Assembly: GCF_900106675.1 (NCBI RefSeq)
Contig: NZ_FNOB01000005.1
Coordinates: 1-64,000 of the forward strand
Source of the DNA: Allgaiera indica
GTDB lineage: Bacteria; Pseudomonadota; Alphaproteobacteria; Rhodobacterales; Rhodobacteraceae
Direction: 5' to 3'
DNA length: 64,000 nt
Under the pieces are notes generated by a model. It was not told where the DNA came from. It did not search any database and was given only the letters and a program-made list of their open reading frames with translations. A program made the position numbers and the translations under genes. The first letter of the stretch is position 1; each line of letters starts with the position of its first letter. Shown in pieces: positions 1-64,000 of this stretch.

Positions 1-131
1 GCCGCCTGCTCGAGCCGATCGGGAACATCCCGCCGGCGGAAGCCGAGGCAAACTTCTACGCCGCGCTGGAAACTGAAGACATGGCCGCGTAACTAACCGA
101 AATCAGCCTCCGGCAAACCCGGCGCGGTTCA
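1..131 (+). mobile_element. 3' end of an IS3-family insertion sequence (partial)
   Basis: The window opens inside an IS3-type element. The last 29 codons of its transposase (OrfB) are visible, and then about 40 bp of terminal sequence that ends in CA at 131, as IS3-family ends do. The segment from 101 to 131 looks like the terminal inverted repeat, but the partner repeat lies outside the window. Three bases further on the left inverted repeat of an IS256-type element begins, so two elements are nested or abutting here. Confidence 0.6.
3..92 (+). CDS. IS3-family transposase OrfB, C-terminal fragment
   Basis: Only the last 29 residues plus TAA are in the window. They start with RLLEPIGNIPPAEAE and continue to a typical NFYAALE-like tail. 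This is the characteristic end of the IS3/IS150-type integrase (rve) domain, in which a conserved glycine-proline stretch precedes a glutamate and an aromatic pair. The catalytic DDE residues would lie upstream, outside the window, so whether the copy is intact cannot be judged. Recognition rests on family resemblance over a short stretch. Confidence 0.65.
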   Translation, partial: RLLEPIGNIPPAEAEANFYAALETEDMAA

Positions 132-191
132 CGGGGACTATCCTGAATTTTGTGCTCTGGCGCGGTAACTGCTCTTAGAGGAGACCCACGT

Positions 192-1460
192 ATGAGCATC
201 GACAAAGACCTTCTGGACCGACTGATGGAGGGGCGTTCGCCCGGTGACTTGTTCGGCAAGGACGGCGTTCTTTCCGAACTGACGAAGGCGCTTGCGGAAC
301 GTGCGCTTAGCACCGAGATGGATGTTCACATTGATGAAGAGCGTGCCGAGGAGGCTTGCGGGGGCCGGAACCAGGCTCCCAATCGCCGCAATGGCAGCAG
401 TCAGAAGACGGTGACCTCCGACAGCGGCAAGGTGGTTCTGGACATCCCCCGCGACCGCAACGGCACCTTCGATCCCCTGCTGATCGCCAAGTATCAGCGC
501 CGCTTTCCCGAGTTCGATCGCAAGATCGTCAGCATGTATGCCCGGGGCATGACCACCCGCGAGATCCAGGGACATATCGAGGAAATCTATGGCGTCGAGG
601 CGTCCCCTAGCCTGATTTCTGCGATCATCGACGCCGTGATGGAGGAGGTCACCGCCTGGCAAAACCGTCCCCTGGAGCCCAGCTATCCGATCGTCTTCAT
701 GGATGCGATCCGGGTCAACATTCGCAGTGACGGGGCCGTTTCGAACAAGGCGGTCTTCGTGGCCCTGGCCGTCCTGCCGGACGGCACGCGGGATGTGCTG
801 GGGCTGTGGTTCCAGGCCAATGAGGGCGCCAAGTTCTGGGCCAAGGTGCTCAACGATTTGCGCAACCCAATCGTCGGGGAAACGATCCCCCGGATCGTTT
901 CCTGACCCTCCTCATACGTCCAGGACATCCTGATCGCGGTCGTGGACGGCCTCAAGGGCTTCCCGCAGGCCATCGAGGCGGCCTTCCCCAAGACCCAGGT
1001 CCAGACCTGCATTGTTCATCTGCTGCGCCATTCCATGAGCTTTGCCAGTTACAAGGACCGCAAGGCCGTCGCCACCGCACTCAAGGCGGTCTACACGGCG
1101 GTGGACGCCGAACAGGCCGAAGCTGCGCTGACGGAGTTCGAGGACACCGATCTGGCCAGGCGCTATCCCGCCATCGCGCCGAGTTGGCGGAGGGCCTGGA
1201 ACGAGGTCATCCCGTTCCTCGATTATCCACCCGAGGTGCGCAGGCTGATTTACACCACGAATTCCATAGAAGCGCTAAACTCGAAAATCCGACGCGCGGT
1301 CCGAACACGTGGCCACTTCCCAAGCGACGAGGCGGCGGCCAAGTTGATCTATCTCGCGCTCAATGCCACCTCCGTCGAGTGGAAGCGCTCAGTGCGCGAA
1401 TGGCACGCGGTGAAAAGCCAGCTCGCAATCATGTTCGAAGAACGCTTCCCGATGGCGTAA
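192..1460 (+). pseudogene. IS256-family (mutator-type) transposase, interrupted by an in-frame stop
   Basis: Two open segments in the same frame, 192-905 and 906-1460, together give the roughly 400-residue mutator-type transposase. The start at 192 has GAGGAG upstream. The first segment holds the first catalytic Asp region (VFMDAIRVNIR), the second holds VVDGLKGFP and the Glu region near NSKIRRAVRTRGHFP. Family members usually read LRNRGV-(E/Q)-DILIAVVDG. Here about 17 codons replace two at that point, and TGA at 903-905 ends the first segment. The extra DNA carries a perfect 11-bp inverted repeat (878-888 / 892-902). The protein is probably inactive, because the break falls between the first and second catalytic aspartates. 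Confidence 0.8.
878..902. repeat. Perfect 11-bp palindrome inserted in the IS256 transposase
   Basis: GGAAACGATCC at 878-888 and its exact reverse complement at 892-902 flank a 3-base spacer. The palindrome sits inside roughly 50 bp that has no counterpart in the normal transposase sequence, and the in-frame TGA follows it directly. It looks like a small palindromic (REP- or MITE-like) insertion. No obvious target duplication is seen at its edges. Confidence 0.6.
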
Positions 1461-1667
1461 AAAGGCGCCAGGGCACAAAATTCCGCACAGTCTCTATGAC
1501 CGCTACGCCTCAACGCAGTCCAACGCCCCTTCCCCGTCCACGGAATTCGGGAGGGTCTTCTCGCCCCACCGCGGTCCATCGAGAACATTTTGCCACCCCA
1601 GCGGGGCAACACGACAAACTGAACCAACCGCGGAAGCGAGGAAGTCCAACAAAACAAGGGAGAAAAG

Positions 1668-1744
1668 TGGTAGCGGAGGAGGGACTTGAACCCCCGACAC
1701 GCGGATTATGATTCCGCTGCTCTAACCAACTGAGCTACTCCGCC
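1668..1744 (-). tRNA. tRNA-Met (CAT), elongator type
   Basis: Read on the minus strand, the 77-nt sequence folds as a cloverleaf with acceptor GGCGGAG/CTCCGCT and an encoded CCA at 1668-1670. The anticodon stem CGGAA/TTCCG-like arms enclose ATCATAA, giving anticodon CAT. The body matches the elongator tRNA-Met of alphaproteobacteria. It differs from the initiator tRNA, which lacks a 1-72 pair, and from tRNA-Ile2, which has different arms. Its 3' end faces the IS elements. Confidence 0.93.
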
Positions 1745-1757
1745 ACTGGGTAGCGGC

Positions 1758-1786
1758 GGGATAATCAAGCACCGCCGGGGCGTCAA
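1758..1786 (-). promoter_or_regulatory. Promoter of tRNA-Met
   Basis: On the minus strand, TTGACG (1786-1781) is followed after exactly 17 bases by TATCCC (1763-1758). The mature tRNA starts 13 bases beyond. Spacing and the -35 hexamer are near the sigma-70 consensus. Confidence 0.7.
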
Positions 1787-1813
1787 GGGCAAAACGCCCG
1801 GCGCGGGCGCAAT

Positions 1814-2527
1814 TCATTCCGCTTGCGCAAGCGCCCCCGCGATCAGCGCCGGAACCTTGGGATGCGCCCCGATCGGCGCCAGCACCAGCCCCGTGAAACC
1901 CGCCTCGAAAAGCGCGCGCGGCACGTCGTCACGCACATGCCCCGCCGCCTGCGCGAAAAGCGGCAGGCACAGGCCCGGACCACGCGACCTTGCCGCACGC
2001 GCCACCTCGGTCAGGGACGGAGCCTCCTCGATCAAGCCCACCTCGACCCGGGCGAAGGCCCGGGTCGCAAGCCGGCGTGCCAGCGCGGCGGCCGCCCGCG
2101 CCGAGGCCCGCGCCACCGCACCGGGGCGGCTTGAGCCATGCGCCGCCAGCAGCAGGGTCGCGCGCGCCGGATCGAGCGCGACCGCCGCGGCCCCGGCTTC
2201 GGCGGCGGCGCGGGCCAGATCGGGAAGGCCGGGATCGGCGCCGAAGGGCGCCAGGCAGCGCGCGCCGCCCTTGCCTGCAAGGATCAGCCGGCGGGGAAGT
2301 TCGGTCGTGGTGAACCAGCCCGCGGACATGAAGAAGGGATAGATCAGCGGCGCGTCCAGCCCGTCCATGGCGTGCTCGAGCGCGCCCGGGGCGGCCAGCG
2401 TGGCGCCGCGCAACCGCCAGTCCGGCAGCAGCGCGCCCACCCGTGCCGCCAGATCCGCCATCGCGCGCTCCTGCGTGGCCGGGTCGGAGGGCGCCCCATG
2501 GGCGACCAGAACGGCCGAGCGGGTCAT
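1814..2527 (-). CDS. CbiX/SirB-type chelatase family protein
   Basis: The 237-residue protein contains two CbiX-like halves. The first begins VLVAHGAPSDP (residues 7-17). The second has LLLAAHGSSRPG near 123 and AAGHVRDDVP near 190-200, the histidine and aspartate-proline region that binds metal. Family members insert Fe2+ or Co2+ into sirohydrochlorin for siroheme or cobalamin synthesis. The first half lacks the matching GxHxxxDxP histidine, so only the C-terminal half may keep that metal-binding motif. No other tetrapyrrole gene is adjacent, so the exact substrate is not shown. It could be a chelatase-like protein with another role. Confidence 0.75.
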   Translation of the reverse strand: MTRSAVLVAHGAPSDPATQERAMADLAARVGALLPDWRLRGATLAAPGALEHAMDGLDAPLIYPFFMSAGWFTTTELPRRLILAGKGGARCLAPFGADPGLPDLARAAAEAGAAAVALDPARATLLLAAHGSSRPGAVARASARAAAALARRLATRAFARVEVGLIEEAPSLTEVARAARSRGPGLCLPLFAQAAGHVRDDVPRALFEAGFTGLVLAPIGAHPKVPALIAGALAQAE

Positions 2528-2578
2528 GCCGGTCCCCGCACAGGGCTTGTCGCGATCGAAGGTCGCCTGATCATCCGC

Positions 2579-3751
2579 CTATCCCTGCGTCACGTCGTGA
2601 CCGTAGAGCCAGTCGAACCGCTTGACCGGCGCCATGGGCATCAGCGCGCCGCCCAGCCGCAGCCCGGCATGGGCCAGCGCCCGCGTCACGCCGCGCAGGT
2701 GGTAGGCCCGGGCATTGGTGTTCGCCGCCGCCACCGCGCGCTTCACCCGCCCCTCGCGCGCCGACTGATAGGCGGCAAAGCCGGCCTCGACATTGTCGGC
2801 GCGGGCCAGGCGATCGGCCAGCACCCAGGCGTCTTCCAGCGCTAGATTGGCCCCCTGGGCCAGGAACGGCAGCGTCGGATGCGCCGCGTCGCCCAGGATG
2901 GCCGCGCCGTGGCCATGCCAGCGCGGCGCCACCGGATGCCGGAACAGCCCCCACAGATGCACCACCTCGATCTGGTCGAGCCAGTTCCTCACCTCGGGGG
3001 TGAAATCCTCGAAGCTGATCCGCGGCGCGACCGGGTCGTCCTTTTGCGCCCAGCTTTCATCGGTCCAGCGGTGGCGTTCCTCCACCGCCACGATGTTGCG
3101 CAGGGTACCATTGCGCAACGGATAGCTGACCAGATGCCGCCCGGACCCCACGAAGACCTGCGCGACCGGCTGGGCGTCGGGCTCGGCCGGAATGATCGCC
3201 CGCCAGGCCACCTGATGGGTGAAGAAGGGCGTCACCTTGCCGTTGAGCGCGCGATGCACCTGCGAATGGATCCCGTCGGCCCCCAGCAGCAGCGGCACCT
3301 CGACGGTTTCGCCGCGCGCGCACATCAGCCGGGGCGGATGATCGCCCAGCTCGATCCCCGCGATCCGCGCGTCAAGCGTGACATGCACCCCCGCCGCGCG
3401 CGCCGCCGCCGCCAGCATGTCGATCAGATCGGCCCGGTGGATGAAGTAATAGGCCTGTTCGGGACGCAGCCGCCGCAGGTTCAGCCGCAGCACCGGCGCG
3501 CCCGACGCACCGTTGCGCAGCACCACCCCGTCCGAGCGGTCTCCGATCGCCGCCAGCCGCTCTCCTAGCCCCAGGCCGCGCAGCACCGCGGCGCCGTTGG
3601 GGCTGATCTGGATGCCGGCGCCGACCTCGCGGATCGCCTCGGCCTGTTCCAGCACGGTGACCTGCGCCCCGCGCCGCGACAGCGCGATTGCGGCGGCAAG
3701 CCCCGCAACTCCTGCGCCGATGATCGTGATCTTCGTTCCCGTGACTGACAT
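2579..3751 (-). CDS. FAD-dependent aromatic monooxygenase (salicylate hydroxylase-like)
   Basis: This 390-residue class A flavoprotein monooxygenase has a GxGxxG dinucleotide fold at residues 12-17 (GAGVAG). Its LLGADGIHSQV (DG motif) lies near 155-165 and GDAAHPTLPFLAQGAN near 288-303, where flavin ribityl and pyrophosphate contacts lie. Relatives use NAD(P)H and O2 to hydroxylate aromatic acids such as salicylate or 3-hydroxybenzoate. A starting oxidation of an aromatic substrate is plausible, but the substrate cannot be read from sequence. The gene lies alone, 51 bp upstream of the CbiX gene on the same strand, with no ring-cleavage gene nearby. Confidence 0.8.
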   Translation of the reverse strand: MSVTGTKITIIGAGVAGLAAAIALSRRGAQVTVLEQAEAIREVGAGIQISPNGAAVLRGLGLGERLAAIGDRSDGVVLRNGASGAPVLRLNLRRLRPEQAYYFIHRADLIDMLAAAARAAGVHVTLDARIAGIELGDHPPRLMCARGETVEVPLLLGADGIHSQVHRALNGKVTPFFTHQVAWRAIIPAEPDAQPVAQVFVGSGRHLVSYPLRNGTLRNIVAVEERHRWTDESWAQKDDPVAPRISFEDFTPEVRNWLDQIEVVHLWGLFRHPVAPRWHGHGAAILGDAAHPTLPFLAQGANLALEDAWVLADRLARADNVEAGFAAYQSAREGRVKRAVAAANTNARAYHLRGVTRALAHAGLRLGGALMPMAPVKRFDWLYGHDVTQG

Positions 3752-4313
3752 CCCATTCCTCCGGCGACGTTGCCGTCCGCTTATGGCACATCGACATGCG
3801 GCCCGGTTTGACAGGGATCAATCGAAAGGCAAAGAGCGCGAAAGGTAAAGACGGCGCACAACCTGACGCGGCGTGAGGCCGCCCGCGCCTGCGCCCGCGG
3901 GACAATGCCTCCGGGCGCGGGGCCTCCGGGCGCGGGGCCTCCGGGCGCGGGGCCTGCGCCATTCAGCCGCCCTTGTCGCAGTTGCCGCTAGCCCGATCCG
4001 GGACGGCATTCCAGCGCCAGACCTGGAAGATGGGACACCCGGGCCGCCGCCGCGCGTTGGCCCAGACAACGCGTAGGGGCGTATTCCGGGCGGAGGTCCT
4101 GGCGGGCGTACCGGCTGCCTGTCGGGGGCTTGCGCGTGCGGCGGTCGGGGCGGGTCGTCTTGCCGCCCGCGGGCGCGCTTTCGAAAAGCCGGCGCACCGG
4201 GCACATCATATTGGGGCGCATCGCGTCGGGTCGGAACGGGGCGCATTGGAATGGGGCGCCGTGGACCGGGGTGACCGTAACGGGCGCCGCCCCTGCCATT
4301 CCCCCCCCGTCGT
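3752..4313. other. 562-bp intergenic region with short tandem repeats, no gene found
   Basis: Several open frames cross this GC-rich stretch, but none has a ribosome binding site, family resemblance or a plausible composition. It contains three tandem copies of a 15-bp unit at 3908-3952. Between about 4210 and 4265 GGGGCGC recurs several times. The promoter of the monooxygenase gene should lie at its left edge, because a relatively AT-rich patch occurs at 3780-3850. Confidence 0.5.
3908..3952. repeat. Three tandem copies of a 15-bp unit
   Basis: The unit CCTCCGGGCGCGGGG occurs perfectly at 3908-3922, 3923-3937 and 3938-3952. Identity between copies points to recent slippage. No function is evident. 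Confidence 0.9.
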
Positions 4314-4736
4314 TCAATCGTCGCGGTGAACCTTTTCGCGGCGCTCGTGCTTTTCCTGCGCTTCCAGCGTCATCGTGGCGATCGGACGGGCATCCAGCCG
4401 CTTCAGGCTGATCGGCTCTCCGGTCACTTCGCAATAGCCGTATTCGCCGTTCTCGATCCGGCGCAACGCGGCGTCGATCTTGGCGACCAGCTTGCGCTGG
4501 CGATCGCGGGTGCGCAGTTCCAGCGCCCGGTCGGTTTCCTCGCTGGCGCGGTCGGCGATGTCGGGGACGTTGCGGGCGCTGTCTTGCAGCCCTTCGATGG
4601 TTTCGGCCGACAGATCGATGATCTCGGCCTTCCAGGCATTCAGCTTGCGGCGGAAATATTCCAGCTGCCGGTCGTTCATGAACGGCTCATCCTCGGCCGG
4701 CCGGTAATCTTCGGGAAGAAAGATCTCGGGCTTCAT
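4314..4736 (-). CDS. dksA: DksA/TraR-family RNA polymerase regulator with a degenerate zinc site
   Basis: This 140-residue DksA homologue starts at ATG 4736, preceded by GAGGAGGC eight bases upstream; a longer upstream reading has no such site. DksA binds in the secondary channel of RNA polymerase and, with ppGpp, tunes rRNA and amino-acid promoters. The coiled-coil tip motif DxxDxA is intact at residues 59-64 (DIADRA). The C-terminal zinc finger is not, because only one of the four usual cysteines remains (C102 in YGYCEVTGEP). DksA forms with reduced cysteine number are known to be functional, including in Rhodobacter. The gene is divergent from the MoxR gene. Confidence 0.88.
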   Translation of the reverse strand: MKPEIFLPEDYRPAEDEPFMNDRQLEYFRRKLNAWKAEIIDLSAETIEGLQDSARNVPDIADRASEETDRALELRTRDRQRKLVAKIDAALRRIENGEYGYCEVTGEPISLKRLDARPIATMTLEAQEKHERREKVHRDD

Positions 4737-4935
4737 CTCTGCCTCCTCACTAGCGACAGAGCCAACCCGCGCGTGATCAATTCCTGGATCTTCGGTATTC
4801 GGCATCCGTCATCCCTTCGGGCGTCCCTATAGCCTCAGCAGCCCGGGTTGTCACTAGGGCACGACTTCGGTTGCGACAAAATCGGTGCGTGCTATGGTCC
4901 GTGCGAAACATCGCAGAGAAGTCTCGGGCAGCATT

Positions 4936-5778
4936 ATGAAATTTACGTCAACGGAAAGCTATGTCGCGACCGAGGATCTCAGCCTTGCCGTCGACGCCGC
5001 GGTCGCGCTGGAGCGTCCGCTGCTGGTCAAGGGCGAGCCCGGCACCGGCAAGACCGAACTGGCGCGTCAGGTGGCCGACAGCCTGGGCCTGCCAATCATC
5101 GAATGGCATGTCAAATCCACCACCCGCGCCCAGCAGGGCCTTTACGAATACGACGCCGTCAGCCGGCTGCGCGACAGCCAGCTGGGCGACGAACGCGTGC
5201 ACGACGTGGCGAACTACATCAAGAAGGGCAAGCTCTGGCAGGCGTTCGAGGCCGAGGGCCGCGTGGTGCTGCTGATCGACGAGGTCGACAAGGCCGATAT
5301 CGAATTCCCCAACGACCTGCTGCAGGAACTCGACCGGATGGAGTTCTTCGTCTACGAGACCGGCCAGACGGTGCGCGCGCGCCACCGCCCCGTCGTGATC
5401 ATCACCTCGAACAACGAAAAAGAGCTGCCCGACGCCTTCCTGCGGCGCTGTTTCTTCCACTACATTCGCTTCCCCGACCCCGACACCCTGCGCCGGATCG
5501 TCGAGGTCCACCACCCCGGCATCAAGGAGGCGCTGCTGACCGCCGCCCTGACCCGGTTCTACGAGATCCGTGAAACCCCGGGGATCAAGAAGAAGCCATC
5601 CACCAGCGAGGTACTGGACTGGCTGAAGCTGCTGCTGGCCGAGGATATGGACCCGGCCGATCTGAAGGCCGATGGCAAGAGCGCCCTGCCCCGTCTGCAC
5701 GGCGCGCTGCTGAAGAACGAACAAGACGTGCATCTGTTCGAACGCCTGGCCTTCATGGCGCGGCGCGCAGAGCGGTAG
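4936..5778 (+). CDS. MoxR-family AAA+ ATPase
   Basis: The 280-residue AAA+ ATPase has Walker A GEPGTGKT at residues 33-40, Walker B VVLLIDEVDKAD near 112-123, and sensor-1 region IITSNNEKELPDAFLRRC with the arginine finger. MoxR proteins act as chaperones that insert cofactors or mature partner complexes, usually with a von Willebrand A protein encoded next to them. No such partner follows here; a repeat-filled gap and the ABC-F gene come next. The start at 4936 was chosen because conservation begins at MKFTSTESYVATEDL; an in-frame ATG exists at 4885. The ribosome binding site is weak in either case. Confidence 0.88.
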   Translation: MKFTSTESYVATEDLSLAVDAAVALERPLLVKGEPGTGKTELARQVADSLGLPIIEWHVKSTTRAQQGLYEYDAVSRLRDSQLGDERVHDVANYIKKGKLWQAFEAEGRVVLLIDEVDKADIEFPNDLLQELDRMEFFVYETGQTVRARHRPVVIITSNNEKELPDAFLRRCFFHYIRFPDPDTLRRIVEVHHPGIKEALLTAALTRFYEIRETPGIKKKPSTSEVLDWLKLLLAEDMDPADLKADGKSALPRLHGALLKNEQDVHLFERLAFMARRAER

Positions 5779-5820
5779 GGGCGGATCGGCGCCCGAGCCG
5801 GGCAAGCGGCCTGTCCGTGG

Positions 5821-6050
5821 AGTGGCGCCCCGGACAGATCCGCGGCTTCATTCATGGTGCAGCCGCCGCCCCTTAGCCCCCGCGTGACAGACAGCAGCAA
5901 AGCGCCAGCCCGTCGTGCCAGAGGCACGCCACTTTTCGTCGGCACGCCAAAGGCACCCTGCTTTTCGTCCGCACGCCTTTGGCGTGACGCGACGGGCAGG
6001 CGCTTGCCCTGCGCCTTCGGCACGCACCGGGCTCTAACGGGGCCAAGCTC
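5821..6050. repeat. Dispersed palindromic intergenic repeat, copy A
   Basis: GCGCCAGCCCGTCG at 5902-5915 pairs with CGACGGGCAGGCGC at 5990-6003, one mismatch in 14. About 75 bp lie between the arms and hold smaller hairpins such as CGTGCC/GGCACG and CACGCC/GGCGTG. The left flank (GTGGCGCCCC, then CATTCATGG) and right flank (GCACCGGGC, then ACGGGGCCAAGC) recur near 16148-16330 and 31926-32107. The element fills the gap between the MoxR and ABC-F genes. Confidence 0.6.
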
Positions 6051-6062
6051 AAACCCGGCGCG

Positions 6063-7892
6063 TCACCCCGCGGCCTTCTCCTCCAGCGTCAGCCATTCTT
6101 CTTCCGCCGCGGCCAGCATTTTCTGCCGCTCGGCCATCATCTCGGTGGCCTTCTTGAACTTCACCGGCTCGCGGCCAAACAGCTCCGGATCAGCCAGAAG
6201 CGCGCCCAGCTTGGCGATCTCGGCCTCCAGCCGCTCGATCACGGCGGGCAATTCCTCTAGCCGGTGTTTCTCTGTGAAACTAAGGCCTTGCGACGCCTTC
6301 TTCAACTGAGGTGCGGAGTCGGTCACAGGCTTCGACCCGGTTTTCGCCTCAGTCTTCACGGCGGGCTTTTCCGGTGCCTCGGCCTCGCCCCGCTGGGCGC
6401 GATAATCGCTATAGCCCCCGGCATAGACCACCGCGCGGCCATCGCCCTCCATCGCGATCGTGGTAGTGGCGACACGGTCGATGAAATCGCGATCATGGCT
6501 GACCAGCAGCACCGTGCCGTCATAGTCGCCCAGGATTTCCTGCAGCAGATCCAGGGTTTCGACATCCAGATCGTTCGTGGGCTCATCGAGCACCAGCAGG
6601 TTCGATTCCTGCGCCATCAGCCGCGCCAGCAAAAGCCGCGCCTTCTCGCCGCCCGAAAGCGCGCGCACCGGCGCCCGTGCCTGGGCCTCATCGAACAGGA
6701 AATCCTTGAGGTAGCCCACGACATGGCGCGGCACGCCCCGCACCATCACCTGATCCGACCGCCCCGAAACACGCATGGTCGGATCGTTGGTCAGGTTTTC
6801 CCAAAGGCTGGCATCGGGGGCCAGCTGCGCCCGCGTCTGATCAAACACCGCGATCTGCAGATTGGTGCCCAGCCGCACCGTGCCCGCATCCGGCGCCAGC
6901 GCCCCGGTCAGCATCTTCAGCAGCGTCGTCTTGCCCACGCCATTGGGCCCGACAAAGGCCACCCGATCCCCGCGCTGCACCTTGATCGAGAACGGCCGCA
7001 GGATAAGCTTTTCCTCGAAAGCCTTTGAAATCTCTTTCGCCTCGATCACCAACTTGCCGGATTTCTGGCCCGCGTCCAGCGCCAGCGCCGCCGTCCCCTG
7101 ACGCCGGATCTGCGCCGCCCGCTCGGTACGCAAGGCCTGCAAAGCGCGCACCCTTCCCTGGTTGCGCTTGCGCCGGGCGCTGATGCCTTCCACCGCCCAG
7201 CGGGCCTCGGCCTTGATCTTGCGGTCCAGCTTGTGACGCGCCAGATCCTCCTCTTCCCAGACGGTCTCTCGCCAGTCCTCGAACCCGTCGTACCCCTGGT
7301 CGCGGCGGCGCAGAACGCCCCGGTCAAGCCACAGCGTCGCCCGCGCCAGCGCCCGCAGAAAGGCCCGGTCGTGGCTGATCATGATAAAGGCCGAGCGGGT
7401 CTCGGCCAGCTGCGCCTCCAGCCAGCCGATCGCATCGATGTCCAGATGGTTGGTGGGCTCGTCCAGCAGCATCAGCTCCGGCGCCCGCGCCATCAGCCGC
7501 GCCAGCGCCGCGCGCCGACGCTCGCCCCCCGAGGCGGTGGCGACCGGGGTGGCAGGGTCGAACTTCAGCCCCTCGGCCGCCATCGCGACGCGGTAGTCCT
7601 CGCCCGGCTCCAACCCGTCGGCGGCGTAATCGCCCAGCGTCGTGAAGGCGGAAAGATCCGGATCCTGTTCCATATAGCCGACCGACACCCCCGGCCCCGC
7701 CACGCGGCTGCCCGCGTCAGGCTCGACCAGCCCGGCCATCAGCTTCATCAGCGTCGACTTGCCCGACCCGTTGCGCCCGACCAGCGCCAGCCGATCCCCC
7801 GGCTGCACGTTCAGATCGAGCCCGTCAAAGACCGGATCCCCCCCGAAAGTCAGAGAGATCCCGGAAAGCTGAAGAAGCGGTGCGCGTGCCAT
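6063..7892 (-). CDS. ABC-F family ATPase (Uup-like)
   Basis: This 609-residue soluble protein has two ABC domains and no membrane segments. Walker A is GRNGSGKST at 39-47 in the first domain and GPNGVGKTT near 320 in the second. The signatures are ASGGERRRA and LSGGEKARL, each followed by LLLDEPTNHLD or LVLDEPTNDLD. The two domains are joined by a charged linker. A C-terminal extension (about 520-609) is rich in Glu, Lys and Leu and looks like the coiled coil typical of Uup. ABC-F proteins bind ribosomes and resolve stalled or nicked intermediates. Uup itself is linked to precise transposon excision. The gene appears monocistronic. Confidence 0.88.
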   Translation of the reverse strand: MARAPLLQLSGISLTFGGDPVFDGLDLNVQPGDRLALVGRNGSGKSTLMKLMAGLVEPDAGSRVAGPGVSVGYMEQDPDLSAFTTLGDYAADGLEPGEDYRVAMAAEGLKFDPATPVATASGGERRRAALARLMARAPELMLLDEPTNHLDIDAIGWLEAQLAETRSAFIMISHDRAFLRALARATLWLDRGVLRRRDQGYDGFEDWRETVWEEEDLARHKLDRKIKAEARWAVEGISARRKRNQGRVRALQALRTERAAQIRRQGTAALALDAGQKSGKLVIEAKEISKAFEEKLILRPFSIKVQRGDRVAFVGPNGVGKTTLLKMLTGALAPDAGTVRLGTNLQIAVFDQTRAQLAPDASLWENLTNDPTMRVSGRSDQVMVRGVPRHVVGYLKDFLFDEAQARAPVRALSGGEKARLLLARLMAQESNLLVLDEPTNDLDVETLDLLQEILGDYDGTVLLVSHDRDFIDRVATTTIAMEGDGRAVVYAGGYSDYRAQRGEAEAPEKPAVKTEAKTGSKPVTDSAPQLKKASQGLSFTEKHRLEELPAVIERLEAEIAKLGALLADPELFGREPVKFKKATEMMAERQKMLAAAEEEWLTLEEKAAG

Positions 7893-7942
7893 GGGGCGCA
7901 GCTAATCGCCCCGCACGCCAAGGTCAATCTCCCTTCTTCCCT

Positions 7943-7994
7943 TTCATCTTGGCCGAAATACTCTCGGGGAGCGCGAGGGGCAGACAGCCCCTCG
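7943..7994. repeat. Rhodobacterales-type 3' intergenic repeat, copy 1
   Basis: The block TTCATCTTGGCCGAAATACT is followed by GAGGGGC (7975-7981), a 5-base loop and GCCCCTC (7987-7993). It lies directly after the stop codon of the acyltransferase gene that ends at 8007. Related copies occur at 22036, 22150, 29302, 39783, 43539 and 57721. Confidence 0.65.
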
Positions 7995-8006
7995 TCCCCC
8001 GCCCCA

Positions 8007-8747
8007 TCACCCCGCGACGCCGCGCAACAGCCGCGCGCGGGCCGGCGGGATCGCCCGGATCTCCAGCCCGGTGAACACATGCAGCGTGCCCAGGTCGCGA
8101 TCCACCACCGCATGATCCGACACCCAGCCGCCCATCACCAGATAGGTGCGCAGCAAAGGCGGCATCGCCAGCATCGCGCGCTTGGCATCCGGCTTGCGCC
8201 GCCGCAGCACCCGCGCGAAGCGAAACACCTCGGGCGCGCGCACCCGCGGCAGCCAGCGCCGCGGCGCCAGGTGGCGTTCCTTCAGCATCGCGAAGGCGTC
8301 CAGATAGGCGCGCGCCTCGACCCCCGCGAAGGACGAGCAGCCAAACAGCATTTCCACCCCGTTCTCGTCGACATAGCGCGTCATCGCCCCCCAGGCGACG
8401 CGCAGGATGTCCGGATCGTGCCAGGCGGGATGCAGGCAGAAGCGGCCCATCTCGACCATCTTGCCCTCGAACGCGGCCAGAGCGGAAAGTTCGTAATATT
8501 GCGCCGCATAGCTCTGGCCGATCTCGGCGCCGCCTTGCAGCGGCAGGATCCGAAAGCAGCACACCAGCGTGCCCGAGCGCTGATCCTCGATCAGCACATG
8601 GGTGCAGCGGGGATCGAAGGCGTCCGCATCCATCCCTTCTTCGCCGCCGCCGCGAAACGCCATCCAGCGCAAGCGCTGCGCGGCGCGCAGGTCCTCGGGA
8701 GTGGCGGCGAACCAGGCCAGATAGGGGCCCCTGCGGAATGCCAGCAT
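8007..8747 (-). CDS. olsB: OlsB-like ornithine lipid N-acyltransferase (GNAT-fold)
   Basis: The 246-residue protein resembles alphaproteobacterial OlsB, which transfers a 3-hydroxyacyl group from ACP to ornithine to give lyso-ornithine lipid. Characteristic stretches are HVLIEDQRSGTLVCCFR near residues 55-70, EIGQSYAAQYYELS, VEMGRFCLHPAWHDPDILR, and FGCSSFAGVEARAYLDAF. The start at 8747 has GGAGAT eight bases upstream; a longer frame to 8813 lacks a site. The partner O-acyltransferase OlsA is not adjacent. It lies downstream of the BamE-like lipoprotein gene on the same strand, 173 bp apart. The substrate is inferred from family resemblance. Confidence 0.72.
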   Translation of the reverse strand: MLAFRRGPYLAWFAATPEDLRAAQRLRWMAFRGGGEEGMDADAFDPRCTHVLIEDQRSGTLVCCFRILPLQGGAEIGQSYAAQYYELSALAAFEGKMVEMGRFCLHPAWHDPDILRVAWGAMTRYVDENGVEMLFGCSSFAGVEARAYLDAFAMLKERHLAPRRWLPRVRAPEVFRFARVLRRRKPDAKRAMLAMPPLLRTYLVMGGWVSDHAVVDRDLGTLHVFTGLEIRAIPPARARLLRGVAG

Positions 8748-8920
8748 GACGCGATCTCCACCCCCGGCGCCCATGATCCTGCTCGGCGCCGGCGGGTGAA
8801 CACAATCTATCACGAAAACTGTGACGCAACCACGAAGGCGCCTGCCGGGCCGGGACGACAGGGGCCGTGCCCCCGCCCCGGCTTACGCCGTCACCGGCGC
8901 GGGCCGGACCCCGCGCCGCG

Positions 8921-9388
8921 TCAGCCGCCGCTCTTGTTGAGGAACTGGCTGGCGTTGAACTTGCCGAGGCTGCCGAACAGCTGTTGCAGGAAGCCGATGC
9001 CCTGCACGCTGGGCGTCGTCACCCGACGGCTGAGCGTGACCACATGGCCCTGGGCAAGACCGAATCGTTCCACGTTGCTGACCCGCCCGGCCTTGTCGAA
9101 GCTGATCGCCACGACTTCGCGCTTGGTCTCCTTGCGCGGGCCCGCCCCGACGGTCTTGAACCAGCTCTGGACATAGAACCATTCTGCCGGCTTCATCAGC
9201 CCGCCAGTGGTCGGATCGCCGATCTTGCTGCGCACCGTGTCGCGGGTGTCCTTGCCCACCTTGATCTGGGAAAGCTCCGGTGCGTCAGGAACATAGCCAT
9301 GGTTCGAATAGATCGGGCTGCAGGCGCCGAGCACCGCGATCGCCAGACCCAGCAATCCAACGCGCATCCGGGAAAGCGCCTGTCTCAT
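8921..9388 (-). CDS. bamE: BamE/SmpA-like outer membrane lipoprotein
   Basis: A 155-residue lipoprotein. Its N-terminus is basic and hydrophobic and ends in the lipobox VLGAC (Cys near residue 22), so it should be lipidated and exported. The following SmpA/OmlA domain contains the usual GYVPDAPELSQIKVGKDTRDTVRSKIG-like segment, in which GK-T-xx-V-xx-xG is conserved, and then a WFYV strand. BamE is an accessory subunit of the beta-barrel assembly complex. The gene is divergent from yceD, which begins 192 bp away, an arrangement common in Rhodobacterales. Start at 9388 chosen from the signal peptide. Confidence 0.85.
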   Translation of the reverse strand: MRQALSRMRVGLLGLAIAVLGACSPIYSNHGYVPDAPELSQIKVGKDTRDTVRSKIGDPTTGGLMKPAEWFYVQSWFKTVGAGPRKETKREVVAISFDKAGRVSNVERFGLAQGHVVTLSRRVTTPSVQGIGFLQQLFGSLGKFNASQFLNKSGG

Positions 9389-9579
9389 CCCACCCTCTTG
9401 CCTTGCAGCCTCAAGCCTTTTATCCGGCTTATAGAAGGACGGGCGCGGGTTCAAGGAAGGAACGCGTGCCCGATCGCGCACCATCCGGCGCCGAAGTTGG
9501 GCCCGGGGCGACGGCACCCGATGCCCGGGCACCGCTTTGCCGCAGCACGCGCGCGCCCCGCAACCTGGAGACCGCAGCC

Positions 9580-10200
9580 ATGACCGATCCCCTGCCCGTC
9601 TCGATGCCCCTGCGCGTCGCCGACCTGCCGGCGCGCAAACCCAAGCGCTTTGACCTGCGCCCCGCGCCCGAGATGCTGCCACTGATCGCCGGGCTTGTCG
9701 GGGCCGAGTCGGTCCGCAAGCTCAGCTTCAAGGGAGAGATCCGCCCCACCGGCAAACACGATTTCGTGCTCGAAGGCGATCTGGGTGCCACCGTGGTGCA
9801 GCCCTGCGTCGTCACCCTGGCCCCGGTCAGCACTCGGATAGAGGAACATGTGACCCGCCGTTACCTGACCGAGATGCCGGACCCGGTGGCGGGGGACGAG
9901 ACCGGCCCCGACGGCGTCCCCATGCCCGACGACGACAGCGCCGAGCCGCTGCCCGAGGTGATCGACCCCGGCGCGGTGCTGCTGGAGGCCCTGGCGCTGG
10001 CGATGCCGCTTTATCCGCGCGCCGAGGATGCGGCATTGGACCAGGTCGATTTCGCCCCCCCCGGCGCCGCACCCCTGACCGCCGACGCGCTGAAACCCTT
10101 CGCGGGGCTTGCAGCGCTGCGCGAGAAGCTGGAAAATGGCGGCAACGGCGGCGATGACGGCGGCGATGACGGTGGAAGCGGCGGTGGCACGGCGGCGTGA
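9580..10200 (+). CDS. yceD: YceD/DUF177 family protein
   Basis: The 206-residue protein belongs to the DUF177 (YceD) family. It shows LPLRVADLPARKPKRFDL-like N-terminal sequence and a FEGDLGATVVQPCVVTLAPV-type core with one Cys. An acidic stretch follows, and the gene precedes rpmF as in most bacteria. In E. coli and plants YceD homologues affect 23S rRNA accumulation; the mechanism is unclear. The C-terminus is a low-complexity tail of Gly and Asp (residues about 185-203). The start at 9580 has GGAG twelve bases upstream and leaves 191 bp for the divergent promoters shared with bamE. Confidence 0.88.
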   Translation: MTDPLPVSMPLRVADLPARKPKRFDLRPAPEMLPLIAGLVGAESVRKLSFKGEIRPTGKHDFVLEGDLGATVVQPCVVTLAPVSTRIEEHVTRRYLTEMPDPVAGDETGPDGVPMPDDDSAEPLPEVIDPGAVLLEALALAMPLYPRAEDAALDQVDFAPPGAAPLTADALKPFAGLAALREKLENGGNGGDDGGDDGGSGGGTAA

Positions 10201-10263
10201 CCGGGGGCTCCGGTTCGCCGCCGGGCGCCCGGTCGGGACAGCGGACAGGGGGGCAGAAAAGAC

Positions 10264-10291
10264 TTGCACCGGCTCAGAATCGCAGTATGTT
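10264..10291 (+). promoter_or_regulatory. Candidate promoter of the rpmF-plsX-fabH transcript
   Basis: TTGCAC at 10264-10269 and TATGTT at 10286-10291 are separated by 16 bases and lie about 110 bp ahead of rpmF. The match to sigma-70 is moderate. It is the best candidate in the 203-bp gap after yceD. Confidence 0.5.
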
Positions 10292-10403
10292 CCGCGCCTC
10301 GATCAGATCGCGGGAATGTGTGCAACGCGGCAGGGGCCGCGCCGCATCTTCCCGCAGGTAAAGACACCGGGGCACGGCCCCTCAAAAGACCCGAGGTTGA
10401 CAC

Positions 10404-10610
10404 ATGGCTGTCCCGCAGAACCGCGTTACCAAATCCCGCCGCAACATGCGCCGCGCGCATGACGCGCTGGTCGCCGCCAATCCGCATGAATGCCCGGAAT
10501 GCGGCGAGCTCAAGCGTCCGCACCATGTCTGCCCGTCCTGTGGCCATTACGATTCGCGCGAAGTCGTCGCCGCCGTGGCCGAGGTGGATCTGGACGACGA
10601 CGCGGCGTAA
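10404..10610 (+). CDS. rpmF: Ribosomal protein bL32
   Basis: The 68-residue protein is a full-length bL32 of the large ribosomal subunit. It opens with [20 protein letters not shown] and has a zinc-ribbon pair CPECGE (residues 33-36) and CPSCGH (46-49) that holds Zn2+. A short acidic tail ends the protein. The position between yceD and plsX is the conserved order that couples ribosome and phospholipid synthesis genes. The gap to plsX is 51 bp. Confidence 0.97.
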
Positions 10611-10661
10611 GTCTTCCCTGACGGCAAAGGGGCCGCACGGTGCGGCTGGAGGGAGACCGGC

Positions 10662-11885
10662 ATGACGACCGGACCCGAAATCCAATCCGGTGCGGACAGC
10701 GCGCCCGCAAGGGCGCCGGTGCCGGCATCTAAGACCGCTGGGGGGCCCGTGGTGATTTCCGTCGATGCGATGGGCGGAGATCGGGGCCCGGCTGCGGTGG
10801 TCGCGGGGCTTGAGAAATTCGCCGCGCGCGATTCCGGCACCCAGTTCCTGCTGCATGGCGACGAGGCGATCCTGAAAAGCCTGATCGCCAAGCGCCGTCA
10901 CCTGGCCGGCCGGGTCACGCTCCGCCACGCGCCGGGCGTGGTCACGATGGATGAAAAGCCCAGCCAGGTGGTGCGCAACGCCAAGGGCACCTCCATGTAC
11001 GGCGCGATCGAGAGCGTGCGCGACGGCGAGGCCGAGGTGGCTGTCTCTTGCGGCAATACCGGCGCGCTGATGGCGCTGTCGATGATCCGCCTGCGCCGGC
11101 TTGCCGGGGTGAACCGCCCGGCAATCGCCTGTCTCTGGCCCTCGCGCAGCCCGACCGGGTTCAACCTGATGCTCGACGTAGGCGCCGACATCAAGGCCGA
11201 CGCACGCGACCTGCTGCAATATGCGATGATGGGCGCCTCCTATGCGCGCAATGGCATGGGGATCGCGCGGCCCAGGGTCGGGCTGCTGAATGTCGGCACC
11301 GAAGAGCACAAGGGCCGGGCCGAACTGAAGCAGGCCAATGAGATGATCGCCGCCGCGACCGATCTGGGCGGGTTCGATTACGTCGGCTTCGTCGAGGGCG
11401 GCGACCTGCCGTCGCGCAAGGTCGACGTGATCGTGACGGACGGCTTCACCGGCAACGTCGCGCTGAAGACCGGGGAAGGCACCGCCAAGCTGATCGGGGA
11501 TTTCCTGCGTGATGCCTTCAAGGCGACCCCGCTCAGCCGGATCGCGGCGCTTCTGGCCCTGACCTCGCTGCGCCGGTTCCAGAAGCGGATCGACCCGCGC
11601 CGGGTGAACGGCGGCGTGTTCCTGGGCCTCAACGGAACGGTGGTGAAATCCCACGGTGCGGCCGACGCGACCGGCGTCGCGGCCGCGCTGGAGCTGGCCT
11701 CGCAATTGGCGCGCTCCGGTTTTCAGGAACGGCTCGCGGCGCGGGTTGCATCCGCCCCGGCCCCGTTGCAGGATGCCGGCGCCGAGGGAACGGGGCCACA
11801 GACGGGGCCGCACGAGACCGGATCCGTCCAGGACGAACCGGATACCGGCCCCCAGGGGGATGGCAGCGAAAGTAGGGCTGAATGA
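10662..11885 (+). CDS. plsX: Phosphate acyltransferase PlsX
   Basis: PlsX converts acyl-ACP to acyl-phosphate, the first step of the PlsX/PlsY route to phosphatidic acid, at the inner face of the membrane. The core runs from ISVDAMGGDRGP (about residue 29) through SCGNTGALMALS and NVGTEEHKG to NGTVVKSHGAAD. Length is 407 residues against about 340-370 in most bacteria. The excess is a C-terminal Pro/Gly/Glu-rich tail from about residue 362. The start at 10662 is preceded by GGAGGGA. The stop overlaps the fabH start by 4 bases (ATGA), which implies translational coupling. Confidence 0.95.
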   Translation: MTTGPEIQSGADSAPARAPVPASKTAGGPVVISVDAMGGDRGPAAVVAGLEKFAARDSGTQFLLHGDEAILKSLIAKRRHLAGRVTLRHAPGVVTMDEKPSQVVRNAKGTSMYGAIESVRDGEAEVAVSCGNTGALMALSMIRLRRLAGVNRPAIACLWPSRSPTGFNLMLDVGADIKADARDLLQYAMMGASYARNGMGIARPRVGLLNVGTEEHKGRAELKQANEMIAAATDLGGFDYVGFVEGGDLPSRKVDVIVTDGFTGNVALKTGEGTAKLIGDFLRDAFKATPLSRIAALLALTSLRRFQKRIDPRRVNGGVFLGLNGTVVKSHGAADATGVAAALELASQLARSGFQERLAARVASAPAPLQDAGAEGTGPQTGPHETGSVQDEPDTGPQGDGSESRAE

Positions 11886-12856
11886 CAACACGCGCCGTGG
11901 TCGAGGGCGTCGGGCATTATCTGCCCGAGCGCGTCGTTCCGAACAGCGAATTCGAGGCGACGCTGGACACGTCCGACGAATGGATTCGGGCGCGGTCCGG
12001 GATCGAGCGGCGCCATTTCGCGGCCGAGGGTGAGACCACCTCGGACCTGGCCGCCGCCGCCGCCCGCGCGGCACTTGCCAATGTGGGCCTGGCCCCCGAC
12101 GATCTGGATACGATCATCGTCGCGACATCGACCCCCGATCTGACCTTTCCTTCGGTCGCGACCATGGTGCAGGAACGACTGGGCATGACCCGGGGCTTCG
12201 CCTTCGATGTGCAGGCGGTCTGTGCGGGTTTCGTCTATGCGCTGGCCAATGCCAACGCGCTGATCGTGTCGGGCCAGGCGCGCCGGGTGATGGTGATCGG
12301 CGCCGAAACCTTCAGCCGGATCATGGATTGGACGGACCGCTCTACCTGCGTGCTGTTCGGCGACGGCGCCGGCGCACTGATTCTGACCGCGGCGGAAGGC
12401 GACGGCTCGGGGGCAGACCGCGGCATCCTGGCGACCGATCTGCATTCCGACGGGCGTTTTCGCGATATCCTTTATGTCGACGGGGGCGTGTCGAAGACCG
12501 GCACCACGGGCCATCTGCGCATGGCCGGCAAGGAGGTCTTCCGCCATGCTGTGGAAAAGCTTGCCGAAACCGCCCATGCGGCGCTGGAAAAGGCGCATCT
12601 GAGCGCCGCCGATGTCGACTGGATCGTGCCGCATCAGGCCAATATCCGCATCATCGCAGCGACCGCGAAGAAGATGGGCCTACCGATGGACCGTGTCGTG
12701 CTGACGGTGGCCGATCATGGCAATACCTCGGCCGCGTCGATTCCCCTGGCGCTGTCAGTGGGATGCCAGCGCGGGCAGCTCAAGCCCGGCCAACTGGTCG
12801 TGATCGAGGCGATCGGCGGCGGTCTGGCCTGGGGTTCGGTGGTTTTACGCTGGTAG
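11882..12856 (+). CDS. fabH: Beta-ketoacyl-ACP synthase III (FabH)
   Basis: FabH condenses acetyl-CoA with malonyl-ACP to begin fatty acid synthesis. The 324-residue protein has the catalytic triad in place: Cys114 in QAVCAGF, His251 in VPHQANIRI and Asn281 in DHGNTSAAS. Its GGGLAWG-type C-terminus is typical. It overlaps plsX by 4 bases, and a hairpin followed by TTTT comes immediately after its stop, so rpmF-plsX-fabH is probably one transcript. Confidence 0.96.
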   Translation: MTTRAVVEGVGHYLPERVVPNSEFEATLDTSDEWIRARSGIERRHFAAEGETTSDLAAAAARAALANVGLAPDDLDTIIVATSTPDLTFPSVATMVQERLGMTRGFAFDVQAVCAGFVYALANANALIVSGQARRVMVIGAETFSRIMDWTDRSTCVLFGDGAGALILTAAEGDGSGADRGILATDLHSDGRFRDILYVDGGVSKTGTTGHLRMAGKEVFRHAVEKLAETAHAALEKAHLSAADVDWIVPHQANIRIIAATAKKMGLPMDRVVLTVADHGNTSAASIPLALSVGCQRGQLKPGQLVVIEAIGGGLAWGSVVLRW

Positions 12857-12878
12857 GGCCGTCTCAACGGCCGCTTTT
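12857..12878 (+). terminator. Rho-independent terminator after fabH
   Basis: GGCCGT (12857-12862) and ACGGCC (12867-12872) form a 6-bp stem with a 4-base loop, followed by GCTTTT. It starts right after the fabH stop codon. Confidence 0.65.
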
Positions 12879-12884
12879 AAGCCA

Positions 12885-12920
12885 TTGACATTGACTCGGA
12901 AAATCAACTCGCCCATCCTT
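12885..12920 (+). promoter_or_regulatory. Candidate ihfA promoter
   Basis: Perfect -35 hexamer TTGACA at 12885-12890, with an overlapping TTGACT directly after it. No good -10 is seen at 16-18 bases, the nearest being CATCCT at 12914. The -10 assignment is therefore uncertain. Confidence 0.35.
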
Positions 12921-12946
12921 CGCGCAACCAACCCCAGGGGGACGCG

Positions 12947-13249
12947 ATGAGCGAGAAGACCTTGACCCGCATGGATCTGAGCGAAGCGGTGTTTCGCGAA
13001 GTCGGGCTGTCGCGGAACGAATCCGCGCAGCTTGTTGAAAGCGTATTGCAACACATGTCCGACGCGCTGGCCTCGGGCGAGACGGTGAAGATCTCGTCCT
13101 TCGGCACGTTTTCGGTGCGCGACAAGGCGGCGCGCGTGGGCCGCAATCCCAAGACCGGGGAAGAGGTGCCGATCCATCCCCGTCGGGTGCTGACCTTCCG
13201 GCCCTCGCATCTGATGAAGGACCGGGTCGCCGCCGGCAACCGAGGCTGA
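12947..13249 (+). CDS. ihfA: Integration host factor alpha subunit
   Basis: This 100-residue HU/IHF-family DNA-bending protein has [18 protein letters not shown] at the N-terminus, the conserved GxFxVRDK turn ([13 protein letters not shown]) and the beta-arm [11 protein letters not shown], whose proline intercalates in DNA. With IhfB it bends DNA at specific sites in replication, recombination and promoter control. The order fabH-ihfA-merR is conserved in alphaproteobacteria and supports the alpha over the beta assignment. The ATG at 12947 follows a GGGGGACGCG stretch. Confidence 0.95.
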
Positions 13250-13261
13250 GGCCCCGCGCGG

Positions 13262-14347
13262 ATGGAGAAGTCTCCCGACGCGTTCCGCACCATCAGCGAA
13301 GTGGCCGACGCCCTGGACACGCCCGCCCATGTGCTGCGGTTCTGGGAAAGCCGGTTCAGCCAGGTCAAGCCGGTGAAGCGCGCCGGCGGCCGGCGCTATT
13401 ACCGGCCGTCGGACGTGGCGCTGCTGGGCGGAATCAAACATCTTTTGCATGACGAAGGCATGACGATCCGCGGCGTGCAGAAGATGCTGCGCGAACAGGG
13501 CATCCGCCATGTCGCGGCCCTGGGCGGCGCCGATGAGCCCGGCGAGACGATCGACGCCCCGCCGCCGCTTGCCGCCCCCGAGTCCGCGCCGGTCGACAAT
13601 GTCGTGGCCATGCCCCCGGCCCGCCCCGAGCCCGCGCCCGAGGTGGAGCAATCCCCGGCCGAGGCAGCCCCGCACATTCCCGAACCCGAGGCGGAGCCTC
13701 CGCAGCCCGAGCCCCCGCACCTTGCGGCGCCCGAGGCAGAGCCCGTCCCGCAGCCCGAGCCCCCGCATCTTGCGGCGCCCGAGGCGGAACCCGCCCCGCA
13801 GCCCGAGCCCCCGCATCTTGCTCAGCCCGAGGCGGAACCCACCCCGCAGCCCGAGCCCCCGCATCTTGCCGAAGCCGAGCCGGAACCAATTCCGCAGCCC
13901 GGGGCCGAACCTTCGTCGCCGGACATGACACCGGACCTGGCACCGGACGCGGCGCCCGAATTCTCGTTCGGGGCCCCGACCGAGGCCGAGCTTGAGCAGG
14001 CATCAAGCACCACGCCCGAGCCGCGATCCGCCCCCGCCACGACGCCCGAGCCGGCCCCCGCCCCGGCCCCCGCCCCGGCCGCAGATCCCGCGCCGCAACC
14101 GCCCGGCCCGCCAAGCTGGGACGCCGCGCCGGCACCGGCGCTGACGGAAGCCACCGCGCCCGCCCTGCCCGATCTGCCGCCCGAACCGGATGATGCGGAC
14201 TTGGCCGGCCCGACCGTTGCGGCGCGTCTGCGCGCATTGCCGCCGGACGCCGCGGGCGCCGATACCGAGGCATTGGCCATGCTGGCGGACCGGCTGAAGG
14301 CCTTGCGCCACAAGATGGCCGGTCACGCGCGGCGCAGCCACGGATGA
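13262..14347 (+). CDS. MerR-family regulator with long Pro/Glu-rich repeat region
   Basis: Residues 8-80 form a MerR-type winged helix: [23 protein letters not shown], then a [14 protein letters not shown] wing and [13 protein letters not shown]. This small regulator follows ihfA in most alphaproteobacteria. Beyond residue 90 the protein is disordered. Four tandem 15-16-residue units with PQPEPPHLA (residues about 142-204) are followed by a Pro/Ala-rich stretch, and a short conserved C-terminal helix ([18 protein letters not shown]) ends it. At 361 residues it is longer than usual because of the repeats. No effector-binding cysteines are seen. Targets unknown. Confidence 0.85.
13685..13873 (+). 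repeat. 48-bp coding tandem repeats in the MerR-type gene
   Basis: About four units of 45-48 bp encode [15 protein letters not shown] with small changes. The units are multiples of three, so copy number can change without a frameshift. Confidence 0.85.
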
Positions 14348-14374
14348 GCGGCGCAAATTCATGCGCATTGGCCC

Positions 14375-14402
14375 TTGCCCCCGCCGCCAAATCCGTTATG
14401 TG
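14375..14402 (+). promoter_or_regulatory. Promoter of tRNA-Pro
   Basis: TTGCCC (14375-14380) and TATGTG (14397-14402) are 16 bases apart, and the tRNA starts 10 bases beyond. Confidence 0.55.
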
Positions 14403-14412
14403 TCCTCTCCGT

Positions 14413-14490
14413 CGGGCCGTGGCGCAGCCTGGTTAGCGCGTCCGTCTGGGGGGCGGAAGGTCGCGAGTTCGAATCTCGCCGGCCCGACCA
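14413..14490 (+). tRNA. tRNA-Pro (GGG)
   Basis: The 78-nt cloverleaf has acceptor CGGGCCG/CGGCCCG and an encoded CCA at 14488-14490. The anticodon stem TCCGT/GCGGA encloses CTGGGGG, giving anticodon GGG. The T arm GCGAGTTCGAATCTCGC is regular. A strong terminator follows. Confidence 0.95.
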
Positions 14491-14499
14491 TCAAGGAAC

Positions 14500-14529
14500 C
14501 GCCCGTATCCCCTTGGGGTGCGGGCGTTT
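14500..14529 (+). terminator. Rho-independent terminator after tRNA-Pro
   Basis: CGCCCG-T-ATCCCC (14500-14512) pairs with GGGGT-G-CGGGCG (14515-14526) around a TT loop, with TTTC after it. It ends 19 bases before the dcd start codon, so dcd must depend on readthrough or on a start site inside the gap. Confidence 0.7.
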
Positions 14530-14548
14530 CTCTATCCGGAGGGTCCCG

Positions 14549-15628
14549 ATGACGACCGGCGTTCTGCCCGTGCAGGAACTGAATGCGATGATCGCCCAGG
14601 GCGCGATCTCGGCCGATCTGCCTTTCGCGGAGGGTCAGGTCCAGCCCGCCAGCCTCGATCTGCGGCTGGGCACGCGCGCCTACCGGGTGCGGGCATCATT
14701 CCTGGCCGGCACGCAGCGCCGGGTGGCCGACCGGATCGCCGAATTCCAGATGCATGAAGTCGACCTGACCGGCGGTGCGGTGCTGGAAAAGGGCTGCGTC
14801 TATGTCGTGCCGCTGATGGAACGCCTGGCCCTGCCCGAAGGCATCCAGGCAGTCGCCAACGCCAAAAGCTCGACCGGGCGGCTGGATCTGCTGACCCGCA
14901 CGATCACCGACGGCGGGACCGAATTCGACCGCATCCCGCGGGGCTATTCCGGCCCGCTCTATGCCGAGATCTGCCCGCGTTCCTTTTCGGTGCTGGTGCG
15001 GCCGGGGATGCGGCTGAACCAGATCCGCTTTCGCCGCGGTCAGGCGGTGCTGTCGGATGCCGATCTGACCGATCTGCACGCCAAGGTGGGCCTTGTCAGC
15101 GGCACCGCGGTGATCTCGGACGGGCTGGGGTTTTCGGTGGATCTGAAGCCCGCGTCGGGCAGTCTGGTCGGCTACCGCGCCAAGCCCCATACCGGGGTGA
15201 TCGACCTGGACCGCATCGGCCAATACGACCCGGCCGAGTTCTGGGAAGAGGTCCGCAGCCGCGATGGCCGCATCATCCTGGATCCCGGCGCCTTCTATAT
15301 CCTGGTCAGCCGAGAGGCGGTGACGATCCCGCCCGACCATGCCGCCGAAATGGCGCCCTATCTGGCCATGGTGGGCGAATTCCGGGTGCATTACGCGGGC
15401 TTCTTCGACCCGGGCTTTGGCTGGGCCGAGGCCGGCGGCGCGGGTTCGCGCGGGGTGCTGGAAGTGCGCTGCCATGAGGCGCCCTTCGTGCTGGAACATG
15501 GCCAGGTGGTGGGCCGGCTCGTCTACGAGCGCATGGCCTCGGCGCCCGAAACGCTGTATGGTGCGGGTATCGCCTCGAACTATCAGGGTCAGGGGTTGAA
15601 ACTGTCGAAACATTTCCGCGCGCCCTGA
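14549..15628 (+). CDS. dcd: dCTP deaminase, long alphaproteobacterial form
   Basis: The 359-residue protein matches the alphaproteobacterial 2'-deoxycytidine 5'-triphosphate deaminase family, about twice the length of E. coli Dcd. It supplies dUTP for thymidylate synthesis. The N-terminal half carries GQVQPASLDLRLG and VANAKSSTGRLDLLTR (S/R-rich nucleotide site), and FDRIPRGYSGPLYAEI follows. The C-terminal half repeats dUTPase-fold features such as AGFFDPGFGW and GQVVGRLVYERM. The start at 14549 has GGAGGG eight bases upstream. It directly follows tRNA-Pro. Confidence 0.88.
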   Translation: MTTGVLPVQELNAMIAQGAISADLPFAEGQVQPASLDLRLGTRAYRVRASFLAGTQRRVADRIAEFQMHEVDLTGGAVLEKGCVYVVPLMERLALPEGIQAVANAKSSTGRLDLLTRTITDGGTEFDRIPRGYSGPLYAEICPRSFSVLVRPGMRLNQIRFRRGQAVLSDADLTDLHAKVGLVSGTAVISDGLGFSVDLKPASGSLVGYRAKPHTGVIDLDRIGQYDPAEFWEEVRSRDGRIILDPGAFYILVSREAVTIPPDHAAEMAPYLAMVGEFRVHYAGFFDPGFGWAEAGGAGSRGVLEVRCHEAPFVLEHGQVVGRLVYERMASAPETLYGAGIASNYQGQGLKLSKHFRAP

Positions 15629-15653
15629 CCGGGCCGCTTAAACGGAACCAGAG

Positions 15654-16118
15654 ATGCGCCTTGTTTCCCGCGCCGTCCGTCCCGCCGCAGCCGCGCTGGC
15701 GCTGTCGCTGGCACTTGTCCTGCCCGCCGCCGCCCGCGCCGGCACCGCGCTGACCTTCGGCATCTATCTGTGGGCGACCCAGGGCGAGTCGCCGACCCGG
15801 GCGCAATATCTGTCCATCGCCGACGGCAAGACCGAGATCGAAACCGACGGCCCCGCCGGTTACAAAAGCACAACCCATCCCACCACCAAGCCCGAGACTG
15901 CGCTGATCGAGGCCGCGATCGAGAGCCGCATGAAGGCCCTGACCCTGCACCCAGGCCCGGCCCCGGCGATCCCCTATGTGGTGATCGAATGGAATTTCTC
16001 GCAAGATCAGACCCATAGCGAGGGCCGCGGGGTCTATGCGCTGAAGGACGTGCCGCCCAGCGTGCTGGCGCTGCAAAAGAAGATGTTCGGCGCCACCTAC
16101 GAGGGCGAGGGCAACTGA
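15654..16118 (+). CDS. Secreted protein of unknown function
   Basis: This 154-residue protein has a clear Sec signal peptide: RLVSRAVRP, then a hydrophobic Ala/Leu core, with likely cleavage after AAARA near residue 29. The mature part has no family I recognise. It has no cysteines and contains GIYLWATQGESPTRAQ and IPYVVIEWNFSQDQTHSEG. It lies 25 bp after dcd and may be cotranscribed. It is probably a periplasmic protein. Confidence 0.7.
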   Translation: MRLVSRAVRPAAAALALSLALVLPAAARAGTALTFGIYLWATQGESPTRAQYLSIADGKTEIETDGPAGYKSTTHPTTKPETALIEAAIESRMKALTLHPGPAPAIPYVVIEWNFSQDQTHSEGRGVYALKDVPPSVLALQKKMFGATYEGEGN

Positions 16119-16444
16119 CCCCGGTCGGGGCGCGCACCCGCCCGTCGCGTGGCGCACCATGGCGCGAAACCAACGCCATTCATCGCCGCACGGAACCGCG
16201 CAGGCCGCCACCCGTGTTCAGATGCACCAAAGCGCCGGCCCGTCGCGCCAGAGGCGCGCCCTTTTGTATGGGGCCAGAGGTGCGCCCTTGTCGTGACGCG
16301 CGCAGGCGCGGCCTTGACGTGATTCACGCAGGCGCGCCCAACGGTCCGCAAAGACGGCCTGACCAGGCCCTGGCCGCGCGAAGACACCCCCTTCACGCGG
16401 GATGGAGAGGCGGGACAAGGCCCGCACCGCGCCGCACCGGCCCT
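16119..16444. other. 326-bp intergenic region holding repeat copy B
   Basis: No gene is seen between the secreted protein and the convergent small basic protein. Most of the region is the degenerate copy B of the dispersed palindromic repeat. Confidence 0.6.
16148..16330. repeat. Dispersed palindromic intergenic repeat, copy B
   Basis: It shares GTGGCGCACC and CATTCATC on the left, then CAAAGCGCCGGCCCGTCG (from 16229) followed by a CGCGCCAGAGGCGCGC hairpin. The right arm near 16295-16310 (GCGCGCAGGCGC) is degenerate relative to copies A and C. Confidence 0.5.
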
Positions 16445-16666
16445 TCAGAACCGCCCGAAGCGGCGCATCAGGCGCAGGGCCTGTCGGGCACGGCGGCTGG
16501 TTTCGCGGCCATCGGCCCCCTGCCCGGGACCAGAGGTCCCCCCGTCTGGACGGCCGCTGGCGCCGCGACGGCGCGACGCCAGGTCGATCCCCTTGTTGAC
16601 ACCGGTATTGATCAGCCGCCGCATCACCATGCGCACGATCATGTTGACTAGCTGGTTGGGGTTCAT
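16445..16666 (-). CDS. Small basic protein of unknown function downstream of scpB
   Basis: The protein has 73 residues. It starts MNPNQLVNMIVRMVMRRLINTG, which looks like an amphipathic or membrane-surface helix. A Gly/Arg-rich middle follows, and it ends RRARQALRLMRRFGRF. It is strongly basic (many Arg). A GGGAGCAGGG stretch upstream could serve as ribosome binding site. It is 79 bp downstream of scpB on the same strand and may belong to that transcript. I do not recognise a named family. Confidence 0.6.
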   Translation of the reverse strand: MNPNQLVNMIVRMVMRRLINTGVNKGIDLASRRRGASGRPDGGTSGPGQGADGRETSRRARQALRLMRRFGRF

Positions 16667-16745
16667 CGCCCTGCTCCCGTCTGTGCCTGCCCGTCCCGCC
16701 TGTGGCGCAAGATAGCCGCCCAGAGTGGCGAAACCATGGCGCCGG

Positions 16746-17423
16746 TCAATCCTCGAACAGCTCGCTCTGGCCAAGGCCCTGTTCGTCTTCCTCGGGCTCG
16801 GCCTCGGGCTTGCCGCCCATACCTTCGGGCAGCGCGCGGTTGTCCAGCAGCCCGGCGGCGCGCAACTCTTTCAGCCCCGGCAGGTCGCGCGCGCTTTCCA
16901 GCCCGAAGTGATCAAGGAAGTTCTCGGTCACCACGAAGGTCACCGGCCGCCCCGGCGTCATCCGGCGGCGGCCGAAGCGGATCCATTCCAGCTCGATCAG
17001 CTGGTCCACCGTGCCGCGGCTGACGGCGACGCCGCGGATCTCCTCGATCTCGGCGCGGGTGCAGGGCTGGTGATAGGCGATGATCGCCAGCGTCTCGATC
17101 GCCGCGCGGGAAAGCTTGCGCGTCTCGACGGTTTCCTTGTGCATCAGATGGCCCAGATCCGGCGCGGTGCGGAAGGCCCAGGCATCGCCCACCTTCACCA
17201 GCCGCACGCCGCGGCCCTCATAGCGGCGGCGCAACAGCACCAGCGCCTCGGCCGGGTCGGCGCCGTGCGGCAGCCGCGCCTCCAGTTCGCGCAGCGTCAC
17301 CGGCTCGGCCGAGGCGAACAGGATCGCCTCGATCATCCGCTCCTGCTCGGCCAGCGGCGGGGCGGCGAACAGGCTTTGCTCTGCCTCCTGGGGCGCCTCG
17401 GTCGGGGTCGCGTCGTTCGTCAC
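16746..17423 (-). CDS. scpB: Segregation and condensation protein B
   Basis: ScpB joins ScpA and SMC in the bacterial condensin that compacts and segregates chromosomes. The 225-residue protein has two winged-helix domains, with IEAILFASAEPVTLRELEARLP early and the family signature ALETLAIIAYHQP-like segment (AAIETLAIIAYHQPCTRAEIEEIRGV), then GRPVTFVVTENFLDHFGLES. The start is GTG at 17423, which overlaps the scpA stop TGA in GTGA and has GGAAGAAG upstream. An in-frame longer reading to 17561 lies inside scpA and is rejected. The C-terminus is acidic. Confidence 0.92.
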   Translation of the reverse strand: MTNDATPTEAPQEAEQSLFAAPPLAEQERMIEAILFASAEPVTLRELEARLPHGADPAEALVLLRRRYEGRGVRLVKVGDAWAFRTAPDLGHLMHKETVETRKLSRAAIETLAIIAYHQPCTRAEIEEIRGVAVSRGTVDQLIELEWIRFGRRRMTPGRPVTFVVTENFLDHFGLESARDLPGLKELRAAGLLDNRALPEGMGGKPEAEPEEDEQGLGQSELFED

Positions 17424-18214
17424 TCGGGCTTCTTCCGTATCTGGATGGGGGCGAAGGTCTCGCCCTGTCTTACCTCGATCTGGCCCCGCTTGGCGAGTTC
17501 GAGGATCGCGGCGAAATGCGCTGCCGTGGCCGACCGGCGCCGGGTGGGGTCGACCTCCCATCCCTCGGGCAGGTAGCTGACCAGATCGGTCCAGTCACCG
17601 GCATAGCCGATCAGCCCGCGCATCCGGTCAAGCGCCTGCTCCATGGTAAAGACATGGTCGCGGTCCATCACGAAGGGGCGGAAATCGTCTCGGGTGCGGA
17701 TCCGCGCATAGCCCTGCATCAAATCCAGCAACGTGGCGGTATAGCGCACCACGCGGATGCGCTGAACGTCCTCGGTCAGGCCGCGGGCGAAGAAATCGCG
17801 GCCCTTCTGGTCGCGCGCCATCAACTGCGCCGCGGCCTCGCGCATGGCTTGCAGACGCTCCAGCTGGAATGCCAGATGGGCGGCCAGATCCTCGGCCGAG
17901 GGGCCGTCGTCCTGCGGATCGGGGGGCAGCAGCAGGCGCGATTTCAGATAGGCAAGCCAGGCCGCCATCACCAGATAATCCGCTGCAAGTTCGATCCGCA
18001 ACACCTTGGCCTTGTTTACGAAAACAAGGTATTGCTCGGCCAGCTGCAGGACCGAGACCTTGCGCAGATCCACCTTTTGCGTGCGCGACAGCGTCAGCAA
18101 CAGGTCCAAGGGCCCCTCGAAGCCGTCGACATCGACGATCAGCGCCTCGGCGGCCAGCCGGGCGGCAACGCTGTCGTCATTGGTCTCGCTGTCGCTCCAA
18201 TCGCTGTCAGACAT
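17420..18214 (-). CDS. scpA: Segregation and condensation protein A
   Basis: This 264-residue ScpA kleisin bridges the SMC heads. The hallmark VDGFEGPLDLLLTLSRTQKVDL lies near residues 28-49, followed by ADYLVMAAWLAYLKSRLLLP. The C-terminal winged helix AAHFAAILELAKRGQIEVRQGETFAPI docks on the SMC head. It overlaps nagZ by 8 bases and scpB by 4, so nagZ-scpA-scpB are one operon. Confidence 0.95.
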   Translation of the reverse strand: MSDSDWSDSETNDDSVAARLAAEALIVDVDGFEGPLDLLLTLSRTQKVDLRKVSVLQLAEQYLVFVNKAKVLRIELAADYLVMAAWLAYLKSRLLLPPDPQDDGPSAEDLAAHLAFQLERLQAMREAAAQLMARDQKGRDFFARGLTEDVQRIRVVRYTATLLDLMQGYARIRTRDDFRPFVMDRDHVFTMEQALDRMRGLIGYAGDWTDLVSYLPEGWEVDPTRRRSATAAHFAAILELAKRGQIEVRQGETFAPIQIRKKPE

Positions 18215-19220
18215 GCTCCGGCCCGCTCAGAAGGGCCTCAAGTTCGGCCTCCAGCGCGCCGATGTCAATCGGGTCGGGCAGATGGCGGCGGGCCAGCGCG
18301 GCTGCGGCCCGGGTTGCGGGGGCATCGGTCAGGGGGCCGACGGCGGCGGCCACGGCCTCCATCTCGGCCAGGTTGCCGTTGCAATGCAGGGCGATATCGC
18401 AGCCCGCCGCGACAGCACCCGCCGCGCGGCGCTCGATCGGGCCCGAAAGCGCCTCCATCGACAGATCGTCGCTCAGCAGAAGGCCCCGAAAGCCGATCTC
18501 CTGCCGGATGGCGGCGACCACCGCGGGCGACTGGGTGGCGGGCGAGACCGGATCGTAGGCGGCAAAGATCACATGGGCGCTCATCGCCATGGGCAGATCG
18601 CGAAGCGCGCGGAACGGCGCGAAATCGCTCTCGCGCAGGGTTTCGGCATCGGCGCCGACCACCGGCAGGTTCTGGTGGGTGTCGGCATTGCCGCGGCCGT
18701 GGCCGGGCAGATGTTTCATCACCGGCAGCACGCCGCCATCAAGGCAGCCCTCGGCCACCGCGCGGGCGATGGCCACGACCTGCGCCACCTGTGACCCGTA
18801 GCAGCGGTATTCCAGGAAAGGGTGGGTGTCCGGCCCGGCCAGATCGGCCACGGGGGCGCAATTGGTGTCGATGCCCACCGCGCGCATCTCATGCGCCATC
18901 AGGCGGTGACGCAGATACATCGAGCGCGCGGCGCGTTCGGGGCCGGCGCGGGCGATCTGGTCGCGCGGATCCATCCAGCGGCGCCAATGGGGCGGGCGCA
19001 GGCGCTGGACCCGGCCGCCTTCCTGGTCGATCATCACCGGCGCGTCGCGGCCCAGGCTGTCGCGCAGATCCGCCGTCAGGCGGCGCAGCTGCGCGGGATC
19101 CTCGATATTGCGGGCGAAAAGGATGAAGCCCCAGGGATCGGCGTCGCGAAAAAAGCCGCGTTCGCGCGCCGAAAGCACCGGCCCCGCGCAGCCCAGCACA
19201 TAGGCGCCGGTTGCGGCCAT
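18207..19220 (-). CDS. nagZ: Beta-N-acetylhexosaminidase NagZ
   Basis: A glycoside hydrolase family 3 enzyme of 337 residues that removes N-acetylglucosamine from anhydromuropeptides during cytoplasmic peptidoglycan recycling. Visible motifs are MIDQEGGRVQRLRPP near 60-75 and the NagZ signature KHLPGHGRGNADTHQNLP near 166-183, which carries the catalytic His and Asp. A later LLLSDDLSMEAL supplies the nucleophile Asp. There is no signal peptide, as expected for a cytosolic enzyme. Its ATG overlaps the stop of the SPOR gene by one base. Confidence 0.93.
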   Translation of the reverse strand: MAATGAYVLGCAGPVLSARERGFFRDADPWGFILFARNIEDPAQLRRLTADLRDSLGRDAPVMIDQEGGRVQRLRPPHWRRWMDPRDQIARAGPERAARSMYLRHRLMAHEMRAVGIDTNCAPVADLAGPDTHPFLEYRCYGSQVAQVVAIARAVAEGCLDGGVLPVMKHLPGHGRGNADTHQNLPVVGADAETLRESDFAPFRALRDLPMAMSAHVIFAAYDPVSPATQSPAVVAAIRQEIGFRGLLLSDDLSMEALSGPIERRAAGAVAAGCDIALHCNGNLAEMEAVAAAVGPLTDAPATRAAAALARRHLPDPIDIGALEAELEALLSGPEHV

Positions 19221-20158
19221 CAGCGGATCGTCACCGGGATGCAGCCGGCATTCTGGGCCTGCAGCGCGGCGCAGAAGGCGCGGGCTTCGGATTCGGCGGC
19301 AAAACCGGCGGCGCGCAGCCGGTAGAACACCCGCCCGCCGCTTTCGGCCTGCTGGATCACCTGGCCGTGCTTGTCCATCAGCTGCCCGAACTGCGTCACG
19401 ATCCCATTCCAGGCGCTCTGCGCGGCGGCGACGCTGGGATAGGCGCCAAGCTGCACCAGCCGCGTCCCGGGCCGCAGGCTGGCGGGGTCGATCGACACGG
19501 TCTTCAGCACCTTCGGCGGCTGGTCGATCGGCGCGGTCTGGCCCGAGGGCCGCAGCATCGGCCGGATCGAGTTGCGCACCGCCTCGGCCGTGCCGCCGGT
19601 GACCGGCTGGGGGCCCTCTCCGGTCAGCGCCTCGGTCGCGGCGCGGGCGGCGGCCAGGGCGACCTCGACCGGATCGCGGGGTTCGGCCGGCGCCGCGGCG
19701 GCGGGTGCGGCGTCGGCGCCCTGGGCCTGGCCTTCGGCCGCCGGCGGCGCGACCGCCGGGGCCGCCGCACCGCTTGCCCCGGTCGCATCGGGGTGGCCGG
19801 TTATGGCATCGGGGGCCATGTCGTCCGGGGACAGGGACACGGGGCTGGGCGCCAGTACCACGCGATCGGGTGGCGGCGGCAGCGGTTCGTCCGCGGCCAC
19901 CGCATTCACCGCCAGGCCCACATTGCGCGCGATCTGCCCGCCCGGATCCTCGGGCGCCACCCGCATCGGGCCTTTCAGCGCCTTGATCACCGGCACCCCG
20001 GCGGCATCGCGGCGCACCAGGTTGTAACCCCAGACCCCGACGCCGATGATCAGCGCCAGCGAGGTCACCGCGCCGGCGATATTGATATAGCCTTGCAGGC
20101 CTCCGGGTTGCGGCCCGGAATGCGCCTGTCCTTGCCGATCGAATTCGATCTCCGCCAT
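19220..20158 (-). CDS. SPOR-domain cell-envelope protein
   Basis: A 312-residue bitopic membrane protein. A short cytoplasmic part is followed by one membrane helix (about 27-46, INIAGAVTSLALIIGVGVWGY), a Pro/Ala-rich periplasmic linker and a C-terminal SPOR domain (about 235-312; LVQLGAYPSVAAAQSAWNGI). SPOR domains bind denuded septal peptidoglycan, so it likely acts at the division site. It sits between argS and nagZ, an arrangement shared by Rhodobacterales that links it to wall turnover. Confidence 0.85.
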   Translation of the reverse strand: MAEIEFDRQGQAHSGPQPGGLQGYINIAGAVTSLALIIGVGVWGYNLVRRDAAGVPVIKALKGPMRVAPEDPGGQIARNVGLAVNAVAADEPLPPPPDRVVLAPSPVSLSPDDMAPDAITGHPDATGASGAAAPAVAPPAAEGQAQGADAAPAAAAPAEPRDPVEVALAAARAATEALTGEGPQPVTGGTAEAVRNSIRPMLRPSGQTAPIDQPPKVLKTVSIDPASLRPGTRLVQLGAYPSVAAAQSAWNGIVTQFGQLMDKHGQVIQQAESGGRVFYRLRAAGFAAESEARAFCAALQAQNAGCIPVTIR

Positions 20159-20231
20159 GTTCTGCTCTGCCTCATGGTCCCGCGCTCACGGGGCCGTCTT
20201 GCCTGCGTCGCACCGGCGGAGCGCCTGTTTT

Positions 20232-21977
20232 TCAGCGCATTTCCTCGACCGGTGTGACACCAAGGATAGCAAGACCGGCGGAAATGACAACCGCGACCGC
20301 CCGGGCAAGGGCGATTTTCGCCTGCGTCGCCTCGATATCGCCCTCTTGCACGAAGCGCAGGGCGGTATCGTCGTTGCCCTTGGTCCAGTGGCCGTGCAGA
20401 TCCGAAGCCAGATCATAAAGGTAAAAGGCCACGCGGTGGGGTTCATGCCCGCGCGCGGCGATCTCGACAAGGCGCGGCCATTCGGCGATCTTGCGCGCCA
20501 GCTCCAGCTCGGCCGGGTGGGCCAGCGTATCGATCCCCGCCCCCGCCAGCGCCGCGTCGGAAGTATCGACCCCCATCTCGGCCGCGCGGCGCAGCACCGA
20601 ACAGATCCGGGCATGGGCATATTGGACGTAGAAGACCGGATTGTCCTTGGATTGTTCCAGAACGCGCGCGAAATCGAAATCCAAAGGCGCGTCGTTCTTG
20701 CGGGTCAGCATGACGAAGCGGGTGACATCGGCACCGGCCTGTTCGACCACGTCGCGCAGGGTCACGAAGGTGCCCGCGCGCTTCGACATCTTGAAGGGCT
20801 CGCCGTTCTTGAAAAGCTTCACCAGCTGGATCAGCTTGATGTCCAGCGGCACGCGGCCCTCGGACAGCGCCGACACCGCCGCCTTCATGCGCTTGACATA
20901 CCCGCCGTGATCGGCGCCGAAGATGTCGATCAGCTGATCGAAGCCGCGTTCCACCTTGTCGTAGTGATAGGCGATGTCGGGGGCGAAATAGGTCCAGGCG
21001 CCATCGGATTTCTTGATCGGTCGGTCGACATCGTCACCATGCGCGGTGGATCGGAACAGGGTTTGTTCGCGCGGCTCCCAATCCTCGGGGGTCTTGCCCT
21101 TGGGGGGTTCCAGCGTGCCGCGGTAAATCAGCCCCTTTTCCTCGAGGCTGGCGATGGCCTTCTCGATCAGCCCGGTGCCGTACAGGGATTTCTCCGAGAA
21201 ATAGACATCCATCCTGACGCCCAGCATCGCCAGATCGTCACGGATAATGGCCATCATCGCCTCGGTGGCGAAATCGCGCACCTCCTCCAGCCATTCGGCC
21301 TCGGGGCGGTCCAGAAGGCCACGCCCGTATTTCGCCTTCAGCGCCTCGCCCACCGGGATCAGGTAGTCGCCGGGATAAAGGCCCTCGGCGATCTCGGGGC
21401 TCAGCCCGCAGGCCTCGCGGTAGCGCTCATAGGCCGACCGCGCCAGCACGTCGACCTGGGCACCGCCATCATTGATGTAATATTCGCGCGTGACGTCATA
21501 GCCCGCGACTTCCAGCAGGCTTGCCAGCGCATCGCCGAAAACCGCACCGCGGGTGTGGCCCACATGCATCGGCCCCGTGGGATTGGCCGAGACGAATTCG
21601 ACATTCACCTTCGCCCCCTGCCCCAAGGTCGAGCGCCCGTATTCGGCCCCCAGCCCCAGCACGGCGCGGATCAGCTGATGCCAGGCGCCCGCCGCCAGCC
21701 GCAGGTTGAGGAAACCCGGGCCCGCAACCTCGGCGCTGGCAATCCTGGGGTCCTGGGTCAGCTTCGCGGCCAGCGCCTCGGCGATCTCGCGCGGCTTCAT
21801 GCCGGCGGGTTTGGCCAGCACCATCGCGGCATTGGTGGCCATGTCGCCATGGGCCGCGTCGCGTGGTGGCTCGACCGTGACATTGGCGGTGTCGAGACCG
21901 GCGGGCAGCGCGCCCTCGGCTGCCATCGCATCAAGCGCTGCGATCACCTGGGCGCGGATCTGGGAAAAGAGGTTCAT
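20232..21977 (-). CDS. argS: Arginine--tRNA ligase
   Basis: The 581-residue class I synthetase charges tRNA-Arg. The HIGH motif is HVGH at residues 138-141 in [12 protein letters not shown], and the KMSKS-like FKMSKRAG lies near 385-395. A DALR anticodon-binding domain occupies the C-terminus ([15 protein letters not shown]). Length is normal. It is the first gene of the run argS-SPOR-nagZ-scpA-scpB, 73 bp ahead of the SPOR gene. The N-terminal add-1 domain starts at [11 protein letters not shown]. Confidence 0.97.
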
Positions 21978-22035
21978 CGGTTCATCCTTGCGTTGGGCCG
22001 GGGTTTACCACGCGCAAGGGCCGCGTCAATGCGGC

Positions 22036-22073
22036 GCGCCTCCGGCGGGCGTATTTGTAGAACAATGAAAGGC
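22036..22073. repeat. Rhodobacterales-type 3' intergenic repeat, copy 2a
   Basis: GCGGGCGTATTTGTAGAACA followed by ATGAAAGG. It forms an inverted pair with the copy at 22150-22180 in the 219-bp gap between argS and the antiporter gene. Confidence 0.55.
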
Positions 22074-22149
22074 TTCCCGCGGTAGCCGACCAAGTGGCCA
22101 CCCACGCCCGAGGGCCGCCGCATCCGCACGTCACCCGGCGCCCATACTT

Positions 22150-22180
22150 GCTTTCATCGTTCCCCAAATACGCCTGCGGC
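22150..22180. repeat. Rhodobacterales-type 3' intergenic repeat, copy 2b
   Basis: GCTTTCATCGTTCCCCAAAT followed by ACGCC, the inverted partner of copy 2a. It lies 17 bp after the stop of the antiporter gene, which reads leftward from 24041. Confidence 0.55.
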
Positions 22181-22196
22181 CCCTGCCAGACGCGAG

Positions 22197-24041
22197 TCAG
22201 CCCGGCAGCCGCGCGCCTTCCTCGGCGGGGGGCGCGGCCGGTCCCTCGGGCGGCAGCATCGCGATCAGCCGAGTGCCGGGGGCAGATTTCACCTCGGCGT
22301 CGGCAGGCACGAAACGCAGCCGCCCGCCCGGCCCGATCCAGCCCAGAAGCATCGCGTCAGGGCGTTTATCGCGCCAGTCGGAATAGCCGAACTCCTCGGT
22401 CAGCCGGGTCACGCCGATCGTCCAGCCGTCGATCATGCGCTGCTCCAGCACCTCGGCCGTCTCCGAGCCCCCAAAGCTGCGCCCCCCCAGGGTCGAGGGC
22501 AGCGCGTGGCGGGCCTTGTCCTCCTGCTCGCGCGCGGTCTGATAGACGTTGTCGCGGCCGAATTCCGGGCCCAGATCGGTGGCGACCAGGGTGTTGTAGG
22601 CATCGTTGTCGGTGGCGGCGACGGCGGTGCCGAAGGCCACCAGTTCGACCGAATGTTCCGCCGCCTCGGACAGGATATCGCCCATGAAGACCGGCAGCCC
22701 GGCGCTGCGGGCGCGGCGCAGGCGGCGGTGGTTGGGGTCGGCCACCAGCACCGGAAGCTCCAGCGACGCCAGTGCCTCGGCCATGGCCACACCCCAGCGC
22801 GATGCCCCGATCACCAGCACGCCGGGCATCCCGCCGCCCAGCCCAAGCGCCCGCGCCAGCGGCTTCAGCGCGAAGCCGTGCAGAACCACCGTCACCGCAA
22901 CCAGCACGAAGGCCAGCGGCCCCAGCAGCGTACCGTCATCGATCCCCAGCGCGTCAAGCCGGGCCCCGAACAGGGCCGCGACCGCGACCAGCACGATGCC
23001 GCGCGGCGCGGTCAGCGCGATCAGCAGGCGTTCGCGCCAGGGCACCGCACTGCCCGCCAGGGCAAGCGTGGCGGTCAGCGGCCGCACCACCAGGATGACC
23101 ACCGCGACGAAGGCCCAGGCGTGCCAGTCCAGCGCGGCCAGCCGCCCCAGATCCAGCGAGGCGGCCATCAGGATGAACACCCCCGACACCAGCAGCACGG
23201 TCGCGTGTTCCTTGAAACGACGCAGCTCGTCATACGAGGGAAGGCCTGCGTTCGCGATCCAGACCCCCATCACCGTGACCGCCAGCAGGCCACTTTCGTG
23301 CAGCACCGCATCCGAGACCGCGAACACCACCAGCAGCACGGCGAACAGCACCGGCACCTTCATGTATTCCGGCACCCGGCCGGCCTGAAAGCCGCGCGAC
23401 AGCGCCCAGCCCGCCGCCGCGCCCAGCAGGGCCGCCACAGCGATCCCCATGGCGAAATCCCCCACCGCCGCCAGCGGCGATGTCGCGGTGGCGGCGACAA
23501 GCACCACCTCGAAGGCCAGGACGGCGGCCAATGCGCCCAGCGGATCACCGACGATCGCTTCCCATTGCAAAAGCGCGGCGGGGCGGCGCGGCAGCCGTGC
23601 CTGGCGCAGCAGCGGCGCGATCACCGTGGGGCCGGTCACGATCATGAGGCCGCCGAAGACCAGGGCGCCGGCCCAACCCAGGCCGGCCACATAATGCAGC
23701 GCCAGCGCCGAGAACAGCCAGCCCAGCGGCCCGCCCAGATAGATCAGCCGCCGCACGCCCGCGCGCGCGTCGCCCAGCTTGGCGAAATCCAGGCTGAGGC
23801 CGCCCTCGAACAGGATCACCGCGACGGCCAGCTGGATCATCGGCCCCATCAGGTCGCCAAAGACATGAGCGGGATCGAACAGCCCCGCGACCGGCCCCAC
23901 CAGCACCCCGGCGACCAGCATCAGCACAATCGCCGGCATGTGCAGCCGCCAGGCCAACCACTGTGCGCCAACGCCCAAAGCCCCGACCAGCGCGAAGGCC
24001 CCCGCCGGCCCCAGCGCCCCGGCTTCCGCCGCGACGCTCAT
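22197..24041 (-). CDS. CPA-type monovalent cation/proton antiporter with TrkA-N domain
   Basis: The 614-residue membrane protein has about 12 hydrophobic segments over residues 10-400 (for example VILFEGGLSLDFAKLGD and the GGLMIVTGPTVIAPLLRQ membrane re-entrant region). It ends in a cytoplasmic Rossmann domain from about 405 (GVLVIGASRWGVAMAEAL) that resembles TrkA-N/RCK nucleotide sensors. It probably exchanges Na+ or K+ for H+ under nucleotide control. The start at 24041 overlaps the dgt stop by 4 bases (ATGA). An extended reading to 24167 lies within dgt and is rejected. Ion specificity is not evident. Confidence 0.85.
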   Translation of the reverse strand: MSVAAEAGALGPAGAFALVGALGVGAQWLAWRLHMPAIVLMLVAGVLVGPVAGLFDPAHVFGDLMGPMIQLAVAVILFEGGLSLDFAKLGDARAGVRRLIYLGGPLGWLFSALALHYVAGLGWAGALVFGGLMIVTGPTVIAPLLRQARLPRRPAALLQWEAIVGDPLGALAAVLAFEVVLVAATATSPLAAVGDFAMGIAVAALLGAAAGWALSRGFQAGRVPEYMKVPVLFAVLLVVFAVSDAVLHESGLLAVTVMGVWIANAGLPSYDELRRFKEHATVLLVSGVFILMAASLDLGRLAALDWHAWAFVAVVILVVRPLTATLALAGSAVPWRERLLIALTAPRGIVLVAVAALFGARLDALGIDDGTLLGPLAFVLVAVTVVLHGFALKPLARALGLGGGMPGVLVIGASRWGVAMAEALASLELPVLVADPNHRRLRRARSAGLPVFMGDILSEAAEHSVELVAFGTAVAATDNDAYNTLVATDLGPEFGRDNVYQTAREQEDKARHALPSTLGGRSFGGSETAEVLEQRMIDGWTIGVTRLTEEFGYSDWRDKRPDAMLLGWIGPGGRLRFVPADAEVKSAPGTRLIAMLPPEGPAAPPAEEGARLPG

Positions 24042-25222
24042 GCGCGTGCTCCGCACAACCGGGCATGTTCGGCCAGCGCGAAACGGTCGGTCATGCCCGA
24101 GACATAGTCCAGCACGATCCGCGCCAGCGCGGTCTCGTCGCGCGCGCTTGCCACATCCTCGCGCCATTCCGGCGGCAGCTGCGCCGGATCGGACATGAAA
24201 AGCGGAAAAAGATCCTCGATCACGGCGGTTACACGCTTGCGTTCCTTCACCACCGAAGGTGCGCGATACATCCTTTTGAAAAGAAATGCCTTTACCGCCT
24301 TGATGTCTTGATACAGCGGTTTCGAGAACCGGATCACCGGCGTCCCCATGTCGCGGATCTCGGCCACGCTTCTGGGTTGGGCGGCCTCCAGCCGCTGACG
24401 CGCCACCTGGATCACGTCCTCGACCATCACCCCGAAGACCCGGCGCAGCGCCTCATGGCGCCGCCGCATCGGTTCCAGCCCCGGATACAGCTCATCCACG
24501 GCCTCAAAAGCCGGGCGCGTCACCGGCAGGTCCATCAGGTCTTCCTCGGTAAAAAGGCCCGAGCGCAGGCCGTCATGCAGGTCGTGGTGGTTGTAGGCCA
24601 CGTCGTCGGCCACCGCGGCCACCTGCGCCTCGGCGCTGGCGTGGGTGTCAAGTTCCAGATCGAAGTCACGGTTCACCTCCTCCAGCGCGTAGGGCAGCGT
24701 GCCGCCCTCGGGCACCGAATGGGCGCCCTGCGCATGGGGGCCGGTCACCGGGCCATTGTGCTTGGCGATGCCTTCCAGTGTCTCCCAGGTCAGGTTCAAC
24801 CCGTCGAAATCGGCGTAGTGCCTTTCCAGCCGGGTGACGATGCGCAAGGCCTGGGCGTTGTGATCGAACCCGCCATAGGGCGCCATCAGCGCCGCCAGCG
24901 CATCCTCTCCGGTATGGCCGAAGGGCGGATGGCCCAGATCATGCGCCAGCGCGACGGCCTCGGCCAGGTCGGTGTTCAGCCCCAGCGTGCCGGCGATGGT
25001 GCGCGCCACCTGTGCCACCTCGATCGTATGCGTCAGGCGGGTGCGGTAATAATCGCCCTCATGTTCCACGAAGACCTGGGTCTTGTGCTTGAGCCGCCGG
25101 AAGGCCGAGGAATGGATGATCCGGTCGCGATCGCGCTGGAACGCGGTGCGGAAGGTCGAGTAGCTTTCGGGGAAATGGCGTCCGCGGCTGTCTTCGGGGC
25201 GGCACGCAAAGGGGGCGAGCAT
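24038..25222 (-). CDS. dgt: Deoxyguanosinetriphosphate triphosphohydrolase-like protein
   Basis: The 394-residue HD-domain protein releases triphosphate from dNTPs. It shows the family N-terminus SRGRHFPESYSTFRTAFQRD, then HSSAFRRLKHKTQVF and TRLTHTIEVAQVART. The HD pair lies in VALAHDLGHPPFGHTGEDAL. It is the shorter type 2 dGTPase-like family common in alphaproteobacteria. The ATG at 25222 has GGCAGGA just upstream and matches where homology begins; an in-frame ATG at 25249 also exists. It is divergent from the Fe-S carrier gene and coupled to the antiporter. Confidence 0.9.
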   Translation of the reverse strand: MLAPFACRPEDSRGRHFPESYSTFRTAFQRDRDRIIHSSAFRRLKHKTQVFVEHEGDYYRTRLTHTIEVAQVARTIAGTLGLNTDLAEAVALAHDLGHPPFGHTGEDALAALMAPYGGFDHNAQALRIVTRLERHYADFDGLNLTWETLEGIAKHNGPVTGPHAQGAHSVPEGGTLPYALEEVNRDFDLELDTHASAEAQVAAVADDVAYNHHDLHDGLRSGLFTEEDLMDLPVTRPAFEAVDELYPGLEPMRRRHEALRRVFGVMVEDVIQVARQRLEAAQPRSVAEIRDMGTPVIRFSKPLYQDIKAVKAFLFKRMYRAPSVVKERKRVTAVIEDLFPLFMSDPAQLPPEWREDVASARDETALARIVLDYVSGMTDRFALAEHARLCGARA

Positions 25223-25297
25223 ATTCCTGCCTGTTCTTGTCGGGTCCATGCCGGACCTCTATATGTGATGCGTGAACAGAATGATACGGGCCTTGAA

Positions 25298-25630
25298 ATG
25301 AGTCTGAACCTTCCCCCCCACGTTACCGACCGTGCCTTTGCCCGGCTGGCCGAGATTGCCACCGAAGTCGACGGTCCCACGGCGCTGCGTGTCGCGGTCG
25401 AGGGCGGCGGCTGTTCGGGGTTCCAGTACGATATCCGCCTGGACGAGCCGACCGAGGACGACCTGGTGCTGGAAAAGGACGGCAGCAAGGTGCTGGTCGA
25501 CAGCGTGTCGCTGCCGTTTCTGTCCAATGCGGTGATCGACTTCTCCGACGATCTGATCGGCGCGCGCTTCGTCGTCGAGAACCCCAACGCGACCTCGTCG
25601 TGCGGCTGCGGTACTTCGTTCTCGATGTAG
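25298..25630 (+). CDS. erpA: A-type iron-sulfur carrier (ErpA/IscA family)
   Basis: A 110-residue HesB/IscA-family protein that carries and delivers Fe-S clusters to apoproteins. Three ligand cysteines are present in the right pattern: Cys39 in GGGCSGFQY, Cys102 and Cys104 in SSCGCGTSFSM. Which subtype (ErpA, IscA or SufA) it is cannot be settled from sequence alone. It stands alone, away from isc/suf genes, which favours ErpA. The start at 25298 fits the family; an ATG at 25268 is in frame. It is divergent from dgt, 75 bp apart. Confidence 0.88.
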   Translation: MSLNLPPHVTDRAFARLAEIATEVDGPTALRVAVEGGGCSGFQYDIRLDEPTEDDLVLEKDGSKVLVDSVSLPFLSNAVIDFSDDLIGARFVVENPNATSSCGCGTSFSM

Positions 25631-25716
25631 GGGGCGAACCGGATGCGGGCGGTTTCGCCGAGGCGACCGCCATGCCCCCGCTCGGGCCGGGGCGGCACGT
25701 TGCGGCGGCTTCCGCG

Positions 25717-26697
25717 TCACAACCGTGGCGGCGCGGCGGCTTTTGAGCGCAATCCAACGGATCGCAGCATCGCCCCGCCTTCGGTTCGCGGCGCAGCCGG
25801 AACCCGGGCCGCGCCCGGCTGTGCCTCGTTGCGGGCGCCGAAGGTGACGTAGAAGCCCGCCAGCGTCACGATCGCGGCGCCGATATAGATATCATGCGCC
25901 GGCATGTCGCCGAAGACGACGTAACCCAGTGCCAGCAATGCAAAGAACTGCAAGTTCACCACCGGCGTCACCACCATCGCCGGCGCCCGCGAGAACGCCG
26001 CCGCCAGAGCCATCTTGCCCAACAGGAAGCCCATCCCGAAGGTGATGGTCAGCGCGATTTGCGGCAGGCTCATCGGCACAAGCTGCCCCGGCAATGCCAG
26101 GCCCATGATCAGTGCCAGCGCAAGCTGCGGGTAGAACACCAGCGCTGCGGCATTGCGCTCATGCCGGCCGATCCGCCGCGCCAGCGTCAGCGACAGCGCC
26201 CCGAAAAGGCTGCCGGCCAGCGCCATGCCGCCCCACAGCAGATCGCCGCTGCCCGGCATCGGCATGGCCATCGCCACCCCCAGCGTCGAGGCCGCCAGCG
26301 CCAGCCAATGCCGCGGCGCCACGCGTTCCCCCAGAAGCGGGCCCGACATCAGCCCGGCAAAAATCGGCAGCGTCGAGGCGAAAACGAACACCTCGGTCAA
26401 TTGCAGGTTCTTGTAGGCCAGGAAGAAGCTGACCGCCGCCGCCACGGCGCTGAGCGCGCGCAGCGCCATCGCGCCGGGAAAGGCGGTACGCAGCCCGCCA
26501 CCGCCGCCGAACGCCCCCGCGCGGCTAAGCGCCCAGGCCCCGACGATCCCCACGACGGCCGCCAGGAAGTTCACCTGCGCCAGGGGCAATTCGCCCCCCA
26601 GCACCTTCGCCAGCATGTCGGTCGTCGCCGTCAGCGCGACCGCCACCAGGGCCAGGAATGACCCCGAAATCGCTTGTTTGCGGCTGATCGTGGTCAT
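25717..26697 (-). CDS. EamA/DMT-superfamily exporter, third gene of the repeat-protein operon
   Basis: A 326-residue membrane protein with ten hydrophobic segments in two EamA halves (ISGSFLALVAVALTATTDML at the start; LFGALSLTLARR at the middle boundary). Members export small metabolites such as amino acids or their derivatives. The ATG at 26697 has GGAGAGG six bases upstream and overlaps the preceding gene's stop by 4 bases (ATGA). It is therefore translationally coupled to the unknown 369-residue protein and, through it, to the repeat protein. Substrate unknown. A role in moving a product of that operon is inference. Confidence 0.85.
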   Translation of the reverse strand: MTTISRKQAISGSFLALVAVALTATTDMLAKVLGGELPLAQVNFLAAVVGIVGAWALSRAGAFGGGGGLRTAFPGAMALRALSAVAAAVSFFLAYKNLQLTEVFVFASTLPIFAGLMSGPLLGERVAPRHWLALAASTLGVAMAMPMPGSGDLLWGGMALAGSLFGALSLTLARRIGRHERNAAALVFYPQLALALIMGLALPGQLVPMSLPQIALTITFGMGFLLGKMALAAAFSRAPAMVVTPVVNLQFFALLALGYVVFGDMPAHDIYIGAAIVTLAGFYVTFGARNEAQPGAARVPAAPRTEGGAMLRSVGLRSKAAAPPRL

Positions 26698-27803
26698 TTC
26701 GAACCTCTCCACCCTCGTCCTCTATAGCAGAAACCGGCAAGGAATTCATCGAATTGTGGAGTCGAAGATGCGGCACTCGCCAATACGTTGCGTCCGCGGC
26801 GTGACATCAACCCCGCCGATGCCTCCATCAGCGCGCCGACGCTGAGCCGGCCGGCCTGGGCCAAGGCCAGCAGGATCTCGGACAATTCGACCAGCGTGTT
26901 GCGTGGCGCCGGGCGCCGCCGGAAGACCAGCCGCCCGGGCCGCGCCGCCCGCGCGAAGGCCGGCTGCCCCGCCACCGCCTGATGCCAATTGGCAACCAGG
27001 AACGGGTGGTAATCGTCCGATAGCGCGCCGCTGTCCTCGGGCTCTTCGCTGATGACCGAGAAATCCGCGAGTTCCGAGGCGATGAAGGCCTCCCACGCGG
27101 GGGGTGGCGTGCGGCCCATGTAGCGCAGGGCGATGCAGACCTCGGACAGCAGATCTATGTCTTCCTCGAGCAATGCGATCAGGCCCGTGTTCAGCAGGCT
27201 CTTGCCCACGCTTCCTGGCAGATCGGGGGATCGGCGCCCGTATTCCGAAAAATAGAACACGAAATGCGTCAGGTCATAGGCGGCCTTGCGGTTGGGCACG
27301 GCGAAAGCCTGATGCCGGGTCACGAAGCGCAGCACGCGCTCTTCCAGGGTCGTGTCGTCCTTCAGCACCGTCACGCCGTGGCGGGCGCACAGCCGGCGGG
27401 CCTCCATCCGGTGCAGATCGGACAGTTCGGCCTCTGCCAGGCCCCGCGCCGCCACCTCAGCCGCGATCCGCCCCCCGGTGCCGGGCGGCAGGCCCAGGGC
27501 CTCGGCATCGGTCACGATCGACAGGATGAAGCGGTAATATTGCGGAAAGACGGCAAAAAACCCGGGCGCTTCGGCGTGAAACGCCCGGTAGTGCTTGCCA
27601 AGCGCCGGCGTCCGGCCCAAGCCCGTACATTCGGCGATGTTCAGAAGCTCTGCGTTTTCTTTCAGAAACATCACGTCGTGCCGTCCCCGGCGGTGATGCA
27701 GGAACGCCTCGGCCAGGGGCACAAGCCCCGGCCGGGCAGCCCGGCGCCTTGCCCGAGACAAGGCGCTGGTTGCATCTGTGACCGCGTAGGGCAGCAAGAC
27801 CAT
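26694..27803 (-). CDS. Protein of unknown function encoded with the STSSF-repeat protein
   Basis: A 369-residue protein without signal peptide or membrane segments and with largely helical composition. I do not recognise a catalytic motif. From memory, Rhodobacteraceae carry a domain of unknown function (possibly DUF6902) of this type; this is not verified. Distinctive stretches are FLHHRRGRHDVMFLKENAEL (34-53), PGFFAVFPQYYRFILSIV (78-95) and RYMGRTPPPAWEAF near 228-241. It starts 5 bases after the repeat-protein stop, and its GAGGAG lies very close to the ATG. The stop overlaps the EamA start. A role in modifying, handling or sensing the repeat protein is possible but unproven. Confidence 0.6.
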   Translation of the reverse strand: MVLLPYAVTDATSALSRARRRAARPGLVPLAEAFLHHRRGRHDVMFLKENAELLNIAECTGLGRTPALGKHYRAFHAEAPGFFAVFPQYYRFILSIVTDAEALGLPPGTGGRIAAEVAARGLAEAELSDLHRMEARRLCARHGVTVLKDDTTLEERVLRFVTRHQAFAVPNRKAAYDLTHFVFYFSEYGRRSPDLPGSVGKSLLNTGLIALLEEDIDLLSEVCIALRYMGRTPPPAWEAFIASELADFSVISEEPEDSGALSDDYHPFLVANWHQAVAGQPAFARAARPGRLVFRRRPAPRNTLVELSEILLALAQAGRLSVGALMEASAGLMSRRGRNVLASAASSTPQFDEFLAGFCYRGRGWRGSK

Positions 27804-27808
27804 GCTCC

Positions 27809-28270
27809 TCAGCCGGCTTTCTTCGGGCCGAAGGACGAGGTCGAGAATTGCGTGCCCGCGCCCGCAAGCGCGTCGGTCCCGGTATCGACGAAGGAAGAGG
27901 TCGAAAGCATCGTCGCCTCGCCGCTGTCCATCGTGGTCGCGCTGGGACCGAAGGACGAGGTCGAGAACTGCGTGCCCTCGCCCGCAAGCGCGCCGGTCCC
28001 GGTGTCGACGAAGGAAGAGGTCGAAAGCATCGTCGCCTCGCCGCTGTCCATCGTGGTCGCGCCGGCCACGAAGGACGAGGTCGAGAACTGCGTGCCTTCG
28101 CCGCCCATCAGGCTGCTCCCCGAACAGGCAAAGGAAGAGGTCGACAGCGATGCGCCTTCACCCGCGAACAGGTTTCCGGCCATCTGCCGCGGCGCTTGCG
28201 TCGTGCCAGATACAACCTTAGCGAAAGTCTTCGCTGCGATAGACAAATTATTGTTTTCATACACTTCCAT
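27809..28270 (-). CDS. STSSF-repeat protein, candidate peptide precursor
   Basis: A 153-residue protein. Residues 1-40 form a non-repetitive N-terminus (EVYENNNLSIAAKTFAKVVS). Six units of exactly 20 residues follow, each with STSSF at 43, 63, 83, 103, 123 and 143. Spacers alternate between two types: ATTMDSGEATML, and a GTxALAGxGTQF form. One Cys only, in the first unit. There is no signal peptide or membrane segment. The ATG at 28270 has GGAGAGGG five bases upstream; an in-frame ATG lies at 28285. It resembles a leader plus repeated cores, as in multi-core ribosomal peptides, but it could equally be a structural repeat protein. A family name such as DUF6749 is possible from memory, unverified. 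Confidence 0.75.
   Translation of the reverse strand: MEVYENNNLSIAAKTFAKVVSGTTQAPRQMAGNLFAGEGASLSTSSFACSGSSLMGGEGTQFSTSSFVAGATTMDSGEATMLSTSSFVDTGTGALAGEGTQFSTSSFGPSATTMDSGEATMLSTSSFVDTGTDALAGAGTQFSTSSFGPKKAG
27830..28144 (-). repeat. 60-bp coding repeats with a 120-bp higher-order unit
   Basis: AAGGACGAGG or AAGGAAGAGG recurs exactly every 60 bp at 27831, 27891, 27951, 28011, 28071 and 28131. Two 120-bp blocks (27831-27950 and 27951-28070) are nearly identical, which points to recent duplication. All six reading frames stay largely open because the unit is a multiple of three. Confidence 0.9.
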
Positions 28271-28485
28271 GAATTCCCTCTCCATTTTACAACCTTAACG
28301 AGAATCAGCTTCATAGCGGCTAACTCAACCTATGGTAGCACGATAATCCAGCAATCCCATCGTTTTTGTTTCCGAACCGGAAACGCCGGCGCACGGGCGG
28401 CGCGCTGAACGGCACATTGACCGCCGCGCTTGCCGGCGGGCGTCCAAGCGGCTAGGACGGGTCGAAACGGAGCTGGGAGGCGCGG

Positions 28486-29292
28486 GTGAAGATCGCCACC
28501 TTCAACATCAACGGCATCAAGGCCCGGGGGCAGGCGCTTCTGGACTGGCTGGACGAGGCACAGCCCGATGTCGCGCTGCTGCAAGAGATCAAGACGGTCG
28601 ACGAAGGCTTTCCGGCGGAACCGTTTGAGGACCGCGGCTACAACATCGTGACCCATGGCCAGAAGTCGTTCAACGGCGTGGCGATCCTGTCGAAACTGCC
28701 GCTTGAGGACGTCAGCCGCGGCCTGCCCGGCGATGACGGCGACGGCCAGGCGCGCTGGATCGAGGCGACGGTGGTGGGACGGCGCGCATTGCGGATCTGT
28801 GGGTTGTACTTGCCCAATGGCAACCCGGTCGAATTCGACGCCGACGGCGCGCCGTTGGCGGGCGGCAAATTCGCCTACAAGCTCGGCTGGATGGAACGGA
28901 TGCGCGCCCGTGCCGCCGCGCTGATGGCCGCGGAAGAGCCGGCGCTGATGGCGGGTGATTACAACATCATCCCCCAGGCCGAGGACGCCGCCCGCCCCGA
29001 GGCCTGGCGCGACGACGCGCTGTTTCGCCCCGAAAGCCGCGACGCCTACCGCCGGATCCTGAACCTCGGCTTCACCGAGGCGATCCGCGCCCGCGACCCG
29101 GCACCGGGCCTTTATTCCTTCTGGGATTACCAGGCCGGCGCCTGGGCCAAGAACAACGGCATCCGCATCGACCACCTGCTGCTGACACCCCAGGCTGCCG
29201 ATCTGCTGACCGGCGCCGGCATCGACAAGCAGATCCGCGGCCGCGACAAGCCGTCCGACCACGTCCCGGTGTGGGTAGAGCTGGATCTCTAG
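28486..29292 (+). CDS. xthA: Exonuclease III
   Basis: This 268-residue exonuclease III (AP endonuclease family 1) cleaves at abasic sites and removes 3' blocking groups in base-excision repair. Motifs are KIATFNINGIKAR at the N-terminus, LLQEIKTVDEGFP (metal-binding Glu), FNGVAILS, GDYNIIPQ, and RIDHLLLT with RGRDKPSDHVPVW (catalytic Asp-His) at the end. The GTG start at 28486 has GGGAGG eight bases upstream. It is divergent from the repeat-protein operon, with 215 bp between them. Confidence 0.95.
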   Translation: MKIATFNINGIKARGQALLDWLDEAQPDVALLQEIKTVDEGFPAEPFEDRGYNIVTHGQKSFNGVAILSKLPLEDVSRGLPGDDGDGQARWIEATVVGRRALRICGLYLPNGNPVEFDADGAPLAGGKFAYKLGWMERMRARAAALMAAEEPALMAGDYNIIPQAEDAARPEAWRDDALFRPESRDAYRRILNLGFTEAIRARDPAPGLYSFWDYQAGAWAKNNGIRIDHLLLTPQAADLLTGAGIDKQIRGRDKPSDHVPVWVELDL

Positions 29293-29301
29293 CCCCCGCG
29301 C

Positions 29302-29352
29302 AGCCCTTCTTTGCGCCCCAGATATCCCGAGGGGTGCAGGGCAGCAACGCCC
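29302..29352. repeat. Rhodobacterales-type 3' intergenic repeat, divergent copy 3
   Basis: CTTCTTTGCGCCCCAGATAT followed by CCCGAGGGGTGCAGGGCAGC, directly after the xthA stop. The second half matches the GGGGGCAGCGCCCC-type hairpin of other copies only loosely. Confidence 0.4.
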
Positions 29353-29443
29353 CCCGCCGCCGCGCCTGCGGCGTTCGCGCGGTTGAGCAGCCCCCTCCCG
29401 CCCGCTATCCTGGCCCGGCTGTGAAGATCAGGGGAGGGATCGG

Positions 29444-30472
29444 ATGCGGCTTTTCCTGACTGTTGCCGCCTGCCTGGCACCGCTGCCTCTACAGGCAGCA
29501 GGCCTGTCGGGGGGCGCCGGGGCCTGGGGCTTCGATCCGCTGGTCGTCGCGCCGCTGGCCGGGCTGGCCTGGTTGTTCATGCAGGGGGTGGAACGTCTGG
29601 CCGCGCGCGGTCGGCCGGTGGCGGGCTGGCGGCAGGGGGTGTTCTATGGCGGGCTTCTGGTGCTGTGGGCGGCGCTGCAATCGCCGCTGGCGGCCTGGGC
29701 GGGCGTGGCCTACGAGGCCCATGCCTGGCAGGGGCTCTTGCTGCGCATCCTGGGGCCATTGCTGGTGTTGTGGGCCGCGCCGCAATCGGCGCTGATCGCC
29801 GGGCTGGGTCCGCGCGCCCGGCGCGGGCTGGTGCGGCGTCTGCCGCGACGTGGCCGCCTGCGTCGCGGCCTGCGCGCGCTGCTGCGGCCCTGGCCGGCCG
29901 CGCTGGCCTTCATCGCGACGCTCTATTTCTGGGAAATCCCGGCGCTGCAGAACGCGGCGGCCGCCGGCGCCTTGCCCGGCGCGGTGATGCTGGGGGCGTA
30001 TCTGGCAACCGGGCTTTGGTTCTTCGCCACCCTCCTTCACCCGCAGGATCCACCCCATGGCCCGCCCCACGCGGGCCGGCAATTGATGCTGATCGCGGCC
30101 AGCTTTTCGCAATTGCTGCTGGGCGCGGCGATCACCATGAAGCCGATGGTGCTGTACGGCGCCTATCGCCTGGGTCTGGGCGACGAGGCCGCCGGCGGCT
30201 ACGTGATCTGGACGCCGTCGTGCTTTGTTCTGCTGGCGGCGATCATCCTGGTCATGCATCAGTGGAACGCGGCCGAGGAACGCCGCTGGCGGCGCGCGCA
30301 GCGCGGCGGGCTGTCGAATGCCGAAATGATGGCGCTTATGCCCCAGACCGCGCAGGAATTGTGGCTGGCGGTGACGCCGAAGAACCGCCGCACCGCCTAT
30401 GGGCTGTCGATGATCCCGCTGGTGCTGTTCGTGATGGTCTTCGCGACCGTCGCCACGGCGCGGATGTTCTAA
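29444..30472 (+). CDS. Caa3_CtaG-family membrane protein
   Basis: A 342-residue protein with a possible signal or first helix (RLFLTVAACLAPLPLQAAG) and about seven further hydrophobic segments. It carries the Caa3_CtaG pattern, including WFFATLLHPQDPPHGPPHAGRQ and HQWNAAEERRWRR near the end. This family (not the Cox11-type CtaG) assists assembly of the caa3-type cytochrome oxidase or its copper centre. No oxidase gene is nearby. SD-like GGGGAGGG precedes the ATG. It is followed by the DUF3422 gene on the same strand. Confidence 0.8.
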   Translation: MRLFLTVAACLAPLPLQAAGLSGGAGAWGFDPLVVAPLAGLAWLFMQGVERLAARGRPVAGWRQGVFYGGLLVLWAALQSPLAAWAGVAYEAHAWQGLLLRILGPLLVLWAAPQSALIAGLGPRARRGLVRRLPRRGRLRRGLRALLRPWPAALAFIATLYFWEIPALQNAAAAGALPGAVMLGAYLATGLWFFATLLHPQDPPHGPPHAGRQLMLIAASFSQLLLGAAITMKPMVLYGAYRLGLGDEAAGGYVIWTPSCFVLLAAIILVMHQWNAAEERRWRRAQRGGLSNAEMMALMPQTAQELWLAVTPKNRRTAYGLSMIPLVLFVMVFATVATARMF

Positions 30473-30613
30473 CCCCAGGGGCGCGGCAAGACGCCAAGGC
30501 CCCGGGCCAATCGTCGCACACCGCGCGCCGGCGGTGCTGGTCGATTGCGCGCCGCGCCTGGCGGGCTAGTCTGGCCCCGACGACGCCTGCAAGGGCCCCA
30601 GCGGAGGCCGGAC

Positions 30614-31897
30614 ATGAGCCCGATTGACGACCATCCCCAACGCTATGCGCTGGCCAACGAACTGCACGCGCGCCCGTTTCCGGCGCTGACACCGCCCTGC
30701 CACGCCGCCTTTCTGGCGATCACCCCGCCCGAGGATGCCGCCAACCGCGACCGGGCGCGCGATCATGCCCATCTGGGGGCGCTGCTGGCCCGTCACGGCG
30801 CCACCCTGCCGCCGCACGAGGCCGCGCATTGGTCCGGCCCGATCGGTCGCCATGCGCTGACCTGGGAAAGCCACACCGAATTCGTCACCTACCTGGCCTT
30901 CGCCGAAGGCCTGGGCGCGCGGCCCTTCGACCCGTCCGAGGCCGAGGTCTTTCCCGCCGATTGGCTGGCCCAGGCGCCCGGGACGCGGCTGACCTCGGTG
31001 CTGATCCGGGTCGAGTTCCTGCCCGAGGACCCGGCCGCGATCCTGCCGCAGTTGCGCGAGTGGTTCGTGCCCGAAAGCCTGGCCTGCAACTGGGTGCTGG
31101 ACCGCGCCGCGGTGGTGGCGGGCGATTTCCGCATCGACCCGGCGGGGCACATGCGCTTTGCAGTCTTCGTGCGGCCAGGCACCGGCCCGGGCCGCGTGGG
31201 CCGGGTGGTGCAGCGCCTGTGCGAGATCGAGACCTACAAGGCGATGTCTATGCTGGGGTTGATGCGGGCGCGCGCCCTGGGGGCGCGGCTGAACGCGCTG
31301 GACCCGGAGTTGTCGGAAATGGTCAGCGGCATGGGCGACGCGGGCCGCCCGCCCGAGGGCACGCTGCACGCGCTGCTGGGCGTGACCGCGCAGCTGGAGG
31401 AACTGGCGGTGCATTCGTCGTTCCGCTTCGGTGCGACCGGGGCCTATGAGGCGCTGGTGAACCAGCGCATCGGCGTGTTGCGCGAGGAACGCTTTGAGGG
31501 CCGCCAGACCTTCAGCGAATTCATGACCCGGCGCTACGATCCGGCGATGCGCACGGTGAAATCCACCGAGGCGCGGCTGAAGGCGCTGCTGGAACGCGCC
31601 ACCCGGGCCGGGGAACTCTTGCGCACCCGGGTCGATGTGGAACGCTCGGCCCAGAACCAGAAGCTGCTGGAAAGCATGGACCGGCGCGCCGATCTGCAAC
31701 TGCGGCTGCAGCACACGGTCGAGGGCCTCTCGGTCGTCGCGATCAGCTATTACGCGGTCAATCTGGTCAGCTATGCGCTCTATCCGCTGACCCATGCGCT
31801 GGACTTGTCGAAGGCCGCAAGCACGGCCGTGCTGACCCCGGTGGTGGTGCTGGCGATGTGGCTGGCGATGCGCCGGATCCGCGGCCGGATGCATTGA
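30614..31897 (+). CDS. DUF3422 family membrane protein
   Basis: A 427-residue protein of the DUF3422 family. The N-terminus RYALANELHARPFPAL is diagnostic, and EFVTYLAF follows. A soluble domain runs to about residue 350, including a helical coiled-coil-like stretch with ARLKALLERATRAGELLRTRVD. Two C-terminal hydrophobic segments (about 378-397 and 402-420) anchor it in the membrane. Function is unknown. The overall build, soluble domain then two helices, resembles CorA-type transporters only superficially. GCGGAGG lies ten bases before the ATG at 30614. Confidence 0.8.
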   Translation: MSPIDDHPQRYALANELHARPFPALTPPCHAAFLAITPPEDAANRDRARDHAHLGALLARHGATLPPHEAAHWSGPIGRHALTWESHTEFVTYLAFAEGLGARPFDPSEAEVFPADWLAQAPGTRLTSVLIRVEFLPEDPAAILPQLREWFVPESLACNWVLDRAAVVAGDFRIDPAGHMRFAVFVRPGTGPGRVGRVVQRLCEIETYKAMSMLGLMRARALGARLNALDPELSEMVSGMGDAGRPPEGTLHALLGVTAQLEELAVHSSFRFGATGAYEALVNQRIGVLREERFEGRQTFSEFMTRRYDPAMRTVKSTEARLKALLERATRAGELLRTRVDVERSAQNQKLLESMDRRADLQLRLQHTVEGLSVVAISYYAVNLVSYALYPLTHALDLSKAASTAVLTPVVVLAMWLAMRRIRGRMH

Positions 31898-31925
31898 GGG
31901 GGGAGGAGGGCGCCGCCTGCCCGTG

Positions 31926-32107
31926 GGGTGGCGCATCCTGACGGTCGAGCATCGCCATTTATGGCAGCAAGGTTCTGCCTGAGGCCCCCCCGGGCTTGAG
32001 CGGATCAAAGCGCCAGCCCGTGGGGACGGGCAGGCGCGCACCGGGCGGCAAGGGGCTGGCGGAACGGGGGGCTGGCGGAACGGGGCTGGCTGAACGGGGC
32101 CAAGCCT
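31926..32107. repeat. Dispersed palindromic intergenic repeat, copy C
   Basis: GCGCCAGCCCGT (32010-32021), GGGG loop, ACGGGCAGGCGC (32026-32037): an 11-of-12 paired hairpin. Left flank GTGGCGCATC and CATTTATGG and right flank GCACCGGGC with ACGGGGCCAAGC match copy A. The right part also holds GGCTGGCGGAACGGGG-type short repeats at 32054-32100. Confidence 0.6.
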
Positions 32108-32113
32108 GCTCCC

Positions 32114-33106
32114 TCAGCGCCCGCGCACCCGCGGATCCAGCGCGTCGCGCAGCCCGTCGCCGATGTAGTTCACCGACAGCACCGTCAGCGAGATCGCCAG
32201 CCCCGGCCAGATCACCAGCCCCGGCGATTGCTGCATGTACTGGATGCCGTCGTACAAAAGCCGCCCCCAGGTCGGGAAATCGGGCGGAAACCCGAGGCCC
32301 AGGAACGACAGCACCGATTCCGTGATGATCGCCTGGGCGATGCCCAGGGTCGCGGCCACCATCACCGGGCTCAGGACGTTGGGCAGGATGTGGCGGGTGA
32401 TCATCCGCCAGGGTGGCGTGCCGATCGACCGCGCGGCCAGGACGAACTCGCGCTCCTTCAGGGCCAGAACCTCTCCGCGCACGATGCGGGCGGCATGCAT
32501 CCAGCTGGTGATGCCGATGGCGGTGACGATCAGCGTGAAGATCCCCATGTTCAGCCCCATCAGATGCGCCAGCGCCTCGCGAAACAGCATCACCATGACC
32601 AACAGCAGCGGCAGGACCGGCAGCGCCAGGAACAGGTCGGTCAGCCGCATCAGCGGCCCGTCGAGCATCTTGGAATAGCCCGCCAGAACCCCCACCAGCG
32701 TGCCCAGGAAGACCGAGATCAGCATCGCCGTGACCCCCACCGCGATCGAGATCCGCCCCCCCGTCATCAGCCGGGCCAGCGAATCGCGGCCCAGCGGGTC
32801 GGTGCCCAGCGGATGGGCCAGGCTGGGGCCGCCGTTCATCGCGGTAAAGTCGATATAGCTGGGGCTGACGCGCCAGACATAGGGACCGAAGATCACCGCC
32901 ACGAAGATGATCACGAAGATCGCCGCGCCGAACATCGCGCCCTTGTGGGTCTTGAACTGGTCCCAGACGTCCCACCACTGGTTGCGGGGCGGGGCGATGT
33001 GCTGGACCATCTCGGCCGCCGGGTCGTGATCGGGGCCCAGCGTGGCCTCGGCCAGCAGGCCTTCGCCCACGGCGCGCGGGTCTTGTCTTTCGTTGGGATC
33101 AGTCAT
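32114..33106 (-). CDS. Peptide-type ABC transporter permease (OppC/DppC-like)
   Basis: A 330-residue permease. An N-terminal cytoplasmic segment of about 50 residues is followed by one helix, a periplasmic part with PLGTDPLGRDSLARLMTG, and a C-terminal block of five helices. The EAA loop that couples to the ATPase is near ALKEREFVLAARSIGTPPWRMITRHILPN, with the diagnostic Ala-Gly/Ser-Ile-Gly. It overlaps the upstream permease by 8 bases and is the last gene of the importer operon, followed by repeat copy C. Confidence 0.9.
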   Translation of the reverse strand: MTDPNERQDPRAVGEGLLAEATLGPDHDPAAEMVQHIAPPRNQWWDVWDQFKTHKGAMFGAAIFVIIFVAVIFGPYVWRVSPSYIDFTAMNGGPSLAHPLGTDPLGRDSLARLMTGGRISIAVGVTAMLISVFLGTLVGVLAGYSKMLDGPLMRLTDLFLALPVLPLLLVMVMLFREALAHLMGLNMGIFTLIVTAIGITSWMHAARIVRGEVLALKEREFVLAARSIGTPPWRMITRHILPNVLSPVMVAATLGIAQAIITESVLSFLGLGFPPDFPTWGRLLYDGIQYMQQSPGLVIWPGLAISLTVLSVNYIGDGLRDALDPRVRGR

Positions 33107-34106
33107 AGCGGATTCTCGGGTCGAGCACGCCGTAAAGCAGATCGGCGACCAGGTTGAAAAGCACGATCAGCACGGCGAAGATGAAGGTGATCGTCTGCAC
33201 CATCGGCAGGTCGTTGGCGTAGATCGCGGTGATCAGCAATTGCCCGATCCCGTTCACCAGAAAGATCTGTTCGGTCACGATCGCGCCGCCAAACACCGAA
33301 GGCACCCCCAGCGCGATCACCGTGATCACCGGGATCATCGAGTTGCGCAGCACATGGATCAGCACCACGCGCGATTCCGACATGCCCTTGGCGCGGGCGG
33401 TGCGGACGTAATCCTGGCTGAGGTTGTCCAGCATCGAGGAACGCAGATAGCGGCTGATCTGGCTGGTGGTCTGGATCGCCAGTACCAGCACCGGCATCAC
33501 CATCTGGCGGATCTGTTCCCACAGGCTGTGCCAGGACACGACGTTTAGGTTGGTGTCGTAGATCGCCGGAAACCAGTTCAGATAGACCGAGAAGATCAGG
33601 ATCATCAGCACGCCGGAAAAGAACGGCGGCACCGCAAGGCCCAGCATCGCCGCGAAGGTGCCGGTCTGGTCGAAGACCGAATATTGCTTGTAGGCCGACA
33701 GGATCCCGATCGGCAGCGCGATCAGCACGCCGACCACATAGGCCAGCCCCACCACCCACAGGGTTTGCGGAATGCGCTGCGCGATGATGTCGAAGACCGG
33801 GCTGCGCGTCTGCCAAGAGATGATGCGCTGCATCCCGGCCGAATAATGGGTGCCGAAGATCACGTCGATCGCGTGCAGCGGCTCGACCACGAAGAATTCC
33901 TTCAGCCACAGCAGGTATTGCACCAGAAGCGGCTTGTTGACGCCCAGCGCCTCGCGCATCTTTTCGCGCACCTCCGGCGGGATCGTCAGCGGCAGGTCGC
34001 CCAGCGGGTTACCCGGCGCCAGCTTGAGCAGCGAGAAGATGATCAGGCTGATGAACAACAGCGTCGGCACCGCAAGAACCAAGCGCCGGATGGTGTAGTT
34101 GAGCAT
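33099..34106 (-). CDS. Peptide-type ABC transporter permease (OppB/DppB-like)
   Basis: A 335-residue permease with the OppB N-terminus (NYTIRRLVLAVPTLLFISLIIFSLLKL; APGNPLG) and six helices in all. The periplasmic insertion after the first helix is longer than in E. coli OppB. The EAA motif lies in LSQDYVRTARAKGMSESRVVLIHVLRNS. The start at 34106 has GGGGCAG upstream. It forms a heterodimeric channel with the OppC-like protein. The spacer to the binding-protein gene holds two strong hairpins. Confidence 0.9.
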   Translation of the reverse strand: MLNYTIRRLVLAVPTLLFISLIIFSLLKLAPGNPLGDLPLTIPPEVREKMREALGVNKPLLVQYLLWLKEFFVVEPLHAIDVIFGTHYSAGMQRIISWQTRSPVFDIIAQRIPQTLWVVGLAYVVGVLIALPIGILSAYKQYSVFDQTGTFAAMLGLAVPPFFSGVLMILIFSVYLNWFPAIYDTNLNVVSWHSLWEQIRQMVMPVLVLAIQTTSQISRYLRSSMLDNLSQDYVRTARAKGMSESRVVLIHVLRNSMIPVITVIALGVPSVFGGAIVTEQIFLVNGIGQLLITAIYANDLPMVQTITFIFAVLIVLFNLVADLLYGVLDPRIRYD

Positions 34107-34157
34107 TCGCTGCCCCTGTCGTTGCCGGTGAGGGTTCCGGTTTGAGTGCCGTCGGTG

Positions 34158-34231
34158 CCGGCCCGGACCGCCGAAGGCCCGGGCCGGATCGAATGACGGG
34201 CGCGCGCGGACCAAGGCCGGCGCGCGCGCCC
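34158..34231 (-). promoter_or_regulatory. Two strong hairpins between the binding-protein and permease genes
   Basis: CCGGCCCGG (34158-34166) pairs perfectly with CCGGGCCGG (34179-34187). GGGCGCGCGC (34198-34207) pairs perfectly with GCGCGCGCCC (34222-34231). They begin 8 bases beyond the binding-protein stop. Such structures commonly protect the 3' end of binding-protein mRNA and lower expression of the following permeases. No T-run follows, so full termination is unlikely. Confidence 0.6.
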
Positions 34232-34238
34232 GGGGGCA

Positions 34239-35957
34239 TCACTTCTTGCGATACCAGGACTGGATGTTCCACATCTCGCTGTCCCAGGTGTTCATGATGT
34301 CGCCGCCCAGCGTGTTCGAGGCCGCCGACACCCGCCCGCGCCAGACCAGCGGCAGCATCGTGTAGGTGCTGTCGGGCTGGCCGACCGTCAGGATCGCGTT
34401 CAGCTTCTTGACGATCTCGCCGCGCTTTTCATAGTTCGCGGTCTTGCCCAGTTCGGCCACCAGCTCGTCATACTTCTTGCTGCAGAAGCGGGTGATGTTC
34501 TCGCCCTGCCACTGGGTCGCCGGACGCGGGGCCTTGTCGCAGGTGTATTGCGCGACATAGGCGCCGGGATCGGCCCCGTTGAAGTTGTTGGCGTACATCT
34601 CGACATCGGCGTAGAACTTCTGGAACGTATCGGGCGAACCGGGATCGCCGCCGAAGAACACCGAGGCGTTGATGTTCTTCAACTCGGTATCAACCCCGAT
34701 TTCCTTCCACCATTGCTTGATGATCGCCTGGAACTGCTGGCGCACCGCGTTGGTCGAGGTCTGGTAGCTCAGCACCAGCTTCTTGCCGTCCTTGTGACGG
34801 TAGCCGTCCGAGCCCATCTTCCAGCCGGCCTCGTCCAGAAGCTTCTTCGCGCCGGCGATGTTCTGCTTCAGGCAAGAGGTGTTGTTCGCGTCGGCGAAGT
34901 TGGCCGGCGCCGGGATCCAGTTGCAGGTGGGCTTGCCCATCTTGCCATAGCCGATCTGGGTCAGCACGTTGCGGTCCAGCGCCATCGACAGCGCCTCGCG
35001 CACCCGCTTGTCCGACAGGAACGGGTTCGGACGCTTGGCGGTGGAACGTTCGTCCGCCGGCAGACTGGAGGACGGATCGGTCAGGTTCAGCTGCAAGCGC
35101 TCGACCAGGGTGCCGAAGCCGATCATCAGCTTGCCCTTGCCGTCCTTGGTCATGTCCTCCAGCACCTTGGGCGACAACTGCAGGTTCCAGCCGTAATCAT
35201 ATTCGCCGGTCTGCAACACCGCCCGGGCCGAGGCCATGGCGCTGCCGCCGCCCTTGAAGTTGACCTTGGCGAAATGCGGCTCGTCCGGGACGCGGTAGTT
35301 GGGGTTCGCCTTGAACTGGATCACGTCGTTGGGCTTGAACTCGGTCACCTCGAACGGGCCGGTGCCGATCGGGTTGAAGTTCGCCTCGGTGCAGGTCGGG
35401 GCCTTGGCGCCCATGCAGTTCTCGAACTGCTTCTTCTGCAGGATCGGCGATTCCGAACTGACGAAGGGGCCGTAGGGAACTGGCTGCGGCTCCTTGAAGG
35501 TAATCTTCACGGTCAGCGGATCGACTTCCTCGATCGACTTCACGCCCTCGAAATGCGAAAGCTGCGCGCAGCCGCCCTGGGGATCCATGCAATATTTGCC
35601 GGTGAACACCACGTCGGCGGCGGTCACCGGGCTGCCGTCGGACCACTTCAGCCCCTTCTTCAGATGCCAGGTGATCGACTTCAGATCCTTCGAGATGCCG
35701 CCGTTCGCCACGGTCGGGATATCGGCCGCAAGCCGCGGGAACAGCTTGCCGTCCTGGTCATAGCCCGCCAGCGGCTCCAGCACGATCGACGAGGATTCCA
35801 CATCCTTCGTGCCGCCCGACAGATAGGGGTTCAGGATCGACGGCGCCTGCCAGTAGATGATGTTGACGGTGCCGTCGGCGCCGCGCCCTTCTGCGTGGGC
35901 CACGGGCGCCAGCGCCAGGGCTGCAGCGGCCCCCATTAAGGCCAGTTTGATCTTCAT
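34239..35957 (-). CDS. Periplasmic peptide-type substrate-binding protein (SBP family 5)
   Basis: This 572-residue protein has a Sec signal peptide KIKLALMGAAAALALAPVAHA (cleavage after residue 22). The mature protein is a family 5 solute-binding protein, with GLKWSDGSPVTAADVVFTGK near residues 98-117 and NPIGTGPFEVTEFKPND near 190-206. Relatives bind oligopeptides, nickel, opines or plant-derived oligosaccharides. Several cysteine pairs (CMDPQGGC, CMGAKAPTC, CNW-SCLK) suggest disulfides. Ligand unknown. It lies third in the operon, after both ATPase genes, which is not the usual order. Confidence 0.9.
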   Translation of the reverse strand: MKIKLALMGAAAALALAPVAHAEGRGADGTVNIIYWQAPSILNPYLSGGTKDVESSSIVLEPLAGYDQDGKLFPRLAADIPTVANGGISKDLKSITWHLKKGLKWSDGSPVTAADVVFTGKYCMDPQGGCAQLSHFEGVKSIEEVDPLTVKITFKEPQPVPYGPFVSSESPILQKKQFENCMGAKAPTCTEANFNPIGTGPFEVTEFKPNDVIQFKANPNYRVPDEPHFAKVNFKGGGSAMASARAVLQTGEYDYGWNLQLSPKVLEDMTKDGKGKLMIGFGTLVERLQLNLTDPSSSLPADERSTAKRPNPFLSDKRVREALSMALDRNVLTQIGYGKMGKPTCNWIPAPANFADANNTSCLKQNIAGAKKLLDEAGWKMGSDGYRHKDGKKLVLSYQTSTNAVRQQFQAIIKQWWKEIGVDTELKNINASVFFGGDPGSPDTFQKFYADVEMYANNFNGADPGAYVAQYTCDKAPRPATQWQGENITRFCSKKYDELVAELGKTANYEKRGEIVKKLNAILTVGQPDSTYTMLPLVWRGRVSAASNTLGGDIMNTWDSEMWNIQSWYRKK

Positions 35958-35997
35958 TTATCCTCTCCTCGTTGGTTGTGCTCTTATCGCCTCGAGC

Positions 35998-37062
35998 TTA
36001 CGCGCCGGTTGCTCCGGCGTCTTGGGTCATGTCCGGGTCATAGAGGTGGCAGGCCACATAGTGGCGCGGCTGGACCTCGCGGAAGACGGGTTCGACATCC
36101 TTGCAGATCGGCAGCACCTTGGGGCAGCGGGTGCAGAAATTGCAGCCCTTCGGCGGATTGGCGGGCGAAGGTACGTCGCCCGACAGGATGATCCGCTCGC
36201 GCCGGGTCTCGACCGCCGGGTCGGGGTCGGGCACCGCCGACAGCAGGGCCTCGGTATAGGGGTGCAGCGGCGTGGAATAGAGCGCCTCGCGCGGCGCCAG
36301 TTCTGCCATCTGGCCCAGATACATCACCGCGACCCGGTCGGCGATATGGCGCACCATCGACAGATCGTGGCTGATGAACAGATAGGTCAGGCCCAGCTTT
36401 TCCTGCAGCTCTTCCAGCAGGTTGACCACCTGCGCCTGGATCGACACGTCAAGCGCCGCGATCGGCTCGTCGCAGACGATGAACTTCGGGTTCAGCGCCA
36501 GCGCCCGGGCGATGCCGATGCGCTGCCGCTGCCCGCCCGAGAATTCGTGCGGATAGCGGTTGGCAAAGGTGCGGTTCAGACCGACCGCATCCATCAATTC
36601 ATAGATCCGCGCCAGCTTTTCCTTCTTCGACAGCCGGGTGTGTTCGTCCAGCGGCTCGGATATGATCGAGGCCACGGTCATGCGGGGGTTGAGGCTGGCC
36701 TGCGGGTCCTGGAACACCATCTGCATCGTGGTGCGCATCCGGCGCAGGGTGCGGGCATCGGCGCGCGCCACCTCCTGGCCGTCGATCTTCACCACGCCGT
36801 CGGTGACCTCGTAAAGCCGCAGCAGCGCGCGCCCCGTCGTCGATTTGCCGCAACCAGATTCGCCCACCAGGCCAAGGGTTTCGCCCTCGTAAATGTCGAA
36901 GCTGACATTATCGACGGCCTTCACGTCGCCGACATGGCGGCGCAACAGCCCCGAGGTGATCGGGAAATACATCTTCAGGCCGCGCACCTCGACCAGCTTG
37001 CGCCGGGGATCGGTGTCATGCCCGGCCAGCGCGCCGCCGGCCCCCTCGCCTGCGTCAAGCAT
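35998..37062 (-). CDS. Peptide-type ABC transporter ATPase (OppF/DppF-like)
   Basis: A 354-residue ATPase with Walker [10 protein letters not shown] near residues 63-71, signature [15 protein letters not shown], and Walker [13 protein letters not shown]. The C-terminal oligopeptide-transporter domain has the four-Cys segment [14 protein letters not shown], which in relatives binds a [4Fe-4S] cluster. The start at 37062 has AGGAGAGG upstream and overlaps the preceding ATPase gene by 8 bases. An in-frame upstream reading lies in that gene. Pairs with the OppD-like subunit. Confidence 0.9.
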
Positions 37063-38062
37063 CGGCCTCTCCTTGGGTTGCGGCGTCCCAGAAACAGGCG
37101 ACGTCATGGCCGTTCGCGCCGACCGGCCGGCGCCGGGGATTTTCCGCGCCGCAGCGCGCGAAGGCATGGGCGCAGCGGTCGCGGAACGAACAGGCCGAGG
37201 GCGCGGCCATCAGGATCGGCGGCTGGCCCTCGATCACGTTCAGCTTCGGCTCGCGCGCGCCATGCACCTTGGGCACGGTCTTCAGCAGGGCGCGGGTATA
37301 GGGATGCTGGGGGTTGGCGAAAAGTTCGCGCGCCGGGGCCTGTTCGACCACCTGGCCGCCATACATCACCATCACCCGGTCCGCGATGCCGGCGATCACC
37401 CCCAGATCATGGGTGATCCAGACGATCGCCATGCCCAGTTTCTCGCGCAGCTCCTTCACCAGCTCGATGATCTGGGCCTGGATCGTCACATCCAGCGCGG
37501 TGGTGGGTTCATCGGCGATCAGCACCTTCGGGTCGCACGCCAGCGCGATCGCGATCATCACCCGCTGCCGCATGCCGCCGGAAAACTGGTGCGGGTAATC
37601 CTTCAGCCGCGGCCGCGCATCGGGAATGCCGACCAGTTCCAGCAATTCGACCGCGCGATCGCGCGCCCGGGCCTTGGACAGGCCCATGTGCTTGCGCAGC
37701 GGCTCCATCAGCTGGAAGCCCACGGTGAACACCGGGTTCAGGCTGGTCATAGGATCCTGAAAGATAAAGCCGATCCGCGCGCCCCGGATCTTGCGCAGTG
37801 TCTCTTCGCTGGCGGTGCGCAGATCATGGCCGTCGAACAGGATCTGGCCGTCGCTGACATTCGCCGGCGGCGAGGGCAGCAGGCCGATCAGCGACATCAT
37901 GGTGACCGACTTGCCCGAGCCGCTTTCCCCGACCACGCCCAGCAGTTCCCCGGGGCGCAGGTGAAAGCTGACCGAATTCACCGCGTGAACCTGTCCGCCG
38001 CGTGTCCGGAACACGGTCTTCAGGTCCTTGACTTCAAGGACGGGAAGCGCCCCATCGGGCAT
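37055..38062 (-). CDS. Peptide-type ABC transporter ATPase (OppD/DppD-like)
   Basis: A 335-residue ATPase and first gene of the operon D-F-A-B-C. Walker A is GESGSGKSV near 44-52, signature [15 protein letters not shown], Walker [15 protein letters not shown]-terminal Cys-containing oligopeptide domain ([14 protein letters not shown]) matches the Fe-S bearing subunit type. GGAGAGT precedes the ATG at 38062. An AT-rich leader with a TGTT-centred short palindrome (AAACC/GGTTT) lies just upstream, at about 38075-38088. Confidence 0.9.
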
Positions 38063-38402
38063 ATGATACTCTCCAAACCTGTTGGTTTTATTTTGTTTTT
38101 GCCGTGCCCGGATGTGGGCTCCGCGGCCGCCTTTCGGGAAGTGTTAGCAATTTTCCACAGCGGGGCAAGAAACTTTCTTGTCCGGTGGGTCAAGGTTTTG
38201 CGGACGCTCATCGATAGGGCAGCGGCCTTGACCTTGGACCATTGGCGCCGCAGGCTCTGCATGGAAAGCATGACGCATCTCCCGCAGGTTCCCCGATGAA
38301 GCGATCGCCGGCGCTTGGCTCCTGTTGCCCACCCGCCGCACACGGTGCGGGGGGCGCGTCGGTTACGCGCGCGATTCGCCCCCGCCCGGCGGCGGTGCTG
38401 CG
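38063..38402. other. 340-bp divergent intergenic region between the peptide importer and the DadA-like oxidase
   Basis: No gene is supported. It should hold promoters for both directions. The importer side has an AT-rich leader (about 38068-38100), and a perfect palindrome CAAGAAA-C-TTTCTTG lies at 38166-38180. A TTGACC hexamer on the minus strand lies near 38190, without a convincing -10. Confidence 0.5.
38166..38180. promoter_or_regulatory. Candidate operator palindrome upstream of the peptide importer
   Basis: CAAGAAA and TTTCTTG flank a single C: a perfect 15-bp inverted repeat about 105 bp ahead of the first importer gene. It has the form of a dimeric regulator site; the regulator is unknown. 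Confidence 0.35.
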
Positions 38403-39773
38403 ATGACGGCGGGCCACACGACGGCCTTTCCCTTTTCCCTGCCGGCCCAGCCGGAACATGCGGCGATCCCGCCGGCGCGTGCCGATGTGGTGGTGATCGG
38501 CGGCGGCATCATCGGGGTGATGAGCGCCTGGTACCTGCGCGAACGCGGCCTGTCGGTGGTGCTGTGCGAAAAGGGCCGGATCGCGGCCGAGCAAAGCTCG
38601 CGCAACTGGGGCTGGGTGCGCCAGCAGGGGCGCGATCCGGCGGAACTGCCGATCATGATCGAATCGATGCGCCTGTGGCGCGGGCTGGCGGCCGAGGCCG
38701 GGGGCGATCTGGGCTTTCGCCAGACCGGGGTTCTTTACATCGCCAACCGTCCCGCCGATCTGGCCCGACATGAGGCCTGGGCGAAGATCGGGGGCGAGCA
38801 CGGCCTTGATACAAGGATGCTGAGCGCGGCCGAAACGCGCGCGATGCTGCGCGATCCCGGCGATTGGCCGGGCGGGCTGGCGGGCGGGATGTGGACGGCC
38901 TCGGACGCGCGGGCCGAGCCCTGGATCGCGGTGCCGGCGCTGGCGCGCGCCCTGGCGCGGCGCGGCGCGGTGGTGGCCGAGGCCTGCGCGGTGCGCGCCC
39001 TGGACATCGCCGGCGGCCGGGTGGCGGGGGTGGTGACCGAACGCGGACGCATCGCCTGCGACACCGTGGTGCTGGCGGGCGGCGCCTGGTCGGCGCTGTT
39101 CCTGGGCCGCCACGGCGTGACGATCCCGCAGCTTTCGGTGCTGTCCTCGGCCGCCGCGACGGTGCCCCTGCCCGAACATTTCGCCGGTGCCGCCGTGGAC
39201 CGGCACCTGGCCTTTCGGCGCCGCGCCGATGGCGGCTATACCCTGGCGCCTGGCGACTTCCATGAGGTTTTTCTGGGCCCCGACGCCCTGCGCCACGCGC
39301 GCCGCTTCCTGCCGCATGTTCTGGCCGACCCTCCGGGCCACCGGATCCTGTCAGCCGCGCCTGCGGGTTATCCCGACGCCTGGCGCACCGCGCGCCATTG
39401 GGGCACCGAAGAGGTCACGCCCTTCGAGCAGGTGCGAATCCTCGATCCCCGGCCCAATCCGCGCGCCCTGGCCAGGGCGGCCGAGGCCTTCGGACGCGCC
39501 TTTCCCACGCTGGGGCGGCCGCGCCTGGCGCGGGCCTGGGCGGGGATGATCGATACCATGCCCGATGTGGTGCCGGTGGTCGATCAAATGCCCGACCTGC
39601 CGGGTCTGGTGGTGGCGACCGGATTTTCCGGGCATGGTTTCGGCATCGGCCCCGGCATGGGGCGCGTCGTGGCCGACGTGGTGGCGGGGCGGGCGGCAGG
39701 GCATGATCTGTCGCGGTTCCGTTTCGCGCGCTTCAGCGACGGGTCGAAACCGGTCGTCGGGCCCGCCTTGTGA
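38403..39773 (+). CDS. DadA-like FAD-dependent amine/amino-acid oxidoreductase
   Basis: This 456-residue DAO-family flavoenzyme has the dinucleotide fold VVVIGGGIIGVMSAWYLRERG at about residues 30-50. The SSRNWGWVRQQGRDPAE segment is typical of D-amino-acid dehydrogenase or sarcosine-oxidase-like proteins, and a C-terminal TGFSGHGFGIGPGMGR flavin-binding loop follows. It would oxidise an amine or amino acid and pass electrons to O2 or a carrier. It is divergent from the peptide-type importer, which suggests import of an amino-acid derivative followed by oxidation; that link is inference. No signal peptide. Confidence 0.82.
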   Translation: MTAGHTTAFPFSLPAQPEHAAIPPARADVVVIGGGIIGVMSAWYLRERGLSVVLCEKGRIAAEQSSRNWGWVRQQGRDPAELPIMIESMRLWRGLAAEAGGDLGFRQTGVLYIANRPADLARHEAWAKIGGEHGLDTRMLSAAETRAMLRDPGDWPGGLAGGMWTASDARAEPWIAVPALARALARRGAVVAEACAVRALDIAGGRVAGVVTERGRIACDTVVLAGGAWSALFLGRHGVTIPQLSVLSSAAATVPLPEHFAGAAVDRHLAFRRRADGGYTLAPGDFHEVFLGPDALRHARRFLPHVLADPPGHRILSAAPAGYPDAWRTARHWGTEEVTPFEQVRILDPRPNPRALARAAEAFGRAFPTLGRPRLARAWAGMIDTMPDVVPVVDQMPDLPGLVVATGFSGHGFGIGPGMGRVVADVVAGRAAGHDLSRFRFARFSDGSKPVVGPAL

Positions 39774-39782
39774 GCGCGGCGG

Positions 39783-39832
39783 CGGGGGCGCTGCCCCCTG
39801 CGCCCCCGGAGTATTTGGACCAAGATGAAGAG
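39783..39832. repeat. Rhodobacterales-type 3' intergenic repeat, copy 4
   Basis: GGGGGCGCTGCCCCC hairpin, then CCGGAGTATTTGGACCAAGA followed by TGAAGAG. It begins about 10 bases after the oxidase stop. Confidence 0.7.
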
Positions 39833-39955
39833 CGCGAAACACCGCCCAGCTTCGTGCTGGCCACATTTCCCGCAGCCGGCGCGGTCACCCTGGGCGGCAA
39901 TGGCGTGGGTTCGACAGGCCCCGCGCCGGGCGATCCGCCCGGCGCGCAGCGCAGA

Positions 39956-41389
39956 TCAGTCCAGATGGCCGATCAGCTTGCTTACGCTGTCCTTCGCGTC
40001 ACCATAGAACATCCGCGTGTTCTCTTTGTAAAACAGCGGGTTCTCGATGCCTGAATAGCCGGTGCCCTGGCCGCGTTTCGACACGAAGACTTGCTTGGCG
40101 CGCCACACTTCCAGCACCGGCATCCCGGCGATCGGCGAGTTCGGATCCTCTTGCGCAGCAGGATTGACGATGTCATTCGAGCCGATCACGATCACCACAT
40201 CGGTGTCAGGGAAATCCTCGTTGATCTCGTCCATCTCAAGCACGATATCATAGGGCACGCGGGCCTCGGCCAGCAGCACGTTCATATGCCCCGGCAGTCG
40301 CCCGGCGACCGGATGGATGGCGAAGCGCACCGTCTTGCCCTGGCCGCGCAGCTTGCGCGTCAGCTCGCTGACTGCCTGCTGCGCCTGGGCCACCGCCATG
40401 CCGTAGCCCGGCACGATGATCACCGTGTCGGCCTCTTTCAGGGCGTTGGCCACCGCATCGGCCTCGATCGCGACCTGCTCGCCCTCGATCTCCTGCGCGG
40501 GACCGGTGGTGTTGCCGAAACCGCCCAGGATCACGCTGATGAAGCTGCGGTTCATCGCGCGGCACATGATGTAGCTGAGGATCGCGCCGGAGGACCCCAC
40601 CAGCGCGCCGGTGACGATCAGCAGATCGTTGCCCAGGCTGAAGCCGATCGCCGCCGCGGCCCAGCCGGAGTAGGAGTTCAGCATCGACACCACCACCGGC
40701 ATGTCGGCGCCGCCGATGCCCATGATCAGGTGATAGCCGATGAAGAAGGCCAGCGCCGTCATCAGCACCAGTGCCCAGCCGCCGGCGCCGTTCATGAACA
40801 GCAGCAAGAGCAGCACCGACAGCGCCGCCGCGCCGGCGTTCAGCATATGCCCGCCGGGCAGCTTATTAGCCTTGGAATTGACCTTGCCCGCCAGCTTTCC
40901 GAAGGCCACGACCGAGCCGGTGAAGGTCACCGCGCCGATGAACACGCCCAGGAACAGCTCGACCCGCATGATGGATTGCTCGACCGGCGACTTGTGCGCC
41001 ACGATCGCGGCGAAACCGGTCAGCGCCTGGCGCGCCTCGGGCCCGATCCCCTGCACATGCAGCAGGTCGAGATAGGCGTTATAGCCAACGAAAACCGCCG
41101 CCAGGCCGACCAGCGAATGCATCGCCGCCACCAATTGCGGCATCTCGGTCATCTGGACCTTGTTCGCGACATACCAGCCGATCACCCCGCCGCCGGCGAT
41201 CAGCACCAGCGACGGGAACCACAGCCCCGATCCGGGGCCGAACAGCGTGGCCAGCACGGCCAGGGCCATGCCCACCATGCCGTACCAGACCGCGCGCTTG
41301 GCACTTTCCTGGCCCGACAGCCCCCCCAGCGACAAGATGAACAGAACCGCGGCCACGACATAGGCGGCGGTGGAGAAACCTGTTTCCAT
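39956..41389 (-). CDS. pntB: NAD(P) transhydrogenase subunit beta
   Basis: A 477-residue subunit of the proton-translocating transhydrogenase, which uses the proton gradient to reduce NADP+ with NADH. About nine helices (residues 1-270) form the membrane domain. The C-terminal domain III binds NADP(H), with [33 protein letters not shown] and [12 protein letters not shown]...[11 protein letters not shown]. The ATG at 41389 lies 13 bases beyond the pntA stop. A TTG-initiated longer reading overlaps pntA and is rejected. Confidence 0.96.
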
Positions 41390-41402
41390 CAGACCCGCCC
41401 CC

Positions 41403-42977
41403 TTACGATTTCTGGAACATGGCAAGCATCCGGCGCGTCACCAGGAAGCCGCCGAAGATGTTGATCCCGGCCATGAAGATCGCGATCGCCGCCAGCAGCG
41501 TCACCACCGCCGAGCCCGAGCCGATCTGCAACAGCGCGCCGAGGATGACGATCGACGAGATCGCGTTGGTCACCGCCATCAGCGGCGTGTGCAGGCTGTG
41601 CGCAACCCCCCAGATCACCTGGAAGCCGATGAAGCACGACAGCACGAAGACGATGAAGTGCTGCATGAAGCTTGGCGGCGCCACCAGCCCGACGCCCAGC
41701 AGCAGCACCGCGCCGATGCCGATCAGCGTGACCTGCCTGCGGGTCTGCTCCTTGAAGGCGGCCAGTTCCTGCGCGCGGCGTTCCTCGGGCGTCAGTTCCC
41801 TGGGCTTCTCCTTCGGCTTTTGCGCCGCGATGGCCTTCACCTTGGGCGGCGGCGGCGGGAAGGTGATCTCGCCCCCGTGCGTCACGGTGGCGCCGCGGAT
41901 CACGTCGTCTTCCATGTTGTGGACGACCTGGCCATCCTTGCCCGGCGTCAGATCCGCCATCATGTGGCGGATGTTGTTGCCATAAAGCGTCGAGGCCTGG
42001 GTCGCCATGCGGCTGGGGAAATCAGTGTAGCCGACGATGATCACGCCATTGTCGCTGACCACCTTCTGGTCGGGCACGGTCAGGTCGCAATTGCCGCCCT
42101 TCTCGGCGGCAAGGTCCACCACGACCGATCCCGGCTTCATCGCCTCGACCATGTCGCGCAGCCACAGCTTCGGCGCGTCGCGGCCCGGGATCAGCGCCGT
42201 GGTGATGACGATGTCCATCTCGGGCGCCAGTTCGCGGAACTTCTCCAGCTGCTTTTCGCGGAACTCGGGGCTCGACGGCGCGGCATAGCCGCCCGTGGCG
42301 GCGCCGTCCTGGGCCTTCTCCTCGAAATCGAGGAACACGAATTCCGCCCCCATCGATTCGATCTGCTCGGCCACCTCGGGGCGCACGTCGAAGGCATAGG
42401 TGATCGCGCCCAGGCTGGTCGAGGTGCCGATCGCCGCCAGCCCCGCGACGCCGGCGCCCACCACCAGCACCTTGGCCGGCGGCACCTTGCCCGCCGCCGT
42501 CACCTGGCCGGTGAAGAAGCGGCCGAAATTGTTCGCGGCCTCCACCACGGCGCGGTAGCCCGCGATATTGGCCATCGACGACAGCGCGTCCATCTTCTGG
42601 GCGCGGCTGATGCGCGGCACCATGTCCATGGCGATGACATTGGCGCCGCGGGCCTTGCAGGCCTCCAGCAGATCGGGGTTCTGCGCCGGCCAGAAGAAGG
42701 AAATCAGCGTCTGGCCCTTCTTCAGGCGCTTCACCTCCACCGGCTCGGGGCCGCGCACCTTGATGACCACATCGGCCTCTTTCCACAGCGCGGGCGCGGT
42801 CTTGACGATCGCCACGCCCGCCGCCTCATAGGCCGCGTCCTCGAACCCCGCCGCCGCGCCGGCGCCGGTCTCGATCACGCATTCATAGCCCAGCTTCTGC
42901 AATTGCCGCGCCGAATCCGGCGTCATCGCCACCCGTGCCTCGCCGGCAACGATCTCCCTTGGTGCCCCGATCTTCAA
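41403..42977 (-). CDS. pntA: NAD(P) transhydrogenase subunit alpha
   Basis: The fused alpha subunit (524 residues) has the NAD(H)-binding domain I ([19 protein letters not shown] at the N-terminus, [15 protein letters not shown] near 177) joined to four C-terminal helices. In some alphaproteobacteria these parts are separate genes; here they are one. TTG at 42977 is preferred as start because GGGGAG lies seven bases upstream and homology begins at [12 protein letters not shown] at 43016 is an in-frame alternative without such a site. Forms an operon with pntB. Confidence 0.94.
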
Positions 42978-43032
42978 CCGCGCTCTCCCCGATCCGAAAG
43001 TCCCATTCGTTCGCACGAATGTATCGGCGCAG

Positions 43033-43061
43033 CTTTAGCACTGCGCAACAATATTTCGCAA
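43033..43061 (-). promoter_or_regulatory. Candidate pntAB promoter
   Basis: On the minus strand, TTGCGA (43061-43056) and CTAAAG (43038-43033) are 17 bases apart, 56 bp ahead of the chosen pntA start, in an AT-richer patch. Confidence 0.4.
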
Positions 43062-43084
43062 GTAGACACGAAAATCTCGCCCCG

Positions 43085-43528
43085 TCAAAGCCAGCGCCGC
43101 ACCCGCGCGGCCCATTCATGATAGGCGGCGCCGAATTGCGCCTCCAGCCGTGCCTCTTCGTCGCGGATGTAGCGCCGGGCGATGAACGCCATGAACAGCG
43201 GCACCAACAGCAGCGCCAGCGGCGCGTCCAGCCACAGCGCCGCCCCCGTCAGCACCATCGCATCGCCCAGATAGATCGGGTTGCGCGACAGGCGGAACAC
43301 GCCCCCGGTGACCAGCGCGCTGGGGTCGCGGCGCGGAATGAAAGTGGTGCGCCCCAGCAACATCTGCGCCAGCGCAAGCCCCATCAGCCCAAGCCCCGCC
43401 AGAACCACCGCCCCCCCCAGCCCCTGCCCGACGACCCCGAAAGGATGCCATGGTATCATCAGCGCCAGCGCCCAGGCCAGCGCCAGGAAGATCGCCAGCC
43501 ACAGCGGCGGAATGTCGATCTCACGCAT
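43085..43528 (-). CDS. Isoprenylcysteine methyltransferase-like (ICMT/PEMT-type) membrane protein
   Basis: A 147-residue protein with three to four hydrophobic segments and the C-terminal pattern RLSRNPIYLGDAMVLTG followed by RRYIRDEEARLEAQFGAAYHEW. This pattern marks small membrane methyltransferases that use S-adenosylmethionine. The substrate in bacteria is generally unknown. The start at 43528 comes after a copy of the 3' repeat that separates it from tadA. A farther ATG at 43543 lies within that repeat. Confidence 0.78.
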   Translation of the reverse strand: MREIDIPPLWLAIFLALAWALALMIPWHPFGVVGQGLGGAVVLAGLGLMGLALAQMLLGRTTFIPRRDPSALVTGGVFRLSRNPIYLGDAMVLTGAALWLDAPLALLLVPLFMAFIARRYIRDEEARLEAQFGAAYHEWAARVRRWL

Positions 43529-43538
43529 GCTCTTTACC

Positions 43539-43586
43539 TTCATCTTGGTCCAAATACTCCGGGGGTCTGGGGGCAGCGCCCCCAGC
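43539..43586. repeat. Rhodobacterales-type 3' intergenic repeat, copy 5
   Basis: TTCATCTTGGTCCAAATACT, then CCGGGGGT and the hairpin CTGGGGGC-AGC-GCCCCCAG. On the minus strand it begins directly at the tadA stop codon, so the hairpin probably serves as its terminator. Confidence 0.72.
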
Positions 43587-44045
43587 CTACCCGTCCCGCC
43601 GCCCGGCGAAGAACCCGCGCAGCAATTCCGCCGCCGCATCGGCCCCGATCCCGTCATAGACCTCGGGCACATGATGGCTCTGCGGATGGGCGAAGACCCG
43701 CGGCCCCTGCGCCACCCCGCCAGATTTCGGATCCGCGGCACCATAATACAACCGCGCGATGCGCGCCTGGGAAATCGCCGCCGCACACATCGGACAGGGT
43801 TCGAGCGTGACATAGAGCACATGACCCGGCAAGCGTTCCGACCCGGCCGCCGCGCAGGCCGCGCGCAGCGCCAGGATCTCGGCATGGGCGGTGGGATCGG
43901 CCAGTTCGCGGGTGCGATTGCCGGCCCGCGCCACGACTTCCCCGCCCGGGGTCACCACCACCGCGCCCACCGGCACCTCGCCGCGGGCGGCCGCGGTGCG
44001 GGCCTCGGTCAGGGCCAGATCCATGTGGCTGGTAAATCGGCTCAT
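43587..44045 (-). CDS. tadA: tRNA adenosine(34) deaminase
   Basis: TadA converts A34 to inosine in tRNA-Arg(ACG). The 152-residue protein has the zinc and catalytic residues in order: His54 and Glu56 in TAHAEILAL, then Cys84 and Cys87 in EPCPMCAAAI. The ATG at 44045 has AGGAAGGCGG upstream; a longer frame to 44102 lacks support. It is divergent from the pseudouridine synthase gene, with 74 bp between starts. Confidence 0.93.
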   Translation of the reverse strand: MSRFTSHMDLALTEARTAAARGEVPVGAVVVTPGGEVVARAGNRTRELADPTAHAEILALRAACAAAGSERLPGHVLYVTLEPCPMCAAAISQARIARLYYGAADPKSGGVAQGPRVFAHPQSHHVPEVYDGIGADAAAELLRGFFAGRRDG

Positions 44046-44119
44046 GCCGCCTTCCTGCCCCGGCCCGCGCCCCCGCGCAAGCCGCTTTCGCCCGGGCCGC
44101 ATCGGCGCTAGAAGACAGC

Positions 44120-45037
44120 ATGACCACCGACACGCCCGAATCCAATCCCACCGCCGGCAAGAGGCCCGGCCCTAGACCGGCGCCCACAACGGGGTCCAGG
44201 TTGGGGCCCAAGTCGGGGCCCAAGACGGCACCCGAAGGCGAGCGCATCGCCAAGGTGATCGCCCGTGCCGGTGTGGCCTCGCGCCGCGGCGCCGAGGCGC
44301 TGGTGGCCGAGGGGCGGGTCGCGGTCAACGGCAAGGTGATCGACAGCCCGGCGCTGAACGTGACGGGTTCGGACCGGATCGTGGTGGACGGCAAGCCGCT
44401 GGCGGCGCCCGAACCCGCGCGGCTGTGGCTTTATCACAAGCCGCTGGGCCTGGTGACCACTGCCCGCGACGAAAAGGGTCGCCGCACGGTGTTCGACGCC
44501 CTGCCCGATGACATGCCCCGCGTCATGTCGGTGGGCCGGCTCGATATCAATTCCGAAGGCCTTCTGCTGCTGACCAATGACGGCGAGATCAAGCGCCGGC
44601 TGGAGCTGCCCGCAACCGGCTGGCTGCGCAAGTACCGGGTGCGGGTGAACGGCACCCCCGACGACGCGATGCTGGAGCCGCTGCGCAGGGGCGTCGTGAT
44701 CGAGGGCGAGCGGTTTCAGCCGATGTCGGTCACGCTGGATCGCCAGCAGGGCGCGAACGCCTGGCTGACCGTGGGCCTGCGTGAAGGCCGCAACCGCGAG
44801 ATCCGCCGCGCGATGGAGGCCGTGGGCCTGGCGGTGAACCGGCTGATCCGGGTCTCCTACGGGCCGTTCCGGCTGGGCGATCTGGCCCCCGGCGCGGTCG
44901 AGGAGGTGCGCGCGAAGGTTCTGCGCGACCAACTCGGCCTGGACCATGACAAGCCCGCGCCCACCGGCACCGCCAAGGCCAAGCCGCGCGGCACCAACCG
45001 CCGCCGGCCCGAACGCAAGACCGCCCCGAAGACCTGA
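44120..45037 (+). CDS. rluB: RsuA/RluB-family rRNA pseudouridine synthase
   Basis: A 305-residue protein. A disordered Pro/Lys-rich N-terminus (1-40) is followed by an S4 RNA-binding domain (about 41-95, RIAKVIARAGVASRRGAEALV). The catalytic domain contains VGRLDINSEGLLLLTNDG with its active-site Asp, and LREGRNREIRRAMEAVGL. The C-terminal tail is Lys/Arg-rich. The family modifies 23S U2605 (RluB), 23S U2604 (RluF), U2457 (RluE) or 16S U516 (RsuA). Length and tail favour RluB. Confidence 0.88.
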   Translation: MTTDTPESNPTAGKRPGPRPAPTTGSRLGPKSGPKTAPEGERIAKVIARAGVASRRGAEALVAEGRVAVNGKVIDSPALNVTGSDRIVVDGKPLAAPEPARLWLYHKPLGLVTTARDEKGRRTVFDALPDDMPRVMSVGRLDINSEGLLLLTNDGEIKRRLELPATGWLRKYRVRVNGTPDDAMLEPLRRGVVIEGERFQPMSVTLDRQQGANAWLTVGLREGRNREIRRAMEAVGLAVNRLIRVSYGPFRLGDLAPGAVEEVRAKVLRDQLGLDHDKPAPTGTAKAKPRGTNRRRPERKTAPKT

Positions 45038-45182
45038 GGAGGACCTGACATCGCGGCGCCTTTCCCGCGCCGCGCGACCTGCTCGATCCGCCAGTCCCGC
45101 CCAGCCGCGGGGCCCGGCGCCAGAACCGCCCGCGCAGCCCGGCCCGCCGGGAGCGCCCCAGCAAAGCCCGCCCGGAACCGAC

Positions 45183-47360
45183 ATGTCCGCCGCCCCGGCC
45201 GCACAGACCCCGCCCCTCCCCGGCCCGCCCTTCCCAGGATTGCCCGCGCGCGCCGCGCGGCTGATCCTGCGCCACCATATCGAAAGCGGCGCCTCGGTCT
45301 CGACGATCCTGGCCATCGTGGCGCTGTCGGCGGGCGCCATGCTGGGCTTCGGTGCGGCCGTCTTCGCCGCGATCGGCGCCACCTGCATCAGCATCACCGA
45401 CCAGCCGGGGCCGTTGCCGCGCAAGCTGCGCACCTTCCTGGCAGCGCTTCTGTCCAGCTCGCTGATCTCGCTGCTTTCGGGCCTGGCGGGGGGGCACCTG
45501 CTGGCCATGGCCGGGGTGGTGACGCTGACCAGCCTGGGCTTTGCCTTTGCCACCGCCTACGGCCGCTGGGCGCTGGTTTTCGGCATCTCCGGGGTGCTGG
45601 CGCTGATCATCGGCATGGCGATCCCGGCGCAGGACCCGGGCCAGGCCTTCACCCACGCCGGCCTGTTCTTCGCCGGCGGGGCGGCCTATGCGCTGCTTGC
45701 CACCGGCGCGGCGCTGCTGCTTGACGACCGTAACCGCCGCATGGTGCTGAACGAGACGCTTCTGGCCTTCGCCGCCTATCTGCGTGCCCGCGCGGGCCTT
45801 TACGATCCCCGCCGCCCCATGCGCCCGGCCCTGGCCGAGGTGATCGAGCGCCACGGCGCGGTGATGGAACGCCTGCAGGCCGCGCGCGACATGATCTTCA
45901 CCGGCGCGCCCAACCGGCGGCGGCGGCGCTGGATCATCGCCATGCTCGCACTTCTGGATCTGTACGAGGCGGTCCTGTCGAGCGATGCCGATTGGGAGGC
46001 GCTGCGCGAAGTCGCCGATCCCGGGGCGCTGGCCCAGCTGGGCGCGTTAAGCGCGGCGGTGGCCGAGGATCTGGAGGCGCTGGCGCTGGCGCTGGTCTCG
46101 GGCGGCGGCGCCGAGGCGGCGGCGCGCGATTTCGACCATGCCGATCTGCTGGCGGCGCTGGACGCGACGCTTGCGGGCCTGGGGGGCGCGGCGGGCCGGG
46201 CCGAGGCCGCCACCGCGCTGGCCCCCACCCGCACCAAGCTGGCCCGCGCCACCCGCCGCACCCGCGCCCTGGCCGAAGCCCTGGCCGCCCGCGCCGACCC
46301 CGCCGCCACCGTCGCCCCCGCGCCCGAGCCGCCGCCGGTGGCGCTTGCGGCCTTCGTGCAACCGCCCGCGCCGCTGTGGTCCACCGCGCGCGGGCATCTG
46401 CGCGCCACCTCGCCGGTGATGCGCTACACCATCCGCCTGACCCTGGCGATGCTGGCGGGCTATGCGGTGACGGTGGCCTTTCCGTCCTATGTGCATGGTG
46501 GCTGGGTGCTGCTGACGATCGCGCTGATCATGCGCGCCAGCTACGCCATCACTCGCCAGCGCCGCAACGACCGGTTGGCCGGCACGCTGGCGGGTTGCGC
46601 GGCGGCGGCGGCGCTGATCCCGATACTGCCGGTGCCGGCGCTGGTGGCGGTGATCATCCTGGCCGTCGGCACCGCCCATGCCTATGCCACGGTCAATTAC
46701 CGCGTCACCTCCTTCGCGGCCTCGCTGATGGCGCTGCTCTTGCTGCAACTGCTTGAACCGCAAAACTTCTTCGTAATCGACCGGATCGTCGACACGCTGA
46801 TCGGGGCGGTGCTGTCGATGGCCTTCGCCCGCGTGCTGCCCAGCTGGGAATGGAACGACATCAGGCCGATGGTTGCGGCGCTGATCGCCGCCGACCGGGC
46901 CTTTGCCGCGCAGGCGCTGTGCCCGCGCCCCGACGATCAGGCCTATCGGCTGACGCGCAAGCGCGCGCTCGACGCCTTCACCGGGCTGGCGATGTCCGTG
47001 CGCCGGCTGTCGAGCGAGCCGTATCACGACGATCGCCGCCTTGCCGTGCTGAACGACCTGCTGGCGGCGGATTACCTGTTCGCGTCGGATCTGGCCTCGG
47101 TCCACGGCATGGTGACCGCTCGGGCCGGGGAACTGGGCGACGATGCCTCGGCGCTTCTGGACGACGCCGCCCGGCGGGTCGAGGACAGCCTTGCCACCCC
47201 CGGCCAACGCCCGCCCCCCGAAACCCTGCGCCGCCGCGGCTGGTTCGAACTGCGCGAAACCGATCCGCTGACCGTGCTGCGCCGCCGGCTTCTGCATATC
47301 GAGCACAGCGCCCAGCGGCTGAGCGCCCATGCCGGGCGGGTGACAGAAGGCGAGGGCTGA
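45183..47360 (+). CDS. FUSC/YccS-like inner membrane protein
   Basis: A 725-residue protein with two clusters of membrane helices, residues about 35-185 and 410-545, each followed by a soluble helical part. This is the layout of FUSC family proteins (YccS, AaeB-type), some of which export aromatic acids. The second cluster shows RLTLAMLAGYAVTVAFPSYVHGGWVLLTIALIMR and QRRNDRLAGTLAG, which matches the family core. No membrane-fusion partner (AaeA-like) is adjacent. The start at 45183 was taken from the beginning of the helix region; the ribosome binding site is weak. Confidence 0.78.
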   Translation: MSAAPAAQTPPLPGPPFPGLPARAARLILRHHIESGASVSTILAIVALSAGAMLGFGAAVFAAIGATCISITDQPGPLPRKLRTFLAALLSSSLISLLSGLAGGHLLAMAGVVTLTSLGFAFATAYGRWALVFGISGVLALIIGMAIPAQDPGQAFTHAGLFFAGGAAYALLATGAALLLDDRNRRMVLNETLLAFAAYLRARAGLYDPRRPMRPALAEVIERHGAVMERLQAARDMIFTGAPNRRRRRWIIAMLALLDLYEAVLSSDADWEALREVADPGALAQLGALSAAVAEDLEALALALVSGGGAEAAARDFDHADLLAALDATLAGLGGAAGRAEAATALAPTRTKLARATRRTRALAEALAARADPAATVAPAPEPPPVALAAFVQPPAPLWSTARGHLRATSPVMRYTIRLTLAMLAGYAVTVAFPSYVHGGWVLLTIALIMRASYAITRQRRNDRLAGTLAGCAAAAALIPILPVPALVAVIILAVGTAHAYATVNYRVTSFAASLMALLLLQLLEPQNFFVIDRIVDTLIGAVLSMAFARVLPSWEWNDIRPMVAALIAADRAFAAQALCPRPDDQAYRLTRKRALDAFTGLAMSVRRLSSEPYHDDRRLAVLNDLLAADYLFASDLASVHGMVTARAGELGDDASALLDDAARRVEDSLATPGQRPPPETLRRRGWFELRETDPLTVLRRRLLHIEHSAQRLSAHAGRVTEGEG

Positions 47361-47440
47361 ACCGGGCGCGGGCCCGCGGCGGGTGCGGGCGTCGGGGGTT
47401 TAGCTGAAGGGCTCATGTATCGACCGCGCCTCGCAACACC

Positions 47441-48142
47441 TTACAGGTGAAGATATTTTTCCACCTCGGGTCGGCTTTCCCTGAAAGCCGCCGCATCGCC
47501 GCGCCAGACGATCCCGCCCTTCTCGATCACGTTGTAGCAATCCGAGATCCGCGCCAGTTCGTCGATGTTCTTGTCGATCAAGAGGATCGTCAGCCCCTCG
47601 GCCTTCAGCCGCCCCAGCATCGCCCAGATCTCGGCCCGGATCAGCGGCGCCAGCCCCTCGGTCGCCTCGTCGAGGATCAGAAGCGTGGGGTTGGTCATCA
47701 GCGCCCGCCCGATCGCCAGCATCTGTTGCTCACCCCCCGAAAGCTGGAAGCCCAGGTTGCGGCGCCGTTGCGCCAGCCGCGGGAAGGCATCAAGAATGCG
47801 CGCCTCGGTCCAGCCGCCGGGCGCCGGGCGGGCGCAGGCGCGCAGGTTCTCGGTGACCGTCAACGAGGGAAAGATCAGCCGCCCCTCGGGCACCAGCCCC
47901 AGCCCCGCCCGGGCGATGCGATAGGGCGGCGCGCCGGCCAGGTCGGCGCCGTTCACCTCGATCGCGCCCGCGCGCGGCGCCAGCAGACCCATCAGGCAGC
48001 GCACCGTCGTCGTCTTGCCCATGCCGTTGCGGCCCATCAGCGTGCTGACCTGGCCGCGCGGGATCGCCAGATCGACGCCGAACAGCACCTCGGCCCGGCC
48101 ATAGCCCGCATGCAGGCCGCGGATTGTGACCAGATTGCTCAT
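47441..48142 (-). CDS. livF: Branched-chain-type ABC transporter ATPase LivF
   Basis: A 233-residue ATPase with Walker A GRNGMGKTT near 37-45, signature LSGGEQQMLAIGRAL and Walker B LLILDEATEGLAP. The sequence EGLAPLI is diagnostic of LivF-type subunits. It is the last gene of the importer and overlaps livG by 4 bases (ATGA). The paired neighbour supplies the other nucleotide-binding subunit. Confidence 0.92.
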   Translation of the reverse strand: MSNLVTIRGLHAGYGRAEVLFGVDLAIPRGQVSTLMGRNGMGKTTTVRCLMGLLAPRAGAIEVNGADLAGAPPYRIARAGLGLVPEGRLIFPSLTVTENLRACARPAPGGWTEARILDAFPRLAQRRRNLGFQLSGGEQQMLAIGRALMTNPTLLILDEATEGLAPLIRAEIWAMLGRLKAEGLTILLIDKNIDELARISDCYNVIEKGGIVWRGDAAAFRESRPEVEKYLHL

Positions 48143-48909
48143 GCCGCGCCCCCCGCCGCGCCGCCGGACCCGCCGTCGCCCAGATAGGCGGCGCGGGCGG
48201 CGGGATCGGCGCGAACCTGATCGGGCGTGCCGCGCGCCACCACCCGGCCCTCGACCAGTACCGACACCGTGTCGGCCAGCCGGAAGATCGCATCCATGTC
48301 ATGTTCGACCAGCAGCATCGGGATCTCGCGCCGCAGCTCTTCCAGGATATCGCCAAGGCGCAGGCTTTCGGCCCGGCCCAGGCCGGCCATCGGCTCATCG
48401 AGCAGCAGGAATTTCGGCGCCCCGGCCAGCGCGATGCCCAGCTCCAGCAATCGCCGCTCGCCATGCGAAAGATCGGCCGCCAGAACCCCGGCGCGGTCGG
48501 CCATGCGGATACGCTCCAGCACGCTGTCGGCGCAGCGGTTCAGCCCCGCCTCCGCCGCCGCGGGGGCGAAGAAGCGCATCGAGGACCCGGCCTTGGCCTG
48601 CGCCGCCAGCGCCACGTTCTCGCGCACCGAGAAACTGGGCAGGACCGAGGTGATCTGGAACGTCCGCCCCAGCCCGGCCCGCGCCCGGCGCCAGATCGGA
48701 TCGGCGGTGATGTCGCGCCCGTCCAGCAGCACCCGCCCGGCATCGGGGCGCAACACCCCCGAGACCTGGTGAATGAGCGTCGTCTTGCCCGCCCCGTTCG
48801 GCCCGATCAGCGCATGGCATTGCCGCGCCGCCACCGACAGCGAGATGTCGCGGCTTACCTGAACGGCGCCGAAGCTTTTGGAAAGATTGCGGATCTCAAG
48901 CACGCTCAT
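48139..48909 (-). CDS. livG: Branched-chain-type ABC transporter ATPase LivG
   Basis: A 256-residue ATPase with Walker A GPNGAGKTT near 36-44 and the LivG-type TFQITSVLPSFSVRENVALAAQA segment. Its signature is degenerate (LSHGERRLLELGIAL), and LLLDEPMAGLG is the Walker B. The ATG at 48909 overlaps the livM stop by 4 bases. A longer frame inside livM was rejected. Confidence 0.92.
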   Translation of the reverse strand: MSVLEIRNLSKSFGAVQVSRDISLSVAARQCHALIGPNGAGKTTLIHQVSGVLRPDAGRVLLDGRDITADPIWRRARAGLGRTFQITSVLPSFSVRENVALAAQAKAGSSMRFFAPAAAEAGLNRCADSVLERIRMADRAGVLAADLSHGERRLLELGIALAGAPKFLLLDEPMAGLGRAESLRLGDILEELRREIPMLLVEHDMDAIFRLADTVSVLVEGRVVARGTPDQVRADPAARAAYLGDGGSGGAAGGAA

Positions 48910-49859
48910 GCCGCCGGGCCCTGTCGTGCGGGGGCGAAAAGCCGGTTCAGACCGCCCTTGGCGAACAGCACCACCAGCACCAGCAGCGGGCCGTAGATCA
49001 GCCGCCAATCCGGCGTCACCGCGCCCAGCAGATCCTGCACGATGACGACGAAGAAGGCGCCCAGGATGGCGCCGTTACGGCTGCCCAGGCCGCCGATCAC
49101 CAGGATCACCAGCAGGTCGCCGGAATGCTGCCAGGTGGCCAGCGCGGGGCTGACGAATTCGTTTTGCTGCGCGGTCAGCACGCCGGACAGGCTGGCGATC
49201 ATGCCGGCGATCACATAGGCGGTCAGGCGGTAGCGGAAGACGGAAAAGCCCATCACCTCGGCCCGTTCGGGATTGTCGCGCGCGCCGCGCAGCACCCGGC
49301 CGAAGCGTGACTGGCCGATGCGGTGCACCAGCCACCAGGTGGCCACCATCACCGCGAGGATGACGAAATAGATCTGGCCCGCGTTCTGCGCGACGTCCGA
49401 TCCGAACAGCGTGGCCAGCGACCACAGCGTCAGCCCGTCGTCGCCACCATAGGCCGCAAGCGATGTCAGGGTGAAATAGGTCATCTGCCCGAAGGCCAGC
49501 GTGATCATCAGGAAATAGACGCCCGAGGTGCGCAGCGCCAAGGCCCCCGTGACCAGCGCGAAAAGGCCCGACACCGCCAGCGCGATCAGGGTCAGCAGCA
49601 GCAGGCTGTCGATCCCCGCCTGCAGCCCGATCGCCAGCGCATAGGCGCCAAGCCCGACAAAGGCGGAATGGCCGAAGCTGACCATGCCGCCCTGCCCGAC
49701 CAGCAGATCCAGCGACAGCGCCGCGATCGCCAGCAGCATCGCCCGCATCAACAGGCCGGTCAGATAGCCCTGCCCGATCAGCCCCAGCCCGTAGGGCGCC
49801 ACCAGCAGCAGCGCAAAGATCGCGCCCGCGACGATCAGCGACCGGTCCCGCGCCATCAT
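48906..49859 (-). CDS. livM: Branched-chain-type ABC transporter permease LivM
   Basis: A 317-residue permease with about nine helices. The LivM features are LSLDLLVGQGGMVSFGHSAFVGLGAY near residues 43-68 and GRVLRGARDNPERAEVMGFSVFRYRL near 195, the ATPase-coupling loop. It overlaps livH by 4 bases. Confidence 0.92.
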   Translation of the reverse strand: MMARDRSLIVAGAIFALLLVAPYGLGLIGQGYLTGLLMRAMLLAIAALSLDLLVGQGGMVSFGHSAFVGLGAYALAIGLQAGIDSLLLLTLIALAVSGLFALVTGALALRTSGVYFLMITLAFGQMTYFTLTSLAAYGGDDGLTLWSLATLFGSDVAQNAGQIYFVILAVMVATWWLVHRIGQSRFGRVLRGARDNPERAEVMGFSVFRYRLTAYVIAGMIASLSGVLTAQQNEFVSPALATWQHSGDLLVILVIGGLGSRNGAILGAFFVVIVQDLLGAVTPDWRLIYGPLLVLVVLFAKGGLNRLFAPARQGPAA

Positions 49860-50782
49860 GCGGCCCCCTTGGCGGGCAGCAAGCCCTGCGGGCGGAACAC
49901 CAGGATGGCCGCCATCAGGATATAGATCAGCATCGAGGCCAGCGCCGGCCCCACCTGATCCGACATAGAGGGCGGCAGGACCAGCCCGGTCGCCTGGGTC
50001 GCCAGGGTGCGCCCCAGCGTGTCGATCAGCCCGACCATCAGCGCCGCCAGGAAGGCGCCCCGGATCGAGCCGATGCCGCCGATGATGATCACCACGAAGG
50101 CCACGATCAGGATGTTGTCGCCCATGCCCGGCTCGACCGCGAAGATCGGCGCCGCGATGACGCCCGCGAACCCCGCCAGCATCGCGCCGACGCCGAACAC
50201 CACCATGAACAGCCGCCGGATGTTCACCCCCAGCGCCGCGACCATCTGCGGCGTGGTGGCGCCCGCGCGGATCAGCATGCCGACGCGGGTATGCCCGACC
50301 GCCAGATACAGCAAGCCCGCCACCAGAACACCTGCGCCGATGGTGGCCAGCCGGTAGACCGGATAGCGCAGCTCCGGCGTCAGCGGGATCGACCCCGAAA
50401 GCAGCTCGGGCACCGGCAGCGACAGGGTTGCGGGGCCGAAAAGAACCTTTGCCAACTCATTGAGGAATATGATTATTCCGAATGTCGCCAGGACCTGGTC
50501 AAGATGATCCCGGCCATAGAGGTGCCGGAAGATGACATGTTCCAGCAGCAGGCCGAAGGCCAGCGCCGTGATCATCGACAACAGCGCCGCAAGCCAGAAA
50601 TTCCCGGTCAGGTGCAGGAAGGCGAAGGCCAGATAGGCGCCCACCATGTATTGCACGCCGTGGGCGAGGTTGATGAAGCCCATCACCCCGAACACAAGCG
50701 TCAGCCCGGCGGCGATCAGAAACAGCATCATGCCGTATTGCAGGCCGTTCAGGCACTGGATCAAAAGCAAGGTCAGGGACAA
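49856..50782 (-). CDS. livH: Branched-chain-type ABC transporter permease LivH
   Basis: A 308-residue permease with about eight helices. The N-terminal QCLNGLQYGMMLFLIAAGLTLVFGVMGFINLAHG is typical of LivH. The coupling region GMLIRAGATTPQMVAALGVNIRRLF is in place. It forms the membrane pore with LivM. The gap of 66 bp to livK contains a strong hairpin. Confidence 0.92.
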   Translation of the reverse strand: MSLTLLLIQCLNGLQYGMMLFLIAAGLTLVFGVMGFINLAHGVQYMVGAYLAFAFLHLTGNFWLAALLSMITALAFGLLLEHVIFRHLYGRDHLDQVLATFGIIIFLNELAKVLFGPATLSLPVPELLSGSIPLTPELRYPVYRLATIGAGVLVAGLLYLAVGHTRVGMLIRAGATTPQMVAALGVNIRRLFMVVFGVGAMLAGFAGVIAAPIFAVEPGMGDNILIVAFVVIIIGGIGSIRGAFLAALMVGLIDTLGRTLATQATGLVLPPSMSDQVGPALASMLIYILMAAILVFRPQGLLPAKGAA

Positions 50783-50810
50783 GGCGAACTCGCGCGTGGT
50801 TGCGTCAGTG

Positions 50811-50840
50811 CGCCCGCCCCGGGCCGTGCCGGGGCGGGCG
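50811..50840 (-). promoter_or_regulatory. Perfect 12-bp hairpin between livK and livH
   Basis: CGCCCGCCCCGG (50811-50822) and CCGGGGCGGGCG (50829-50840) pair perfectly around a 6-base loop, 8 bases beyond the livK stop. No T-run follows. It is likely an mRNA stabiliser or partial terminator that raises binding protein over permease. Confidence 0.6.
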
Positions 50841-50848
50841 GGACCGGC

Positions 50849-52033
50849 CTACATCTTCATCTTGCACTGCTGATGATAGGCGTCGCCGTAATCCTTGACG
50901 ACCTCGCGCACGATCGAGGTGTGGTACTGATCCTTGGCGTTCTTCGCGACCTTCAGCAGATAGAAGTTCTGGATCGGGTAATGGTTGTTGTTGAACTTGA
51001 ACCCGCCCCGCAACGAGGTGAAATCGGCCGCTTCCAGCGCCTTTTGCACCGCCTTCTTGTCGCTCAGATCGCCCTTGACCTTGGCGACCGCGCTGTCGAT
51101 CAGCATCGCGGTGTCATAGGCCTGCATCGCGTAACCGCCCGGGATATAGCCATATTTCTTCTCGAATGCCGCCACGAAGGCTTCGCTGGCCGGGGTCTTG
51201 GCGTCGGGCGCCCAGTTGCCGGCGGCCAGATCGCCCAGGGCGTCATCCTTCTGCGCGGGCAACGTGGTTTCATCCGTGGTGAAGACCGACAGGAACTTGA
51301 CCTTGTCCTTCAGCCCCGCGGCGGTGAACTGCTTGACCAGCGCCACGCCCATGCCGCCCGGCATGAAGGTGAACAGGCTGTCGGAATTCGAGGTCGCGAT
51401 CCGCGCCAATTGCGGCGAGAAATCCTTGTGCCCCAGGGGGGTGAAGGCCTCGGCGGTGATCTTGCCCTTGTAGGTCTTCTTGAAACCCGCGACGTTGTCG
51501 CGCCCGGCCTGGTAGTTCGGCACCATCACGAAGGCGTTCTTGAACCCCTCCTGATTGGCGATCATCCCGGCGACCTGGGCGTTCTGGTCGTTCTGATAGG
51601 AGGTGGCGAAGAAGAACGGGTTGCAATTCTTGCCCGCGAAGGTCGACGGCCCCGCATTGGGGCTGATCAGGAAGGTCTTCGAGGTCACCACAGGCTTGAA
51701 GATCGCCATCAGCATGTTGGAAAACACCGTGCCCACGACGAAATCGGCATGATCGCGCTTGACCAGCTCCTCGGCCTTCTGGCGCGCGACATCGGGCTTC
51801 AGCTCATCGTCCTGAATCACGAGATTGACCTTCTCGCCCCCCAACATGCCGCCCTTCTGATCGAGCGCCAGCTTGAAGCCGTCGACGATCTGCTTTCCCA
51901 GCGCCGCGGGCGGGCCCGACAGCGTCACCACCATGCCGATGGTCAGATCCTTGGCCTGCAGCGCGCCGGCGCCAAGCCCCAGCGCCAGACCCATCGCCGC
52001 GCCGCCCAGCAGAAATTTGCGTTTCGTTTCCAT
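50849..52033 (-). CDS. livK: Branched-chain-type periplasmic binding protein
   Basis: A 394-residue type I binding protein. The signal peptide covers residues 1-27 (KRKFLLGGAAMGLALGLGAGALQA). The mature start KDLTIGMVVTLSGPPAALGKQIVDGF is typical of Peripla_BP_6. Members of this branch often bind aromatic acids, amides or urea rather than leucine, and the upstream flavin monooxygenase points to an aromatic ligand. It has its own promoter-like sequence within the end of the upstream gene. Confidence 0.9.
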   Translation of the reverse strand: METKRKFLLGGAAMGLALGLGAGALQAKDLTIGMVVTLSGPPAALGKQIVDGFKLALDQKGGMLGGEKVNLVIQDDELKPDVARQKAEELVKRDHADFVVGTVFSNMLMAIFKPVVTSKTFLISPNAGPSTFAGKNCNPFFFATSYQNDQNAQVAGMIANQEGFKNAFVMVPNYQAGRDNVAGFKKTYKGKITAEAFTPLGHKDFSPQLARIATSNSDSLFTFMPGGMGVALVKQFTAAGLKDKVKFLSVFTTDETTLPAQKDDALGDLAAGNWAPDAKTPASEAFVAAFEKKYGYIPGGYAMQAYDTAMLIDSAVAKVKGDLSDKKAVQKALEAADFTSLRGGFKFNNNHYPIQNFYLLKVAKNAKDQYHTSIVREVVKDYGDAYHQQCKMKM

Positions 52034-52052
52034 CCGTCTCTCCTTGTTGGAC

Positions 52053-52066
52053 AGCCATTAATGGCT
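52053..52066. promoter_or_regulatory. 14-bp perfect palindrome in the livK leader
   Basis: AGCCATTAATGGCT lies 20 bp before the livK start codon, in an AT-rich leader. Shape and place fit an operator or a leader hairpin. Confidence 0.4.
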
Positions 52067-52088
52067 ATTTATTTTTTATTATCCGTGT

Positions 52089-52117
52089 ATTGCAGTAATA
52101 TCCTAAAGCTCTGTCAA
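52089..52117 (-). promoter_or_regulatory. Candidate internal promoter of livKHMGF
   Basis: On the minus strand, a perfect TTGACA (52117-52112) is followed after 17 bases by TGCAAT (52094-52089). It overlaps the last codons of the upstream monooxygenase gene, so livK can be transcribed on its own. Confidence 0.55.
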
Positions 52118-53367
52118 GCCTTCTTGCGCCGCTTTGCCTCCTTCTTCGTCGCGAAACCGGCCATCTGGGCATAGCCCTTCACGATCGCCTCGCGCTTCTT
52201 GTAGCTCAGCACCTTGTCGATGTTCTTGAACGGTCTCACGGTGATTTTCTCGACCTCGTCGATCACCCGCTCGGGGCCGCCGACGCGGTTGGTGCGCACC
52301 ACCTCGGCGGTCTTCGGCAGGCGCTCCTGCTCATAGCGGTAAAGCGCCTCGCGCGGGTGTTCGGCGCGGGCCAGGTTGTCGGCCAGGCTGCGCGCATCCA
52401 GGATCGCCTGCGCCGCGCCGTTGGAGCCGACCGGATACATCGGATGCGCGGCGTCGCCCAGCAGCGTCACCCTTCCATGGGTCCAGCGCGGCAGCGGGTC
52501 GCGGTCGGCCATGGGATATTCGAAAATCTCGCCGCTGGCGCGCACCAGCGCCTCGATATCCATGCCCGGCACGGTGAAACGCCGCGCATAGGGCAACACC
52601 CTGGCCAGCGGCGCGCGGCGCGACCAGTTGTCCTCGGGCGGGGGCTGGGTGGCACCGTCGGCAATCCGCACGTTGACCACCCAGTTCATCAGTTGGCGCC
52701 CGTCCCGCGCCGGCGCGATCGGGTAGAGCACCAGCTTAGCGCCAAGGCCCCCGGCGATTGCCATGGTCTGGCCGTCCTCCCACACCGGCCAGTCGGTGGC
52801 GCCGCGCCACATCACCACGCCGGCCCAGCTGGGCCGGCCCTCATCGGGGTAGAAGCGCCGCCGCCCGACGCTGTGGATACCGTCGGCGCAGATCAGCACC
52901 TCGCCGCGCAGGGTGCGCGACGACAAGCCGTCGCTGGTGTCGGTGAACTGCGCGGTCACGCCGCCCTCGTCCTGCACGAAACCGGTCAGGCGGTGGCCGG
53001 TCAGCACCGCGCCCGGGCCAAGGCGTTCTTCAACCGCTTTGTAAAGAACCATCTGCAAACGGCCGCGATGTATCGAGAATTGCGGATGGGCGTGGCCCGC
53101 GTGCAGGCCCCGCAACTCGCGCCAGACCTCTTGCCCGTTGCGGGTCAGGTAGCGCAGCTCGCGGGTGCGCAGACCGATCTTGTCCAGCTCTTTCAGAAGC
53201 CCAAGCTCGGCCAGTTCGGCGATCGAATGCGGCAGCGTGTTGATGCCGACGCCGATTTCGCGGATCTGCGGCGCCTGTTCGACCACCTGCGCGCGGATGC
53301 CGCGCGCATGCAGCATCAGCGCCGTGGTCAGCCCGCCGATCCCCGCGCCCGCAATCAGAATGGTCAT
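52114..53367 (-). CDS. PhzS-like FAD-dependent monooxygenase
   Basis: A 417-residue class A flavin monooxygenase. The dinucleotide fold is IAGAGIGGLTTALMLHARG at residues 4-22. It follows the pattern of Pseudomonas PhzS closely: VGINTLPHSIAELAELGL, then QFSIHRGRLQMVLYKAV, GVVMWRGATDWPVW, and GDAAHPMYPVGSNGAAQAILDA. PhzS hydroxylates 5-methylphenazine-1-carboxylate; other members oxidise nicotinates or other N-heterocycles. No phenazine genes are here, so a catabolic role is more likely. The ATG at 53367 overlaps the cupin gene by 4 bases and has GAGGAGG upstream. C-terminus is Lys-rich. Confidence 0.85.
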   Translation of the reverse strand: MTILIAGAGIGGLTTALMLHARGIRAQVVEQAPQIREIGVGINTLPHSIAELAELGLLKELDKIGLRTRELRYLTRNGQEVWRELRGLHAGHAHPQFSIHRGRLQMVLYKAVEERLGPGAVLTGHRLTGFVQDEGGVTAQFTDTSDGLSSRTLRGEVLICADGIHSVGRRRFYPDEGRPSWAGVVMWRGATDWPVWEDGQTMAIAGGLGAKLVLYPIAPARDGRQLMNWVVNVRIADGATQPPPEDNWSRRAPLARVLPYARRFTVPGMDIEALVRASGEIFEYPMADRDPLPRWTHGRVTLLGDAAHPMYPVGSNGAAQAILDARSLADNLARAEHPREALYRYEQERLPKTAEVVRTNRVGGPERVIDEVEKITVRPFKNIDKVLSYKKREAIVKGYAQMAGFATKKEAKRRKKA

Positions 53368-53828
53368 CTGTCCTCCTCGGGCGGAGGCGGCAGGAAATCG
53401 ATCGCATGGGCGGCCGAGACCGCGACCACCTCGGCCGGGTCGGCGGTGGGCCCCAGGTTGTGCAGCGCCCAGAACAGATCGTAAAGCCGCGCCGTGGGGG
53501 TGACCCAGAACAGCGTCTTGATCGTGGCATCGGACTTGTTGAAGATCCCGTGCGGAATGCCGCGCGGCAGCTTCACCAGATCGCCCGGCTCTCCGATCGC
53601 CTCCTGCCCATCCAGGAGGAACTCGAACCTTCCTTCCAGGATGTAGAGGTATTCGTCCTGATCGGGGTGGATATGGGGCGGCACGAACGTGCCCGGCGGC
53701 AGCGTCGCATGCCACGAAAAGCATTCCGGCGTCACCTGCTTGGGCACATAGGTCTGCCCCAGGATGTTCCAGCTGATCTGGTCCATTCCGGTCTGGGATT
53801 TCACGATCCCCGGCGTCATCTCGGCCAT
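53364..53828 (-). CDS. Cupin-domain protein encoded with the monooxygenase
   Basis: A 154-residue single-domain cupin. Motif 1 includes FVPPHIHPDQDEYLYILEG (His, His, Glu; residues about 48-66) and motif 2 PGDLVKLPRGIPHGIFN (His near 93). It is therefore expected to bind a metal. Related small cupins act as dioxygenases, isomerases or ligand sensors in aromatic catabolism. The ATG at 53828 has GGAGG eight bases upstream. It is the first gene of the transcript cupin-monooxygenase-livKHMGF. Confidence 0.82.
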   Translation of the reverse strand: MAEMTPGIVKSQTGMDQISWNILGQTYVPKQVTPECFSWHATLPPGTFVPPHIHPDQDEYLYILEGRFEFLLDGQEAIGEPGDLVKLPRGIPHGIFNKSDATIKTLFWVTPTARLYDLFWALHNLGPTADPAEVVAVSAAHAIDFLPPPPEEDR

Positions 53829-54268
53829 GTGCTGTCCTCCTTTGCGTCGATCTGGGGGAAGGATGTTCAGGCGCCCGCGGATCGCGGGGAACGGCAGCCA
53901 TCCCCGCACGACGGAACGGCCCGCGCATCGCGGCCCGCGACCGGCCCGCGACCGGGCGGGCGACGTGGCGGGCGACCTGGCGGACGAAAGCCCGACCACC
54001 CGGCCACGACCGGGGTCATTGCATGGGTCATTCTCGCGTCTCCCTGCGTCCGTTCGGCTTGCCGCTGAATCGTCCCTGTCTTCAGCCTAACCAGAACTTG
54101 CCCATCCTGCATAGGTATATTTTAGGCTTGAAATAGTTCCCGGCCGGAGGCGCGATCCAGGCGCCCCCCCGGCGGTCTGCCCCCTTCCGTCTGGTATGGT
54201 CGGGCGCCATCACCTATATTGCCCGCAAGGGCGTCGGCCTCGGGCGCGAAAGGGACGGACGAGCAGCC
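53829..54268. other. 440-bp divergent intergenic region
   Basis: It separates the cupin operon from the XpaC/TelA cluster and must hold promoters for both. Bases 53920-53990 are very GC-rich with repeated GCCCGCGACCGG and GGCGGGCGAC. Bases 54100-54140 are AT-rich (GCATAGGTATATTTTAGG), the likely promoter zone. No convincing -35/-10 pair or gene was found. Confidence 0.5.
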
Positions 54269-54352
54269 ATGTCAGGTTCTGGATTGCAGAAATTGTCGTA
54301 TTTCCTGCTGCTGGCGTTGATCGTCTATGCCGCTTTCGCGGGGGGCGTCTGA
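54269..54352 (+). CDS. 27-residue membrane micropeptide upstream of the XpaC-like gene
   Basis: A short reading frame of 28 codons encodes a 27-residue peptide: SGSGLQKLS, then a hydrophobic helix rich in Leu, Ala, Tyr and Phe to the end (AAFAGGV). An AGGGACGGAC sequence precedes the ATG. Its TGA overlaps the next start by one base (TGATG), so the two are likely translationally coupled. It would cross or lie in the membrane as a single short helix. No family is recognised, and translation is inferred from the coupling. Confidence 0.55.
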   Translation: MSGSGLQKLSYFLLLALIVYAAFAGGV

Positions 54353-55245
54353 TGGCGCGGCGTTATGGCGGCAAATATAGCCCCGGCGGAACTCCCGGGG
54401 ATGACTCCGGCGTCACCACCGATACCAACCCGTTCCACGGCAAGCGCCCGGCGCGGGCCGGGGCGCGGGTGAATTTCCTGTTCGTCGTGCCGCTCCTGCT
54501 GGCGGTGAAGGCCTTCGGACAAGGGCCCGTGGGGCTGATCATGGATCTGGGCGCGCTGGGTCTGATGCTGCTGTCGGCCTGGCTCACGCGGGAAGGGCTG
54601 CGCGCGCAAGAGGCCTATGAGGCCCGCCGCGTCGCCCGCCGCCCGGCGATCCCGCGCAAGATCTTCGGATCGGTCGCGATGGGGCTTGGCCTGGCGCTGG
54701 CCGGGGCGGTGGCGCCGGGCGGGCTGGTGGCGCCCGTGGTCTTCGGATTGCTGGGGGCGGTCCTGCATTTCGGCGCCTTCGGGCCCGACCCCTTGCACGA
54801 CAAGGGCATGGAGGGCGTGGACCGCTTTCAGACCGATCGCGTCGCGCGCGCCGTCGCCGAAGGCGAGAAATACCTTGGCGCGATCCACGACGCGATCCAG
54901 CGCTCGGGCGACCGCGCCCTGACCGCGCGCGTCGACAACTTCCTGGCCACGGCGCGCAAGATGTTCCGCAGCATCGAGGACGATCCGCGCGACCTGAGCG
55001 CCTCGCGCAAGTATCTGGGCGTCTATCTGATGGGAATGCGCGACGCGACGGTGAAATTCGCCGATCTCTACGCCCGCAAGCCCGACCCCGCGGCGCGCGC
55101 CGATTACGTCGCGCTGCTTGATGACCTAGAGGCCAATTTCACCGCCCAGACCGCCAAGCTTCTGCAAGACGACCGCAGCGATCTGGACATCCAGATCGAC
55201 GTGCTGCGCCAACGCCTGAAACAAGAGGGCGTGGCCCCCGGCTGA
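54352..55245 (+). CDS. XpaC-like (5-bromo-4-chloroindolyl phosphate hydrolysis family) membrane protein
   Basis: A 297-residue protein. A polar N-terminus (1-40) precedes two pairs of hydrophobic segments (about 43-83 and 104-140). A helical soluble domain follows, with GVDRFQTDRVARAVAEGEKYLGAIHDAIQRSGDRALTARV and a C-terminal coiled coil. It matches the XpaC family, which is nearly always encoded before TelA. Despite the family name, enzymatic phosphatase activity is not established. It probably works with TelA at the membrane in stress resistance. Confidence 0.82.
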   Translation: MARRYGGKYSPGGTPGDDSGVTTDTNPFHGKRPARAGARVNFLFVVPLLLAVKAFGQGPVGLIMDLGALGLMLLSAWLTREGLRAQEAYEARRVARRPAIPRKIFGSVAMGLGLALAGAVAPGGLVAPVVFGLLGAVLHFGAFGPDPLHDKGMEGVDRFQTDRVARAVAEGEKYLGAIHDAIQRSGDRALTARVDNFLATARKMFRSIEDDPRDLSASRKYLGVYLMGMRDATVKFADLYARKPDPAARADYVALLDDLEANFTAQTAKLLQDDRSDLDIQIDVLRQRLKQEGVAPG

Positions 55246-55287
55246 CCGGCCCCCGCCGAAACACGATCAACAGGAAGGGAATTCGAG

Positions 55288-56484
55288 ATGACGGAAGAAG
55301 TTCGCGCCAAGGCCCAGGCCGCGCTTTCCGAGGTCGAGAAAGTGACCGCCACCCTCTTGCCGGACCCGACCAGCGCCGAGGCCGTCGTACCGCTGCAACA
55401 GGCCCCCGCGCCGCTGGCCGACGAGATCCGCAAGCGCATGGACGAGATCGACATGACCAACACGCAGTCGATCATCTCCTTCGGCGCGGGCGCACAGGGC
55501 GAATTGCAGAGCATCAGCCAATCCATGCTGAACGGCGTGAAGAACAAGGATGTGGGCCCCGCCGGCGACAGCCTGCGCCAGATCGTGACCACGATCCGCG
55601 GCTTTTCGGTGTCGGAACTGGACGTGCGGCGCAAGCGCAGCTGGTGGGAAAAGCTGCTTGGCCGCGCCGCCCCCTTCGGCCAGTTCGTCGCCCGTTTCGA
55701 AGAGGTCCAGGGCCAGATCGACAAGGTCACCGAGGATCTGGACCAGCACCAGCACAAGCTGCTGATCGACATCAAGTCGCTCGACGTTCTCTATGAAAAG
55801 ACCCTGACCTTCTACGAGGAACTGGCGCTTTACATCGCCGCGGGCGAGGCCAAGCTGCAGGAACTGGACGCCACCACGATCCCCGCCAAGGAGGCCGAGG
55901 TGAAGGCCGCCCCCGAGGACGACCAGGTGCTGAAGGCACAGGAGTTGCGCGACCTGCGGGCCGCGCGCGACGATCTGGAACGCCGGGTGCACGACCTGAA
56001 GCTGACGCGCCAGGTGACGATGCAGTCGCTGCCCTCGATCCGGCTGGTGCAGGAAAACGACAAGTCGCTGGTGACCAAGATCAACTCGACCCTCGTCAAC
56101 ACCGTGCCGCTATGGGAAACCCAGCTGGCCCAGGCGGTGACGATCCAGCGCTCGCGCGAGGCCGCGGAATCGGTGCGCGCGGCCAACGATCTGACCAACG
56201 AATTGCTGACCGCCAACGCGAAGAACCTGCAAGAGGCCAACCGCGTGGTGCGTACCGAGATGGAGCGCGGGGTCTTCGATATCGAGAAGGTGAAGGAGGC
56301 CAACGACACGCTGATCGCCACGATCAACGAAAGCCTGACCATAGCCGATGCGGGCAAGGCCAAGCGCGCCGCCGCCGAGGCCGAGCTGACCAAGATGGAA
56401 TCCGAGCTGCGCGACACCCTCTCCGCCGCCAAGTCCCGCGCCGACGGCACCGGCGACAACGCCGGCACCTCGGTGCCGCGCTAG
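55288..56484 (+). CDS. telA: TelA-family toxic anion resistance protein
   Basis: A 398-residue, mostly alpha-helical soluble protein with extended coiled coils. The core has GAGAQGELQSISQSMLNGVKNKDVGPAGDSL, then FEEVQGQIDKVTEDLDQHQHKLLIDI and VTMQSLPSIRLVQENDKSLVTKI, all characteristic of TelA. The family is linked to resistance to tellurite, some antibiotics and envelope stress; its biochemical role is unknown. Ter-type domain surveys place TelA in membrane-associated stress complexes. The gene lies 42 bp after the XpaC-like gene in the same operon. Confidence 0.9.
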   Translation: MTEEVRAKAQAALSEVEKVTATLLPDPTSAEAVVPLQQAPAPLADEIRKRMDEIDMTNTQSIISFGAGAQGELQSISQSMLNGVKNKDVGPAGDSLRQIVTTIRGFSVSELDVRRKRSWWEKLLGRAAPFGQFVARFEEVQGQIDKVTEDLDQHQHKLLIDIKSLDVLYEKTLTFYEELALYIAAGEAKLQELDATTIPAKEAEVKAAPEDDQVLKAQELRDLRAARDDLERRVHDLKLTRQVTMQSLPSIRLVQENDKSLVTKINSTLVNTVPLWETQLAQAVTIQRSREAAESVRAANDLTNELLTANAKNLQEANRVVRTEMERGVFDIEKVKEANDTLIATINESLTIADAGKAKRAAAEAELTKMESELRDTLSAAKSRADGTGDNAGTSVPR

Positions 56485-56579
56485 CCCGCGCCCCACCGCC
56501 GGCGCGGAACGGATTGCATCGTCCCGGGCGGCGGGCCAGACTTGCCGCCGCCCGACCTGACCCCGAGGAGACAGAGAGC

Positions 56580-57713
56580 ATGGCCATCTTCGACTTTCTC
56601 AAAGGCGAATTCATCGACGTCATCGCCTGGAGCGACGACACCCGCGACACCATGGTCTGGCGCTTCGAACGCGAGGGCCACGCGATCAAATACGGCGCCA
56701 AGCTGACGGTGCGCGAGGGCCAGTCGGCGGTGTTCATCAACGAAGGCCAGCTGGCCGATGTCTTCACCCCCGGCCTCTACATGCTGGAAACCAACAACAT
56801 GCCGGTGCTGACCACGCTGCAGCATTGGGACCACGGCTTCCAGTCGCCGTTCAAGGCCGAGGTCTATTTCCTTTCGACCACCCGGTTCAACGATCTGAAA
56901 TGGGGCACCAAGAACCCGATCATCTGCCGCGATCCGGAATTCGGCCCGGTGCGGCTGCGCGCCTACGGCACCTATTCGATGCGGATCAAGGACCCCGCCA
57001 AGTTCATGACCGAAATCGTCGGCACCGACGGCGAATTCACCTCGGACGAGATCAGCTTTCAGATCCGCAACATCATCGTGCAGGAATTCAGCCGGGTGGT
57101 GGCCTCCTCCAACGTGGCGGTGCTCGACATGGCGGCGAACACCGCCGATCTGGGCAAGCTGGTGACCAACGCGATCGCCCCGACGATCGCGGCCTACGGG
57201 CTGGAACTGCCCGAATTCTACATCGAGAACATCTCGCTCCCCGAAGAGGTCGAGAGGGCGCTCGACAAGCGCACCTCGATCGGCATCGTCGGTGATCTGA
57301 ACAAATACACCCAGCTCTCGGCGGCCGAGGCGATGACCGCCGCCGCCGCCACCCCTGGCTCGTCCATGGCCGCGGGGCTGGGCGCGGGCATGGGCATGGG
57401 CATGGCCGCCCAGATGGCCCAGCAGGGCCCCTGGGGCGCAGTACCCCAACAGCCGCAACCGGCGGCCGCCGCGCCGCCACCACCACCGCCACCACCGGTG
57501 GAAAAGGTCTGGCACATCGCCGAGAACGGCCAAACCCATGGCCCCTACGGTCGCGGCCACCTGGGCCGGATGGTGGCCGAGGGCGGCCTCACCCGCGACA
57601 CGCTGGTCTGGACCGCGGGCCAGGACGGCTGGCAGAAGGCCGGCCAGATCCCCGAACTGGCCCAGCTCTTCACCGTGGCGCCCCCGCCCCCACCCCCGCC
57701 ACCAACCGCCTGA
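56580..57713 (+). CDS. SPFH-domain protein with C-terminal GYF_2 (DUF4339) domain
   Basis: A 377-residue protein of the YdjI-like ('virion core protein') SPFH family. The SPFH domain covers residues 20-215 (VREGQSAVFINEGQLADVFTPG; VRLRAYGTYSMRIKDPAKFM; VASSNVAVLDMAANTADLGKLV). A Gly/Met-rich linker and a Pro-rich stretch lead to a GYF_2 domain at about 308-360 (WHIAENGQTHGPYGRGHLGRMV). It lacks a membrane helix, so it must be recruited. In Bacillus, YdjI acts with a zinc-ribbon membrane protein and PspA. GAGGAG lies twelve bases before the ATG at 56580. Confidence 0.87.
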   Translation: MAIFDFLKGEFIDVIAWSDDTRDTMVWRFEREGHAIKYGAKLTVREGQSAVFINEGQLADVFTPGLYMLETNNMPVLTTLQHWDHGFQSPFKAEVYFLSTTRFNDLKWGTKNPIICRDPEFGPVRLRAYGTYSMRIKDPAKFMTEIVGTDGEFTSDEISFQIRNIIVQEFSRVVASSNVAVLDMAANTADLGKLVTNAIAPTIAAYGLELPEFYIENISLPEEVERALDKRTSIGIVGDLNKYTQLSAAEAMTAAAATPGSSMAAGLGAGMGMGMAAQMAQQGPWGAVPQQPQPAAAAPPPPPPPPVEKVWHIAENGQTHGPYGRGHLGRMVAEGGLTRDTLVWTAGQDGWQKAGQIPELAQLFTVAPPPPPPPPTA

Positions 57714-57720
57714 CCCTCCT

Positions 57721-57773
57721 CTTCATCTTGGCGGAAATACTCTCGGGGGGTATGGGGGGCAGACGGCCCCCCA
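57721..57773. repeat. Rhodobacterales-type 3' intergenic repeat, copy 6
   Basis: CTTCATCTTGGCGGAAATAC, then TCTCGGGGGG and the hairpin ATGGGGGGC-AGAC-GGCCCCCCAT. It starts 8 bases after the SPFH gene stop. Its orientation is opposite to the other gene-end copies, because the hairpin comes last on the coding strand. Confidence 0.7.
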
Positions 57774-57852
57774 TCGCAGCAAGACCGCGCGCCGCAGGCG
57801 CACCGCATCCCCCCGCGCAACATGAACCCCGCGCAACCCCCACGGCCCCGGC

Positions 57853-59007
57853 ATGAGCGAGACCCAGCACAATTACCCCTGCCCCCAATGCGGCGCCGAA
57901 ATGCGCTTCGCCCCGCGCGAAGGCATGCTGCGATGCGACCATTGCGGATATGAGGAACCCGCGGCCCTTCCCGGCACACCGCCACCGCCGCCGCAATCGC
58001 TTGCCAGCGTGCCCTCGACCCGCGCGCGCCACCACGCCACCAGGGCCGCGCTGACCGAGCACGACCTGCACGCGGCGCTCGCCAACGCCCTGCCCGCCGT
58101 CGCGATGGAGGAACGCCGCACCGTCACCTGCCCCTCCTGCGGCGCCACCTTCGAATTCGATCCCGCCACCCATGCCTCCGAATGCCCGTTCTGCGCGACG
58201 CCGATCGTCACCGACACCGGGGCCACGCGACAGATCAAACCCCAGGCCGTGGTGCCCTTCAAACTATCGCAAGAAGACGCGCGCGCGGCGATGAACCGTT
58301 GGCTTGGCAGCCTGTGGTTCGCGCCGGGTGGCTTGCAAGATTACGCCCGCAAGGGCCGGGCGCTGAACGGGATCTATGTCCCCTACTGGACCTTCGATGC
58401 CGATACCCGCACCGATTACACCGGCCAGCGCGGCGAGGCCTATTACGAAACCCAATATGTCACCGTGAACGTCAACGGCCAGATGCAGCAACAACAGCAG
58501 CAGGTGCGCCGCATCGCCTGGTATCCGGCCTCGGGCACGGTGGCGCGCAGCTTCGACGACGTGCTGGTGATGGCCTCGAACAGCCTGCCCGCGCGTTATG
58601 TCGAGGCGTTGGAGCCCTGGGATCTGGGCGCGCTGATGCCCTACAGCCCCGATTACCTGGCCGGCTTTCGCGCCGAGGGCTACACGATCGGGCTGGAGGA
58701 CGGCTTCGCCACCGCGCGCCAGAAGATGCAGCCGGTGATCGAAGGCACGGTCCGCGACGATATCGGCGGCGACGAGCAGATGATCCAGTCGATGAACACC
58801 GAGACCTCGAACGAGACCTTCAAGCATCTGCTGCTGCCGATCTGGATGGCGGCCTACAAATACCAGGGCAAGACCTACCGCTTCGTCGTCAACGGCCAGA
58901 CCGGGCGGGTGCAGGGCGAACGCCCCTGGTCGGCGTGGAAGATCGCCGGCGCCGTCGCCGCCGCGCTGATCGCGATCGCGATCTTCGTCCTGGTGACCCG
59001 CCGCTAG
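57853..59007 (+). CDS. TFIIB-type zinc-ribbon membrane protein (YdjG-like)
   Basis: A 384-residue protein with two zinc ribbons at the N-terminus: Cys10/13/28/31 (CPQC, CDHC) and Cys93/96/111/114 (CPSC, CPFC). A domain of about 200 residues follows, with YVPYWTFDADTRTDYTGQRGE, and one C-terminal helix (about 362-380, IAGAVAAALIAIAIFVLV). The build matches Bacillus YdjG, a membrane anchor that works with SPFH protein YdjI and PspA. It lies 139 bp after the SPFH gene, separated by a repeat. It probably anchors the SPFH protein here. Confidence 0.82.
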   Translation: MSETQHNYPCPQCGAEMRFAPREGMLRCDHCGYEEPAALPGTPPPPPQSLASVPSTRARHHATRAALTEHDLHAALANALPAVAMEERRTVTCPSCGATFEFDPATHASECPFCATPIVTDTGATRQIKPQAVVPFKLSQEDARAAMNRWLGSLWFAPGGLQDYARKGRALNGIYVPYWTFDADTRTDYTGQRGEAYYETQYVTVNVNGQMQQQQQQVRRIAWYPASGTVARSFDDVLVMASNSLPARYVEALEPWDLGALMPYSPDYLAGFRAEGYTIGLEDGFATARQKMQPVIEGTVRDDIGGDEQMIQSMNTETSNETFKHLLLPIWMAAYKYQGKTYRFVVNGQTGRVQGERPWSAWKIAGAVAAALIAIAIFVLVTRR

Positions 59008-59063
59008 ACGCGCACGCCCGATCCGGCCTGGCCCCGGCGGGCGGGGGCCCTAGCGCGTCGCCC

Positions 59064-60605
<1,542 letters not shown>

Positions 60606-60727
60606 CTTGTCCCCCGAATTGTTCCCCGAAACCGCCGCCTCTGTCACGACTTCTTAACTCTTTTCGATCAATCTGGCCACGACCGGAACGCTACGGCACC
60701 GGTCATGACTTCCTCCCTGTTAGACTG

Positions 60728-60752
60728 GCCGCACCGTTTCCAACGGTGCGGC
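60728..60752. repeat. Perfect 11-bp hairpin
   Basis: GCCGCACCGTT (60728-60738) pairs with AACGGTGCGGC (60742-60752) around TCC. No T-run directly follows on either strand. It could end a leader transcript or be a regulator site. Confidence 0.6.
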
Positions 60753-60795
60753 ACCTTTCATTGTAAAGAGCCACCTTCATCACGACATTTCACTG

Positions 60796-60824
60796 TTGAC
60801 GCGCGCCGATCAAGGCAATAGCGT
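60796..60824 (+). promoter_or_regulatory. Candidate promoter of the small RNA
   Basis: TTGACG (60796-60801), 17 bases, then TAGCGT (60819-60824). The -35 is good and the -10 weak. Confidence 0.45.
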
Positions 60825-60830
60825 GCCTGC

Positions 60831-60900
60831 AATACAAAGTCGGCCAGTCCGACGGGGAGAAAAAATATACCGGAGAGGGCCCTTCGCGGGCCCTTTTCTT
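60831..60900 (+). ncRNA. Candidate small RNA of about 70 nt
   Basis: The segment starts about 7 bases after a sigma-70-like promoter and ends in a strong terminator. It folds into a 5' hairpin (GTCGG, loop, CCGAC near 60839-60853), a single-stranded purine-rich stretch GGGGAGAAAAAATATACCGG, then the terminator stem. The accessible GGGGAG could contact other RNAs. No protein frame fits. No known family is recognised. Confidence 0.4.
60874..60900 (+). terminator. Rho-independent terminator
   Basis: GGGCCC (60877-60882), loop TTCGC, GGGCCC (60888-60893), extended by A-T and G-T pairs, then TTTTCTT. It is a textbook terminator with no gene on the plus strand just upstream, which is why a small RNA is suspected. 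Confidence 0.8.
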
Positions 60901-61117
60901 ATGGCCGCTCCCCTGCCCGCGCCGCGCCCGTCCGGGCCGTCGGCAGCCCCCTTTGCCGCCCCATCTGCCGCCCCATCTACCGCCCGGTCCGCCGCGCGCC
61001 GCTCACGTTGGCGAGAAACCGCGCGTCCGGCCGCGATCCGCGGGGAATTCTCCCCTGACATCGGCGGTGCCGCATGATACACCCGCCGCCGACCCAACGA
61101 CCCTTACGGGAGCCAAG

Positions 61118-61834
61118 ATGTCGAAATTCGCCCATGCCCTGACCCTCGTGCTGGCGCTGCCCTTCGCGCAGACCGCGATGGCCCAGACCGCAACCACCCC
61201 CGCCGCGCCCGCCGCGACCGGGACCGCGCCCGCCACTTCCGACGCCGCCGGCGCCCCCGCGACCGGCGCCGACAAGACCCCTGCCCCGGACGCCGCCGGC
61301 GCCAAGGCCGATTCCGGCGCGCTTTCAATGGGCAAGTCCGTGAAGAACAAGATGTATGTGAAGGACAAGCAGGGCGACTGGACGGTGCGCTGCTTCCGCG
61401 CCAAGGACAACAAGGACCCGTGCGAGCTGTATCAGCTGCTGACCGACGAGAAGGGCAACCCGGTCTCGGAATTCAGCATGGTGCCGCTGCCGCCGGGCGG
61501 CCAGGCGGTCGCCGGCGCGACCATCGTCACCCCGCTTGAGACCCTGCTGACCCAGGACGTGACCATCGCCATCGACGGTGGCGGCGCCAAGCGCTATCCG
61601 TTCATGCTGTGCAACCCGGTCGGCTGTTTCTCGCGAATCGGGCTGACCCAGCAGGATCTGGACGGCTACAAGAAGGGTGCCAAGGGTTCTTTGACCATCG
61701 TCGCCGCCAGCGCGCCGAACGCGCCGATCACGTTGCCGATCTCGCTCAAGGGCTTCACCGCCGCCTATGAGGAGGTGCAGAAGAACAACAAGGCCAATGG
61801 CATCAACACGGCGAAAGCCCCGGTGAAGAAATAA
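61118..61834 (+). CDS. IalB-family (invasion associated locus B) secreted protein
   Basis: A 238-residue protein with a Sec signal peptide (SKFAHALTLVLALPFAQTAMA, cleaved after residue 22). A Pro/Ala/Thr-rich linker runs to about 70, and then comes an IalB domain: GDWTVRCFRAKDNKDPCELYQLL and YPFMLCNPVGCFSRIGL. Four Cys (about 91, 101, 169, 174) would make two disulfides in the periplasm. IalB was named in Bartonella, but free-living alphaproteobacteria carry several copies with unknown function. GGGAG precedes the ATG. Confidence 0.88.
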   Translation: MSKFAHALTLVLALPFAQTAMAQTATTPAAPAATGTAPATSDAAGAPATGADKTPAPDAAGAKADSGALSMGKSVKNKMYVKDKQGDWTVRCFRAKDNKDPCELYQLLTDEKGNPVSEFSMVPLPPGGQAVAGATIVTPLETLLTQDVTIAIDGGGAKRYPFMLCNPVGCFSRIGLTQQDLDGYKKGAKGSLTIVAASAPNAPITLPISLKGFTAAYEEVQKNNKANGINTAKAPVKK

Positions 61835-61909
61835 GCCCGGATCGCCGGCCGCGATCGGCGCCGGTCCACGCGAGGCCGGGTCCGGTCATGCGAACCGGCC
61901 CAAGACACC

Positions 61910-61935
61910 AACGCCGCCCTTCCTGGGGCGGCGTT
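61910..61935. terminator. Hairpin terminator between IalB and ppx genes
   Basis: AACGCCGCCC (61910-61919) pairs perfectly with GGGCGGCGTT (61926-61935) around 6 bases. It lies between convergent genes, so it can serve both. The T-run is poor (TTCCGCGTTT). Confidence 0.6.
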
Positions 61936-61973
61936 CCGCGTTTCGACCGCCGCGCGGCGTCGGATGCGGGCCT

Positions 61974-63119
61974 CTAGTAGGGGCCTTCCTCCAGTACGCC
62001 ATCGGCGCACATCTGCGCGTAAAGCAGCCCCTCGCGCAGCCCGCGGTCAGCGACCGAAAGGCGATCGGTCGGCCAGACCCGCATCAGCGCCTGCAAGATC
62101 GCCGCCCCCGACATGATCAGCGCGTGGCGGTCGCGCCCGATGCGCGGATCACGCCGCCGGCCTTCCGGCCCAAGCGCCAGATAGTCGCGGATCACGTTGT
62201 CGATCTGGGCCGAGGTCATGCGCAGCCCGTCGACCTTGTTGCGATCATAGCGCTTCAGCCCCAGGAACGAGGCCGCCACCGTCGTCACCGTGCCCGAGGT
62301 GCCGATGATCTGGAAATTCTCGCGCTTGGTCTCGGCGTTGTAGGGGCTGAAATCGGCCAGCTTTTCCTCGAAGAACCAGCTCATCAGCGCGAAGCGGGCC
62401 GAATCGTCCTCGACATCCATGAACTGGTCGCGCAGCGTCGCCACCCCCAGCGGCACCGAAATCCAATCCACCATCCGCGCCACCGGCCCGTCCTGCACCT
62501 TCGGAGAAAAGCCCGCATGCAGCCGCATGATCGAGCGCGCATGTTCGTGTGGCGGAACCTCGGACAGGTCCAGCCACACCAGCTCGGTCGAGCCGCCGCC
62601 GATGTCCACGACCAGCAATTCCTCGGTCCGCCGGCCGACCAGGGGGGCGCAGGACACCACGGCCAGGCGGGCCTCTTCCTCGGGGGCGATGATTTCCAAC
62701 GTCAGCCCGGTCTCGCGCTGCACCGTGCGGATGAAATCGCGCGCGTTGCGGGCGCGGCGGCAGGCCTCGGTCGCGACCAGACGCATCCGCACGACGCCGT
62801 GCTTCTCGATCTTCTTCTGACAGATTCGCAGCGCCTGCACCGTGCGCCCCATCGAGCCGCGCGACAGCCGCCCCGAGGCCTCCAGCCCGATGCCAAGCTG
62901 CACCGTCTTGGAAAAGCTGTCCAGTACGTGGAACTGGCTGCCGCGCGGACGCGCGATCAGCATGCGGCAACTGTTCGTGCCAAGATCCAGCGCGGCATAG
63001 AGCGCGGGATCCGATAGCAGGGGCCGGGGGCGTTCGACCGGGTCGGGGCCAGCGACCGCAAGGTGCGGCTCATCCGAGTCCGGGAACGCGCCCTCCCCCT
63101 CGGGACGCTCGGGCGTCAT
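61974..63119 (-). CDS. ppx: Ppx/GppA phosphatase (exopolyphosphatase family)
   Basis: A 381-residue member of the ASKHA phosphatase fold. Motifs are YAALDLGTNSCRMLIARP near residues 41-58, EEEARLAVVS, VVDIGGGSTELVW near 165, and IIGTSGTVTTVAA. The family hydrolyses polyphosphate or pppGpp. Alphaproteobacterial single-domain members like this lack the C-terminal HD domain of E. coli Ppx. The ATG at 63119 has GGAGGG seven bases upstream; the TTG at 63134 overlaps that site. The residue 1-40 stretch is disordered and acidic. Confidence 0.88.
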   Translation of the reverse strand: MTPERPEGEGAFPDSDEPHLAVAGPDPVERPRPLLSDPALYAALDLGTNSCRMLIARPRGSQFHVLDSFSKTVQLGIGLEASGRLSRGSMGRTVQALRICQKKIEKHGVVRMRLVATEACRRARNARDFIRTVQRETGLTLEIIAPEEEARLAVVSCAPLVGRRTEELLVVDIGGGSTELVWLDLSEVPPHEHARSIMRLHAGFSPKVQDGPVARMVDWISVPLGVATLRDQFMDVEDDSARFALMSWFFEEKLADFSPYNAETKRENFQIIGTSGTVTTVAASFLGLKRYDRNKVDGLRMTSAQIDNVIRDYLALGPEGRRRDPRIGRDRHALIMSGAAILQALMRVWPTDRLSVADRGLREGLLYAQMCADGVLEEGPY

Positions 63120-63284
63120 CGCGTCGCCCTCCAACTCAAGTTGCGACCAAACTAGCCCCGACCGCCACGGGGCGCAAGCTCTGGCAACGGGGTGGCGCCC
63201 GATCTGCGCCGCCCTTGCGCCCCTGCCCGCGCGCGCCCTTTGCCAACCCGCCGCCCCGCCCCGTCATGGGCCTGTAGCAGATTT

Positions 63285-63299
63285 CCGTTAGCGTTACCG
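63285..63299. promoter_or_regulatory. LacI-family-like operator upstream of glpX
   Basis: CCGTTAGCGTTACCG is an imperfect palindrome centred on CG, like sites of LacI-family regulators. Rhodobacter CceR, which controls central carbon genes, binds TTAGCG-CTAA-like sites. The site is 67 bp before the glpX start. Confidence 0.4.
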
Positions 63300-63366
63300 T
63301 CGTTGCCCGCCGCCCGTGCTCGGGCTAGGACGGGACCGACCCAATTGCGCACGAAGGACCCAAGCC

Positions 63367-64000
63367 ATGGCCGATCCCGATATCTTCAACGACCGCATGC
63401 TGTCCCTGGGCCTCGCGCGGGTGTCCGAGGCGGCGGCCGTGGCCTCGGCCCGCCTGGTGGGTCGCGGCGACGAGAAGGCCGCCGACCAGGCCGCGGTGAA
63501 CGCGATGCGCGATCAGCTCAACCAGCTTGACATCGCCGGCACAGTGGTCATCGGCGAGGGCGAACGCGACGAGGCCCCGATGCTGTACATCGGCGAAGAG
63601 GTCGGCACCGGCAACGGCCCGGCGGTGGACATCGCGCTGGACCCGCTGGAAGGCACGACGCTGACCGCCAAGGACATGCCCAACGCGCTGACGGTGATCG
63701 CGATGGGACCGCAGGGCTCGATGCTGCACGCGCCCGATGTCTACATGGAAAAGCTTGCCATCGGGCCGGGCTATGCGCCGGGCACCGTCGGTCTGGACAT
63801 GCCCCCGGCGGAACGGGTGCGGGCGCTGGCGAAAGCCAAGGGTTGCGACGCGCAGGACATCACCGTGTGCATCCTGGAACGTCCCCGGCATCAGGAGATG
63901 ATCGCCGAGGTCCGCACCACCGGCGCGGCGATCCGGCTGATCACCGATGGCGACGTGGCCGGCGTGATTCATTGCGCCGAGGCGGCAGTGACCGGGATCG
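63367..64000 (+). CDS. glpX: Class II fructose-1,6-bisphosphatase GlpX (partial, 3' end outside window)
   Basis: The first 211 residues are visible. MADPDIFNDRMLSLGLARVSEAAAVAS, then TVVIGEGERDEAPMLYIGEEVG (metal and substrate site, residues about 58-80), and DIALDPLEGTTLTAKDMPNAL (the DPLEGT motif, about 89-94) place it in the GlpX family. It dephosphorylates fructose-1,6-bisphosphate, and in some lineages sedoheptulose-1,7-bisphosphate, in gluconeogenesis or the Calvin cycle. GAAGGA precedes the ATG. A candidate carbon-control operator lies upstream. Confidence 0.93.
   Translation, partial: MADPDIFNDRMLSLGLARVSEAAAVASARLVGRGDEKAADQAAVNAMRDQLNQLDIAGTVVIGEGERDEAPMLYIGEEVGTGNGPAVDIALDPLEGTTLTAKDMPNALTVIAMGPQGSMLHAPDVYMEKLAIGPGYAPGTVGLDMPPAERVRALAKAKGCDAQDITVCILERPRHQEMIAEVRTTGAAIRLITDGDVAGVIHCAEAAVTGI

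Follow-up and report, generated by a model that had tools for sequence, protein, structure and literature searches.

The window, that is, the whole 64,000-nucleotide stretch of the Allgaiera indica genome that was analyzed, contains three genes, referred to here as P1, P2, and P3, which all lie on the minus strand and form one unit (Table 1). P1 and P2 are separated by a gap of 5 bases, and the start of P3 overlaps the stop of P2 as ATGA; the coordinates thus agree with the three tightly spaced same-strand genes of the original prediction. P1 is preceded by the Shine-Dalgarno-like sequence GGAGAGGG, and an alternative in-frame ATG upstream, at position 28285, would give a product of 158 residues. 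The operon consists of the genes for P1, a DUF6902 protein, and an EamA transporter only and encodes no protease. Lasso B protease and C cyclase genes are likewise absent from it, the flanking genes being xth, erpA, and a dGTPase gene, and a Pfam search of the operon found no ATP-grasp, YcaO, or PatA/G-type enzyme and no UstYa/DUF3328 protein. Elsewhere in the window, positions 13637-14082 are occupied by tandem repeats rich in proline and glutamate (periods 24, 48, and 96 bp), which are unrelated to the operon.

Table 1. Features of the operon (positions in the window) and open reading frames upstream of DUF6895 genes (positions in the locus named)
Feature	Sequence	Position	Strand	Description
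P3	Window	25717..26697	-	EamA/DMT-type transporter; ATG at 26697; proposed exporter of released peptide
P2	Window	26694..27803	-	DUF6902 protein, 369 residues, all-alpha; candidate core-modifying enzyme (putative epimerase)
P1	Window	27809..28270	-	Open reading frame, ATG at 28270, 153 residues; putative multi-core precursor
Core 6	Window	27830..27844	-	STSSF, then GPKKAG and stop; sequence and core analysis
Core 5	Window	27890..27904	-	STSSF; sequence and core analysis
Core 4	Window	27950..27964	-	STSSF; sequence and core analysis
Core 3	Window	28010..28024	-	STSSF; sequence and core analysis
Core 2	Window	28070..28084	-	STSSF; sequence and core analysis
Core 1	Window	28130..28144	-	STSSF; sequence and core analysis
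Shine-Dalgarno-like site	Window	28277..28284	-	Precedes the P1 start at 28270; read from the sequence
ORF upstream of DUF6895	L090	7251-7850		
ORF upstream of DUF6895	L091	7907-8338		
ORF upstream of DUF6895	L092	6425-6910		
ORF upstream of DUF6895	L104	4849-5259		
ORF upstream of DUF6895	L105	6840-7076		
ORF upstream of DUF6895	L107	7690-7896		
ORF upstream of DUF6895	L108	5371-5631		
ORF upstream of DUF6895	L109	5209-5472		

The P1 product begins with an N-terminal leader-like region of about 40 residues, followed by six units of 20 residues, each with an exact STSSF core. These had been described as six exact 20-residue repeats; the six STSSF copies are indeed spaced at exactly 20 residues, but the units around them differ and only STSSF is exact. 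At the DNA level, TRF gave tandem periods of 120 and 60 bp (scores 487 and 213), the period of 120 bp being the strongest because two unit types alternate and form a 40-residue super-repeat, in which units 1 and 2 are the most divergent. The array is far beyond chance, and the same architecture recurs in dozens of genomes. Searches of Pfam and NCBIfam with P1 and the other repeat proteins returned no family, the matches being low-complexity chance matches only. P1 shows no evident hydrophobic signal peptide, no dibasic sites lie between the cores of the window precursor, and the precursors as a set contain no obvious cleavage motif except the [A/G]P after the core. A second precursor was searched for within the same genome and not found.

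Among 150 Rhodobacteraceae genomes, sampled at one per genus, 46 encode a DUF6902 protein, and a profile made of two repeat units and run against all 150 genomes matched 42 of these 46 and none of the other 104. The DUF6902 genomes missed by the profile are G039 (locus L077), which holds a diverged remnant, G140, which holds a fragment at a contig edge, and two with divergent precursors of two cores each that were recognized on reading the loci (L076, with YIAGL, and L071, with MMCCS). Wide loci were fetched for 44 DUF6902 genomes, the contig-edge fragment being left out and the window serving as the 45th; neighbor counts were taken from 45 loci, namely 43 of the sample together with L001 and L002. 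Every intact DUF6902 copy examined has a repeat precursor directly upstream on the same strand, at a distance of 5-343 nt that is mostly about 50-75 nt (5 nt in the window). The chromosomal site beside xth and erpA is conserved, with xth on the opposite strand in 41 of the 45 loci and erpA and the dGTPase gene each found in 39, some of the absences being contig ends. P3 itself contains two EamA domain stretches (Pfam, E=1.5e-10), as expected of the DMT-type exporter that had been proposed, and an EamA gene lies on the same strand downstream of DUF6902 in 35/45 loci and is absent in 9 to 10/45. Several loci are truly without it, because dGTPase or erpA comes at once, which indicates that the exporter is common and not essential to the unit. 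The usual substrates of EamA proteins are small metabolites. The original prediction had made its case for a system depend on linkage of the repeat protein to its neighbors in other genomes and had raised the question of a variable repeat number; the linkage is found, and repeat numbers across Rhodobacteraceae range from 2 to 20.

The remnant in L077 (positions 5902-6999) lies between xth and erpA without precursor or EamA and looks like decay of the system. A separate observation concerns the region upstream of the precursor, where the 9-mer TGTGGATAA, which is the DnaA-box sequence TTATCCACA reversed, is concentrated. The 549 kb of locus sequence contain 40 copies, every one of them upstream of the precursor; they are spread over 24 loci, stand about 95 and 170 bp ahead of the start codon, and are often paired at 76 or 53 bp. 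The loci concerned range from L034 to L074 (e.g. L034, L037, L038, L047, L048, L060, and L061), whereas neither the window nor L001 has the 9-mer, which may reflect control by DnaA or another regulator.

The repeat units share the form G-[D/E]-x-x-x-x, a five-residue core, and an [A/G]-P-linker, the pair after an internal core being mostly [A/G]P. Across 47 precursors (window, L001, L002, L094, and the rest of the set), a rule allowing one mismatch identified 329 core copies, of which 309 are exact. Core spacing is 19-22 residues with few exceptions, and there are no double-length gaps of 40 residues, which shows that the one-mismatch rule did not miss a unit. The exceptions include a few spacings of 8 residues: L041 and L094 carry extra cores at this distance (FTSGLVQMFTSGL, FSSGLVQLFSSGL), a feature that may be relevant to the way in which enzyme or protease moves along the chain. 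Copies within a protein differ at 1.8% of amino acids in the core, against 31% in the six preceding residues and 49% in the spacer, whereas synonymous differences among identical residues are 37, 37, and 39%, respectively. This equal synonymous divergence means that the copies are old enough for silent drift and that the core is kept by purifying selection, not by recent copying. Between proteins the picture is one of turnover, with 26 different cores among the 47 precursors (for example FTSGS, FSSGS, FTSWS, FVSWS, FTNWC, FTSCA, FCSAS, FITSC, FTTSM, MMCCS, YIAGL, and STSSF) and the whole core identical in 5% of protein pairs. On a tree of 42 DUF6902 proteins, most inner branches of which are poorly supported, the core label changes 30 times, against a minimum of 24 and a shuffled mean of 32.9 (values as low in 3/200 shuffles), so cores are weakly inherited along the tree. 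Even supported sisters differ, as in L052 (FVSWS) and L055 (FTSWS). The window groups with L001 on a long, separate branch with the core STSSF, and the three members of the genus that have the gene (window, G477, and G1014) agree on the core; the G477 precursor carries STSSF, and L001, apparently the same genome as G1014, has STSSF beside ATSSF variants. In 28 of the 47 precursors the protein ends with the fifth residue of the last core, and this residue is likely to be the C terminus of the product.

P2 belongs to the Pfam family DUF6902 (PF21843), which it matches over residues 21-359 with an E value of 3.4e-107 (358.8 bits against a cut-off of 27), and it also matches DUF6895 above threshold (E=5.1e-18; 65.9 bits against a cut-off of 23.8). 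The two families are related at the profile level: hhalign, comparing a profile of 42 DUF6902 proteins with six proteins from other families that had been retrieved as DUF6895, gave a probability of 92.7 and an E value of 4.2e-7, with about 18% identity over 148 aligned columns. One of the six, L090, was translated in the wrong frame, which adds noise to the DUF6895 profile. The 369-residue protein, for which the original prediction recognized no family, is thus not a member of a well-known unrelated enzyme family but a DUF6902 protein homologous to DUF6895. A lasso-peptide epimerase in the DUF6895 family is announced in the title of Shi et al. (2026, ACS Catal.), cited in PMC13352647. AlphaFold2 predicts for P2 a confident all-alpha fold (pLDDT 90.3, pTM 0.90). 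A comparison with PDB sequences revealed no solved relative, and a Foldseek search of the PDB gave no match at E<=0.001; the only suggestive hit, complement C4d, was rejected as a fold relative (TM 0.37, E 0.58, not significant). A literature search for DUF6902 found no paper, and a search of plasmids with P2 gave no match. In an alignment with eight DUF6895 proteins drawn from several phyla, E52, Y176, T179, H180, G189, D217, E221, Y265, and H266 are common to 8/8 DUF6895 proteins and to at least 41/42 DUF6902 proteins, and E126 is kept in 7/8 DUF6895 proteins; a set of Glu, His, Asp, Glu, and His is invariant in all eight and all 42. The nine common residues, two histidines among them, are putative active-site residues.

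DUF6895 genes in other classes and phyla are found in a similar setting. They lie directly after small open reading frames of leader-core-like appearance in Streptomyces, Bacillota, Gemmatimonadota, and proteobacteria (Table 1). The plasmid search with a DUF6895 query gave matches in Streptomyces, Pseudalkalibacillus, and Gemmatirosa. The frame preceding the Streptomyces gene encodes 68 residues (...ILRKSGILNTDTTLNQLLE...LIGPWYAYHT...), and small frames, some of which carry two units in tandem or as duplicates, also precede DUF6895 in Pseudalkalibacillus, Gemmatirosa, and several proteobacteria. The DUF6895-linked products of several phyla are about 66-87 residues long with a single core-like tail, and many share a leader-like "aGIl..tLdqLle" and an aromatic tail (GPWYAYH, GPWFVL, or WTFVSPNYVYKG). 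The small frames apparently form an undescribed peptide class of their own. The annotation shows no lasso B or C genes next to the Streptomyces and Pseudalkalibacillus copies of DUF6895. In L103, positions 2539-5250 encode a protein of 903 residues in which an APH-like kinase domain comes after DUF6895, and a frame of 128 residues lies upstream. The small frames before DUF6895 support a general partnership between a precursor and a DUF6895/DUF6902 protein, within which the Rhodobacteraceae branch evolved multi-core precursors.

Our results suggest that the operon is probably a multi-core pentapeptide system of the RiPP type, in which P2 modifies the cores, probably by epimerization, a protease from outside the operon releases them, and P3 usually exports the product. 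As in RiPP systems generally, the locus encodes a candidate precursor, with a leader-like region and constant cores, next to a candidate modifying enzyme, and the layout proposed at the outset, of a leader with multiple cores, a modifying protein, and an exporter, draws support from the linkage, the DUF6902 homology, and the variable repeat number. P1 would be the precursor, with its N-terminal leader-like stretch and repeated core units, to which P2 would bind so as to modify every core in turn. By homology to DUF6895, for which the activity is taken from the title cited above, the modification would most likely be an L-to-D epimerization of a core residue, with acid/base chemistry perhaps arranged around the invariant H180, D217, E221, and H266 together with E52. 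A protease encoded elsewhere would then excise the cores, and the EamA-family P3 would export the small product. We hold the peptide-producing part of this scheme with more confidence than the scheme as a whole, whereas our judgment on the epimerase step assigned to P2 is about evenly balanced. The core is fixed within a genome yet differs even from one sister lineage to the next, which makes it probable that the product works by specific recognition, as a peptide signal or an inhibitor with a narrow target would.

The reading that departs least from this scheme keeps P1 as a precursor and gives P2 another task, such as cyclization, dehydration, or isomerization away from the C-alpha, or the binding or processing of the precursor, the DUF6895 epimerase then being a specialized outlier. 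The low identity between DUF6902 and DUF6895 in the aligned part leaves room for it, as does the fact that the DUF6895 activity comes from a title, and cores contain much Ser, Thr, and Cys, on which other chemistries usually act. On the other hand, the invariance of Glu, His, Asp, Glu, and His across both families suggests one chemistry, and some cores, such as YIAGL, contain little or no Ser, Thr, or Cys. Judged from the sequences, epimerization appears more likely than Ser/Thr chemistry, and we consider a different role for P2 a serious but clearly less probable alternative.

The main rival of the peptide reading takes P1 as a mature beta-solenoid-like scaffold, adhesin, or binding protein, with P2 as a dedicated modifying or folding partner and P3 loosely associated, so that the pentapeptide would be a ligand-binding or stacking motif and not a released product. 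The best AlphaFold2 model of P1 (pLDDT 66.6, pTM 0.59) has two strands per 20-residue unit and a pLDDT of about 70-83 in the array, a beta-repeat fold of moderate model confidence; the operon has no protease, and some loci have no EamA. That model, however, is one of five, the other four having pLDDT values of 46-58, and P1 has no evident hydrophobic signal peptide. Precursors with 2-3 units in 57-78 residues (L068, L071, and L075) offer few units for a solenoid, a packed repeat would not usually keep its core constant while the spacers drift freely, and the homologous DUF6895 pairs in several phyla with short single-core products, so a structural protein is an unlikely explanation. The original prediction had offered as its alternative a self-assembling repeat protein with unrelated neighbors; the structural half keeps the moderate support of the beta-repeat model, whereas the other half fails on co-occurrence. 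Three unrelated genes brought together by chance could in principle be held in place by vertical inheritance alone, given the conserved site beside xth and erpA. The precursor and DUF6902, however, co-occur across the sample (42/46 against 0/104 genomes), on which ground this reading was rejected; the DUF6902 remnant of G039, which has no precursor, also lacks EamA, and DUF6895 pairs with small frames at unrelated sites in other phyla. We regard chance neighborhood as extremely improbable.

If the multi-core peptide reading is true, about 30% of the sampled genera of Rhodobacteraceae, a family abundant in aquatic habitats, produce a modified pentapeptide specific to their lineage. It would have escaped notice because no domain marks its precursor and its enzyme falls in a DUF family. 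Bacteria would gain a multi-core RiPP class, two Pfam DUFs would gain a substrate and product hypothesis, and enzymes able to place D-residues in short peptides would become available. The pattern of a core constant within and variable between genomes makes a signaling or specific-target role directly testable. More speculatively, and with considerable doubt, the core might constitute a lineage-specific pentapeptide "dialect," carried in 2-20 copies per precursor, epimerized by DUF6902, released by EamA, and acting like a pheromone as a bacterial analog of yeast alpha-factor, in a new RiPP class that DUF6895 and DUF6902 would together define.

Among known systems, the fungal dikaritins (ustiloxin and phomopsin) and yeast alpha-factor derive from repetitive precursors with many copies of a short core (PMC9233826), and MslH is the epimerase of the C-terminal Trp of the lasso peptide MS-271 (PMC10406935). 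The dikaritins and alpha-factor resemble the P1 system in their repetitive multi-core precursor, and the dikaritins also in having a dedicated modifying enzyme; the P1 system, however, is bacterial, has no Kex2-like dibasic sites between cores and no UstYa/DUF3328 protein, and would use an EamA exporter instead of the secretory pathway. With MslH it would share a D-residue in a ribosomal peptide and possibly an acid/base logic, but P2 has no sequence match to any solved structure and no fold match at E<=0.001 and hence is not of the same family. In bacteria, graspetides (microviridin and plesiocin) and cyanobactins are multi-core RiPPs in which one leader serves several cores. The P1 system has this arrangement too, whereas its cores are identical within a protein and five residues long and its operon encodes none of the ATP-grasp, YcaO, or PatA/G-type enzymes. 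The DUF6895 lasso-peptide epimerase, as far as its title describes it, is alike in that P2 is homologous to that family above the Pfam cut-off, has the same invariant residues, and is paired with a precursor gene; it differs in that the P1 operon is without lasso B and C genes, that DUF6902 forms a Pfam family of its own with about 18% identity over the aligned part, and that P1 carries multiple pentapeptide cores rather than a single lasso core. No repeat RiPP of Rhodobacteraceae emerged from a literature search, and neither the combination nor the pentapeptide cores nor the DUF6902 enzyme appears to have been described in the sources searched. Although its parts resemble known kinds, namely RiPP loci and multi-core precursors, there is a real chance that the system founds a new RiPP class.
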